From an uncultured Bacilli bacterium (GTDB lineage Bacteria; Bacillota_I; Bacilli_A; RF39; UBA660): 39,757 nt of DNA. The notes below the pieces were generated by a model. It was not told the origin of the DNA. It did not search any database and saw nothing but the letters and a program-made list of their open reading frames with translations. Shown one piece after another: positions 1 to 39,757 of the stretch. Numbering within the stretch: position 1 is the stretch's first letter; each line of letters opens with the position of its first letter. Location of the stretch: contig CALVVR010000012.1 in the NCBI GenBank assembly GCA_944363915.1, positions 1-39,757 on the forward strand, read 5' to 3'. Made by a program: the position numbers and the translations under genes.

Positions 1-180
1 GTTGGTTCTGGTGTTGGTTCTGGTGTTGGTTCTGGTGTTGGTTCTGGTGTTGGTTCTGGTGTTGGTTCTGGTGTTGGTTCTGGTGTTGGCTCTGGTGTTG
101 GTTCTGGTGTTGGTTCTGGTGTTGGCTCTGGTGTTGGTTCTGGTGTTGGTTCTGGCGTTGATTCAGGCGTTGATTCAGGT
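1..180. repeat. 12-bp tandem repeat encoding TPEP/TPES
   Basis: Fifteen consecutive 12-bp units (consensus GTTGGTTCTGGT on the plus strand) run from the first base to 180 and continue past the window edge. On the minus strand they encode Thr-Pro-Glu-Pro; the two units furthest from the edge encode Thr-Pro-Glu-Ser. A few units carry silent changes (GGCTCTGGT, GGCG). It lies inside the C-terminal part of the wall-binding protein and is probably an extended wall-spanning linker whose copy number can change by slippage. Confidence 0.95.
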
Positions 181-2438
181 TGTGATTCACTATCAACATT
201 CCCACTATTTCCATTATTATTGTTATTTTGATTTTGAAGAAGCTCATTTACTTTATCTTGAACAGCATCGTAATCATAACCAGCCTCTGTTAAAGCATCT
301 TCTCTTTCTTGACCATTGCCCCATTCACCACGAATAACTTCCCAAGCTAATTCGTCAATTGATTTAGAAGGTGGTTGGGCAACCGGCTCTTCAATATCTA
401 TGTCATCAATATCAACTTCATCACTAATGTTATCTTTAGGTAATTCAGGATTTTCAACAAGATCTACTATTTCATTTGAAGGAGCTAATGTAGGGTTTTC
501 TGTTTTAGAACTACATTTTGATAACCCTAATCCTACCGTTAAAGATACTATTACGGCTAATACAGCAGCTTTTACACGTTTCATGAAAGCTTTATCATGA
601 AGTTTCTTTAGAAGAGCATCTTTAGCTTTTTTCCATAAAGCTATAGGAACTGGTTGATCATCTTTATCATCATCACCATTTTCCTTTGTTAAAACAGTTG
701 ATTGATAAACTGGAACAAGTTCAGTTGATTGTTTATCTTTTTCATCAGCAACTTTTTCTTCTTGTTTAACTGGATCTTTATTATCATCTATATTTTCTTT
801 TATTGAAGTAGTCACTGGCTCAACTGGAACAACATCAGGTGATTCCACACCTTTTTTATCATCAGTTTTTTCTTCATGCTTAGCAGTTTTTTTCAAACCA
901 CTAATTATATTATCTAATACTTCTTCGTAATCATAGTAAATTGCTTTCTCACGTATTTTTAGCATTTCTAATTGAACATTTAAGGTGGTTAACTTTTCTT
1001 GATCAGAAGCCATAGCCATTCTATCGACACCTTGTTTTTCACCTAAAGATTTTTTCCTTGATTCTAAAAGTTTAATTTCATTATTTTTTAAAACTTCTAA
1101 ATCTTTTATATATTTCTTAGTGATTAATATAGAATTGTTAATTTGTAAATAAGTCTTAGTTAAACGTTCTATTTTTTCATCAATTTGATCAATTTCTTTT
1201 TTGAGTCTTTTCTTTTCTTTAGCTATTTTATCTTTTTGTTCTTCATATAAAATAGTAGGTAAAATAGCTTCTCTTAAACGCAAATCATCAGCTTCTTTAA
1301 CAAGTTTTTCTTTATCTTGTTTAGTACGTTCAATTTCAATTTCTAAATTTGTTTGTGAACTGCCATAACGTGCTATAATGGCATCACTATATTTTAATTC
1401 AGATTCATAACGTCCAATAGTTTGTTCTGATGCAGAAATGTCATGATTCATAGCTTCAACAGCGAATATAGAAGGTAAATAATTGTTTTCATCAGCCAAT
1501 TTTGCTTCTAAAGCAGCTTTTTCCATTGCTATTTCCGCTTGTAAGCGTTGGTTCTCTTGCAATTCTTCATCAGCATTAGAATAATCTTTTTGTGCTAATT
1601 CTTCAGGTAATTTGCTTCTAAATTCTTGAAGTCTTCTTAATGCATCTTCCTCATTAATACGATTATTCTCTAAATCATCAATCAAACCATTTAACTCTAA
1701 TGGTAAATCAAATGAAATATAAGCTTCACGATTATTAAATGATTCTACTACACTACGTAATTGCATTAGTTTTCTTTCATCAGCTTCTTTTTTAACAGTA
1801 TCAATTTGTGTTTGAGAATGTTTTTCATCTTTTTCGTTAGCACTATCTAACAATGCTTGATATCTACTTTGCATACTAGCTAAACTATCTTTTCTTTTTG
1901 ACAAGTTATCTTTAGCAGCATTTAGTTCTCGCAAATCAGCCGAATATATTGCCATCTGAGATTCCAGCCATGATCTTGCGTCACGAGTATCATTTAATTT
2001 CTTTAATATTTTTTGTTCTTGTTCTGGATCTGGATTTTCACCTAAATTTCTTAGTTCTTGACCATATCTATCTAAATCATTTTGGGCTTCACTTAAAAGT
2101 GCAGTACAAGCTTCTATTTCACCATTGATAAAAAGAATATTTTGATCATTTTTGGTCATATCCGCTTCATTTTGTTTTATATCGCTTTCAACAGTCCCAA
2201 TTTTAGACTTCAAATCAAAAATCCTAGATTGATCACTAATTAAAGTAAAAGAAGGATAATTACTATCATCAGCCAACTTTTTTTCTAATTCTCTTATTTG
2301 AAAATTTAACAATTCACGTTTTTCTTCTATTTCTTTTAACTCTGCTCTACGTGACTCAGCAGTGACTTCAGTGGCTTTATCCGATTTTAATGATAAAGCC
2401 ATTTCTTGTAATCTCTTTAATAATTCTTCTTTTGTCAT
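1..2438 (-). CDS. Large coiled-coil, single-TM protein with a Cpl-7-type (CW_7) wall-binding domain and TPEP repeat; 3' end outside window
   Basis: Start ATG at 2438-2436, preceded by a strong AAAGGAGG site. The frame stays open to the window edge (812 residues visible, no stop), so the gene is partial. Residues 1 to about 515 are a charged, Leu/Glu/Lys-rich coiled coil with no signal peptide. An acidic linker follows to about 600, then one membrane helix at about 622-641. After a second acidic linker, residues about 692-735 (IDELAWEVIRGEWGNG ... AGYDYDAVQDKVNELL) match the CW_7 cell-wall-binding repeat known from Cp-7 phage lysozyme. An Asn-rich stretch and a Pro-Glu-Pro-Thr repeat follow. 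The arrangement implies a cytoplasmic coiled coil tied through the membrane to peptidoglycan. It is the last gene of the envelope operon, 13 nt after its neighbour. Function unknown; a structural or scaffold role is inference. Confidence 0.85.
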   Translation of the reverse strand, partial: MTKEELLKRLQEMALSLKSDKATEVTAESRRAELKEIEEKRELLNFQIRELEKKLADDSNYPSFTLISDQSRIFDLKSKIGTVESDIKQNEADMTKNDQNILFINGEIEACTALLSEAQNDLDRYGQELRNLGENPDPEQEQKILKKLNDTRDARSWLESQMAIYSADLRELNAAKDNLSKRKDSLASMQSRYQALLDSANEKDEKHSQTQIDTVKKEADERKLMQLRSVVESFNNREAYISFDLPLELNGLIDDLENNRINEEDALRRLQEFRSKLPEELAQKDYSNADEELQENQRLQAEIAMEKAALEAKLADENNYLPSIFAVEAMNHDISASEQTIGRYESELKYSDAIIARYGSSQTNLEIEIERTKQDKEKLVKEADDLRLREAILPTILYEEQKDKIAKEKKRLKKEIDQIDEKIERLTKTYLQINNSILITKKYIKDLEVLKNNEIKLLESRKKSLGEKQGVDRMAMASDQEKLTTLNVQLEMLKIREKAIYYDYEEVLDNIISGLKKTAKHEEKTDDKKGVESPDVVPVEPVTTSIKENIDDNKDPVKQEEKVADEKDKQSTELVPVYQSTVLTKENGDDDKDDQPVPIALWKKAKDALLKKLHDKAFMKRVKAAVLAVIVSLTVGLGLSKCSSKTENPTLAPSNEIVDLVENPELPKDNISDEVDIDDIDIEEPVAQPPSKSIDELAWEVIRGEWGNGQEREDALTEAGYDYDAVQDKVNELLQNQNNNNNGNSGNVDSESQPESTPESTPEPTPEPTPEPTPEPTPEPTPEPTPEPTPEPTPEPTPEPTPEPTPEPTPEP

Positions 2439-2451
2439 TATTTAACCTCCT

Positions 2452-3825
2452 TTATTCTTGTAAATTTCTATATTGCATTTGGAATTGATATCTTATTTGA
2501 TCTAACTTATTAACATCAGCTAAATTATGTACATCATATCCCAATTCTCTAAACGCAGTTAACATTTCTTCTAATTCAACATAACCATCAGTGACAGGTA
2601 ACCATTCTTCAAAACTGTCAGTTCCAGTTGTTCCTTCTTCTAATTTATAGTATTTATGAACTGTAGCAGCTGTTGAATTATCTCTAATGGCTCCATTCGT
2701 TGGTGAAGAAATATAATATGTTTTTTCATCAGATGCATTACTAGCACCACTCGGATAATAACTTCTTACATTATCATTGCGATACCATTTCCACATTGTA
2801 TCAGTATATCTATATCCTTCATCACTTTGACATTTAATTCCACTAGTATATATTGTTGTACACTTTTCAGTAGTCCATTCCGACCAGTCACCACATGGAG
2901 GGAAATCTCTATTTTGAAGTTGTTCAAGTGTAACATCAACTATATCAGAGCCATTACAAGTAAAGACAATTACTGGATTTTCAACACTACTGTCACATGG
3001 TTCATCAGAAATAATAGTACCATTGTCACCATCTGAACATATATAACCTTTTGGATAAGCTATTCGCTGTGTACGATATAAAGTTACTTCTTCTATTTTA
3101 CGATAACTAGCACTAGCAGGACGATCTATTGAATAGTTTGTATTTGTTGTACTAGAACCTTTAATAGTATAACCACTAGGTTGTGTTGAGGAATATGCAC
3201 CATTATTCCAATAAGTATTAACTGATTTTTCAGTATACCATTTATAACCAGTTTGTTCATCATCTTGTCCACTATAACCGTTGCTTGGAATAGCATCATA
3301 ATATTCTTTTACTTCATCAATATTAGTTAGATTATTAGGATAATAATACTTTATCCCTGAATTCATTTCTTCACCTAAGAATTCAAACCTAATATCTGAG
3401 TCTTCATTGATATCTGATTCTGTCCCATCTTGCCACATACCATAATTAGTATCTTCAGCTTCACACTCCAAAATTGCTGAATAATGATAAGTTTTACTTT
3501 CTAAATAACAAACTCTAACATAAGTATTTTCTTTATCACAAGTTTCATAATCACTTACCTTAATTAAACCTTCTTGTTCTAGTTCATGTAAAGTTACAAC
3601 AAAACATTCTCCAGTCTCACTTGGCAATAAATCAGGATAAAGTTCATAATACTCTTTAGCAGCCTCAATCAAATCATTTCTTAATGATGGTTTACCACAA
3701 GCCCTTAATAAAAGTAAAATAATAACAACAATCACTACCAATATTAAAAATGATATCAATACACGAAGCCAAGGAATTCTATTCTTTTCTTCATTATACT
3801 CTGTGTAATTGTAATTTTCTTCCAT
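2452..3825 (-). CDS. Membrane-anchored extracellular protein with internal repeat and WSEW motif, unknown function
   Basis: 457 residues. A charged N-terminus is followed by one strong membrane helix at about 18-41, then a large outside domain with many Cys and Tyr. Residues about 48-121 (AKEYYELYPDLLP ... VTLHELEQEGLI ... CYLESKTYHYSAILEC) resemble the C-terminal half of Gram-positive pilin-like proteins; this is an impression, not a database match. Two related segments, about 193-248 (YKWYTEKSVNTYW ... YRKIEE) and 344-397 (WKWYRNDNVRSYY ... YYKLEE), look like an internal duplication. Between them is CGDWSEWTTEKC (311-322), which resembles a thrombospondin type 1 core. Start supported by GAGGTGG upstream. 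It lies between the amidase and the wall-binding protein, so a surface role is likely. Confidence 0.8.
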   Translation of the reverse strand: MEENYNYTEYNEEKNRIPWLRVLISFLILVVIVVIILLLLRACGKPSLRNDLIEAAKEYYELYPDLLPSETGECFVVTLHELEQEGLIKVSDYETCDKENTYVRVCYLESKTYHYSAILECEAEDTNYGMWQDGTESDINEDSDIRFEFLGEEMNSGIKYYYPNNLTNIDEVKEYYDAIPSNGYSGQDDEQTGYKWYTEKSVNTYWNNGAYSSTQPSGYTIKGSSTTNTNYSIDRPASASYRKIEEVTLYRTQRIAYPKGYICSDGDNGTIISDEPCDSSVENPVIVFTCNGSDIVDVTLEQLQNRDFPPCGDWSEWTTEKCTTIYTSGIKCQSDEGYRYTDTMWKWYRNDNVRSYYPSGASNASDEKTYYISSPTNGAIRDNSTAATVHKYYKLEEGTTGTDSFEEWLPVTDGYVELEEMLTAFRELGYDVHNLADVNKLDQIRYQFQMQYRNLQE

Positions 3826-3851
3826 TTAAATTCCACCTCTATAATAATGAT

Positions 3852-3879
3852 ACCATTTTTAGTATTAATTTACAAGAAA
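3852..3879 (-). promoter_or_regulatory. Possible internal promoter before the 457-residue surface protein
   Basis: On the minus strand a TTGTAA-like -35 (about 3874-3879), a 17-nt spacer and a TATCAT -10 (about 3851-3856) precede the GAGGTGG ribosome binding site. The match is only moderate. The gene could equally be read through from the amidase, whose stop is 68 nt upstream. Confidence 0.35.
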
Positions 3880-3892
3880 AAAAAAAAAAAAA
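3877..3892. repeat. Homopolymer A16 (T16 in the transcript sense)
   Basis: Sixteen uninterrupted A residues on the plus strand lie just after the amidase stop codon. On the transcribed minus strand this is a U16 tract without a strong hairpin in front of it. It may reduce read-through into the next gene, and it is a likely site of length variation or sequencing error. Confidence 0.8.
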
Positions 3893-3893
3893 T

Positions 3894-4550
3894 TTAATTT
3901 TTTGTAAAATAAGAAACAAGTCCATCTTTAATGGATTTGGCAACTTTTTCTTGGTATTCCGCTTGTCTTAATAAATACCTTTCATTAGCGTTAGAAATAA
4001 AGCCAACTTCAATTAAAACTCCTGGTATTTGAACACGATTATACAAATAATGTTCATTTAATTTTTTATATTCTCTTTTTGAATTTAAATCTTTGCCTAA
4101 TTGTTCTTGCATAATTTTTGCTATTTTTTCATTTTTTTCATTAATAGTATTATAAAATACTTGAGCACCTCTCCAAGTAGTTGATATATCAGAATTTAAA
4201 TGAATAGATAGATAAATATCCGCTTTAGAACGATTGATAATATTAGCTCTTCTGGATAAATCACTTCTTTTTCGCAACTGGGCATAATTAGCAGATAAAT
4301 CATAATCACCGTATCTTGTCAAATATACTATGGCACCATTTTTTTCTAATTCTTTTTCTATTTCTAAACTTATTTCTAAGTTAATATCGGATTCATATAT
4401 ACCATTCCAAACTGCTCCTGGATCGGGACCACCATGGCCAGGATCGATATAAATCACTTTACCAAATAGGGGTAAAGTATTAGCTCTTACAATTGCCAAA
4501 GTATATAAACTAATTAAAAAAAGGAAAAGAAAAAATAGCTTATTTTTCAT
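3894..4550 (-). CDS. N-acetylmuramoyl-L-alanine amidase (Amidase_3, CwlD/AmiC type)
   Basis: 218 residues. Cleaves the amide bond between N-acetylmuramic acid and the stem peptide of peptidoglycan. An N-terminal hydrophobic segment (about 4-22) acts as signal or anchor; the rest is a single Amidase_3 domain. Zinc ligands and catalytic Glu are visible: H39 in YIDPGHGG, E53, H117 in LSIHLNSD, E181 in VLIEVGFISN. There is no extra binding domain, and the size fits CwlD-like enzymes. It follows the polysaccharide deacetylase by 25 nt with GGTGAT before the ATG. In spore formers CwlD works with a deacetylase to make muramic lactam, which is a tempting parallel; sporulation itself is not shown here. 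Confidence 0.92.
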   Translation of the reverse strand: MKNKLFFLFLFLISLYTLAIVRANTLPLFGKVIYIDPGHGGPDPGAVWNGIYESDINLEISLEIEKELEKNGAIVYLTRYGDYDLSANYAQLRKRSDLSRRANIINRSKADIYLSIHLNSDISTTWRGAQVFYNTINEKNEKIAKIMQEQLGKDLNSKREYKKLNEHYLYNRVQIPGVLIEVGFISNANERYLLRQAEYQEKVAKSIKDGLVSYFTKN

Positions 4551-4575
4551 ACTATCACCATTATAATAATATGAA

Positions 4576-5961
4576 TTAATTAGCTACCTTATGATGTGCA
4601 GAAGGGCTTGTTATATCCAGTGGTGCAAAGACATAGTCATTAGCTAAACCATATTCGATAATTTTAACTACCGCTTTAACACTACTATATTTTGTGTCAT
4701 GTTGTAACACAATATTACTACCTTTTTTTAGACTTTTAATAACATTATTAGCAATTGTACTTGAATTACTTGTTGAAGTATCAGAAGATCCAACATTCCA
4801 ATCAAAATATTTATATCCTCTTATTTCAACTTCTTTGGTTAGAGTAGTCATGATACCTGGATTAAAATTACTAACAGTATTAGAACTTCCTCCTGGGAAA
4901 CGAATTAATTTTGATTTTTCTCCTGTTATTCTTTCAACACGATTACTTATTTTATTTAAATCATCAAAATAGGCATCGATACTTTGATAAACTTTACTAT
5001 AATTATGCGAATAAGTATGTAACCCAATACTATGTCCCTCTTCATAAGCTCTTTTTATTGTAGCATCACTGCCATTATTAGTTACGAAAAAAGTAGCTTT
5101 AACATTATATTTTTTTAATATATCTAATAATTCGTTAGTATAACTACTTGGTCCATCATCAAAGGTTAGATATATTACTTTATCGCCAATTGGAATATCA
5201 GGATTTTTTTCATAAACATAAACAGTTCTTGTTACTTTAGTTGTATTATCTAAATCATCAGATACTGTATAAGTAATAGTATATTTTCCAACTTTATCTA
5301 TGTCGACATTATTAGTTATTTTTACTTGGTCAGTAATATTTCCCAAACAGTTATCACTAGCAGTATATCCTGGTTCTTTATACTTTTCGCCTTTTAATAA
5401 GTATATTGTTTTATCACCTTTCAAACTAATAATCGGTTTTTCTTTATCTTCATAAATAATTGGCAAAGTTAAACTTGAAGAATTTCCTGAACTATCAGAA
5501 ACTTCTAAAATATATTCATCATTTTCTATTTTTGTCATAACTTTATCTGTAATATCTTGATCATAGTTGTCAAAAGCTAAATAATTAACTTCAAAATCAT
5601 TATTATTTGGACAGGTTAAAATAGATTCTTGAGTTACATTTATGACAGGTTTTTCCTTATCGACAACAGTCACTTTTCTTTGAATTTGTTTTTGATGAAA
5701 AGAAGAAGAAATTGTATAGTTCACAGTATAATCTCCTAGTTTACTAGTATCGATATTACTACTTATTTCTATTTCTGGTTCATATAAGCAAAAGCCAAAT
5801 ATATCACTATAACAACTGTAAGCTCCTTTTTCCTTATACTCATCAAAAACATTAACTTCTATATATTCATCACCATTAAGATTTAAAACAAGGTGCATAG
5901 TTAGAGTATAGAAAAGGAAAATACCAATTAAAACAGTTATTATAATCCAAATTTTTTTCAT
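4576..5961 (-). CDS. Polysaccharide deacetylase (NodB domain) with N-terminal Ig-like domains
   Basis: 461 residues. Predicted to deacetylate N-acetyl sugars of peptidoglycan or a surface glycan outside the cell (carbohydrate esterase 4). Order: membrane anchor about 4-25; three Ig-like beta segments, about 31-100, 101-172 and 173-250, the last with the GEKYKEPGYTASDN ... VGKYTITYTVSD pattern of bacterial Ig/DUF5011 domains; NodB domain about 260-450. NodB motifs: TFDDGPS with D268/D269, HTYSH with H315 and H319, RFPGG at 354-358, and HDT at 421-423. The metal-binding Asp-His-His triad is therefore intact. First gene of an operon with the amidase. The exact substrate cannot be told from sequence. 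Confidence 0.9.
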   Translation of the reverse strand: MKKIWIIITVLIGIFLFYTLTMHLVLNLNGDEYIEVNVFDEYKEKGAYSCYSDIFGFCLYEPEIEISSNIDTSKLGDYTVNYTISSSFHQKQIQRKVTVVDKEKPVINVTQESILTCPNNNDFEVNYLAFDNYDQDITDKVMTKIENDEYILEVSDSSGNSSSLTLPIIYEDKEKPIISLKGDKTIYLLKGEKYKEPGYTASDNCLGNITDQVKITNNVDIDKVGKYTITYTVSDDLDNTTKVTRTVYVYEKNPDIPIGDKVIYLTFDDGPSSYTNELLDILKKYNVKATFFVTNNGSDATIKRAYEEGHSIGLHTYSHNYSKVYQSIDAYFDDLNKISNRVERITGEKSKLIRFPGGSSNTVSNFNPGIMTTLTKEVEIRGYKYFDWNVGSSDTSTSNSSTIANNVIKSLKKGSNIVLQHDTKYSSVKAVVKIIEYGLANDYVFAPLDITSPSAHHKVAN

Positions 5962-5979
5962 ACTAACTACCTCAAACTT

Positions 5980-6014
5980 TCAAATTATATTATAGCATTT
6001 TAAATATATTAATT
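5980..6014 (-). promoter_or_regulatory. Promoter of the envelope operon
   Basis: The minus strand has a TATAAT -10 preceded, 17 nt upstream, by a weak TTTAAT -35. It lies about 30 nt before the deacetylase start. An AT-rich inverted repeat (TTTGTTT ... AAACAAA, about 6020-6045) sits just upstream of the -35. Confidence 0.55.
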
Positions 6015-6049
6015 AAATGTTTTTGTTTGGTTAATTGTTAAACAAATGT

Positions 6050-6075
6050 CATATAAAAAGGTCTTATTCGACCTT
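6050..6075 (-). terminator. Intrinsic terminator after the RluA-family gene
   Basis: On the minus strand AAGGTC, loop GAATAA, GACCTT followed by a T run. The hairpin overlaps the last codons and stop (6064-6066) of the pseudouridine synthase gene, so it closes the methyltransferase-synthase operon. Confidence 0.85.
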
Positions 6076-6723
6076 AAATATATTCCATGGATAACTATTT
6101 GGTAAAGGTATTTGAAATGTTATTTGTTCTTTAGTAACAGGGTGGATAAAAGATAGTTTAGTAGCATATAAAGCTATTTTTTCTTTTGTTTTTGCATAAG
6201 GATTATATCTTTGATCACCATATAAATAATGCTTACGGTGAGCAAATTGAACTCTAATTTGATGGGAACGTCCTGTTTTTAAATTTATTTTAACTAAAGA
6301 TAAATTATTTTCTTTATTATACTCTACTAATTGATAGTTTAAAATGGATAATTTACCATTTTTATCAACTGATGTTGTGTTTGTTTTTTTGTCTTTTAAT
6401 AACTTATCTTCATAAATTCCTTTTTCTTCTACTTTTCCCATAACTACAGCATGATATTCTTTTTTTAATAAATTATTTCTTACTTGTTCACTTAATCTTG
6501 AAGCTGATTTACTTGTCTTAGCAAAAACCATAATCCCACCAACCGGTCGATCTAAACGGTGGACTAATCCTAAATAAACATTACCTGGTTTATGATATTT
6601 TTCTTTTAAATATTGTTTTAACATAGTTAGTAAATCTAAGTCATGACTATCATCTTCACACACTGGTATATTAGGTTGTTTTACTACGACTAGTAAATGA
6701 TTATCTTCATATAATATCTTCAT
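6064..6723 (-). CDS. RluA-family RNA pseudouridine synthase
   Basis: About 219 residues from the chosen ATG at 6723 (an in-frame ATG at 6747 would add eight residues). Converts specific uridines in rRNA or tRNA to pseudouridine. The family motif HRLDRPVGG holds the catalytic Asp (residue about 58); further conserved blocks are GRSHQIRVQ and LYGDQRYNP. There is no N-terminal S4 domain, so it is a short, RluA/RluC-catalytic-core form. The 5' end overlaps the methyltransferase gene by 17 nt, implying translational coupling. The start is chosen because MKILYEDNHLLVV begins the family's first beta strand. The target site is not predictable. Confidence 0.88.
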   Translation of the reverse strand: MKILYEDNHLLVVVKQPNIPVCEDDSHDLDLLTMLKQYLKEKYHKPGNVYLGLVHRLDRPVGGIMVFAKTSKSASRLSEQVRNNLLKKEYHAVVMGKVEEKGIYEDKLLKDKKTNTTSVDKNGKLSILNYQLVEYNKENNLSLVKINLKTGRSHQIRVQFAHRKHYLYGDQRYNPYAKTKEKIALYATKLSFIHPVTKEQITFQIPLPNSYPWNIFKVE

Positions 6724-7579
6724 TTTCCCATCTTCCATAAATTCCACAAGGTAAAACTAAGTCATTGTCTTTAATTGGTAAACCAATTTCACCAGCCGTT
6801 ACTTTACCATGATACTTATTTTGCAGTGTTGTTTTTAAAATATTATATAAAACGGTACTTGAAATACCAGTTGTATAAGCATTAATTAGAAAAAATAATG
6901 GTTCATCACTTAAAATATTCATACATTCATTAATTAAGTTAGATAAATTATCTTCAAATTTCCACATTTCACCATTAGGGCCTCTTCCGTAACTCGGCGG
7001 ATCCATAATAATTACATCATATTTATTACCTCTTCGATATTCTCTTTTGACAAATTTTAAGCAATCATCGACAATAAATCTAATTTTATTATTTTCTAAA
7101 CCGCATAATTTCATATTTTCTTTTGCCCATTCGACCATTCCTTTAGACGCATCGACATGAACAACATCAGCCCCTGCATAACTAGCTGCCATCGTAGCTC
7201 CACCGGTATAAGCAAATAGGTTTAAAACTTTGATTTTTCTTTTGGCATTTTTAATTTTATTGATTGAAAAATCCCAATTAGCAGCTTGCTCAGGAAATAA
7301 TCCAGTATGTTTAAAATTGGTTGGACTTACTTTAAATTTTAAATCTTTATATTTAATTATCCAGAAATCTGGTAATTGTTTTTTATATTCCCAATATCCA
7401 CCACCTTTATTAGAGCGATGGTAAAAAGCATCAACATTATTCCATAGTTCTTTATTAACAATTGGCCACATAGCTTGAGGATCAGGTCTTCTTAAAATAA
7501 TATTTCCCCATCTTTCTAATTTTTCACCATTGCCAGCACTTAAACATTCATAATCAAGCCACTCATCACTTAACAACAT
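6707..7579 (-). CDS. Class I SAM-dependent methyltransferase, RlmI/RlmK-like
   Basis: 290 residues. Likely methylates rRNA, as judged by similarity to the SAM methyltransferase family that includes RlmI and the C-terminal half of RlmKL. N-terminal part about 1-105 (WGNIILRRPDPQAMW ... HTGLFPEQ). SAM-binding motif I is NLFAYTGGAT at 120-129; VDAS (about 142-145) is the acidic loop; motif IV is DPPSYGRG at 193-200. The protein lacks the PUA domain of RlmI. AAAGGTGAT precedes the ATG. It overlaps the pseudouridine synthase gene, so two RNA-modifying enzymes are made together. The specific nucleotide is unknown. Confidence 0.85.
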   Translation of the reverse strand: MLLSDEWLDYECLSAGNGEKLERWGNIILRRPDPQAMWPIVNKELWNNVDAFYHRSNKGGGYWEYKKQLPDFWIIKYKDLKFKVSPTNFKHTGLFPEQAANWDFSINKIKNAKRKIKVLNLFAYTGGATMAASYAGADVVHVDASKGMVEWAKENMKLCGLENNKIRFIVDDCLKFVKREYRRGNKYDVIIMDPPSYGRGPNGEMWKFEDNLSNLINECMNILSDEPLFFLINAYTTGISSTVLYNILKTTLQNKYHGKVTAGEIGLPIKDNDLVLPCGIYGRWENEDII

Positions 7580-7596
7580 AAAATCACCTTTGAATA

Positions 7597-7605
7597 ATTA
7601 TATCA
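7597..7605 (-). promoter_or_regulatory. Extended -10 promoter of the methyltransferase operon
   Basis: The minus strand reads TGATATAAT, an extended -10 (TGnTATAAT), about 18 nt before the ATG. The -35 is poor, which is usual for extended -10 promoters. It is divergent from the plus-strand DUF2207 promoter. Confidence 0.6.
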
Positions 7606-7633
7606 CAAATTAATTTCATTTTATATTTTTTAT

Positions 7634-7661
7634 TTGTAATAATGATTTTATCATGTATAAT
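7634..7661 (+). promoter_or_regulatory. Promoter of the DUF2207 gene
   Basis: The plus strand has TTGTAA (7634-7639), a 16-nt spacer and TATAAT (7656-7661), followed by GGGAG before the ATG at 7684. The spacer holds a small inverted repeat, ATGAT-TTT-ATCAT (7642-7654), which might be an operator or may be chance. Confidence 0.6.
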
Positions 7662-7683
7662 ATAATTAGAGAGTTGGGAGAAT

Positions 7684-9822
7684 ATGAAAAAGAATTCAGG
7701 AATATTTTTTTTAATTTTACTTATATTTATTTATGCTTTGCCTTTAATTATTGATTATATAGCAACAAATATGGAAGAAAGTACTGGACCAAATGATTAC
7801 GCTAGAATAGTCGATGTCGATTATAAAGCAATTGTTTTAGATGAACAAGGATATGGTGGGGATATACTAGTTACTGAAAAACTAACTTACGACATCCACG
7901 CTGCTTCAATAAATAATCCATTTTGGGAACTATGGCGTGATTTACCAGAAGACTATGTCGATGGACTAAAAGTAGATTATGATGTTATATCAGTAAAACA
8001 AATTAATCCCGATGGAACAGAAATAATTTATGAAGAAAGCCCTAAACTATATTGGGATGATAGCGATTATACAAGTTCTAAATATGGACCTTTTAAATGG
8101 TATCATAGTAAGGGACCATACAATGAAAACCTAGCAAATTATGAGGCAGTATTTTTTTACATAAACGGAATATATCGTGAAGAAGTAACCTTTGAATTAC
8201 AATATATTATGCATAACGCTTCTTTGAAATATAGTGATGTTTCCGAATTATATATATCAATGTATTCCGAAGATACCATTAAATACTTAAAATCATTTAA
8301 TGGCCAAATTTTAATACCTGATAAAGATATGCCAAAAGCAAATAACTATTTAGCCCATACCTATGGTACTAATTCACATACATTTGAATTTACCGAATCA
8401 GATAATGTTAATCCTGGGTATCACACATTCCTTTTCAATTTAGATAGTTCTGATTTAAAATTCAAACCATATAATAAATATTTAGAATTTTCTTTACTGT
8501 CTTTTAATGAAGATAAACATATATTTACTGATTATACCCCAAATAACATTTATTCAAATGAAGTATATTTAGAAGAAGCAAAACAAGCTATAGAAGAATA
8601 TGATAATTTACCAAAAGAATATAAAAATAAAAAAATTATTTTCTTAACAATTACTTCAATAATGTCAATTTTAATTTTATACACAACAATTAATAAAGAT
8701 AAAAAAATTAAAAACAAATATAATTTTTATCGACCAAAAATGAAAATGAAATATTTTAGAGATATACCAAGTGATTTAGATCCGTATTTTGCAGCTACTT
8801 TAGCATTTTGTAAAAAAAATAAAAAAGTCGATATCGGTGATAGTTATTCAGCAATTATATTAAATTTAGTAAGGAAAGGTTATATTGAGTTAACTAAAAT
8901 TGTTGATTATAAAAAATGGACTTCAAATAATATAAATATTAATATTCTATATGTTCCAACCTTAATCAATAACCGTTATTCGCTAAATTCACAAATAAAT
9001 AGTCAAAATAATTTCCAAGCTAATCAAATGGTTATTGAAGAAAAATATAATAAGAATGGCCAAAAATTAGAAGACCTTTCAGAAAATGAAAAAAATTATT
9101 TCAATTTAATTGTTAAATATGCTTATAATAATTCAGTAACGATGAAAGATTTTCAAGAAAAAATAGCTAAAAATTATGATAGTACCAATAGTTTTATTAA
9201 TTCTATTAACTCATCTATTGTTAATATTGGAATTAATCAAAAATATTTTCAAATTTCTGATTATAAATATGTTAAAAACAAGTATAGTTCTACTGGTACA
9301 ATGTATATAATTATAGCATTAATTATATTAATTATTGGTAACTTAATTATTTATAACACAAGATTTGATTTTGCCTTCGGTTCTTTATTTATTTTAGGTT
9401 TAGTTTTGATTATAAGCGCAATTATTTTAAAAATAAAGTCTAAAAATTATATTTTATTAACTCAATTTGGCGCTGATGAACAAGCAAAATGGTATGCTTT
9501 ATATAATTTTTTAAATAGTAACACATTAATAAAAGAAAAAACAATAATTGAATTGCCACTTTGGGAAAAATATTTAGTTTATGCTACAGCTTTTGGTATT
9601 TCCGAAAAAGTAATTAAAGCTTTAGAAATAAATTGTCCTGATGTTGCTAATAGCCCTCTTTTAAGTAATAGATATTATCGATCTGCTAATTTTAGACATT
9701 ATAATCGTTCTTTTAGAAATACAACATATACTGCTAGATCTATATCTCATAGTAGTAGATTTGGTGGATCATTTTATGGTGGTGGCGGCCGCGGCGGTGG
9801 AGGCGGTGGCGGTGGCCATTAA
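7684..9822 (+). CDS. DUF2207 domain membrane protein with glycine-rich tail
   Basis: 712 residues and the only plus-strand gene. An N-terminal membrane segment at about 5-23 is followed by an extracellular DUF2207-type beta-rich domain (about 38-300, including DIHAASINNPFWELWRDLP and GIYREEVTFELQY). A membrane helix lies at about 316-335, then a cytoplasmic stretch of about 200 residues, two adjacent helices (about 540-559 and 565-587), and a C-terminal region ending in a run of Gly (GGGGRGGGGGGGGH). This order, with the poly-Gly tail, is typical of DUF2207 proteins, whose function is not established. It has its own promoter. The final codons are much richer in GC than the surroundings because Gly codons are GGN. 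It converges on the homospermidine-synthase-like gene. Confidence 0.85.
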   Translation: MKKNSGIFFLILLIFIYALPLIIDYIATNMEESTGPNDYARIVDVDYKAIVLDEQGYGGDILVTEKLTYDIHAASINNPFWELWRDLPEDYVDGLKVDYDVISVKQINPDGTEIIYEESPKLYWDDSDYTSSKYGPFKWYHSKGPYNENLANYEAVFFYINGIYREEVTFELQYIMHNASLKYSDVSELYISMYSEDTIKYLKSFNGQILIPDKDMPKANNYLAHTYGTNSHTFEFTESDNVNPGYHTFLFNLDSSDLKFKPYNKYLEFSLLSFNEDKHIFTDYTPNNIYSNEVYLEEAKQAIEEYDNLPKEYKNKKIIFLTITSIMSILILYTTINKDKKIKNKYNFYRPKMKMKYFRDIPSDLDPYFAATLAFCKKNKKVDIGDSYSAIILNLVRKGYIELTKIVDYKKWTSNNININILYVPTLINNRYSLNSQINSQNNFQANQMVIEEKYNKNGQKLEDLSENEKNYFNLIVKYAYNNSVTMKDFQEKIAKNYDSTNSFINSINSSIVNIGINQKYFQISDYKYVKNKYSSTGTMYIIIALIILIIGNLIIYNTRFDFAFGSLFILGLVLIISAIILKIKSKNYILLTQFGADEQAKWYALYNFLNSNTLIKEKTIIELPLWEKYLVYATAFGISEKVIKALEINCPDVANSPLLSNRYYRSANFRHYNRSFRNTTYTARSISHSSRFGGSFYGGGGRGGGGGGGGH

Positions 9823-9848
9823 AAAAAGAATATTCAGTTATTCTTTTT
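9823..9848. terminator. Bidirectional terminator between convergent genes
   Basis: Perfect 10-bp stem AAAAAGAATA / TATTCTTTTT with a 6-nt loop (TTCAGT). T runs occur on both strands, so it can terminate both the plus-strand DUF2207 transcript and the minus-strand operon. The stop codon of the homospermidine-synthase-like gene (9838-9840) begins at the loop and extends into the stem. Confidence 0.85.
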
Positions 9849-11250
9849 CTTTTGTAAAAAAATCATTAGATTGTAAATTGTTAATATCAATATTTAATGC
9901 TTTTTCTAATTCTTGTTTATCAATTGTTTTATAAATTGTTTTAGATACGTATTTTTCAGCTTTCTTAACTATATATTTATAATCTTTTATATCGTCTGGA
10001 AAATATATGCCGCCTTGTTCTTTATTTTTTATCATCCAACATAAAGCCGATAGTGCTGACATTGCAACTGGTGTAATAGTTGGTGTTTGAAAATAAGAAT
10101 TTTTTTTACGATACAAATAAGATAATTCAATTCGATTGCCTACCCAAACAGGCTCAAATTTATCACCAATTATTAATACACCAACATACTCCGTTCCATT
10201 TTTAATTTTATCTTTGTATACTATTTCCCATTCATTAGGATAAATATGTCCTCTTACAATATTTTCATTTTCTAAATTTATTTTAGAATTAATTATGTAT
10301 TGATTAGCTAAAAAGCAAGGAGAATAAATAAACATAACTGATGGACGATAAATTATTTTATCATTAACCTCTAAACTATTAGCAATCGTAATTGTCTCTT
10401 CGTGAGGAACTAAATATCCTTCAAAATAACCATTTGGATAATATGTTTTACATTTCATATCAAGTGCTAATTTTTTATATTCAACAAATCCTTTATCATA
10501 ATCTAATAAATTACAATCATTTTGATCAATACTTTTTTCATAAGTTCCAATATTTTGAGTAGCTTCACTTAACAACTCAAAGAAAAACGAATCAACACAC
10601 CAAGTACTAACTAGTTTATCATTTTTAAATTCTTCTTTAATATTTTGTAAATCAATATCATTAACGTGAATCATTTTAACATTTAATTCGTAAGCTAACA
10701 AATTAAATTTATTATCTTTTATTAGTTGTTTATAATACTTATTATGTTTAAATTGTTTGTTAACAATATATTCTAATCCTAATTTAACAAAATGGGATAC
10801 TAATCCTGGATTATTACCATGTTGTAAAACAATAGGATATTTAGGATGACATTCTTCTTTTAATTTGTTTTTTTTAATGTTTTCTTCAAATATACTATAC
10901 CAATTATCCGGCCAATCTGCTTCGCCTGTATTAAGATACATTATGTTATTATCGATACACCATTTACATATATCTTTTGTTCCTACTGTATCAGCAAAAT
11001 CAACTAATATATCGCCATCTTTTAAAAATTTACTAAATATTTCTTGATAATTATCTTTTGTTATTTCATAAACATAAAAATTAGTTGTTATACCGCCTAA
11101 ATTTATATAAGGAATATATTCCTCTTTATTAGCAGTAATAACAAAATAATCATTATTTTTAAATTGTATTTCTTCTTTTATTTTTTCATAAAAACTTTTA
11201 CCAACTGCTCCAAAACCAAATTGAACAATTTTTCCAGAAAATTTTAACAT
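9838..11250 (-). CDS. Homospermidine synthase-like enzyme
   Basis: 470 residues, close to the about 477 of bacterial homospermidine synthase, which makes sym-homospermidine from putrescine with NAD. Nucleotide fold at the N-terminus (QFGFGAVG, 10-17); family hallmark HGNNPGLVSHF (144-154). Aligning by eye to my memory of the Blastochloris viridis enzyme, the active-site Asn, Trp, Glu and His are kept as N147, W217, E225 and H283. The stretch after W217 (TQNIGTYE) differs from the usual ELGWGT, so substrate preference may differ. Last gene of the operon; its ATG comes one base after the stop of the preceding gene and has no visible ribosome binding site, so translation is probably coupled. A carboxynorspermidine or saccharopine dehydrogenase is less likely. 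Confidence 0.82.
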   Translation of the reverse strand: MLKFSGKIVQFGFGAVGKSFYEKIKEEIQFKNNDYFVITANKEEYIPYINLGGITTNFYVYEITKDNYQEIFSKFLKDGDILVDFADTVGTKDICKWCIDNNIMYLNTGEADWPDNWYSIFEENIKKNKLKEECHPKYPIVLQHGNNPGLVSHFVKLGLEYIVNKQFKHNKYYKQLIKDNKFNLLAYELNVKMIHVNDIDLQNIKEEFKNDKLVSTWCVDSFFFELLSEATQNIGTYEKSIDQNDCNLLDYDKGFVEYKKLALDMKCKTYYPNGYFEGYLVPHEETITIANSLEVNDKIIYRPSVMFIYSPCFLANQYIINSKINLENENIVRGHIYPNEWEIVYKDKIKNGTEYVGVLIIGDKFEPVWVGNRIELSYLYRKKNSYFQTPTITPVAMSALSALCWMIKNKEQGGIYFPDDIKDYKYIVKKAEKYVSKTIYKTIDKQELEKALNIDINNLQSNDFFTKEKE

Positions 11251-11251
11251 A

Positions 11252-11890
11252 TTAATTAATATATTTAATTTTTTTTATTTTAATTTCTTTAATTGGTTCA
11301 AAACCATTGGTAAAAAGTATTTTTATATTATTTTTTTGATAATCAAACAATATTTTACTTAAATCTTTATTTATTTTGTTTGCTCTAACTAATATTTTAT
11401 CAATACAATTATTTAAAAAATATTTCGAAGAAGGTAAATCTTGATAATATACATCCCAACTATTATCAAAAACACTACTATCAATTTTATATCTATTTAA
11501 TCTATTTTCATCTAAAAGAAAAACCGGCAAAGCATCGTCTTTTAATTTTATTTTTTGTAGTTCTAAAGCTCCCCAAACCAATAATGGTTCAATTAATTTA
11601 TTATTAGTAGTAGAAGAAGCATTATTAGAACTAGTACCATTAAATATTGGAATCGGTCTATAGCCTATTTTAGATAATTCAATACCTTCTTTAATACTAT
11701 CGATACCATTTATATCAATTATTATAGCAGTATTATCTAGTGCTTTATTTAAATAATTAATAGTAGGTATAGTATAATCAATAAATTCATTTATTTTTTC
11801 ATCAAGATAAATAAAAGGAACTGGCCTTACCCAAGAACACCATTTTATATTACAAGGGGCCCATATTTTATATACTTCTTTATTTGTCAT
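11252..11890 (-). CDS. Unrecognised protein in the polyamine-like operon
   Basis: 212 residues, no family recognised. Soluble, with no signal peptide or membrane helix. The N-terminus is rich in Trp and Cys (W10, C13, W17, C18, W20, then RPVPFI). Other marked segments are AIIIDINGIDSIKEGIELSK (about 55-74), GYRPIPIFNGT (76-86) followed by a Ser/Asn/Thr-rich loop, and PVFLLDENRLNRY (122-134). The alternating hydrophobic strands and helices suggest an alpha/beta fold. The ATG overlaps the end of the ATP-grasp gene by 11 nt, and the stop is one base before the next start, so it is tightly coupled to both enzymes. A step in, or a partner for, the same pathway is inference. Confidence 0.8.
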   Translation of the reverse strand: MTNKEVYKIWAPCNIKWCSWVRPVPFIYLDEKINEFIDYTIPTINYLNKALDNTAIIIDINGIDSIKEGIELSKIGYRPIPIFNGTSSNNASSTTNNKLIEPLLVWGALELQKIKLKDDALPVFLLDENRLNRYKIDSSVFDNSWDVYYQDLPSSKYFLNNCIDKILVRANKINKDLSKILFDYQKNNIKILFTNGFEPIKEIKIKKIKYIN

Positions 11891-13085
11891 TTTTAGTCCT
11901 TTCTATTACCACTGGAATATCAGCCGCATAAGAATCTATTCGCGGTAATTCACTTATTCTAGCATAAAATCCCGCTTGTTTACCATCTACTGTATAAGAT
12001 CCTAGACATACATGATATTCTTTATTATCAATTTTAATTGGTTTACTAATAAATTTTTTTTGAGCAATATAATTTTTAGGATGTCTTTTTACATCTTTTA
12101 TTATCTTTAAATATTCTTCTTTAGAACAAGCCTCTTTAATCGATATATTTTCTCCTACTCGCCCACAAGCAGGTTTATATATGTATCCTTCTTTAAAATC
12201 TTTAACTTCTTTAGTGTCTGATAACATTTCTTTCCAAGTAGTCATTTTAATACCATTTTGTTCTAAAATATTCCAAACAAGCGGAAATCTTTTCGTTTGG
12301 GCAAATATTGCAATTGGATGATTACAAGATGGTGTTATAGTATCAAAATAACCACTCCAAGTTTTAGGTTTAATATCTTTTAACCATTCTAATGGCGTAA
12401 ATCTAAATATACAATCAACTTTACCTTCATAATTATTTAAAATACTTATAGCTTCTTTATTTTTAAAAATTAAATGATCCGCCGCACCATAAATAGATTT
12501 ATAACCGAGATTTCTCATCTTATCCCCAATATATTGCATTACTTGGCGGTCATCACTATAAGATGTACAATGAACAAACATTATCGTACCATTTTTTTTA
12601 ATTTTTTTACTAATTGCTTTAGATAGCATTTCTCCAAAGTCAATACTATAATAATCTTTATTTAAAGTTTTAATAGCTAATTTAGGAAGTAAAGATGCTT
12701 CAGCAAAACCACCAGGGACATCGCTATTTACTTCACTTATTTGCCATTTATTGTCGATGGTTAGGTGAAAATCATAGCGCATTAACCGGATATGTTTACT
12801 TTTATCATAGTTCTTCATTTTTTTAATTTCTTTAATTAATTTTTTAGGTATACATAAAGGTTTTATATATTTTAAATTATTATTTAAAAATTCTTCAGCT
12901 TGAATAGTTTCTAAATCTAATTTTTCCGTTAAATCAACTAATTCTTTATATTCATCTTCATTTAATACTAAAACATATTTAGCTAAAGTATTGTTATCAA
13001 CAAACTTTGGATCCCATTTATAACATTCAAATATCGCATCAATACGATAATTATTATATTTTTCTCCTATTGGTACTAACTTCAT
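11880..13085 (-). CDS. Glutathionylspermidine synthase-like ATP-grasp ligase
   Basis: 401 residues, about the length of YgiC/YjfC-type members of the GSP_synth family (ATP-dependent carboxylate-amine ligases). RYDFHLT (103-109) and EVNSDVPGGFAEAS (118-131) match the R-x-D and E-x-N-x-D acidic metal/substrate block. K304 with GRVGENI (308-314) corresponds to the family's K...GREG loop; LGSYTVDGKQAGFYAR (361-376) matches the C-terminal block with the conserved Arg. There is no amidase (CHAP) domain, unlike E. coli GspS. AAAGGAG precedes the ATG. Placed just before an unknown gene and a homospermidine synthase-like gene, it may join an acid or peptide to a polyamine. The acid partner is unknown; no glutathione gene is seen here. 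Confidence 0.82.
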   Translation of the reverse strand: MKLVPIGEKYNNYRIDAIFECYKWDPKFVDNNTLAKYVLVLNEDEYKELVDLTEKLDLETIQAEEFLNNNLKYIKPLCIPKKLIKEIKKMKNYDKSKHIRLMRYDFHLTIDNKWQISEVNSDVPGGFAEASLLPKLAIKTLNKDYYSIDFGEMLSKAISKKIKKNGTIMFVHCTSYSDDRQVMQYIGDKMRNLGYKSIYGAADHLIFKNKEAISILNNYEGKVDCIFRFTPLEWLKDIKPKTWSGYFDTITPSCNHPIAIFAQTKRFPLVWNILEQNGIKMTTWKEMLSDTKEVKDFKEGYIYKPACGRVGENISIKEACSKEEYLKIIKDVKRHPKNYIAQKKFISKPIKIDNKEYHVCLGSYTVDGKQAGFYARISELPRIDSYAADIPVVIERTKNDK

Positions 13086-13095
13086 TTTTATTCTC

Positions 13096-13124
13096 CTTTT
13101 AAATATTATATCATTAAAAAAAGC
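13096..13124 (-). promoter_or_regulatory. Possible internal promoter before the ATP-grasp gene
   Basis: In the 42-nt gap after the lactate dehydrogenase gene the minus strand has a good TATAAT -10 with a weak TTATAA -35 17 nt upstream. It would let the ATP-grasp, unknown and homospermidine-type genes be made separately from the two upstream genes. Confidence 0.35.
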
Positions 13125-13127
13125 ATT

Positions 13128-14030
13128 TTATAATTTTAAAATTGCTTCTTTAATAGCATAAATTGAGTTTTTTAATTTAATAGTTTCTTTTTCATTTAAA
13201 TTAACATATATTTTATCTTTAACACCCTTTTTATTTATAACTGCTGGCAGGCCAATAAATATATCATTATTTTCATCATAAGTTGAAACAGTTATAATAC
13301 TATTTTCGTTATTCAATATAGCATTAGTTATTCTAACTAAACACATACCTATGCCATAATAAGTAGCGCCTTTACGATTTATTATTTCATAAGCGGCATT
13401 TTTAACGTCAAGATATATTTTTTCTAATTCTTCATCAGTTAAAAAATCTTTAATATTTTGTAACCCTATATTAGCGTTACTCCATGGAACAAATTCAGAA
13501 TCGCCGTGTTCACCAATAACATAAGCATGGACATTTTTAGGACTTATTTTTATTTTTTCGGCAATCATATACCTTAATCTTGCTGTATCTAAACTAGTTC
13601 CTGTCCCAATGATTTTGTTTGGTGATAAATTAGAATATTTATAAGTTAAATAAGTCATCACATCTAAAGGATTAGTAGCAACTAAAAAAATGCCATTAAA
13701 ACCACTTTTCATAACTTTATTTACAATATTTTTAAATATTTTACTATTTTTTTCAATTAAATCCATTCTTGTTTCGCCTTTTTCTTGATTAGCTCCAGCA
13801 GCAATTACAACAATAGTCGCATCTTTACAATCACTATAGTCGCCAGCTTTAATATCTATTTTATTAGGAGCAAAAGCTAAACAATGATTTAAATCCATTA
13901 CTTCTCCTATAATTCTTTCTTTATTTAAATCTACCAATACCAATTCATTAACACTTGTACTTTGATTAAGTAATGCATAAGCATAACTCATTCCTACATT
14001 ACCACATCCAATTAAAACTATTTTATTCAT
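13128..14030 (-). CDS. ldh: L-lactate dehydrogenase
   Basis: 300 residues. Interconverts pyruvate and L-lactate with NAD(H) in the cytoplasm. Rossmann glycine motif GCGNVG (8-13). Catalytic and substrate residues are visible: Q82 in the specificity loop before GETRMD (Gln favours pyruvate/lactate; malate dehydrogenases carry Arg here), R88, N120 in ATNPLDV, R151 and H175 in IGEHGDSEF. The start overlaps the GNAT gene by 8 nt. It is slightly shorter than typical LDH (about 313-317). Its place upstream of the polyamine-like genes may mean a 2-hydroxyacid is used there, or that it is simply a fermentation gene. A related 2-hydroxyacid dehydrogenase specificity remains possible. Confidence 0.88.
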   Translation of the reverse strand: MNKIVLIGCGNVGMSYAYALLNQSTSVNELVLVDLNKERIIGEVMDLNHCLAFAPNKIDIKAGDYSDCKDATIVVIAAGANQEKGETRMDLIEKNSKIFKNIVNKVMKSGFNGIFLVATNPLDVMTYLTYKYSNLSPNKIIGTGTSLDTARLRYMIAEKIKISPKNVHAYVIGEHGDSEFVPWSNANIGLQNIKDFLTDEELEKIYLDVKNAAYEIINRKGATYYGIGMCLVRITNAILNNENSIITVSTYDENNDIFIGLPAVINKKGVKDKIYVNLNEKETIKLKNSIYAIKEAILKL

Positions 14031-14448
14031 TTTCTTTTCCTTTCTTTATCCATAAATACATTCCATCCATATTAGTTGGTTTATATTTAAATCCTAATCT
14101 TTGATAAAAGTTTCTTTTTCCATAAGCGGGACATAGTTCGATTAGAAATTGTTCATCTTCTTCTAAAAAATTAAAGACATAGTCCTTTATTTTTAAAACT
14201 AACTGACTACCAATTTGTTTATTCTGATAATTTGGTAAAACGACGACATCGGCAATTAAGCCGTGAGTTCCATAATCACCAATAAGTCTTGCCATGCCAA
14301 CTACTTTATTTTTTTCTTTGGCGATTACTACACACATTGAATTTTCAAGTGCATTTTTAATTTGTTTTTCACTTAATTCTTTCCAACCCGCTGATTTGAT
14401 TAGCATCTTATAATCAGTAATTTGAATATCCTTAGTAATTATTATATC
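14023..14448 (-). CDS. GNAT-family N-acetyltransferase
   Basis: 141 residues from a GTG start at 14448. Acetyl-CoA-dependent acyl transfer, substrate unknown. GNAT strands are visible: MCVVIAKEKNKVVGMARLIGD, then LIADVVVLPNYQNKQIGSQL with the acetyl-CoA loop (canonical Q/R-x-x-G-x-G/A appears as QNKQIG), and FYQRLGFKY near the end. The upstream ATG at 14466 is rejected: it lies at the predicted transcription start, whereas GTG at 14448 has AAGGTGA at good spacing. First gene of the five-gene run. An amine or polyamine substrate would fit the neighbours but is inference. Confidence 0.85.
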   Translation of the reverse strand, partial: DIIITKDIQITDYKMLIKSAGWKELSEKQIKNALENSMCVVIAKEKNKVVGMARLIGDYGTHGLIADVVVLPNYQNKQIGSQLVLKIKDYVFNFLEEDEQFLIELCPAYGKRNFYQRLGFKYKPTNMDGMYLWIKKGKENE

Positions 14449-14470
14449 CACGATTATCACCTTCATACCA

Positions 14471-14499
14471 ATTTTAACATATAAAAAAAATGAAGTAAA
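14471..14499 (-). promoter_or_regulatory. Promoter of the GNAT-LDH-ligase operon
   Basis: On the minus strand TTTACT (14494-14499), a 17-nt spacer and TAAAAT (14471-14476). The predicted start of transcription is near 14464, leaving a leader of about 15 nt before the GTG at 14448. Confidence 0.6.
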
Positions 14500-14502
14500 T
14501 AA

Positions 14503-14537
14503 TTAACAAAAAACCTTGAAAATATTTCCAAGGTTTT
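14503..14537 (-). terminator. Intrinsic terminator after rpsI
   Basis: Nine-bp stem AAAACCTTG / CAAGGTTTT with a 10-nt loop, followed on the minus strand by TTTTTT. It separates the rplM-rpsI operon from the GNAT promoter just downstream. Confidence 0.9.
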
Positions 14538-14550
14538 GATATGCAATATA

Positions 14551-14964
14551 TTATCTTTTACTAAATTGTGGTGCACGACGAGCTGCTTTTAATCCTGGTT
14601 TCTTACGTTCTTTAATTCTTGAATCTCTAGTTACAAAACCAGCTCTTTTTAATATTTTACGATAACTATCTTCATTTGCTTCATTTACTTTATCGTATTC
14701 TAACAATGCTCTTGTAATACCTAATCTGATTGCGCCTGTTTGTCCTGTAAATCCGCCACCATTAACTTTAACATCAATATCGAATGTTTTTTCATTATTA
14801 GTAGCTACTAATGGTTGCATTAAATCCATTACATTAGTTTCATAAGGGAAGAATTCTCTAACATCACGACCATTAACAGTAATTTTACCGCTACCTGAAG
14901 TCATTTTTACTTGAGCTACAGAAGATTTTCTTCTACCTGTTCCAAGATATACTTTCTTTTCCAT
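14551..14964 (-). CDS. rpsI: 30S ribosomal protein S9
   Basis: 137 residues, slightly longer than the usual about 130. S9 sits in the head of the small subunit; its C-terminal tail contacts P-site tRNA. Family features: [14 protein letters not shown] at the start, [15 protein letters not shown] in the middle and the invariant SKR end. Eight nt after rplM, the normal bacterial pairing. Confidence 0.97.
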
Positions 14965-14972
14965 TAAATCAC

Positions 14973-15401
14973 CTATTTCATTTCCTTTGGTTGTTGAGCA
15001 GTATGTGGATGTTCACTGCCAGCATAAACAAATAATTTTTTATACATTTGACGACCTAATCTTCCTTTAGGTAACATTCCTTTAACAGCTCTTTCAACCA
15101 TTTCAACTGGATAATCATCGCGCATTGTTCTTGCAGTTCTTTCTCTTAAACCACCTGTATAACCACTATGATTGTAGTAAATTTTGTCATCTAATTTATT
15201 ACCAGTTAAATTTACTTTACTAGCATTAATTACGATAACATAATCACCACCATCGATATGAGGTGTATAAGTTGGTTTATGTTTACCACGTAATACTGTA
15301 GCAACTTTAGTAGCTAGTCGACCTAAGTTAACACCTTCAGCATCGATTACCCACCAATCTCTTACTACATCTTCTTTTCTTTGCATATAAGAATTTTTCA
15401 T
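14973..15401 (-). CDS. rplM: 50S ribosomal protein L13
   Basis: 142 residues from the ATG at 15401; a longer in-frame start at 15479 is rejected because it falls inside the promoter -10 and the 26 extra residues would be leader sequence. GAAAGGAAAG precedes the chosen ATG. Early assembly protein of the large subunit. Family motifs: [25 protein letters not shown] and HPHTAQQP. Confidence 0.97.
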
Positions 15402-15472
15402 AATACTTTCCTTTCTTCCAAATAATGAATTGTCCCAAGATTCATTAAATGTGGGAATAAATAAATGTACCA
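15402..15472 (-). promoter_or_regulatory. rplM leader with hairpin (L13-leader candidate)
   Basis: The predicted leader of about 70 nt holds a perfect 7-bp hairpin, AATGAAT / ATTCATT with a 9-nt loop (15424-15446), about 22 nt before the start codon. Firmicutes rplM leaders often carry an autoregulatory L13-binding structure; whether this one matches that family needs a covariance search. Confidence 0.5.
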
Positions 15473-15478
15473 GTAACA

Positions 15479-15507
15479 ATTGTACTAAAAAAACATATAT
15501 TTGTCAA
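15479..15507 (-). promoter_or_regulatory. Consensus promoter of rplM-rpsI
   Basis: Minus strand: TTGACA (15502-15507), exact 17-nt spacer, TACAAT (15479-15484). The -35 lies in the loop and the spacer in the 3' arm and T tract of the truA terminator, so the two signals are superimposed. Confidence 0.88.
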
Positions 15508-15525
15508 TGAAATTATATGTTTTTT
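15487..15525 (-). terminator. Intrinsic terminator after truA, overlapping the rplM promoter
   Basis: Perfect 12-bp inverted repeat, AAAAAACATATA / TATATGTTTTTT, with a 14-nt loop, starting 12 nt after the truA stop and ending in a T run on the minus strand. The stem is AT-rich, so efficiency is uncertain. Confidence 0.65.
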
Positions 15526-15536
15526 AATGCTTTTTT

Positions 15537-16277
15537 TTACCGATAATACACATCGTTTAAATATAGGCCTTCTGGTGGGGCAGTAATACCAGCTTTTCTT
15601 CGATCTTTAGCTGCCAAAATATCTAAAATATCCTCACTTTTTCTTTTTCCTTCGCCAATTTCTAGTAAAACACCTACCATATTTCTAACTTGATATCGTA
15701 AAAAACCTGTCCCTAAAAATGATATAACAAATTTATTAACATTTTTAATATTTCTAATTAAATTTGTTTGAATAATTGTTCTTGTAAAATCTTCTTTTTC
15801 TTCATCAGCTTTCGAAAAAGATTTAAAATCATGTGTTCCTTCTAAATATTTTAAAGCTCTTTCCATTTCAACTAAATCTAATTTCTTATTATATTGATAA
15901 ACATAATCTTTTTCAATCGGATCATATTCACCCATATTAACTTTATAGATATATTCTTTACCACTAACATTAAATCTAGCATGAAAAGTACTATCAACTT
16001 CTTCTACCTTTTTTACATATATATAGTCATTTAACAAGCTATTTAAAGCTTTTTGTAGTTTTTCTGGTGTTATATCAATATCAAGGTCAAAATGCGCTTT
16101 TTGATTAAAAGCATGAACACCAGCATCGGTTCTTCCAGATGCATGAATACTGACCGGTTCCTTATTTAATTCTTTTAAAGCTTTTTCAACTTCTCCTTGA
16201 ACAGTTTTTAACCTAGGTTGCTTTTGATAACCTTTAAATTTTGAACCATCATAACTAAATGTAATTAAATATCTCAC
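15537..16277 (-). CDS. truA: tRNA pseudouridine(38-40) synthase TruA
   Basis: 246 residues. Makes pseudouridine at positions 38-40 of tRNA anticodon arms. The catalytic Asp is in ASGRTDAGVHA (about residues 47-57); TFSYDGSKFKGYQKQP at the start and GTGFLRYQVRNMVG near the end are family blocks. The start is GTG at 16277, overlapping the ecfT stop by 4 nt (GTGA). The ecfA1-ecfA2-ecfT-truA order is standard in Bacillota. Confidence 0.95.
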   Translation of the reverse strand: MRYLITFSYDGSKFKGYQKQPRLKTVQGEVEKALKELNKEPVSIHASGRTDAGVHAFNQKAHFDLDIDITPEKLQKALNSLLNDYIYVKKVEEVDSTFHARFNVSGKEYIYKVNMGEYDPIEKDYVYQYNKKLDLVEMERALKYLEGTHDFKSFSKADEEKEDFTRTIIQTNLIRNIKNVNKFVISFLGTGFLRYQVRNMVGVLLEIGEGKRKSEDILDILAAKDRRKAGITAPPEGLYLNDVYYR

Positions 16278-17026
16278 AAAAATACTTCCTTTACTATTAA
16301 AATAAATAAACCTAAATGCATGAGTACAATAAATGTATCATAGAATCGCCATTTGTTTTGTCTAAAATTAGTTCTTCTACTATTAACATTATATAATCTT
16401 ACTTCCATCGCATCAGCTAAATCATCAGCTTTTTTAAAACTTAAAACAAACATTGGAATAACTAAAGATTTCAAAGCTAATAATTTACCTTTAAAATTAG
16501 AATGATAATAATCGATACCACGACTAGCTTGTGATTTAATAATTTTATTACCTTGATCGATAATCGTTGGAATAAATCTTAAAGCTAAACTTATCGATAA
16601 AGCCATTTTATTAACAGGAATACCAATTAACCTTAAAGGTGAAAATAATTTTTCTAAGCCATAAGTAATTTCGGTCGGTGGGGTTGTTAAAGTTAAGATT
16701 GAAGTATATAGCACAATATAAATAAGTCTTAAAATGGTAATAATTGTTACTTGTAAACTAGATCCAACTATTATATTAATTATTAATACGAATAATAGTA
16801 ACCATTTTATACTAAGTACTGTTTTTATATAAACATTAGCAGGTATTTTAGTATTAAATAACATAAGAATTAGTAAAATAGACATAACAATATTAAATCT
16901 TATATCAAAGGTTAAAAATATCATAACAATAAATAATAAAACACAAATTATTTTAGCTAAAGGATTCATTTTATGAACTAATGAATTAATTGGATAATAT
17001 CTACCGATCATAACTTTATTTAACAT
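16274..17026 (-). CDS. ecfT: ECF transporter transmembrane protein EcfT
   Basis: About 250 residues from the ATG at 17026, which has AAGGA nine nt upstream inside the end of ecfA2; a start at 17038 is possible. Integral membrane scaffold linking the two ATPases to substrate-binding S components of energy-coupling-factor vitamin and metal importers. Several membrane helices in the first two thirds and one at the end. Coupling-helix signature 1 is present as SQASRGID; signature 2 is altered, DAMEVRLY instead of the usual ARG triplet. No S component lies in the window, so the module is probably shared. Confidence 0.92.
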   Translation of the reverse strand: MLNKVMIGRYYPINSLVHKMNPLAKIICVLLFIVMIFLTFDIRFNIVMSILLILMLFNTKIPANVYIKTVLSIKWLLLFVLIINIIVGSSLQVTIITILRLIYIVLYTSILTLTTPPTEITYGLEKLFSPLRLIGIPVNKMALSISLALRFIPTIIDQGNKIIKSQASRGIDYYHSNFKGKLLALKSLVIPMFVLSFKKADDLADAMEVRLYNVNSRRTNFRQNKWRFYDTFIVLMHLGLFILIVKEVFL

Positions 17027-17861
17027 AGCGATACACATCCTTCATTAAATCATTTATGTCATCACGATAACCAATTTTTATATTTTTCTTTTCTAAAACC
17101 ATCTGTTCAAATTCAATTATTTTAGGTCTTTTCAATCCATACTTCTCTAAATCTTGTTTAAACACTTCATACTTATTGTTATCATAAATAATTTTGCCTT
17201 TATCTAATAAAACAACATGATCAGCAATTTGTAAAAGTAAATCAGTATCATTACTTACTATTATTACTGTCTTTTTATATCTATTTTTTAATAATTTGAT
17301 TATTTTGATTAAGTTTTTTTTACTTTGATTATCTAGACCAATTGTTGGTTCGTCTAATATAACAATTTTAGGATTGAAGGCTAATATAGAAGCAATTGCT
17401 ACTTTACGCATTTCCCCACTACTTAAAGTAAAAGGATTTCTATTCAAATAACTATCATCTAGTCCAACCATCAACAGAGCATCTGATACGTGTTTTTCAA
17501 TACTTTTAACTGATTTTTTAAAATATTTCATTCCAAACTCAATTTCTTCTTTTACTGTATTGCAAAAGAATTGTTCCTCTGGTGTTTGAAATACTAATCC
17601 TATTTTATATCTTAAATTATTAATATTTCGTATTTTTCTTGTCTTACTTATAACATTACTTCCTACTTCAACTCGTCCTTTAGTTGGTATAATTAAAGCA
17701 TTGATTAATTCAATTAAAGTTGTTTTACCACTACCACTTTTACCGATAATGCCACTAATTGTCCCTTCTTTAAAAGTAGTATTTATGTTACCTAAAACCA
17801 TTTTAGAAATTGGTGTTTTTTCATTGTATACATAATATACATCGTTGAATTTTACTTCCAT
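17016..17861 (-). CDS. ecfA2: ECF transporter ATPase EcfA2
   Basis: 281 residues. ATP-binding subunit pairing with EcfA1. Walker A GKSGSGKTT (40-48), signature LSSGE (146-150), Walker B IVILDEP (166-172). The switch-loop His is replaced: IIVSNDTDLL has N204 where SHD is normal. The signature is good. The start overlaps ecfA1 by 10 nt. Together with the weak EcfA1 signature this predicts that the ATP site built on this subunit is inactive or slow. Confidence 0.93.
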   Translation of the reverse strand: MEVKFNDVYYVYNEKTPISKMVLGNINTTFKEGTISGIIGKSGSGKTTLIELINALIIPTKGRVEVGSNVISKTRKIRNINNLRYKIGLVFQTPEEQFFCNTVKEEIEFGMKYFKKSVKSIEKHVSDALLMVGLDDSYLNRNPFTLSSGEMRKVAIASILAFNPKIVILDEPTIGLDNQSKKNLIKIIKLLKNRYKKTVIIVSNDTDLLLQIADHVVLLDKGKIIYDNNKYEVFKQDLEKYGLKRPKIIEFEQMVLEKKNIKIGYRDDINDLMKDVYRYVK

Positions 17862-18649
17862 AATGTATCCACCATCTCTTCCATATCATAGATTGTATGA
17901 TCGATTAAATTATAAAACATCAATCTATTTGATAACTCGACCATAAATGGTAAGTTAAATCCCAAATTGTTTAATCTTTTTTCCTCTTTATACACTTCTT
18001 CTTTGGTTCCTTCTAAAACAATCTTACCACTATCTAAAACATATATTTTATCGCTTATTAATGTATCTTCAATATCATGGCTAATATTGATAATCGTTAA
18101 ACCTTTATCATTTAGCTCTTTTAATATTTTTAATATTTTTTCTTTATCAAAAGGATCTAACATAGTTAAGGCTTCATCTAATATTAAAACTTTAGGATCA
18201 TGAACCAAAGCACTAGCTAAGCTAACTAGTTGTTTTTGATTACTATTCAAATCATGGGGATTAGCTTCTAAAATATCATATATTCCCAAATACTTAGTAA
18301 CTTCTTCGATTTTTTTTCTTATATCCTCTTTTTTATAATTCATATTTTCTAAAGTGAAAGCAATATCATCCATTACAGTTTCCGCAACAAATTGATTATC
18401 TGGATTTGTAAATACGATACCAATTTTTTTTCTTATTTCTTTGCGGTTATCTTTTAAAAGTGGCATTCCATCAATTGTGATACTTCCATTATAGCGATAT
18501 AGACCAACCAATATTTTTACTAATGTTGATTTCCCACTGCCATTTGGTCCAATTAAAGAAGTTATTTTTTTATCTTCAAACTCTAAATTTAAATTGTTGA
18601 ATATTTCTTTATTGCGATAGTTAAATTCGAGATTTTTTATACTAATCAT
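17852..18649 (-). CDS. ecfA1: ECF transporter ATPase EcfA1
   Basis: 265 residues from ATG 18649, chosen because a strong promoter lies just upstream and MISIKNLEFNY is the family start; the longer ORF to 18724 would begin before the promoter. Walker A GPNGSGKST (34-42), Walker B VLILDEA (154-160) and switch His in NISHDI (H191) are intact. The ABC signature is degenerate: LNSNQ (134-138) in place of LSGGQ. Forms a heterodimer with EcfA2 on EcfT. Confidence 0.93.
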   Translation of the reverse strand: MISIKNLEFNYRNKEIFNNLNLEFEDKKITSLIGPNGSGKSTLVKILVGLYRYNGSITIDGMPLLKDNRKEIRKKIGIVFTNPDNQFVAETVMDDIAFTLENMNYKKEDIRKKIEEVTKYLGIYDILEANPHDLNSNQKQLVSLASALVHDPKVLILDEALTMLDPFDKEKILKILKELNDKGLTIINISHDIEDTLISDKIYVLDSGKIVLEGTKEEVYKEEKRLNNLGFNLPFMVELSNRLMFYNLIDHTIYDMEEMVDTLWK

Positions 18650-18668
18650 AGTCCTCACCACTTCTTTT

Positions 18669-18697
18669 ATTATAATATAAAATCTAACATTTTTCAA
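18669..18697 (-). promoter_or_regulatory. Promoter of the ecfA1-ecfA2-ecfT-truA operon
   Basis: Minus strand: TTGAAA (18692-18697), 17-nt spacer, TATAAT (18669-18674). Transcription would start near 18662, leaving a leader of about 12 nt with GTGAGGA as ribosome binding site. Confidence 0.85.
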
Positions 18698-18727
18698 ATA
18701 AACTTTGCTTTTATTTACTAACAATAA

Positions 18728-18766
18728 AGACCAATCAATTTAAATTTTAGATTGGCCTTTTATTAT
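18728..18766 (-). terminator. Intrinsic terminator after the short-chain dehydrogenase
   Basis: A hairpin pairs AAAGGCCAATC with GATTGGTCTTT (one G-T pair) around an AT-rich loop, followed by a short T-containing tract on the minus strand. It lies between the dehydrogenase stop and the ecfA1 promoter. Confidence 0.75.
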
Positions 18767-18796
18767 TTACAATTATTTAACTAATTTAAACTATTT

Positions 18797-19552
18797 CTAT
18801 TTTGTATCTTTTGATTTCTGTAATTTATAACTAATGGGTAATTTAAGACTAAAAGGTAATAATTTTGAAAGATAAATAGCCATTCTTGTAGTAGTACCAG
18901 GAATAATAATCATCTTATTTTTAAACATTTTATCAATAGCATATTTAGTTACATACTCACTACTTAAACTTTTAACTGTAAATTTTACCTTGGCTACTTT
19001 ATTAAATTCGGTATCAACAGGTCCCGGACATAAAGCCCCAATATAAACATTACTGCTATCCTTATCCAATTCTTCTCTAATAGCTAAAGTTAAATGTAGC
19101 AAATACGCTTTAGTAGCATAATAAGTACTCATTAATGGTCCTGGTAAGAAAGCTGCAGCAGATGCGACATTTAAAATATATCCACTATCTCTTTTTTTAA
19201 AATCTTTTAAAAATAATTTAGTTAAAGTATGAACTGTTTTGATATTTAAATCAATCATATCTAATTCGGTATCTAATTTTGTTTCATCAAATTTACCAAA
19301 TAAACCAAATCCTGCATTATTAATTAAAATATCGATTTTTTCTTTTTTTACTTTATCATACAATTTCATACAGTTATAAGTACTAGATATATCTAACTCA
19401 ATTATTTCAACATTGGTATTTAATTCTTTAGCTAATGTTTCCATTTTTTTCTTTCTTCTAGCGACTAATATTAAGTCATACCCTTTAGCACTGAGGATTC
19501 TAGCAAAATCAGCCCCTAATCCACTTGATGCACCTGTTATTAATGCTTTCAT
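18797..19552 (-). CDS. Short-chain dehydrogenase/reductase
   Basis: 251 residues. NAD(P)-dependent oxidoreductase of the classical SDR family. Cofactor motif TGASSGLG (6-13), NNAG (78-81), catalytic S131 with Y144 and K148 (YYATK), and PG motif LCPGPVDTEF. ARRKKK after the second strand suggests NADPH preference. The C-terminus is basic with a hydrophobic stretch, as in SDRs acting on lipids or dihydroxyacetone-type ketones, but the substrate is unknown. It has its own promoter and terminator and interrupts the usual rplQ-ecfA1 adjacency. GGGGTGAT precedes the ATG. Confidence 0.9.
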   Translation of the reverse strand: MKALITGASSGLGADFARILSAKGYDLILVARRKKKMETLAKELNTNVEIIELDISSTYNCMKLYDKVKKEKIDILINNAGFGLFGKFDETKLDTELDMIDLNIKTVHTLTKLFLKDFKKRDSGYILNVASAAAFLPGPLMSTYYATKAYLLHLTLAIREELDKDSSNVYIGALCPGPVDTEFNKVAKVKFTVKSLSSEYVTKYAIDKMFKNKMIIIPGTTTRMAIYLSKLLPFSLKLPISYKLQKSKDTK

Positions 19553-19573
19553 CTAATCACCCCACTATTTATT

Positions 19574-19602
19574 ATTATACTAAAACTAAATAGTAGATAC
19601 AA
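19574..19602 (-). promoter_or_regulatory. Promoter of the short-chain dehydrogenase, inside an inverted repeat
   Basis: Minus strand: TTGTAT (19597-19602), 17-nt spacer, TATAAT (19574-19579). A perfect 8-bp inverted repeat, ACTATTTA (19564-19571) and TAAATAGT (19587-19594), brackets the -10, as an operator might. Confidence 0.65.
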
Positions 19603-19688
19603 TAATTAAAATAAAATTTGTCATTTTTTTCTTTAAAAAAACACAATAAAAGAGTTAGTCTAAAATATAGGGAGTTTTATCAAACAAC

Positions 19689-19716
19689 AAAAAAAAGATA
19701 CCTTATTTGGCATCTT
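19689..19716 (-). terminator. Terminator of the ribosomal superoperon
   Basis: Stem AAGATGCC / GGTATCTT (one G-T pair) with a 6-nt loop, followed by eight T on the minus strand. It overlaps the rplQ stop codon (19703-19705). Confidence 0.9.
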
Positions 19717-20059
19717 CCTCTACTAATTCTATAATAACCATCAAAGCATCGTCACCACGACGTTCGTCTAGTTTAAGTATTCTTGTATATCCACCATTAC
19801 GATTAGCATAACGAGGAACTAAAACATCAAATACTTTTTTAACGGCTTCGTTATCATTGTGTAAGAATGCTAAAGCTTGTCTACGAGCTACTAAAGTACC
19901 TTTCTTACCATATGAAATCATTTTGTCTAAAAACTTACGTACTTCTTTAGCACGAGTTTCAGTTGTTGTGATTTTTTCATTCATAATTAAGTCTTTAGTT
20001 AAATTAGCAAGCATACTTCTTCTGTGTTTAGAGTCACGTCCTAATTTTCTATAAGCCAT
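19703..20059 (-). CDS. rplQ: 50S ribosomal protein L17
   Basis: 118 residues, the normal bacterial length. Family start [20 protein letters not shown] and end with VIIELVE. Large-subunit protein near the peptide exit tunnel. Last gene of the alpha operon, 10 nt after rpoA with GGAGG upstream; its stop is within the operon terminator. Confidence 0.97.
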
Positions 20060-20069
20060 AATTTACCTC

Positions 20070-21020
20070 CTAGTCTTCATCACGGAATCTAAGTCCCATA
20101 CCTTTAATTTTATCAATAACTTCTTTTAATGATTTTTTACCTAAATTACGAATCTTCATCATTTCTAATTCTGATTTAGCTGTTAAATCACCTAAAGTAT
20201 TAATATTAGCTCTTTTTAAACAATTAAATGCTCTTACTGAAAAATCTAAATCTTCAATTGGTGTTTCTAGTTTTTTAAGTTTACTATCTTCTTCTTTAGC
20301 TGACATAATACCAGTCATATCAGCAATATCACTTAAATCTAATAAAACATTAAAGTGTTCAATTAGTATTTTAGCTCCTAAAGCGATAGCTTCTTCTGGT
20401 CTTAATGAACCATTAGTATATACATTTAAAATTAATTTATCGTAGTTAGCGTCTTGACCAACACGAGCAGTATCTACTTCATAGCTAATTCTTTCAATTG
20501 GTGAATATAGAGCATCGATTGGAATATAGCCGATTTTATTATTCTCAATAAATTTCTTATTTTCGTTACTTGGTACATAACCACGACCATTACTAACGAT
20601 TAATTCCATATCTAATTTTCCACCTTTAGCTAAAGTTGCGATAACTAAGTCTTTATTAATTATTTCAACATCAGCATCAGTTTCAATATCTCCAGCTTTA
20701 ACTTCACCTTCTTTAGAAGCATGTAAGTGTAATACTTTATCTTCTTCAGTATTGTTCTTTAAAACAACACTCTTTAAGTTTAAGATGATAGTTGTAACAT
20801 CTTCGATAACACCTTCAATTGTTTGAAATTCATGCATTACGCCATCAATTTTAACAGCGACAATCGCACTACCTGGCATACTAGATAACATTACTCTTCT
20901 TAAAGCGTTACCTAAAGTAGTACCAAATCCTCTTTCAAGTGGTTCAAGTTCAAATTTTCCGTAATTATTATTTTCAACATATTCAGTTATTTTATATGTT
21001 GGTTTTTCAAATTTTAGCAT
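20070..21020 (-). CDS. rpoA: DNA-directed RNA polymerase subunit alpha
   Basis: 316 residues. Scaffold for core RNA polymerase assembly and a contact point for UP elements and activators. N-terminal dimerisation domain about 1-230 (LEPLERGFGTTLGNALRRVMLSSMPG is the conserved block; VKIDGVMHEF follows). Linker about 231-245, then the helix-hairpin-helix C-terminal domain (SVRAFNCLKRANINTLGDL ... RNLGKKSLKEVIDKI). Both domains are complete. Lies between rpsK and rplQ as usual. Confidence 0.98.
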   Translation of the reverse strand: MLKFEKPTYKITEYVENNNYGKFELEPLERGFGTTLGNALRRVMLSSMPGSAIVAVKIDGVMHEFQTIEGVIEDVTTIILNLKSVVLKNNTEEDKVLHLHASKEGEVKAGDIETDADVEIINKDLVIATLAKGGKLDMELIVSNGRGYVPSNENKKFIENNKIGYIPIDALYSPIERISYEVDTARVGQDANYDKLILNVYTNGSLRPEEAIALGAKILIEHFNVLLDLSDIADMTGIMSAKEEDSKLKKLETPIEDLDFSVRAFNCLKRANINTLGDLTAKSELEMMKIRNLGKKSLKEVIDKIKGMGLRFRDED

Positions 21021-21039
21021 CTATTAATCCTCCTTTTAA

Positions 21040-21423
21040 TTATCCTCTCGGACGTTTTGGTGGACGGCATCCGTTGTGAGGAATTGGTGTTACATCAGAG
21101 ATAGAAGTAATTTCTAATCCAGCTGTTTGTAATGAACGAATAGCTGTTTCTCTACCTGATCCCAATCCTTTAACATAAACTTCTACTTTTTTCATACCCA
21201 TTTCAGCGGCTGCACGACCAGCTGCTTCAGCTGACATACCAGCAGCAAATGGAGTTGATTTTTTACTTCCTTTGAAACCTAAAGTTCCGGCAGAAGCCCA
21301 ACTAATTACATTTCCATCCATATCACTTATTGAAACAATTGTATTATTAAAAGTTGAATGAATATATGCTTTCCCTTCAGGGACATTCTTTTTAACTTTT
21401 CTCTTTCTTGCTTTATAAGCCAT
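21040..21423 (-). CDS. rpsK: 30S ribosomal protein S11
   Basis: 127 residues. Lines the platform cleft of the small subunit near the E-site mRNA. Family blocks: [32 protein letters not shown] and the C-terminal [10 protein letters not shown]. 21 nt after rpsM; AAGGAGG precedes the ATG. Confidence 0.98.
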
Positions 21424-21444
21424 AATTTAACCTCCTTTTAAAGT

Positions 21445-21810
21445 TTATTTCTTCTTATTAGCTACTACTTTACCTTTACCTTTACGAGTACGAGCATTTC
21501 TATTTGTTCTTTGTCCTCTTACTGGTAAACCTTTTTTATGACGAGTTCCTTGGTAACTATTAATTTCCATTTTAGTTTTAATATTCATACTTACTTCACG
21601 TCTTAAATCACCTTCAGTAGTATATTTATTTACTTCGTCACGGATTTTAGCTAATTCGTCAGTAGTTAATTCTCCTGCTCTTTTATTAATATCAACATTA
21701 GCATCCTTTAAAATTTGGTTTGATAAACTTCTACCAATTCCATAAATATAAGTTAATGCGATTTCAATTCTTTTATTATTTGGTATATCTACACCTTTAA
21801 TACGTGCCAT
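21445..21810 (-). CDS. rpsM: 30S ribosomal protein S13
   Basis: 121 residues. Forms intersubunit bridges in the small-subunit head. Family features: [26 protein letters not shown], and the C-terminal [15 protein letters not shown]. Follows rpmJ by 14 nt. Confidence 0.98.
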
Positions 21811-21824
21811 ATAAACACCTCCTA

Positions 21825-21938
21825 TTAACCTTGTCTTTGTTTATGTTTAGGGTTAGAGCATATTACATATACTTTTCCCTTACGTCTAATTATCTTACAT
21901 TTATCACACATTTTTTTGACTGATGGTCTTACTTTCAT
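21825..21938 (-). CDS. rpmJ: 50S ribosomal protein L36
   Basis: 37 residues: [11 protein letters not shown] at the start and NPKHKQRQG at the end. Too short for many gene finders. It carries the zinc-binding set C11, C14, C27 and H32, so it is the Zn-containing form. Large-subunit assembly protein. Located between infA and rpsM as expected; GGAGGG precedes the ATG. Confidence 0.97.
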
Positions 21939-21952
21939 AATATTCCCTCCTA

Positions 21953-22168
21953 CTATTTTCGGTAAGTGATGCGCCCGCGTGTTAAATCATATGGTGAAAG
22001 CTCAACAACTACTGTATCACCTGTTAAAATGCGAATCTTATTCATTCGGATTTTACCAGAAACGCGAGCAATTACAGTATGTTTGTTTTCTAATTCAATC
22101 CTATATTCGTTACGAGGTAAAACATCGATTACTTTACCTTCAACTTCTATAACATCATTATTAGCCAT
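21953..22168 (-). CDS. infA: Translation initiation factor IF-1
   Basis: 71 residues, one OB fold ([21 protein letters not shown] ... [18 protein letters not shown] ... RGRITYR). Binds the ribosomal A site during initiation. Four nt after map. Confidence 0.97.
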
Positions 22169-22172
22169 TTTA

Positions 22173-22913
22173 TCACCTCTTTGTCAAGATTTCATACCCA
22201 TCTTTAGTTATTAAAACTGTATGTTCAAAATGGGCTGATGGCTTATCATCCGCTGTGATGATAGTCCAATCATCATCTAAAATATAAATATCAGCCGTTC
22301 CTAAATTAAGCATTGGTTCAACAGCAATAACCATACCTTTTCTTAAAACCATGCCAGTATTTTTATTACCGTAGTTTGGAACATCTGGTGATTCGTGTAA
22401 ATGTTTACCAACACCGTGTCCAACTAATTCTTTAACCACACCTAATTTATGAGCTAATGCATACTTTTCTACAGCATAACCAATATCACCAATATGGTTA
22501 CCAGGTTTAATAACACTTAAACCTTCATATAAAGCTTTTTCTGTATGCTCTAATAGATATTTTTTATCTTCATCGATAGTTCCAACTGGATAACTCCAAG
22601 CTGAATCACCGTGATAGCCCTTATAACAAGCACCAATATCAATAGAAATAATATCGCCATCTTGTAATACTCTATCGCTTGGAATACCATGAACTACCTC
22701 TTCATTAATCGAAGTACAAATTGAAGCTGGAAAACCATCATAATTTAAAAATGAGGGGGTTGCATCTTGACTTATTATAAAATCATAAGCTAGTTTATCT
22801 AATTCGTTAGTAGTAATACCCGGTTTAATAAATTGCTTCAAATAGTTATGGGTATCGCCTACAATTTTACCAGCTATTCTTAATAATTCAATTTCTTCAT
22901 TTGACTTAATCAT
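22173..22913 (-). CDS. map: Methionine aminopeptidase, type I
   Basis: 246 residues. Removes the initiator Met from new proteins. Pita-bread fold with metal ligands in [16 protein letters not shown] (two Asp), [12 protein letters not shown] (His), AVEPML (Glu) and FEHTVLI (Glu). No N-terminal zinc-finger extension. Between adk and infA, the standard Bacillota order. Confidence 0.97.
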
Positions 22914-22916
22914 AAT

Positions 22917-23573
22917 CTAACCTCGATTAATAATTTTTTCAATTTCACTAAATGTTCTTTCTTTACTTATCCCACTACCAACAGTATATAGGCAACCTTT
23001 ACTTCTAAAATAATTGATTAAAGGATAAGTTTCGTTCATAAATGTTTGATATCTTTTTTCAAATGTTTCTTCATTATCATCTTTTCTTTTACTTAAAGCA
23101 CCATGACATAAATCACATGTACCAAACATTTTAGGTTTATTATCTTCGATTTGATCATTATAAACAGCACCACAAGTTGGACAAGATAATCTACCAACTA
23201 TTCTTTTTTTAGTTATATCTTTACTAGCATCTAAATAGATAACATCGCCTAAAGGTCGGTTTAGTTTTTCTAATAGTTTTAAATAACTTTCTGCTTGATT
23301 AATATTTCTTGGAAAACCATCTAAAATATAACCATTCTTACAATCATCTTTAGATATTCTTTCTTCTAATAATCTTAAAACGATATCATCGGTTACTAAA
23401 GCTCCTGTTTCCATAGTTTTTCTAATTATATCGCCCAACTCACTTTGTTCATTGGTTGCTGCTCTTAATAAATCGCCAGTAGAAATATGGGGGATATGAT
23501 ACTTTTCTTGTAATAATTTTGATTGTGTTCCTTTACCTGCAGCAGGTGGAGCAATTAAAATTATATCTCGCAT
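22917..23573 (-). CDS. adk: Adenylate kinase, zinc-type LID
   Basis: 218 residues. Interconverts AMP + ATP with 2 ADP. The phosphate-binding loop reads APPAAGKGTQ rather than the usual GxPGxGKGT: two Gly are replaced by Ala, while GKGT is kept. AMP-binding HISTGDLLR and DGFPRN are normal. The LID domain has four Cys, CPTCGAVYND ... CDLC, the structural zinc type of Gram-positives. The ATG shares one base with the secY stop (TAATG). Confidence 0.96.
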   Translation of the reverse strand: MRDIILIAPPAAGKGTQSKLLQEKYHIPHISTGDLLRAATNEQSELGDIIRKTMETGALVTDDIVLRLLEERISKDDCKNGYILDGFPRNINQAESYLKLLEKLNRPLGDVIYLDASKDITKKRIVGRLSCPTCGAVYNDQIEDNKPKMFGTCDLCHGALSKRKDDNEETFEKRYQTFMNETYPLINYFRSKGCLYTVGSGISKERTFSEIEKIINRG

Positions 23574-24841
23574 TATCTTCTTCCTTTTCTATAACTTCTA
23601 CTTTGTAATTGACTTTCTAATTGTTTGTAAGTTTCTAAAGCTACTCCAACAACAATTAGTAATCCTGTTCCACCGATGGTAACATTACTTGATAATCCAG
23701 AGAATAAACCAAATATGACTGGAATACCAGCTAAAATAGCTAAGAATAATGCTCCAACGATAGTAATGCGGCTAATAGTATTACTAATATATTCCGTCGT
23801 TTCTTTACCCGGTCTAACACCTGGAATATAACCGCCATTTTTATTTAAATTGTCACTCATCTCACTTGGTTTGATTTGCATAAATGTATAAAAATAAGCA
23901 AAGACAAATATTAAAATAATATATAGTGAGAAACCAACTGGACTTGTCATTGATAAATATTGATTAACAAAATTGGTAAATCCATCGTTTTTAACAAACG
24001 TAGCAATAAATGATGGTATTGATATTAGTGCTGATGCGAAGATTACCGGCATAACACCAGCTGAATTTAATTTAAATGGTATGTAGTTTTGTCTACCACC
24101 AAATGCACTGTTTGATTTATTAGCATATTGAACGTTGATTCTTCTTTCAGCGCCTTCAACATAAACAACACCTAAGATAATAGCTACATAAACAATAACA
24201 TATAAAATAAATAATAAAATACCTGTTATTGAACTATCACTAGTTAGTTCAGTAAATGCTGTAGCAAACATCGTCGGCATACTAGAAATAATACCAGCCA
24301 TAATTATTAAGGAAATACCGTTGCCAATTCCTTTAGCAGTAATCTGGTCTCCTATCCACAATAGTAAAGATGTACCAGCTGTTAAAACTAACGCAAATTG
24401 TAAATAATCAACATTTAATATGCCAGTTCCAGCATCACCTAAGAAAGCAAAGGAATAAATATATCCTTGAACGAATGCTAAAGCGATACCGGTAATTCTC
24501 GTAATTTTATTAAGTTGTGTACGTCCTACGCCACCTTGTTTTTTCAATTCTGATAAATAAGGTACGATATCCATAGCTAATATTTGAATAATGATTGATG
24601 CTGTAATGTATGGCATAACACCTAAAGCAAAAATTGAAAATTGCTCTAAAGCACCACCACCCATAACATTAATCAACTCTAGAAATCCTAGTTGTGTTAC
24701 ACCTAGTGAATATTCATCAATACCTGGAACAATAATTGCTTTACCTAGTACAAAGACGAATAGACAAGCTAAAGTGAATAATATTCTTTTTTGAATATCT
24801 TTGTTTTTTGGATTAAATATTTGCTTAATAGTCGCAAACAC
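23573..24841 (-). CDS. secY: Preprotein translocase subunit SecY
   Basis: 422 residues with ten hydrophobic segments, the expected length and topology. Channel for Sec-dependent secretion and membrane insertion. Typical blocks: FTLACLFVFVLGKAIIVPGID, GIGNGISLIIMAGI, PGVRPGKETTEYI (cytosolic loop), and a basic C-terminus. Two nt after rplO. Confidence 0.97.
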   Translation of the reverse strand: MFATIKQIFNPKNKDIQKRILFTLACLFVFVLGKAIIVPGIDEYSLGVTQLGFLELINVMGGGALEQFSIFALGVMPYITASIIIQILAMDIVPYLSELKKQGGVGRTQLNKITRITGIALAFVQGYIYSFAFLGDAGTGILNVDYLQFALVLTAGTSLLLWIGDQITAKGIGNGISLIIMAGIISSMPTMFATAFTELTSDSSITGILLFILYVIVYVAIILGVVYVEGAERRINVQYANKSNSAFGGRQNYIPFKLNSAGVMPVIFASALISIPSFIATFVKNDGFTNFVNQYLSMTSPVGFSLYIILIFVFAYFYTFMQIKPSEMSDNLNKNGGYIPGVRPGKETTEYISNTISRITIVGALFLAILAGIPVIFGLFSGLSSNVTIGGTGLLIVVGVALETYKQLESQLQSRSYRKGRR

Positions 24842-24842
24842 T

Positions 24843-25286
24843 TTACATCACCTCGATTTTTCCACCATGACTCTCTATTTTTCTTTGAGCGGTACTAGAG
24901 AATTTATGAGCTTTTACTGTTAATTTTTTCTCTAATTTACCATTACCCAATACTTTAATGCCATCTAACCTGTTTTTAACTAATCCCATTTCTTTTAATA
25001 ATTCAGGAGTAACAACAGCTCCATCTTCAAATTTATTTAAATCACTTAAGTTGATTGTTGCATATCTAACTTTAAATCTAGCATTAGAAAAACCTCTTTT
25101 TGGTAATCTACGGAATAAAGGTAATTGTCCTCCTTCAAATCCTGGTCTAACGCCACCGCCTGAACGAGCATTTTGTCCTTTATGACCTTTACCACTAGTT
25201 TTACCTAAACCACTACCGATACCACGGCCAACACGTTTTCTAGTTGTTGTAGCACCTTCATTTGGTCTTATTGTATGTAATTTCAT
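24843..25286 (-). CDS. rplO: 50S ribosomal protein L15
   Basis: 147 residues. Gly/Arg-rich N-terminus ([21 protein letters not shown]), [20 protein letters not shown] in the middle. Starts one base after the rpsE stop; rpmD, which normally sits between them, is absent. Confidence 0.97.
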
Positions 25287-25287
25287 A

Positions 25288-25791
25288 TTATAAAATCTCC
25301 TCTACAGTCTTTCCTCTTAATTTAGCAACTTGTTCAACTGTTTTTTGTGATTTTAAAGCTTTTAGAGTTGCATAAGCCATATTAACTTTAGTGTTTGAAC
25401 CTAATGATTTAGATAAGATATTTTTAACACCAGCTAATTCAACAACAGCTCTTACAGCACCTCCAGCTTTTACTCCTGTACCTTCGCAAGCAGGTTTTAA
25501 TAAAATCTTGCTAGCTCCAGTTTTACCCATTGCTTCATGTGGGATTGTGCCATTAACAATAGATACATTAACTACGTTTTTAGTAGCAGCTGCGACAGCT
25601 TTTTTAATTGCATCTGGTACTTCATTAGCTTTACCAGTACCAATACCAACGCGACCATTACGATCACCAACTGCAACAGTAGCTGAAAAACGGAAATGAC
25701 GACCACCTTTAGTTACTTTTGTAACTCGACCAATATTGATAACTTCTTCATCAAATTGTTTTGGGCGTGGTTCTCTTTTTGTTTTTTCCAT
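25288..25791 (-). CDS. rpsE: 30S ribosomal protein S5
   Basis: 167 residues. Near the mRNA entry channel; involved in decoding fidelity. Double-stranded RNA-binding-like N-terminal domain ([19 protein letters not shown] ... [17 protein letters not shown]) and C-terminal domain with GAGVKNIL-like segment ([15 protein letters not shown]). Both complete. Confidence 0.97.
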
Positions 25792-25801
25792 AGTTCCCTC
25801 C

Positions 25802-26164
25802 TTAAAATTCTAAGCCATTTGCACGTGCTGCTTCTGCTAAAGCTTCAACACGGCCATGATAAAGGTATCCACCTCTATCGAAAATTACTTTGGTAATTTT
25901 TTTCTTCTTTGCTCTTTTAGCTAAAAGTTCTCCAACTTTAGTAGCTGCTTCAATATTAGAACCATTTTCTAATTTTAGTTCTTTATCGATTGAAGAAGCA
26001 CTGACTAAAGTTACACCTTTAGTATCATCAATGATTTGAGCAAAAATATTACTATTACTTCTAAACACATTTAATCTTGGACACTCACTTGTTCCTTTTA
26101 CTTTATTTTTAACACGAGTGTGTCTAGCAAGACGAGCAACATTTCTTGATTCTTTTTTAATCAT
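25802..26164 (-). CDS. rplR: 50S ribosomal protein L18
   Basis: 120 residues, binds 5S rRNA with L5. Family end [20 protein letters not shown] is clear, as is RLNVFRSN near the start. Confidence 0.97.
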
Positions 26165-26187
26165 TTTAACGTCTCCTTTATCTAATA

Positions 26188-26718
26188 TTAAGCAGCTTTC
26201 TTACCAACCTTACGGATAATATGTTCATCGCTATAACGAATTCCTTTACCCTTGTATGGTTCTGGTGGTCTTATTTTACGTACGTCAGCTGCGAATTCTC
26301 CCACTAATTGTTTATCAGCTCCTCTTATAAATAATTCTGTATTACTTGGAACTTCTAATTTAATTCCTGATGGAACTTTAACTTCAACTGGATGAGAATA
26401 TCCTGCAGTTACAACTAAATCGTTACCTTTTAAAGCAAAACGATAACCAACACCAACTGCTTCTAATTTTTTTTCAAAGCCTTCACTAACGCCAATAATC
26501 ATATTTTTAATATTTGCATTAGCAGTACCATGAAAATTTTTATAGTTATCATTATCTCTTTTAACAACTACTTCCTCACCATTAACTTCAACAGTTATAT
26601 GTTTATTAATTTCAGTAGAAAGTTCTCCTTTAGGACCTTTAACTGTTACAATATTGCCATTAACTGTTAAAGTTACGTTACTAGGAAGCGTTAATATTTT
26701 ATTTCCTATACGACTCAT
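26188..26718 (-). CDS. rplF: 50S ribosomal protein L6
   Basis: 176 residues from the ATG at 26718 ([12 protein letters not shown]); an in-frame start at 26739 would add seven residues that overlap rpsH. GAAAGGAAT precedes the chosen start. Two repeated L6 domains; C-terminal block [15 protein letters not shown] is diagnostic. Located near the sarcin-ricin loop. Confidence 0.96.
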
Positions 26719-26732
26719 AAATTCATTCCTTT

Positions 26733-27125
26733 CTACCAAATGTAAGCTAATACTTCGCCACCTAAATTAGCAGCTTTTGCATCTTTTCCTGTCATAATTC
26801 CTTGTGATGTTGAAATAATTGCGATACCTAAACCATTTAAAACTCTTGGTATTTCGCTTGATTTAGCATATACTCTTAATCCTGGTTTAGATATTCTTTT
26901 TAATCCTGTAATAACTCTTTCTTTGTTATTGTATTTTAAATTAAGAACGATAACATCTTGAACATTGTTTTTCTTAATTTTGTAATCGTTGATAAAACCT
27001 TCATTTTTTAAGATTTTTGCAATCTCAACTTTTACTTTAGATGAAGGAATTTCAACTTCTTTATATCGCATAGCATTTGCATTACGAATGCGTGTTAGCA
27101 TATCTGCGATTGGATCTGTTACCAT
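26733..27125 (-). CDS. rpsH: 30S ribosomal protein S8
   Basis: 130 residues. Primary 16S rRNA binder and, in many bacteria, repressor of the spc operon. [13 protein letters not shown] at the start and [13 protein letters not shown] near the end are family signatures. Confidence 0.97.
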
Positions 27126-27140
27126 ATAATCCTCCTTTTC

Positions 27141-27326
27141 TTACCAACTTGATTTTTTAACACCTGGTATTTGTCCTTTGTAAGCTAATTCTCTAAAACA
27201 AATTCTACAAATTCCGTATTTTTTAAGTACTGCATGAGGTCTTCCACAAATACTACATCTAGTATACTCACGAACTTTGTATTTTGGTTTACGACTAGCT
27301 TTAATAATCATGCTTTTTTTAGCCAT
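27141..27326 (-). CDS. rpsN: 30S ribosomal protein S14, zinc type (type Z)
   Basis: 61 residues, the short zinc-binding form with C24-x2-C27 and C40-x2-C43. Ends in KKSSW as usual for this type. Between rplE and rpsH. Confidence 0.97.
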
Positions 27327-27335
27327 AATCTCCTC

Positions 27336-27875
27336 CTATTTTTTAAATGGCATCCCAAAACCTTTTAATAGATCATGTGCTTCTTCATTAGTTTTAGCGG
27401 TTGTTACGAAGACGATATCCATACCTCTTACTTTAACAACATCATCATAATTAATTTCAGAGAATATTAATTGTTCAGTTAAACCTAATGTATAATTACC
27501 ACGTCCATCGAATGATTTATTAGATAAACCTCTAAAATCTCTAACACGAGGTAAGGTAATACTAATTAATTTATCTAAGAAATTATACATTTTTTCGCCA
27601 CGTAAAGTTACTTTACAACCAATAGCTTGGCCTTCTCTTATTTTAAATCCAGCGATAGCTTTTTTAGCTTTAGTAGCAACTGGTTTTTGACCTGTAATAA
27701 TACTTAAATCTTTCATAGCAGCTTCTAACATTTTACTGTTGTGAGAAGCATCACCAACTCCGATGTTAACAACGATTTTATCTAATTTTGGAACTTCCAT
27801 AACACTTTTGTAATTATATTTATTTTGTAAATCTTTTATAATTTCATTATTATATTTTTCTCTTAGGCGGTTCAT
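27336..27875 (-). CDS. rplE: 50S ribosomal protein L5
   Basis: 179 residues. Binds 5S rRNA and contacts P-site tRNA. Blocks [37 protein letters not shown] and [20 protein letters not shown] are clear family markers. Confidence 0.97.
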
Positions 27876-27889
27876 AATACCCTCCTTCC

Positions 27890-28198
27890 TTAATCAAGAT
27901 TTTCGTTAGATTTTTTACTAACTCTAACTTTTTTTCCTGCTTTATTGGTAGTATGGCCTATACGAGTAGGTTTTTTAGTTTTAGGGTCTAATATCATAAC
28001 GTTTGAAGCATGAATAGGTGCTTCTTTTTCAACGATTGATCCTGATTGTTGTCCATTAGGTTTAATATGTTTTTTTACCATATTAGCGCCTTCGACAACA
28101 ACTTTATTTTCATCTTTTAAAACACTGATGATTGTTCCTTCTTTACCTTTACTCTTTCCGGCGATAACTACTACTTTATCTCCTGTTTTTAATTTCAT
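27890..28198 (-). CDS. rplX: 50S ribosomal protein L24
   Basis: 102 residues. Assembly initiator with a KOW motif near the N-terminus ([20 protein letters not shown]). [10 protein letters not shown] and KKPTRIG are further family blocks. Confidence 0.96.
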
Positions 28199-28207
28199 AG
28201 TTTCCTC

Positions 28208-28576
28208 CTATAACACTTCTTTAGCTAGTGATACAATTTTCATGAAATCTTTATCACGTAATTCACGTGCTACTGGACCAAAAACACGAGTTCCGATTGG
28301 GCTTTTGTCATCTTTGATAATAACACAAGCATTGTCATCGAATTTAATATATGAACCATCTTCGCGTCTTAATCCTCTTTTACTTCTAACAACAACAGCC
28401 TTGACAACTTTTCCTTTTCCAACTGTTCCGTTAGGAGTAGCATTTTTTACAGTTCCAACAACTATATCACCAATATTACCAGTCTTAACTTTACTACCAC
28501 CTAGAACTCTAATTACAGATATTTCTCTAGCTCCAGAGTTATCAGCAACTTTAAGACGACTTTCTTGTTGAATCAT
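28208..28576 (-). CDS. rplN: 50S ribosomal protein L14
   Basis: 122 residues, the standard length. Starts [19 protein letters not shown] and contains [20 protein letters not shown], both diagnostic. Part of intersubunit bridges. Confidence 0.98.
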
Positions 28577-28600
28577 AATTAATCCTCCTTATGTTTACAA

Positions 28601-28852
28601 TTATAAAATAATTGCTTTTTCTACCACTTCAACTAAGCAATAACGTTTAGTTTTTGATAGAGGTCTAGTTTCTCTAATACGAACAGTGTCACCAACGACT
28701 GCTTCGTTTTTTGGATCATGGACAGCATATTTTTTAGAATATTTAACTCTTTTTCCATATTTACTATCTTTTTTATGTGTTTCAACTAATACTGTGATTG
28801 TTTTATCACATGAGTTGCTAACCACTTTACCAATTAATTCATGTTTATTCAT
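28601..28852 (-). CDS. rpsQ: 30S ribosomal protein S17
   Basis: 83 residues. OB-fold 16S rRNA-binding protein. Family blocks [37 protein letters not shown] and [12 protein letters not shown]. Confidence 0.97.
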
Positions 28853-28861
28853 AGTTACCTC

Positions 28862-29056
28862 CTAGTTATTTAGTTCGCGTTCACGGATGATTGTTTTCAT
28901 CTTAGCGACTAACTTTCTTAATTCTTTAATTCTTGAAGGTTTTTCAAGATTCCCAGTTGCTTGGCTAAAACGCAAATTAAATAATTCTTCTTTATATTCA
29001 GCTATTTTTTTGTTTAATTCCTCAGTTGACATTTCTCTAATATCTTTAGTTTTCAC
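28862..29056 (-). CDS. rpmC: 50S ribosomal protein L29
   Basis: About 64 residues. Start set at GTG 29056 because GGAAGG lies eight nt upstream; the GTG at 29065 would overlap that site. Helical hairpin protein near the exit tunnel; [20 protein letters not shown]-type block is present ([15 protein letters not shown]). Overlaps the end of rplP by 11 nt. Confidence 0.94.
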
Positions 29057-29474
29057 GTTTTTCACCTTCCTTTTTTACGAATTTACATTTAATTGGTAAT
29101 TTATGCATTGCAAGGCGCAATGCTTCTCTAGCAACATCTTCTGAAACATCTGCAATTTCAAATAAAATTTTATTTTTCTTAACAACTGCAACCCATAGTT
29201 CTGGTTGACCTTTACCTTTACCCATACGAGTTTCTAGAGGTATTCTAGTTAATGATAAGTGAGGGAAAATATTAATCCATACTTTACCACCACGTTTCAT
29301 ATAACGAGTCATTGCAACACGAGCTGCTTCAATTTGTTGTTGAGTTATCCAAGCACCTTCCAATGCTTGTAATCCATATTCACCAAAGCTTAATTTAGTG
29401 TTTCCTTTGGCTAATCCATCATAAGGTAATCTATGAGGACGTCTATACTTAGTTCTTTTTGGTATTACGGCCAT
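29046..29474 (-). CDS. rplP: 50S ribosomal protein L16
   Basis: 142 residues from ATG 29474 ([15 protein letters not shown]), supported by GGAGG upstream; an in-frame start at 29492 is less likely. Near the A-site tRNA elbow. The start lies inside the 3' end of rpsC (26-nt overlap). Blocks [14 protein letters not shown] and [13 protein letters not shown] are typical. Confidence 0.96.
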
Positions 29475-30126
29475 CTTTATTACCTCCTTCATTAGCTGAA
29501 GTTAAAATTTCACCTTTATAAATCCATACTTTAACACCAATTTTTCCATAAGTTGTGTTTGCTTCTTTGTGAGCATAATCAACATCAGCTCTTAAAGTAT
29601 GTAGTGGAATCATTCCTTCGGTATATCCTTCAGTTCTAGCCATATCTGCACCTGCTAAACGGCCTGATACAGCTGTTTTGATTCCTTTAGCTCCCGCTTT
29701 CATAACATTTCTAATCGCTCTTTTTTGAGCAATTCTAAATGAAACACGGTTTTCAATTTGGTGAGCGATATTTTCAGCTACTAAAGCAGCAACTAAATCA
29801 GGTTTTTTAATTTCCATGATTGAAATTTCAATATCTTCACCAACTAATTTACTTAATTCTTTCTTAAGTTTTTCAATTTCTTCGCCACCATGACCAATTA
29901 CTACGCCTGGTTTAGCGGTATTGATAATTACATCGGTCTTTTTGGCTGTTCTTTCAATTAAAACATTAGCTACTGCAGCATCTTTTAATTTTTTACTTAA
30001 ATATTTACGAATTTTATTATCGTTTAATAAATATTTAGCAAAATCTTTATTGTCTGCATACCAAGTAGATTCCCATGTTTTATTTATGCCGATACGAAGT
30101 CCAATTGGACTAACTTTTTGACCCAT
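29449..30126 (-). CDS. rpsC: 30S ribosomal protein S3
   Basis: 225 residues. mRNA entry-channel protein. KH domain about 40-110 ([27 protein letters not shown]) and C-terminal domain ([21 protein letters not shown]). C-terminal tail is short and polar. Overlaps rplP. Confidence 0.97.
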
Positions 30127-30143
30127 GTTTTTCCCACCTTTCT

Positions 30144-30479
30144 TTATTTATTATCACTGACAACGATTGTGATGTGGCTAGTTCTCTTCTTAATTGGAGC
30201 AACATATCCACGAGAATCAAATTTCATTCTCTTCATTACTAATCCACCATCAACCATTGCTTCTTTCACTTTTAAATCTTCTTGTTTTAGTCCTAAATTA
30301 TTAGTAGCATTAGCAGTAGCACTAGTTAAAACTTTTCTAATTAGACGAGCTGCTTCTTTATTTAAATTGCTTAAAATAACATCAGCTTCGGCTACGCTTT
30401 TACCACGAATCAAATCAATAACTAAACGAGCTTTACGAGGGGCTATTCTTACGTTTTTAGCGATAGCTCTTGCTTCCAT
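30144..30479 (-). CDS. rplV: 50S ribosomal protein L22
   Basis: 111 residues. Extends a beta hairpin into the exit tunnel. [19 protein letters not shown] and the end [22 protein letters not shown] are family blocks. Confidence 0.97.
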
Positions 30480-30502
30480 TTGATACTCTCCCTTCTTGGT
30501 AA

Positions 30503-30781
30503 TTACTTATTACCATCATTATTATTTTCACCGTGTCCACCAAATTTACGTGTTGGTGAGAATTCTCCTAATTTATGTCCAACCATATCTTCTGTTACAT
30601 AAACAGGAATAAATTCTTTACCATTATGAACAGCAAATGTGTGTCCAATAAATTCAGGATAAATTGTTGAACGGCGAGACCATGTTTTTATAACTTCTTT
30701 TTTGCCGCTTTCGTTAACTGCTTTTACTTTTTTCATTAAGCTTTCATCAACGAAAGGACCTTTTTTTAGACTTCTTGCCAT
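30503..30781 (-). CDS. rpsS: 30S ribosomal protein S19
   Basis: 92 residues. Head protein pairing with S13. [19 protein letters not shown] and [22 protein letters not shown]-type blocks identify it. Confidence 0.98.
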
Positions 30782-30798
30782 CTAATCAATCCTTTCAA

Positions 30799-31629
30799 TT
30801 ATTTTTTGCGACGACGTACAATAAGTTTGTCGCTATTCTTCTTATTTTTACGAGTTTTATAACCAAGTGCTGGTTTACCCCAAGGTGTAACTGGTCCTTT
30901 ACGTCCAACTGGAGCACGACCTTCACCACCACCGTGTGGGTGATCATTAGGGTTCATAACAGAACCACGAACTGTTGGCTTAATACCCATATGTCTAGTT
31001 CTGCCAGCTTTACCAATGTTAACTAATTCATGATCTTCGTTTCCTACTTCACCAATTGTAGCTCTATTAGTAGCGATTACTTTTCTTACCTCACCACTAG
31101 TTAATCTAAGTAAAGCATATTTTCCTTCAAATCCTAAGATTTGAACTGAACTACCTGCTGCTCTTGCCATTTGTCCGCCTTTACCAGCTTTTAATTCAAC
31201 ATTATGTACCATTGTTCCTTCTGGCATTTTGTTAAGTGGTAGGTTGTTACCAATTTTGATATCAGCATTTTCTCCTGATTCAATTTTATCACCAACTTTT
31301 AAACCTTTAGGAGCAATTATATATCTTTTTTCACCATCGGCATAATTAATTAATGCAATATTTGATGTTCTGTTTGGATCATATTCGATTGAAGCTACAA
31401 TACCAATAACGCCATCTTTATTTCTTTTGAAATCGATGATACGATATTTTCTTTTAGCTCCACCGCCACGATGTCTAACAGTTATTTTACCTTGGTTATT
31501 ACGTCCACCTTTTTTAGTTAAGGTAACAGTCAATGACTTTTCAGGAGTAGTTTTAGTGATTTCATCATTAACTAATTTTGACATACCACGAGTTCCATTA
31601 GTCATTGCTTTATATGTTTTAACTGCCAT
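30799..31629 (-). CDS. rplB: 50S ribosomal protein L2
   Basis: 276 residues, the standard length. Needed for subunit association and near the peptidyl transferase centre. [30 protein letters not shown] and the conserved [17 protein letters not shown] with its key His are present. Confidence 0.98.
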
Positions 31630-31642
31630 AGTTTCCTCCTTA

Positions 31643-31921
31643 TTAGTTTAGTTCAATTGAACTTCCATCTTTTAATTTAACAATAGCTTTTTTTACTTTG
31701 TTTGTATAACCTGTATATTTACCAACTCTTCTTTTTCTTGGTCTAACATTTACAGTGTTTACGTTTTCAACTTTAACGTTGAAGATTTTTTCAATTGCTT
31801 GTTTAATTTGTGTTTTGTTTGCTTTTGGATCGACACTAAATGTAATAGTATTTTGTTTAGCTAAATCACTAGATTTTTCAGTCATGATTGGACCCTTAAT
31901 AATATCTCTATAATTTTGCAT
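31643..31921 (-). CDS. rplW: 50S ribosomal protein L23
   Basis: 92 residues. Docking site for trigger factor and SRP at the tunnel exit. [14 protein letters not shown] and [19 protein letters not shown] are typical. Its ATG shares a base with the end of rplD. Confidence 0.96.
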
Positions 31922-32541
31922 TAAACAAGCACCTCCTCTAATTGTTTAACTGCTGATTCTGTGATAACTAATGTATCAGCACATACGATATCGTAAGTGT
32001 TTAATTCGTCAACAGTTAATAATAATACATTGTTTAAGTTTCTACTACTTAAAATTACGTTATCATTCAATTCGTCTACTACAAATAAAACTTTTTTATC
32101 TAATTTTAAGTTATTTAAAATAGCTTTGAAATCTTTTGTTTTATTTGATACTTCTAATTTATCGATAACAATTAATTTGCTTTCAATTGCTTTATAAGCT
32201 AAAGCTGATTTTAAAGCTAAACGACGTTCTTTACGATTCATTTTAATAGCATAACTTCTTGGATGTGGTCCGAATACAATTCCACCTTTAATCCAATGTG
32301 GAGCTCTAGTAGATCCTTGTCTTGCACGACCTGTTCCTTTTTGTCTCCAAGGTTTTCTTCCACCACCTGATACTTCACTTCTTGTTTTTGTATCAGCAGT
32401 ACCTTGTCTAAAGTTATTTCTAGCCAATCTTAAAGCATCGTATAAAACTGCATCGTTTGGTTCAATTCCCCAAATTTCTTTGTTTAATTTAATATCGCTA
32501 ACTTTTTCACCTTTAGTATTGATAATTGATAAGTTTTCCAT
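31921..32541 (-). CDS. rplD: 50S ribosomal protein L4
   Basis: 206 residues from ATG 32541 (MENLSIINTKGEKVSD); GAGGAGG upstream and position just after the rplC stop support it over an in-frame start at 32574 inside rplC. Tunnel protein; the extended loop GGRKPWRQKGTGRARQGS is diagnostic. In some bacteria L4 represses the S10 operon. Confidence 0.96.
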   Translation of the reverse strand: MENLSIINTKGEKVSDIKLNKEIWGIEPNDAVLYDALRLARNNFRQGTADTKTRSEVSGGGRKPWRQKGTGRARQGSTRAPHWIKGGIVFGPHPRSYAIKMNRKERRLALKSALAYKAIESKLIVIDKLEVSNKTKDFKAILNNLKLDKKVLFVVDELNDNVILSSRNLNNVLLLTVDELNTYDIVCADTLVITESAVKQLEEVLV

Positions 32542-32542
32542 A

Positions 32543-33280
32543 TTATGCCTCCTCGCTTTCGTTTGCTTCTGCATTTTCTAAAGCGTCATTTAAGACAGGT
32601 GCTTCATTAGCTTCTTTTTTATAAGAAATTAATTCTTGCTTTTCTGCTACCTTACCATTAGCTTTAACAGCTGATTTGATAATAACTAAACTATTTTTTG
32701 CACCTGGTACATTTCCTTTAACTAATAAACAATTGTTTTCTAAATCGACAGCAATTATTTCTAAGTTTTGGATTGTAACAGTTAATGTTCCCATGTGTCC
32801 TGGTAATTTTTTACCTTTAAATACACGCATTGGACGCATAGTTCCCATTGAACCTGGGCTTCTGTGATATTGTGAACCATGTCCCATTGGTCCTCTTGAT
32901 TGATTGTGGCGTTTAATAACACCTTGGAACCCTTTACCTTTAGTAGTTCCAGTTACGTCAACAACTTCACCTTCTTCAAAAATATCAACTTTGATTTCTT
33001 GACCTAAAGTATAATCATTGACATCTACACCTCTAATTTCTTTAAAGAAGCGCTTAGGTGTAGTGTTTGCTTTATTGGTATGTCCAATAGAAGCTTTCGT
33101 CGCTAACTTTTCACGTTTCGTATCAAAACCTAATTGAATGGCTTCGTAACCGTCATTTTCTTTAGTCTTAATTTGAGTGACAATATTAGGTTCTACAGAA
33201 ATAACAGTTACAGGAACTACTTTATTAGATTTTGTAAATACTTGCGTCATGCCAATTTTACGACCTAAGATTCCTTTCAT
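32543..33280 (-). CDS. rplC: 50S ribosomal protein L3
   Basis: 245 residues, longer than the usual about 209 because of a C-terminal acidic extension ([16 protein letters not shown]). The core is normal: [13 protein letters not shown] at the start, [15 protein letters not shown] and [17 protein letters not shown] near the centre. Early large-subunit assembly protein. Confidence 0.97.
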
Positions 33281-33292
33281 ATTTTTCTCCTC

Positions 33293-33601
33293 CTACATTT
33301 TAATTTGAATATCAACACCACTTGGAATATCTAAATGAGTTAGTGCCTCAATAGTCTCCTTACTTGGATTTTTGATATCAATTAGTCTTTTGTGTGTTCT
33401 CTTTTCGAATTGTTCACGACTATCTTTATCTTTATGAACAGCTCTTAAGATTGTGATTTTTTCGATTTCAGTTGGTAATGGAATTGGACCTGATACTTCG
33501 CCACCAGTTCTTCTAACTGTTTCCACTATTTTCGCACAAGCTTTATCTAATGATTTGTGTTCAAATGCTTTCAACCTAATACGAATTTTTTCTTTAGACA
33601 T
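33293..33601 (-). CDS. rpsJ: 30S ribosomal protein S10
   Basis: 102 residues. Small-subunit head protein, also a transcription antitermination partner (NusE). [35 protein letters not shown] and THKRLIDI identify it. First gene of the superoperon; GGGAGGA precedes the ATG. Confidence 0.98.
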
Positions 33602-33724
33602 AATATCCTCCCTTCGCCTATATCTCGTATAGACATACTCCGTGTAAATAACCCGATTTTCTTTGTTTTATGTTTCAACTCAACCTGGTGTATCGGCAAC
33701 CTCACACATCATCGCAGTCACACA
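33602..33724 (-). promoter_or_regulatory. Structured 5' leader of the S10 superoperon
   Basis: About 120 nt between the predicted transcription start and rpsJ. The minus strand contains GTCTATA-CGAGA-TATAGGC, a 7-bp hairpin (one G-T pair) about 17 nt before the rpsJ start codon, and a possible weaker GTGTG/TACAC pairing upstream. It is locally richer in GC than flanking intergenic DNA, as expected for a structured leader. Autoregulation by a ribosomal protein is plausible but not shown. Confidence 0.5.
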
Positions 33725-33730
33725 TTCAAA

Positions 33731-33759
33731 ATTATACAATAAAAGTATATGAAAATCAA
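33731..33759 (-). promoter_or_regulatory. Promoter of the S10-spc-alpha superoperon
   Basis: Minus strand: TTGATT (33754-33759), exact 17-nt spacer, TATAAT (33731-33736). No equally good promoter was noticed between here and rplQ, so this probably drives the whole cluster. Confidence 0.88.
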
Positions 33760-33804
33760 GGCTTTTTTATTAATTTTTTTAATTTATTGAATTTAATTCT
33801 ATAT

Positions 33805-33840
33805 AAAAAAAGTAAATTTAAATTTTTAAAATTACTTTTT
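33805..33840 (-). terminator. Terminator after the 266-residue gene
   Basis: Nine-bp stem AAAAAGTAA / TTACTTTTT around an AT-rich loop, with a T7 run on the minus strand, just after the stop at 33851 and before the S10 promoter. Confidence 0.7.
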
Positions 33841-33850
33841 GGTATTGACA

Positions 33851-34651
33851 TTAATAGATTGTATTATTTCTGTTTAAATATTTAATAAATTTTTTTCTAA
33901 ATACATTATTAGAATTTTCTAATTGTCGACGAACTTTTGCATCGTAAGGTAATCTTTTAATTAAATTACAAAAATATTTTGCTCTATTAACAGTTTGAAT
34001 ATCATATTCTGATAAAATATTATTTTTTTCATCTTGAGTGAAATCAATTTCGATAGCATCATTAAAGAAATCATAACTAACATTTTTCTGATTTTCTTGA
34101 ACAAATTTTTCTAAAGATTTGGCAAAAGCAGTCAAGAAAACATCTATATTATCATCATATATTGTCAAATTAATAAAAGGTGAAAAAATTTTTTTAAATT
34201 CGTCACTATACATCATTTCTTCTATTCCTATTTTATAATCGGCTGGAAGAGCTGTTTTTCCTTGATGAAAACTATCATCTTTAAAACATGATAAAATTAA
34301 CTTAGTTAATTCGTCTATATTAATTGAACCAGGTAAAGTATTTTGATAAGCCTTGATAATTCTATTTATTTCAGTTACTTGTTCTTGCGTTAATTTTGCA
34401 ATTACTTTATCCATATAATCTTCTTTAAAAGCCAATTGGTATTGATCTTCGTTTTTTATTATCCCTTTGCTTCTAAAAATATCTAACCCCAACGATAACG
34501 TAATGTCAGCATGAGCAAAATTAAATATTTTGCTATTTTCTAATTCAATTATGATTGTTTTATCTAAATCTTCTTTATTAAAATTAGTAATTCCTTGCTT
34601 TTCTAATAAAGCAAATAAACCTTCAATAAAATCTAATTCTGTAAAATCCAT
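33851..34651 (-). CDS. Unrecognised 266-residue soluble protein
   Basis: No family recognised. Mostly helical by composition, acidic in the first two thirds and basic at the end (RRQLENSNNVFRKKFIKYLNRN). No signal peptide or membrane helix. Notable segments: IIIELENSKIFNFAHADITLSLGLD (about 29-53), KLTQEQVTEINRIIKAY (about 86-102), FHQGKTALP (about 128-136). GAGGAGAGG precedes the ATG, and a terminator precedes and follows the gene, so it is probably transcribed alone. The strong binding site and intact frame argue that it is real. Confidence 0.75.
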   Translation of the reverse strand: MDFTELDFIEGLFALLEKQGITNFNKEDLDKTIIIELENSKIFNFAHADITLSLGLDIFRSKGIIKNEDQYQLAFKEDYMDKVIAKLTQEQVTEINRIIKAYQNTLPGSINIDELTKLILSCFKDDSFHQGKTALPADYKIGIEEMMYSDEFKKIFSPFINLTIYDDNIDVFLTAFAKSLEKFVQENQKNVSYDFFNDAIEIDFTQDEKNNILSEYDIQTVNRAKYFCNLIKRLPYDAKVRRQLENSNNVFRKKFIKYLNRNNTIY

Positions 34652-34683
34652 TTTTTCCTCTCCTCTTTTTTAGATAGTTAAAA

Positions 34684-34717
34684 ATGCTTTAATTACGTTT
34701 ATAATTTTTTAAAGCAT
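34684..34717 (-). terminator. Terminator after the U32-family gene
   Basis: Nine-bp stem ATGCTTTAA / TTAAAGCAT with a 16-nt loop and a TTTT tract on the minus strand. A second small hairpin (TCGATAT-TTA-ATATCGA, about 34785-34801) overlaps the stop codon of the gene itself. Confidence 0.6.
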
Positions 34718-34789
34718 CATACTATCAGTTGTTAATATATTAAACCACTGATTCAAAATAAAGTCAATATAAAAACTGATTTTTCGATA

Positions 34790-36946
34790 TTAAATATCGA
34801 CATCTAAATTATACCTTAAGTTATTAATCCCCATTTCAAAATACTTATCAACATTTTTATAATTCCTTTTTTTATAATCATAAATATACATTAGATTATT
34901 TTTTATGATAACAGGGTATTTATTATTAAATCGATCTAACAAAATAGAACTATCAACAGCATATTTTTGATTGATATTATACTTAGAAACCATTGCTTCC
35001 AAATTACCATATATCACAAGTTCTAGATTAGGATGTTTATGGTAACGATTATGATAAGCATCAATTAAATTTTTTATTTGTGAATCAGTCAATTCATAAG
35101 ATAGGCAAACTTGTTTAACGTTTAAGCTATGCAATAATGCGACAGCATAAGAATTTGTAACATTAAATGAAAAATCAGCTAATATATCTTTATATATCAA
35201 ACTCCCCAACTCACCTACTAATAGTTTTTGGTTATAATTTAAATGATGTTCTAAAACACGACTTAATTTTAATACTTTTCTATCATCTTCGATTTGATTA
35301 AATAAATCTTGTTCCATATAGATATACTTATAACTATTATTTTTAATTTTATTATACTGATTTATGTTGGAAATTAAAATATTGTAATTTTCTTCTTTTT
35401 CAAAATTAGGTAATTCAATTGTATATTTTTCCTTAATATATTTATATTGATAAAGTCTTTTTTCATTTAATAAATTAGTAGCTTTATTTCTTAAGTCATT
35501 TAATTCTTTAATTGGAATAAAAATATTAGTATCTCCTTTGATTTTTAATTCTTTAAATTGATAAATTGTATTACCTGTTTTTTTTATTTGTTCTATTATT
35601 CTTTCATGACTAATTGGGCTAGTAATTGACTTTTCTATAATATTACCTGTTACTATAACTTCATTATTACCATCAGTTATTTTTAATTTAAGTGGTTTAT
35701 CTAAATAAGCTTCTAAGATCCCAGTAATATTAATTTTCTTTTTATTTTTTAAAATATCTTCATTTTTTTTATTTAATAGGTAATCAGTTGTTTTTACTAC
35801 TTTAGTACTACTTATTTTACCTTTATAATAAATAGAAACTACATCACCTTTTTTAGCGTGTTCAACTCTTTTTTTATTTTTAAATAATGATGTAACAATA
35901 AAACCAATATCATCATCAATAAATCTAATGCCATCATTGATGTTTAAATCATCTGTAAGTAAAATATCAATGTAATTATTTTGCGATTTTATTACCTTAC
36001 CTATTTCTATTCCTAAATGATTTGGTCGATATGAATTAACAATATCTTTTTCATCAAATAAGAATCCTTTGGTATATTGACGGTTAAATATCTTCTTTAA
36101 ATCATTTAGTTCTTCTAAATTTATTTTTACTTTTTTATTTTCTAAATAAGAGTCAATTGCTTCGCGATATAATTTTGTAACTAAATAAACATAACTAGGC
36201 GATTTCATCCTTCCTTCAATTTTTAAACTATCAACACCACTTTCAATCAATTCACCAATATTTTCTAAACTACATAAATCTTTAGTGCTTAATAAATATT
36301 GTTCATCATTAACTTTTTTATTATCAATTAATAAGTTATATTTTTGTCTACAACTGCCCGCACAACTACCTCTATTACCACTTCGATTACCAATCAAACT
36401 ACTAAATAAACATTGCCCGGAATAACTAATACATAAAGCACCATGGATAAAAACTTCTAATTCGATATTTGTATTTTGTTTTATTTCTTTTATTAAGTCA
36501 ATCGATGATTCACGAGCTAAAACAGCTCTTTTTAAGCCTAATTTTTGAACTAATTTAACTCCTTCTAAGTTATGAATATGCATTTGAGTTGAGGCATGTA
36601 GTTCTAATAAAGGATAGGTTTTTCTAATTAAATCCATCATTCCAATATCTTGAATAATTAAAGCATCAGCATTATTTTTATATAAGAAATCAATATAATT
36701 CATAAATCTATCCACTTCATGCTCATATATTAAAGTATTAACAGTAACATAAACTTTAACACCATAAAGATGAGCATAATTTATTGCCTCGACTAATTCG
36801 TCATTAGAAAAATTATTAGAGAATGCTCTAGCTCCAAATAGTTTTCCACCTAAGTAAACAGCATCACATCCAGCTAATATTGCAGCTTTTAAGCTTTCAA
36901 AATTACCAGCTGGTGATAATAATTCTGGTTTTTTCAATTCAATCAC
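34790..36946 (-). CDS. Peptidase U32 family protein (RlhA/TrhP-like RNA hydroxylation enzyme)
   Basis: 718 residues with a GTG start. Members of this family hydroxylate RNA (RlhA at a 23S cytidine, TrhP at wobble uridine with prephenate) despite the peptidase name. N-terminal TIM-barrel-like domain about 5-300 with ELLSPAGNFESLKAA, the signature EVFIHGALCISYSGQC and four Cys (C172, C179, C195, C199) that can hold an iron-sulfur cluster. The long C-terminal part, about 400-718, matches the RlhA-type architecture with a DUF3656-like insertion rather than the short two-protein TrhP form. Translation may be coupled to a tiny ORF whose stop overlaps the GTG. The exact target is not resolved by sequence. 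Confidence 0.85.
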   Translation of the reverse strand: MIELKKPELLSPAGNFESLKAAILAGCDAVYLGGKLFGARAFSNNFSNDELVEAINYAHLYGVKVYVTVNTLIYEHEVDRFMNYIDFLYKNNADALIIQDIGMMDLIRKTYPLLELHASTQMHIHNLEGVKLVQKLGLKRAVLARESSIDLIKEIKQNTNIELEVFIHGALCISYSGQCLFSSLIGNRSGNRGSCAGSCRQKYNLLIDNKKVNDEQYLLSTKDLCSLENIGELIESGVDSLKIEGRMKSPSYVYLVTKLYREAIDSYLENKKVKINLEELNDLKKIFNRQYTKGFLFDEKDIVNSYRPNHLGIEIGKVIKSQNNYIDILLTDDLNINDGIRFIDDDIGFIVTSLFKNKKRVEHAKKGDVVSIYYKGKISSTKVVKTTDYLLNKKNEDILKNKKKINITGILEAYLDKPLKLKITDGNNEVIVTGNIIEKSITSPISHERIIEQIKKTGNTIYQFKELKIKGDTNIFIPIKELNDLRNKATNLLNEKRLYQYKYIKEKYTIELPNFEKEENYNILISNINQYNKIKNNSYKYIYMEQDLFNQIEDDRKVLKLSRVLEHHLNYNQKLLVGELGSLIYKDILADFSFNVTNSYAVALLHSLNVKQVCLSYELTDSQIKNLIDAYHNRYHKHPNLELVIYGNLEAMVSKYNINQKYAVDSSILLDRFNNKYPVIIKNNLMYIYDYKKRNYKNVDKYFEMGINNLRYNLDVDI

Positions 36947-37020
36947 TTTCTTTCAGTATATTTTTTCAAAATTTCTAAATTAGGAACATAATTATTTTTC
37001 ACCAATTGTTTAGTACACAT
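36943..37020 (-). other. 25-residue ORF overlapping the U32 start (small gene or gene remnant)
   Basis: Reads MCTKQLVKNNYVPNLEI followed by LKKYTERK and stop TGA, which overlaps the GTG start of the U32-family gene (GTGA). The frame stays open 11 codons upstream of this ATG with protein-like composition (SNCRNIVKNEG), then hits a stop. GAAGGA lies directly against the ATG, too close for a normal binding site. It could be a coupling leader ORF, the decayed end of a lost gene, or chance. The rest of the 250-nt gap up to the Fic gene shows no other feature. Confidence 0.35.
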
Positions 37021-37199
37021 TCCTTCATTTTTTACAATATTTCTACAATTACTTTATCGAGTATTTTTCAATATTATTACAACAGATCTTCTTTAATGAT
37101 AATTTCGAAAATAAGGCTAGAAAACAAGCTTATTGAACTGAGAACTTCACGATCTATTAATATAAAGAAAAAATGTCATTAAATGATTTTATAAATCTT

Positions 37200-38324
37200 C
37201 TACAAAACTAATCTTTTAACCTTATTCTTAGATATTTTATCAGTGTTTCTTAAAGTTAAAATAACATTATTATTATCATCAAACATGTTTTTTTTAGTTG
37301 ACCTTTCAATATCTAAAACTTTTTTATCCAACAATGGAACGATCATTGTCTCATACACCTCTTTAGCTTTTTTCTTATCGTTAAAACGATTATACATATT
37401 TACAAAATCCAAAACGCTTTTACGTCCTTTCATCGTTAAAAAATAAAGTAATGTTTGATAATCTATTGCTGTTAATTTATCGTTAGCTAAAGTAGCTTCT
37501 ATTTGCATAACATATTCTTTTTCTAATTCTATTTTTACGGTTGTTAACATATAGTCGATAAAATACGATAAATCATGAAAAGATCTAACATCTTCAATAA
37601 CTCTTGTATATTCACCATCTTTAAAACTAATTCCTCTATTAAAAATAATATATGGATAACTTTTTTTATTGATTAAATACCACATACTTAAAGTTCTGCT
37701 AGATCTTCCGTTAACATCAAAATAAGGATGAATATAAACAAAATAATAATGTAAAATTTGGCTTTTAATATATTCTTCTGTTATATTTCCATCAATTTCA
37801 GTATTTAAAAATTTAAAATAGTCTTCCATGTAGCTTTCAACATCAGTAGCTAAAACACCTTGATAAGGTTCAATATCCAATCGGCCATGTTTTAAAATGT
37901 AAACAGGGGCAGTACGATAATATTCTCCCATTCTTGCTAAATCTCTAGATTCTAATAAATCTTTACTTAAAATACTATATAGTTTTTTTAAAGTATCTTT
38001 ATTAATTTCTTTAGTTTTTAAAATATAATTATATCCATGGTATAAATTCAAAATTCTTTGCCTTTTATCTTTATCTTGAATATCTTTAGCACGAGCAATA
38101 ACTCTTTTTATCATTTCCACATCATCGCCATATCCTTCGATTTGATTATTAGCTTTTAATTCATGAGAAAACATAACTGTTTTAGCAAAAACTTTTGTAT
38201 TTAAATGCCTTTCGCCTTTTAAAAATTCTGTTAATTCTTTTTGAACTGTAAGGTACCTTTCCGGTCTTATAAATAATTTTGTACCATCATTTGTTTTCAA
38301 ATCTAAATAAATTACATCTTTCAT
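37200..38324 (-). CDS. Fic domain protein (predicted AMPylating enzyme)
   Basis: 374 residues. Fic proteins transfer AMP or another nucleotide part onto target proteins. Core motif HPYFDVNGRSSR at 199-210 keeps the catalytic H199, the acidic D203, N205, G206 and R210, but V204 replaces the usual Gly/Ala. Inhibitory helix motif near the N-terminus is NNQIEG (59-64): Glu63 is kept, Ser/Thr is Asn, so it resembles a class II self-inhibited Fic. GEYYRTAPVYI (133-143) is the usual flap region. The C-terminal 100 residues look like a winged-helix module. No antitoxin gene is adjacent. GGTGA precedes the ATG; the 5' gap to rpsR is very AT-rich with no clear promoter. Confidence 0.9.
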   Translation of the reverse strand: MKDVIYLDLKTNDGTKLFIRPERYLTVQKELTEFLKGERHLNTKVFAKTVMFSHELKANNQIEGYGDDVEMIKRVIARAKDIQDKDKRQRILNLYHGYNYILKTKEINKDTLKKLYSILSKDLLESRDLARMGEYYRTAPVYILKHGRLDIEPYQGVLATDVESYMEDYFKFLNTEIDGNITEEYIKSQILHYYFVYIHPYFDVNGRSSRTLSMWYLINKKSYPYIIFNRGISFKDGEYTRVIEDVRSFHDLSYFIDYMLTTVKIELEKEYVMQIEATLANDKLTAIDYQTLLYFLTMKGRKSVLDFVNMYNRFNDKKKAKEVYETMIVPLLDKKVLDIERSTKKNMFDDNNNVILTLRNTDKISKNKVKRLVL

Positions 38325-38578
38325 AAAGTCACCACTTAAAATATCGATATTATTCTATCATATTTTTATAAAAAAAACTAATATATTTATATATATATTA
38401 TAATAACGATGTTTATGAATTTTTTACCTAAAATTAATGTTACAGTGATACAACTAGTAAATTGTTTAACGGAGTTCTAATGACTGCATAAGTCAACAAT
38501 AAGTAACTAATAAACATAACAACACTAATAATAGCAATGAAGTCATAAAGAAACTGTGGAAATAATTAATAAAAATAT

Positions 38579-38608
38579 ATAAAAAACCATCCACTATTTA
38601 GTGAATGG
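38579..38608 (-). terminator. Terminator of the rpsF-ssb-rpsR operon
   Basis: Ten-bp stem CCATTCACTA / TAGTGGATGG (one G-T pair) followed by TTTTTT on the minus strand. The rpsR stop (38594-38596) lies inside the stem. The remaining sequence up to the Fic gene (about 38325-38578) is AT-rich with no gene I can support. Confidence 0.9.
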
Positions 38609-38812
38609 AATTAAAGCCATAAAACGGGCTTTTTTAACTTCGTTAGCAATATGTCTTTGATGTTTTGCACATGCACCAGTAATTCTTCTAGGTAAAATTT
38701 TACTCTTTTCATTACTTACATATCTTTTAATTGTCTCTACATCTTTATAATCAACTTCTTTACCGGCACACATTTGACATACTTTTTTCTTTTTACGATA
38801 AAATTCTGCCAT
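38594..38812 (-). CDS. rpsR: 30S ribosomal protein S18
   Basis: 72 residues. Platform protein that dimerises with S6. [20 protein letters not shown] and [20 protein letters not shown] are diagnostic. Two Cys pairs (CQMC and the later Cys) suggest the zinc-binding form. AAGGAGG precedes the ATG, nine nt after ssb. Confidence 0.98.
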
Positions 38813-38821
38813 AATTCCTCC

Positions 38822-39265
38822 TTAATCTAAAAAGTTATCATCGATTGATACACTATCGCCAAAATCAGCAAAAGGATCATTATCGACATTAATATCATTA
38901 GATGGTTGTTGGAAATCATATGGAGTAGCGTTAACTCTTGATTCAGATTGAGCTTTAGATTCTAAAAATCTAACATTATCAGCCGCTACGTCGGTCGTAT
39001 ATCTCTTATTACCATCTTTATCTGTATAACTACCTGTTTGAATTCTTCCTTCAACAGAAACTAAACTACCTTTATTTAAATATTGGCAAATATTTTCTGC
39101 TTGTTTTCTCCAAGCAACAGTGTTGATGAAATCAGTTCTTCTTTCACCATTAGCATTAGGTACTCCATCTACTGCTACAGAAAAACGAGTATATGGAATA
39201 TTAGAATTAGTATATCTTAATTCTGGTTTAGCAGTTAATCTTCCTACTAATAAAACTTTATTCAT
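38822..39265 (-). CDS. ssb: Single-stranded DNA-binding protein
   Basis: 147 residues. OB fold about 1-105 (MNKVLLVGRLTAKPELRYT ... FINTVAWRKQAE ... VEGRIQTGSYTDKDG). Covers single-stranded DNA in replication and repair. The linker is short and the acidic tip ends DDNFLD rather than the usual DDDIPF, lacking the terminal Pro-Phe that partner proteins bind. Standard rpsF-ssb-rpsR position. Confidence 0.96.
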   Translation of the reverse strand: MNKVLLVGRLTAKPELRYTNSNIPYTRFSVAVDGVPNANGERRTDFINTVAWRKQAENICQYLNKGSLVSVEGRIQTGSYTDKDGNKRYTTDVAADNVRFLESKAQSESRVNATPYDFQQPSNDINVDNDPFADFGDSVSIDDNFLD

Positions 39266-39274
39266 AAATCCTCC

Positions 39275-39565
39275 TTAGTCTTCGATTTTAGTAATCAAAT
39301 GACGAACGATATCTGATGTATTTCTTGCTTGTCTATCAAATTCATTGATAGCAGTAGCATCATTAGCTTCAAGAGTAATAACATAATAAAAACCAGATTT
39401 GAAATCTTTAATTTCATAAGCTAATTCTCTTTGTCCCATATCTTTTTCACTAGTTATAGTAGCTTTATTATCTGTTAAAATTTTAGAAAATTTAGCAATC
39501 AAATTTTTCTTTTCTTCTTCAGATAAAGTTGGTCTAGCTATAAACATAATTTCATATTTACGCAT
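39275..39565 (-). CDS. rpsF: 30S ribosomal protein S6
   Basis: 96 residues from ATG 39565 (MRKYEIMFIARPTL); the GTG at 39571 overlaps the AAGGAGGTG binding site and is rejected. Binds S18 on the platform. DMGQRELAYEIKDFKSGFYYV is the family core. Confidence 0.96.
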   Translation of the reverse strand: MRKYEIMFIARPTLSEEEKKNLIAKFSKILTDNKATITSEKDMGQRELAYEIKDFKSGFYYVITLEANDATAINEFDRQARNTSDIVRHLITKIED

Positions 39566-39627
39566 TCTCACACCTCCTTATGGACTATTGGCTTTTAATT
39601 AAAAAGCAAGGAGTAAATAATTACTCG
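39566..39627 (-). promoter_or_regulatory. rpsF leader with two hairpins (S6:S18-type leader candidate)
   Basis: Minus strand leader of about 62 nt contains GAGTAA-TTAT-TTACTC (6-bp stem) and GCTTTT-TAATT-AAAAGC (6-bp stem) before AAGGAGG. Many bacteria carry an S6:S18-binding regulatory structure here; I do not see the conserved CCG bulge clearly, so the assignment is tentative. Confidence 0.45.
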
Positions 39628-39633
39628 CTATAG

Positions 39634-39662
39634 ATTATAACAAACTAAATTAATTTTGTAAA
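39634..39662 (-). promoter_or_regulatory. Promoter of rpsF-ssb-rpsR
   Basis: Minus strand: TTTACA (39657-39662), exact 17-nt spacer, TATAAT (39634-39639). About 95 nt of AT-rich sequence upstream to the window end shows only a weak CTACA/TGTAG hairpin. Confidence 0.85.
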
Positions 39663-39757
39663 TAGGTTATACTTAATTTTTGTCTTAAATTTGTGATAAA
39701 TTCCTATTATAAGTTTATTTATGAATAATTCCTAAAATTCTACAACAAAATGTAGAT

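Follow-up and report, generated by a model that had tools for sequence, protein, structure and literature searches.

A conserved cassette of an ATP-grasp ligase, the P212 family and a homospermidine-synthase-like enzyme in uncultured Bacilli: a candidate polyamine-conjugate operon

A three-gene unit within a row of five genes

The window, by which we mean the whole 39,757-nt stretch of contig CALVVR010000012.1 that was analysed, from a small, gut-type, uncultured Bacilli bacterium, carries a row of five minus-strand genes, all of them open and of the kinds that a first-pass annotation of the DNA had given them. In order of rising coordinates, they encode an NAD-dependent, homospermidine-synthase-like enzyme (HSS-like; 9838..11250, 470 aa), a protein of 212 residues, here named P212 (11252..11890), an ATP-grasp acid-amine ligase of the GSP_synth family (PF03738; 11880..13085, 401 aa), an L-lactate dehydrogenase (LDH; 13128..14030) and a GNAT acetyltransferase (14023..14466). 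The three genes transcribed last overlap or abut as had been claimed: the ligase and P212 frames share 11 nt, and a single nucleotide separates P212 from the HSS-like frame. The span drawn earlier, 9838-14448, begins correctly with the HSS-like frame, but its upper end falls six codons inside the GNAT frame, which starts at 14466. On the plus strand, a gene for a DUF2207 membrane protein (7684..9822) converges on the row and ends 15 nt from the HSS-like stop, making it a possible, unproven member. The LDH, which scores above two NCBIfam cut-offs, and the GNAT protein are ordinary members of their own families.

A scan of public genome contigs recovered 14 relatives with readable neighbourhoods, all metagenome-assembled genomes (13 titled Bacilli and one Clostridia), and the order ligase, P212, HSS-like was kept on the same strand in every one of them, the ligase or HSS-like gene sometimes being cut by a contig end. 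Order and strand were likewise kept in all eight further family genomes that were matched, again with some genes cut by contig ends. The surroundings behave differently: only the closest relatives (L002-L005) have an LDH gene in the ligase's vicinity, its distance changing from one to the next, and none was found beside the ligase in L006-L015, while a GNAT gene was seen near the cassette in one relative (L005) and near the ligase in none of L006-L015. Genes upstream of the ligase vary between loci, and no transporter or regulator accompanies the cassette from locus to locus among the relatives. Because LDH, GNAT and the upstream genes vary among relatives, the unit comprises three genes. A pathway of five genes is rejected, since LDH and GNAT are not conserved alongside the other three, and the "tight order" of five on which their membership had been proposed is a local arrangement, absent in L006-L015; the proposed coupling of ligase, P212 and HSS-like, by contrast, holds as one conserved unit among the relatives.

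Purifying selection acts on each of the three (dN/dS 0.06-0.20 in comparisons with L002-L004), and the pairwise distances of their proteins are highly correlated (r 0.89-0.96, to which shared genome ancestry contributes). The cassette thus combines operon structure, co-occurrence, purifying selection and intact motifs, and we conclude that ligase, P212 and HSS-like form a real, conserved and probably biosynthetic three-gene unit, now told apart from two accidental neighbours. Readings of the unit as a mobile or viral cassette or as a defence system were rejected: no relatives were found in viral contigs, plasmids carry only distant GSP_synth or HSS homologues and no P212, and PADLOC gave no match to a defence system.

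The ligase and P212 as the core of the system

The ligase scores above the curated cut-off of PF03738 (74 bits against 29.3) and retains its catalytic and ATP-site residues: R103, D105, E118, N120, D122, K304 and R309. The ATP/Mg residues (R, D, E, N, K-P, R) are invariant across the cassette and align with those of YgiC, YjfC and the ligase of Achromobacter phage Motura. Its amine-site motif, SDDRQVMQY, keeps its acidic residues and is of the EDR type seen in VEDRGTIQY and DEDRSTVLY of the YgiC/YjfC type, not the GspS sequence. As in YgiC and YjfC, the protein is a stand-alone synthetase domain; these two are described as peptide-spermidine ligases (Pederick 2023, as cited in PMC12568646), and RefSeq product names say the same. 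The bifunctional glutathionylspermidine synthetase/amidase GspSA has a distantly homologous synthetase domain and shares the ATP-grasp residues, but it also has an N-terminal amidase domain, which the 401-aa ligase lacks; an assignment to GspSA proper was rejected on that ground and on score, the ligase reaching 37.5 bits where the cut-off is 882. A structure model of the ligase was set aside for its low confidence (pLDDT 48).

P212 has no relatives in Pfam, NCBIfam, PHROG, PADLOC or the PDB sequences, and a match to DUF3137 was discarded as below the cut-off. Its AlphaFold model is fairly confident (pTM 0.82) and displays a Rossmann-like alpha/beta core, for which Foldseek returned nothing at E <= 0.001 among PDB or viral models. 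Conserved motifs of the family include WVRPVPF, RPIPIFNGT, LLDxNRL and FDNSWDxYxQDxPS.

Ligases of this kind are present in about 2% of genomes in a class sample and in 9 of 164 sampled genomes of the window's family, and the cassette is patchy even inside the window's genus. Wherever a sampled genome had a strong ligase match, it also had P212 (16/16), and in the fetched neighbourhoods P212 adjoins every strong match, the pair being split over two contigs in one case (G428). A sample of 392 genomes from the phylum gave the same pairing: six of them, the window's own included, had P212, and a high-scoring ligase occurred in exactly those six, while an HSS-like profile matched only the window's genome, besides one weak 50-residue match. 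P212 can hence be defined as a partner family that always accompanies one branch of acid-amine ligases, and since it always goes with the ligase and not with the HSS-like gene, P212 most likely serves the ligase step, as a carrier, a specificity subunit or a target; which of these is a guess, as the protein has no recognisable fold match.

The HSS-like gene is distributed differently. It occurs in every ligase-bearing genome of the window's family and is absent beside the ligase-P212 pair in the fetched loci of four other Bacilli families (f2, f14, f19 and f20), an observation that speaks against the conjugate reading developed below. The three genes had been expected to co-occur, and this proved right for ligase and P212 but not for HSS-like; therefore, the ligase does not need the HSS-like enzyme, and ligase and P212 are the core of the system. 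In three of the four families a DUF350 membrane protein precedes the pair; such a protein stands before the ligase in six genomes (G055, G158, G206, G239, G426 and G428), and three of the four proteins tested score above the PF03994 cut-off, the rest being homologous. In Bacilli, then, these ligases come chiefly in two arrangements, one that includes DUF350 and one that includes an HSS-like enzyme. One genome (G389) has the pair without the HSS-like gene, near LemA and with DUF2207 beside it.

This distribution allows for a reading in which the HSS-like gene joined late, has no functional tie to the pair and shares only transcription with it, the pair keeping its ancestral role unchanged, perhaps in envelope stress given the DUF350, LemA and DUF2207 context. 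Confinement of the gene to one family and the LemA and DUF2207 neighbours of the HSS-less pair in G389 would fit. Yet in all ligase-bearing genomes of that family the HSS-like gene occupies the same place, mostly at near-zero spacing, and its divergence is strongly correlated with that of its neighbours, and we consider an accidental addition quite improbable.

Two known systems resemble the cassette, which makes the earlier statement that no described pathway has this gene set too strong. Clusters of hss and gss are found in phage Motura and beta-proteobacteria, with glutathionylhomospermidine as the suggested product (PMC9992855); like the cassette, they pair a gene of the homospermidine synthase kind with one for a GSP_synth-family ligase, and a polyamine conjugate is proposed. 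We confirmed the Motura order as hss, DUF1190-like, gss: a DUF1190-like lipoprotein gene lies between the two and the HSS is typical, whereas the window has P212 in between, which is unrelated by sequence, no DUF1190, and an HSS-like enzyme with changed amine-steering acids. Operons of the second kind combine DUF350, DUF1190 and PspA with a glutathionylspermidine-synthetase-like ATP-grasp ligase (PMC11237479). The YjfIJKLM-YjfC and YgiBC systems share the ligase family and motif with the cassette, and DUF350 lies upstream in its sister clades; in the window's clade, however, neither DUF350 nor DUF1190 was found in the window or the family loci, P212 stands in the place of DUF1190, and the HSS-like gene is added. 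The cassette is therefore a variant of its own, set apart by P212 and by its altered HSS. An identical gene set was not found described in the literature searched, which covered few subscription papers. Three things are new here: P212 as a family, the variant that includes an HSS-like gene, and a glycine tail at the C-terminus of ligase-neighbour proteins, long forms of P212 included.

An altered homospermidine-synthase-like enzyme and a candidate conjugate pathway

The HSS-like protein matches the saccharopine-dehydrogenase NAD domain (PF03435, 47.7 bits) and can be aligned along almost the whole of its sequence to homospermidine synthases of solved structure, reaching E = 5.5e-35 against Legionella 2ph5 as a single sequence and 3.2e-44 as a profile. 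Bacterial HSS has seven catalytic residues, namely E117, N162, E210, W229, E237, H296 and E298 in BvHSS (PMC8489232). Five of these are identical in the HSS-like enzyme, in a comparison that took the BvHSS sequence from a printed pairwise alignment: N147, W217, E225, H283 and E285 correspond to N162, W229, E237, H296 and E298. The remaining two differ, with D198 in place of E210 and A111, itself flanked by a Glu and an Asp, in place of E117. In BvHSS, the E210 variants Q, A and K are inactive (PMC8489232). The enzyme thus resembles BvHSS, PaHSS and Legionella 2ph5 in full-length homology and in five of seven catalytic residues, but it departs from bacterial HSS at E117 (A) and E210 (D) and has less than 30% identity to the named HSS matches, and its activity stays a prediction. 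The alteration of the amine-steering acids suggests a changed substrate, and we read the protein as probably performing HSS-type chemistry on a modified substrate.

A supply of polyamine was sought family by family in the window's genome, which is 92% complete. Ornithine/arginine/lysine decarboxylases (PF01276, PF02784) gave no match, though controls matched, nor did spermidine synthase (PF01564), and PotA had none above its cut-off (best 176 bits against 355.6). With no usual putrescine source found, putrescine, if used, would come from outside through a non-PotA importer, or from an enzyme outside the families searched. The lack of matches to polyamine biosynthesis genes and PotA, as well as the changes E117 to A and E210 to D, count against the conjugate reading.

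The same observations lend themselves to a different product: a small amide of amino-acid or peptide type, resembling a metallophore or an opine and free of polyamine, for which the HSS-like enzyme would be a dehydrogenase that couples amino acids reductively and the ligase would join amino acids. The HSS family is related to saccharopine-type dehydrogenases, the amine-steering positions are altered, and no polyamine biosynthesis genes were found in the genome, all in keeping with such a product. However, the Glu-His-Glu triad, the Asn and the cation-pi Trp of HSS are invariant in the HSS-like proteins, the amine-site motif of the ligase retains its acidic residues, and the cassette has no accompanying transporter or regulator, so that we regard this product as unlikely.

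Our preferred reading is that the cassette is a three-gene operon that makes a polyamine conjugate, a plausible, unproven proposal whose chances we put at about one in two. It draws on the conserved order and strand of the cassette, the shared occurrence of ligase and P212, the correlated protein distances, the HSS homology, the YgiC-like ligase motif and the association of hss with gss in other genomes. Judging by its retained catalytic residues, the HSS-like enzyme with bound NAD would oxidise a diamine taken up from outside and join the resulting aldehyde to a second amine, so forming an amine that resembles homospermidine. Following the chemistry of its family, the ligase would then activate a carboxylate as an acyl phosphate, to be amidated with a primary amine of the HSS-like product, and P212, which co-occurs with the ligase, would most likely serve this step. 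The idea that the ligase couples an acid to a homospermidine-like amine had already been raised in the first-pass annotation; the families concerned make acid-amine conjugates and polyamines and the unit is conserved, which agrees with it, but four other families have the pair and no HSS-like gene beside it.

Glycine tails beside the ligases as a possible acid substrate

A glycine tail of the form [RS]GG[FYW]G...G ends ligase neighbours in E. coli (YgiB, RGGFGES...SMGG; YjfM, RGGYG...HWGG), Vibrio, P. syringae, Acinetobacter, Asticcacaulis and Sulfitobacter, and in the phages Motura, phiAS4 and AB-Navy1, with close variants beside ligases of Rhizobium, Roseomonas and Deinococcus. The neighbours in Vibrio, Pseudomonas, Acinetobacter, Asticcacaulis, Sulfitobacter and the three phages are either DUF1190 proteins or unannotated. 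Within Bacilli, the long, DUF350-linked forms of P212 carry an extra C-terminal tail, and six of them end in RRNSAGGFGG...GIG or alike; the short P212 of the window has no Gly-rich tail, nor do the forms in its family and in G389. When ORFs had to end in Gly and to have GG[FYW]G among their final 60 residues, 23 of 585 locus ORFs qualified; of these, 22, representing 16 distinct genes, lie next to a ligase. The pattern was spotted post hoc, and the background ORFs come from the same loci. A Gly-tailed neighbour was not found beside every ligase sampled, e.g., in Azospirillum and phage DSS3_VP1. The association between tail and ligase neighbour is strong.

GspS, the founding enzyme of the family, activates the C-terminal Gly of glutathione, and because of this the Gly tail suggests itself as a candidate acid substrate. 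On this view the acid may be a protein C-terminus. A product of this type has a precedent in eukaryotes, where SUMO is conjugated to spermidine at its C terminus (PMC12270671). Tentatively, and with more doubt than confidence, we propose that YgiC/YjfC-type ligases may be C-terminal protein-polyamine ligases that read the RGG[FYW]G...Gly tail of a neighbouring protein (a DUF1190 protein in Proteobacteria and phages, a long P212 in Bacilli) and join a polyamine to its terminal Gly; the window's cassette would be a variant form that produces a special polyamine for itself and acts on DUF2207 or on a trimmed version of that protein. Should the tail mark what the ligase acts on, a simple way of modifying protein C-termini with polyamines would exist in bacteria and phages.

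Applied to the window's clade, this would mean that the tail, present on P212 in the DUF350-linked Bacilli, has shifted to DUF2207 or that DUF2207 has taken it over, with the HSS-like enzyme supplying the amine, which we rate as possible rather than probable. Besides the spread of tails among ligase neighbours and the two precedents, the position of DUF2207 favours a protein target; against it stand the tailless P212 of the window, the post hoc discovery of the motif and two properties of DUF2207 itself, whose Gly-rich C-terminus ends in His and whose Gly-rich tails also occur in Fusobacterium and Acetoanaerobium with no such ligase next door. Similar tails elsewhere weaken the DUF2207 tail as specific evidence, and DUF2207 is a weak link to the Gly-tail reading. 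Within the window's family, its C-terminus (GGGGRGGGGGGGGH) is nearly invariant, the gene flanks the cassette in most loci, and in the window DUF2207 is the only Gly-tailed protein that adjoins the cassette.

Glycine-ending tails beside the ligases

Proteins encoded next to YgiC/YjfC-type ligases, unannotated phage ORFs among them, share a C-terminal tail, RGG[FYW]G...G, in which glycine is the last residue (loci L029 8157-8903, L031 8642-9418, L071 7288-7671, L072 2745-3416, L073 7388-8026, L074 2402-3358, L076 2699-3466, L077 2669-3406, L086 2344-2952 and L087 2082-2618). This tail is a candidate signature of the ligase's target. On Bacillus-group plasmids, small proteins of 84-91 residues (L082 3037-3312, L089 3149-3409 and L064 5356-5610) are encoded before the GSP_synth genes and have at their ends a Gly/Ser tail related to this one (SGIGSS...GASS, SGLGS...AGS, KGIGS...AGS).

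Cassette duplication and a possibly broken partner gene

The cassette of ligase, the 212-residue partner P212 and HSS-like enzyme occurs twice in the CALVRE01 genome, on separate contigs (L008 and L014). In G158, a genome with a DUF350-linked ligase-P212 pair, P212 (L028 7756-8502) may be broken or contain an assembly error, because a TAA lies in frame.

Neighbouring genes

At 7684-9822 of the window, a DUF2207 protein whose GGGGRGGGGGGGGH tail is conserved is encoded convergent to the cassette, as it is in most loci of the window's family, and a DUF2207 protein adjoins the HSS-less pair of G389, a genome from another family; LemA is likewise close by in L009 and L027. At 13128-15479 of the window, rplM-rpsI is followed directly by GNAT and LDH. 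In the nearest relatives LDH is still found a short way downstream of rpsI; it is therefore probably part of the region of the ribosomal-protein operon.
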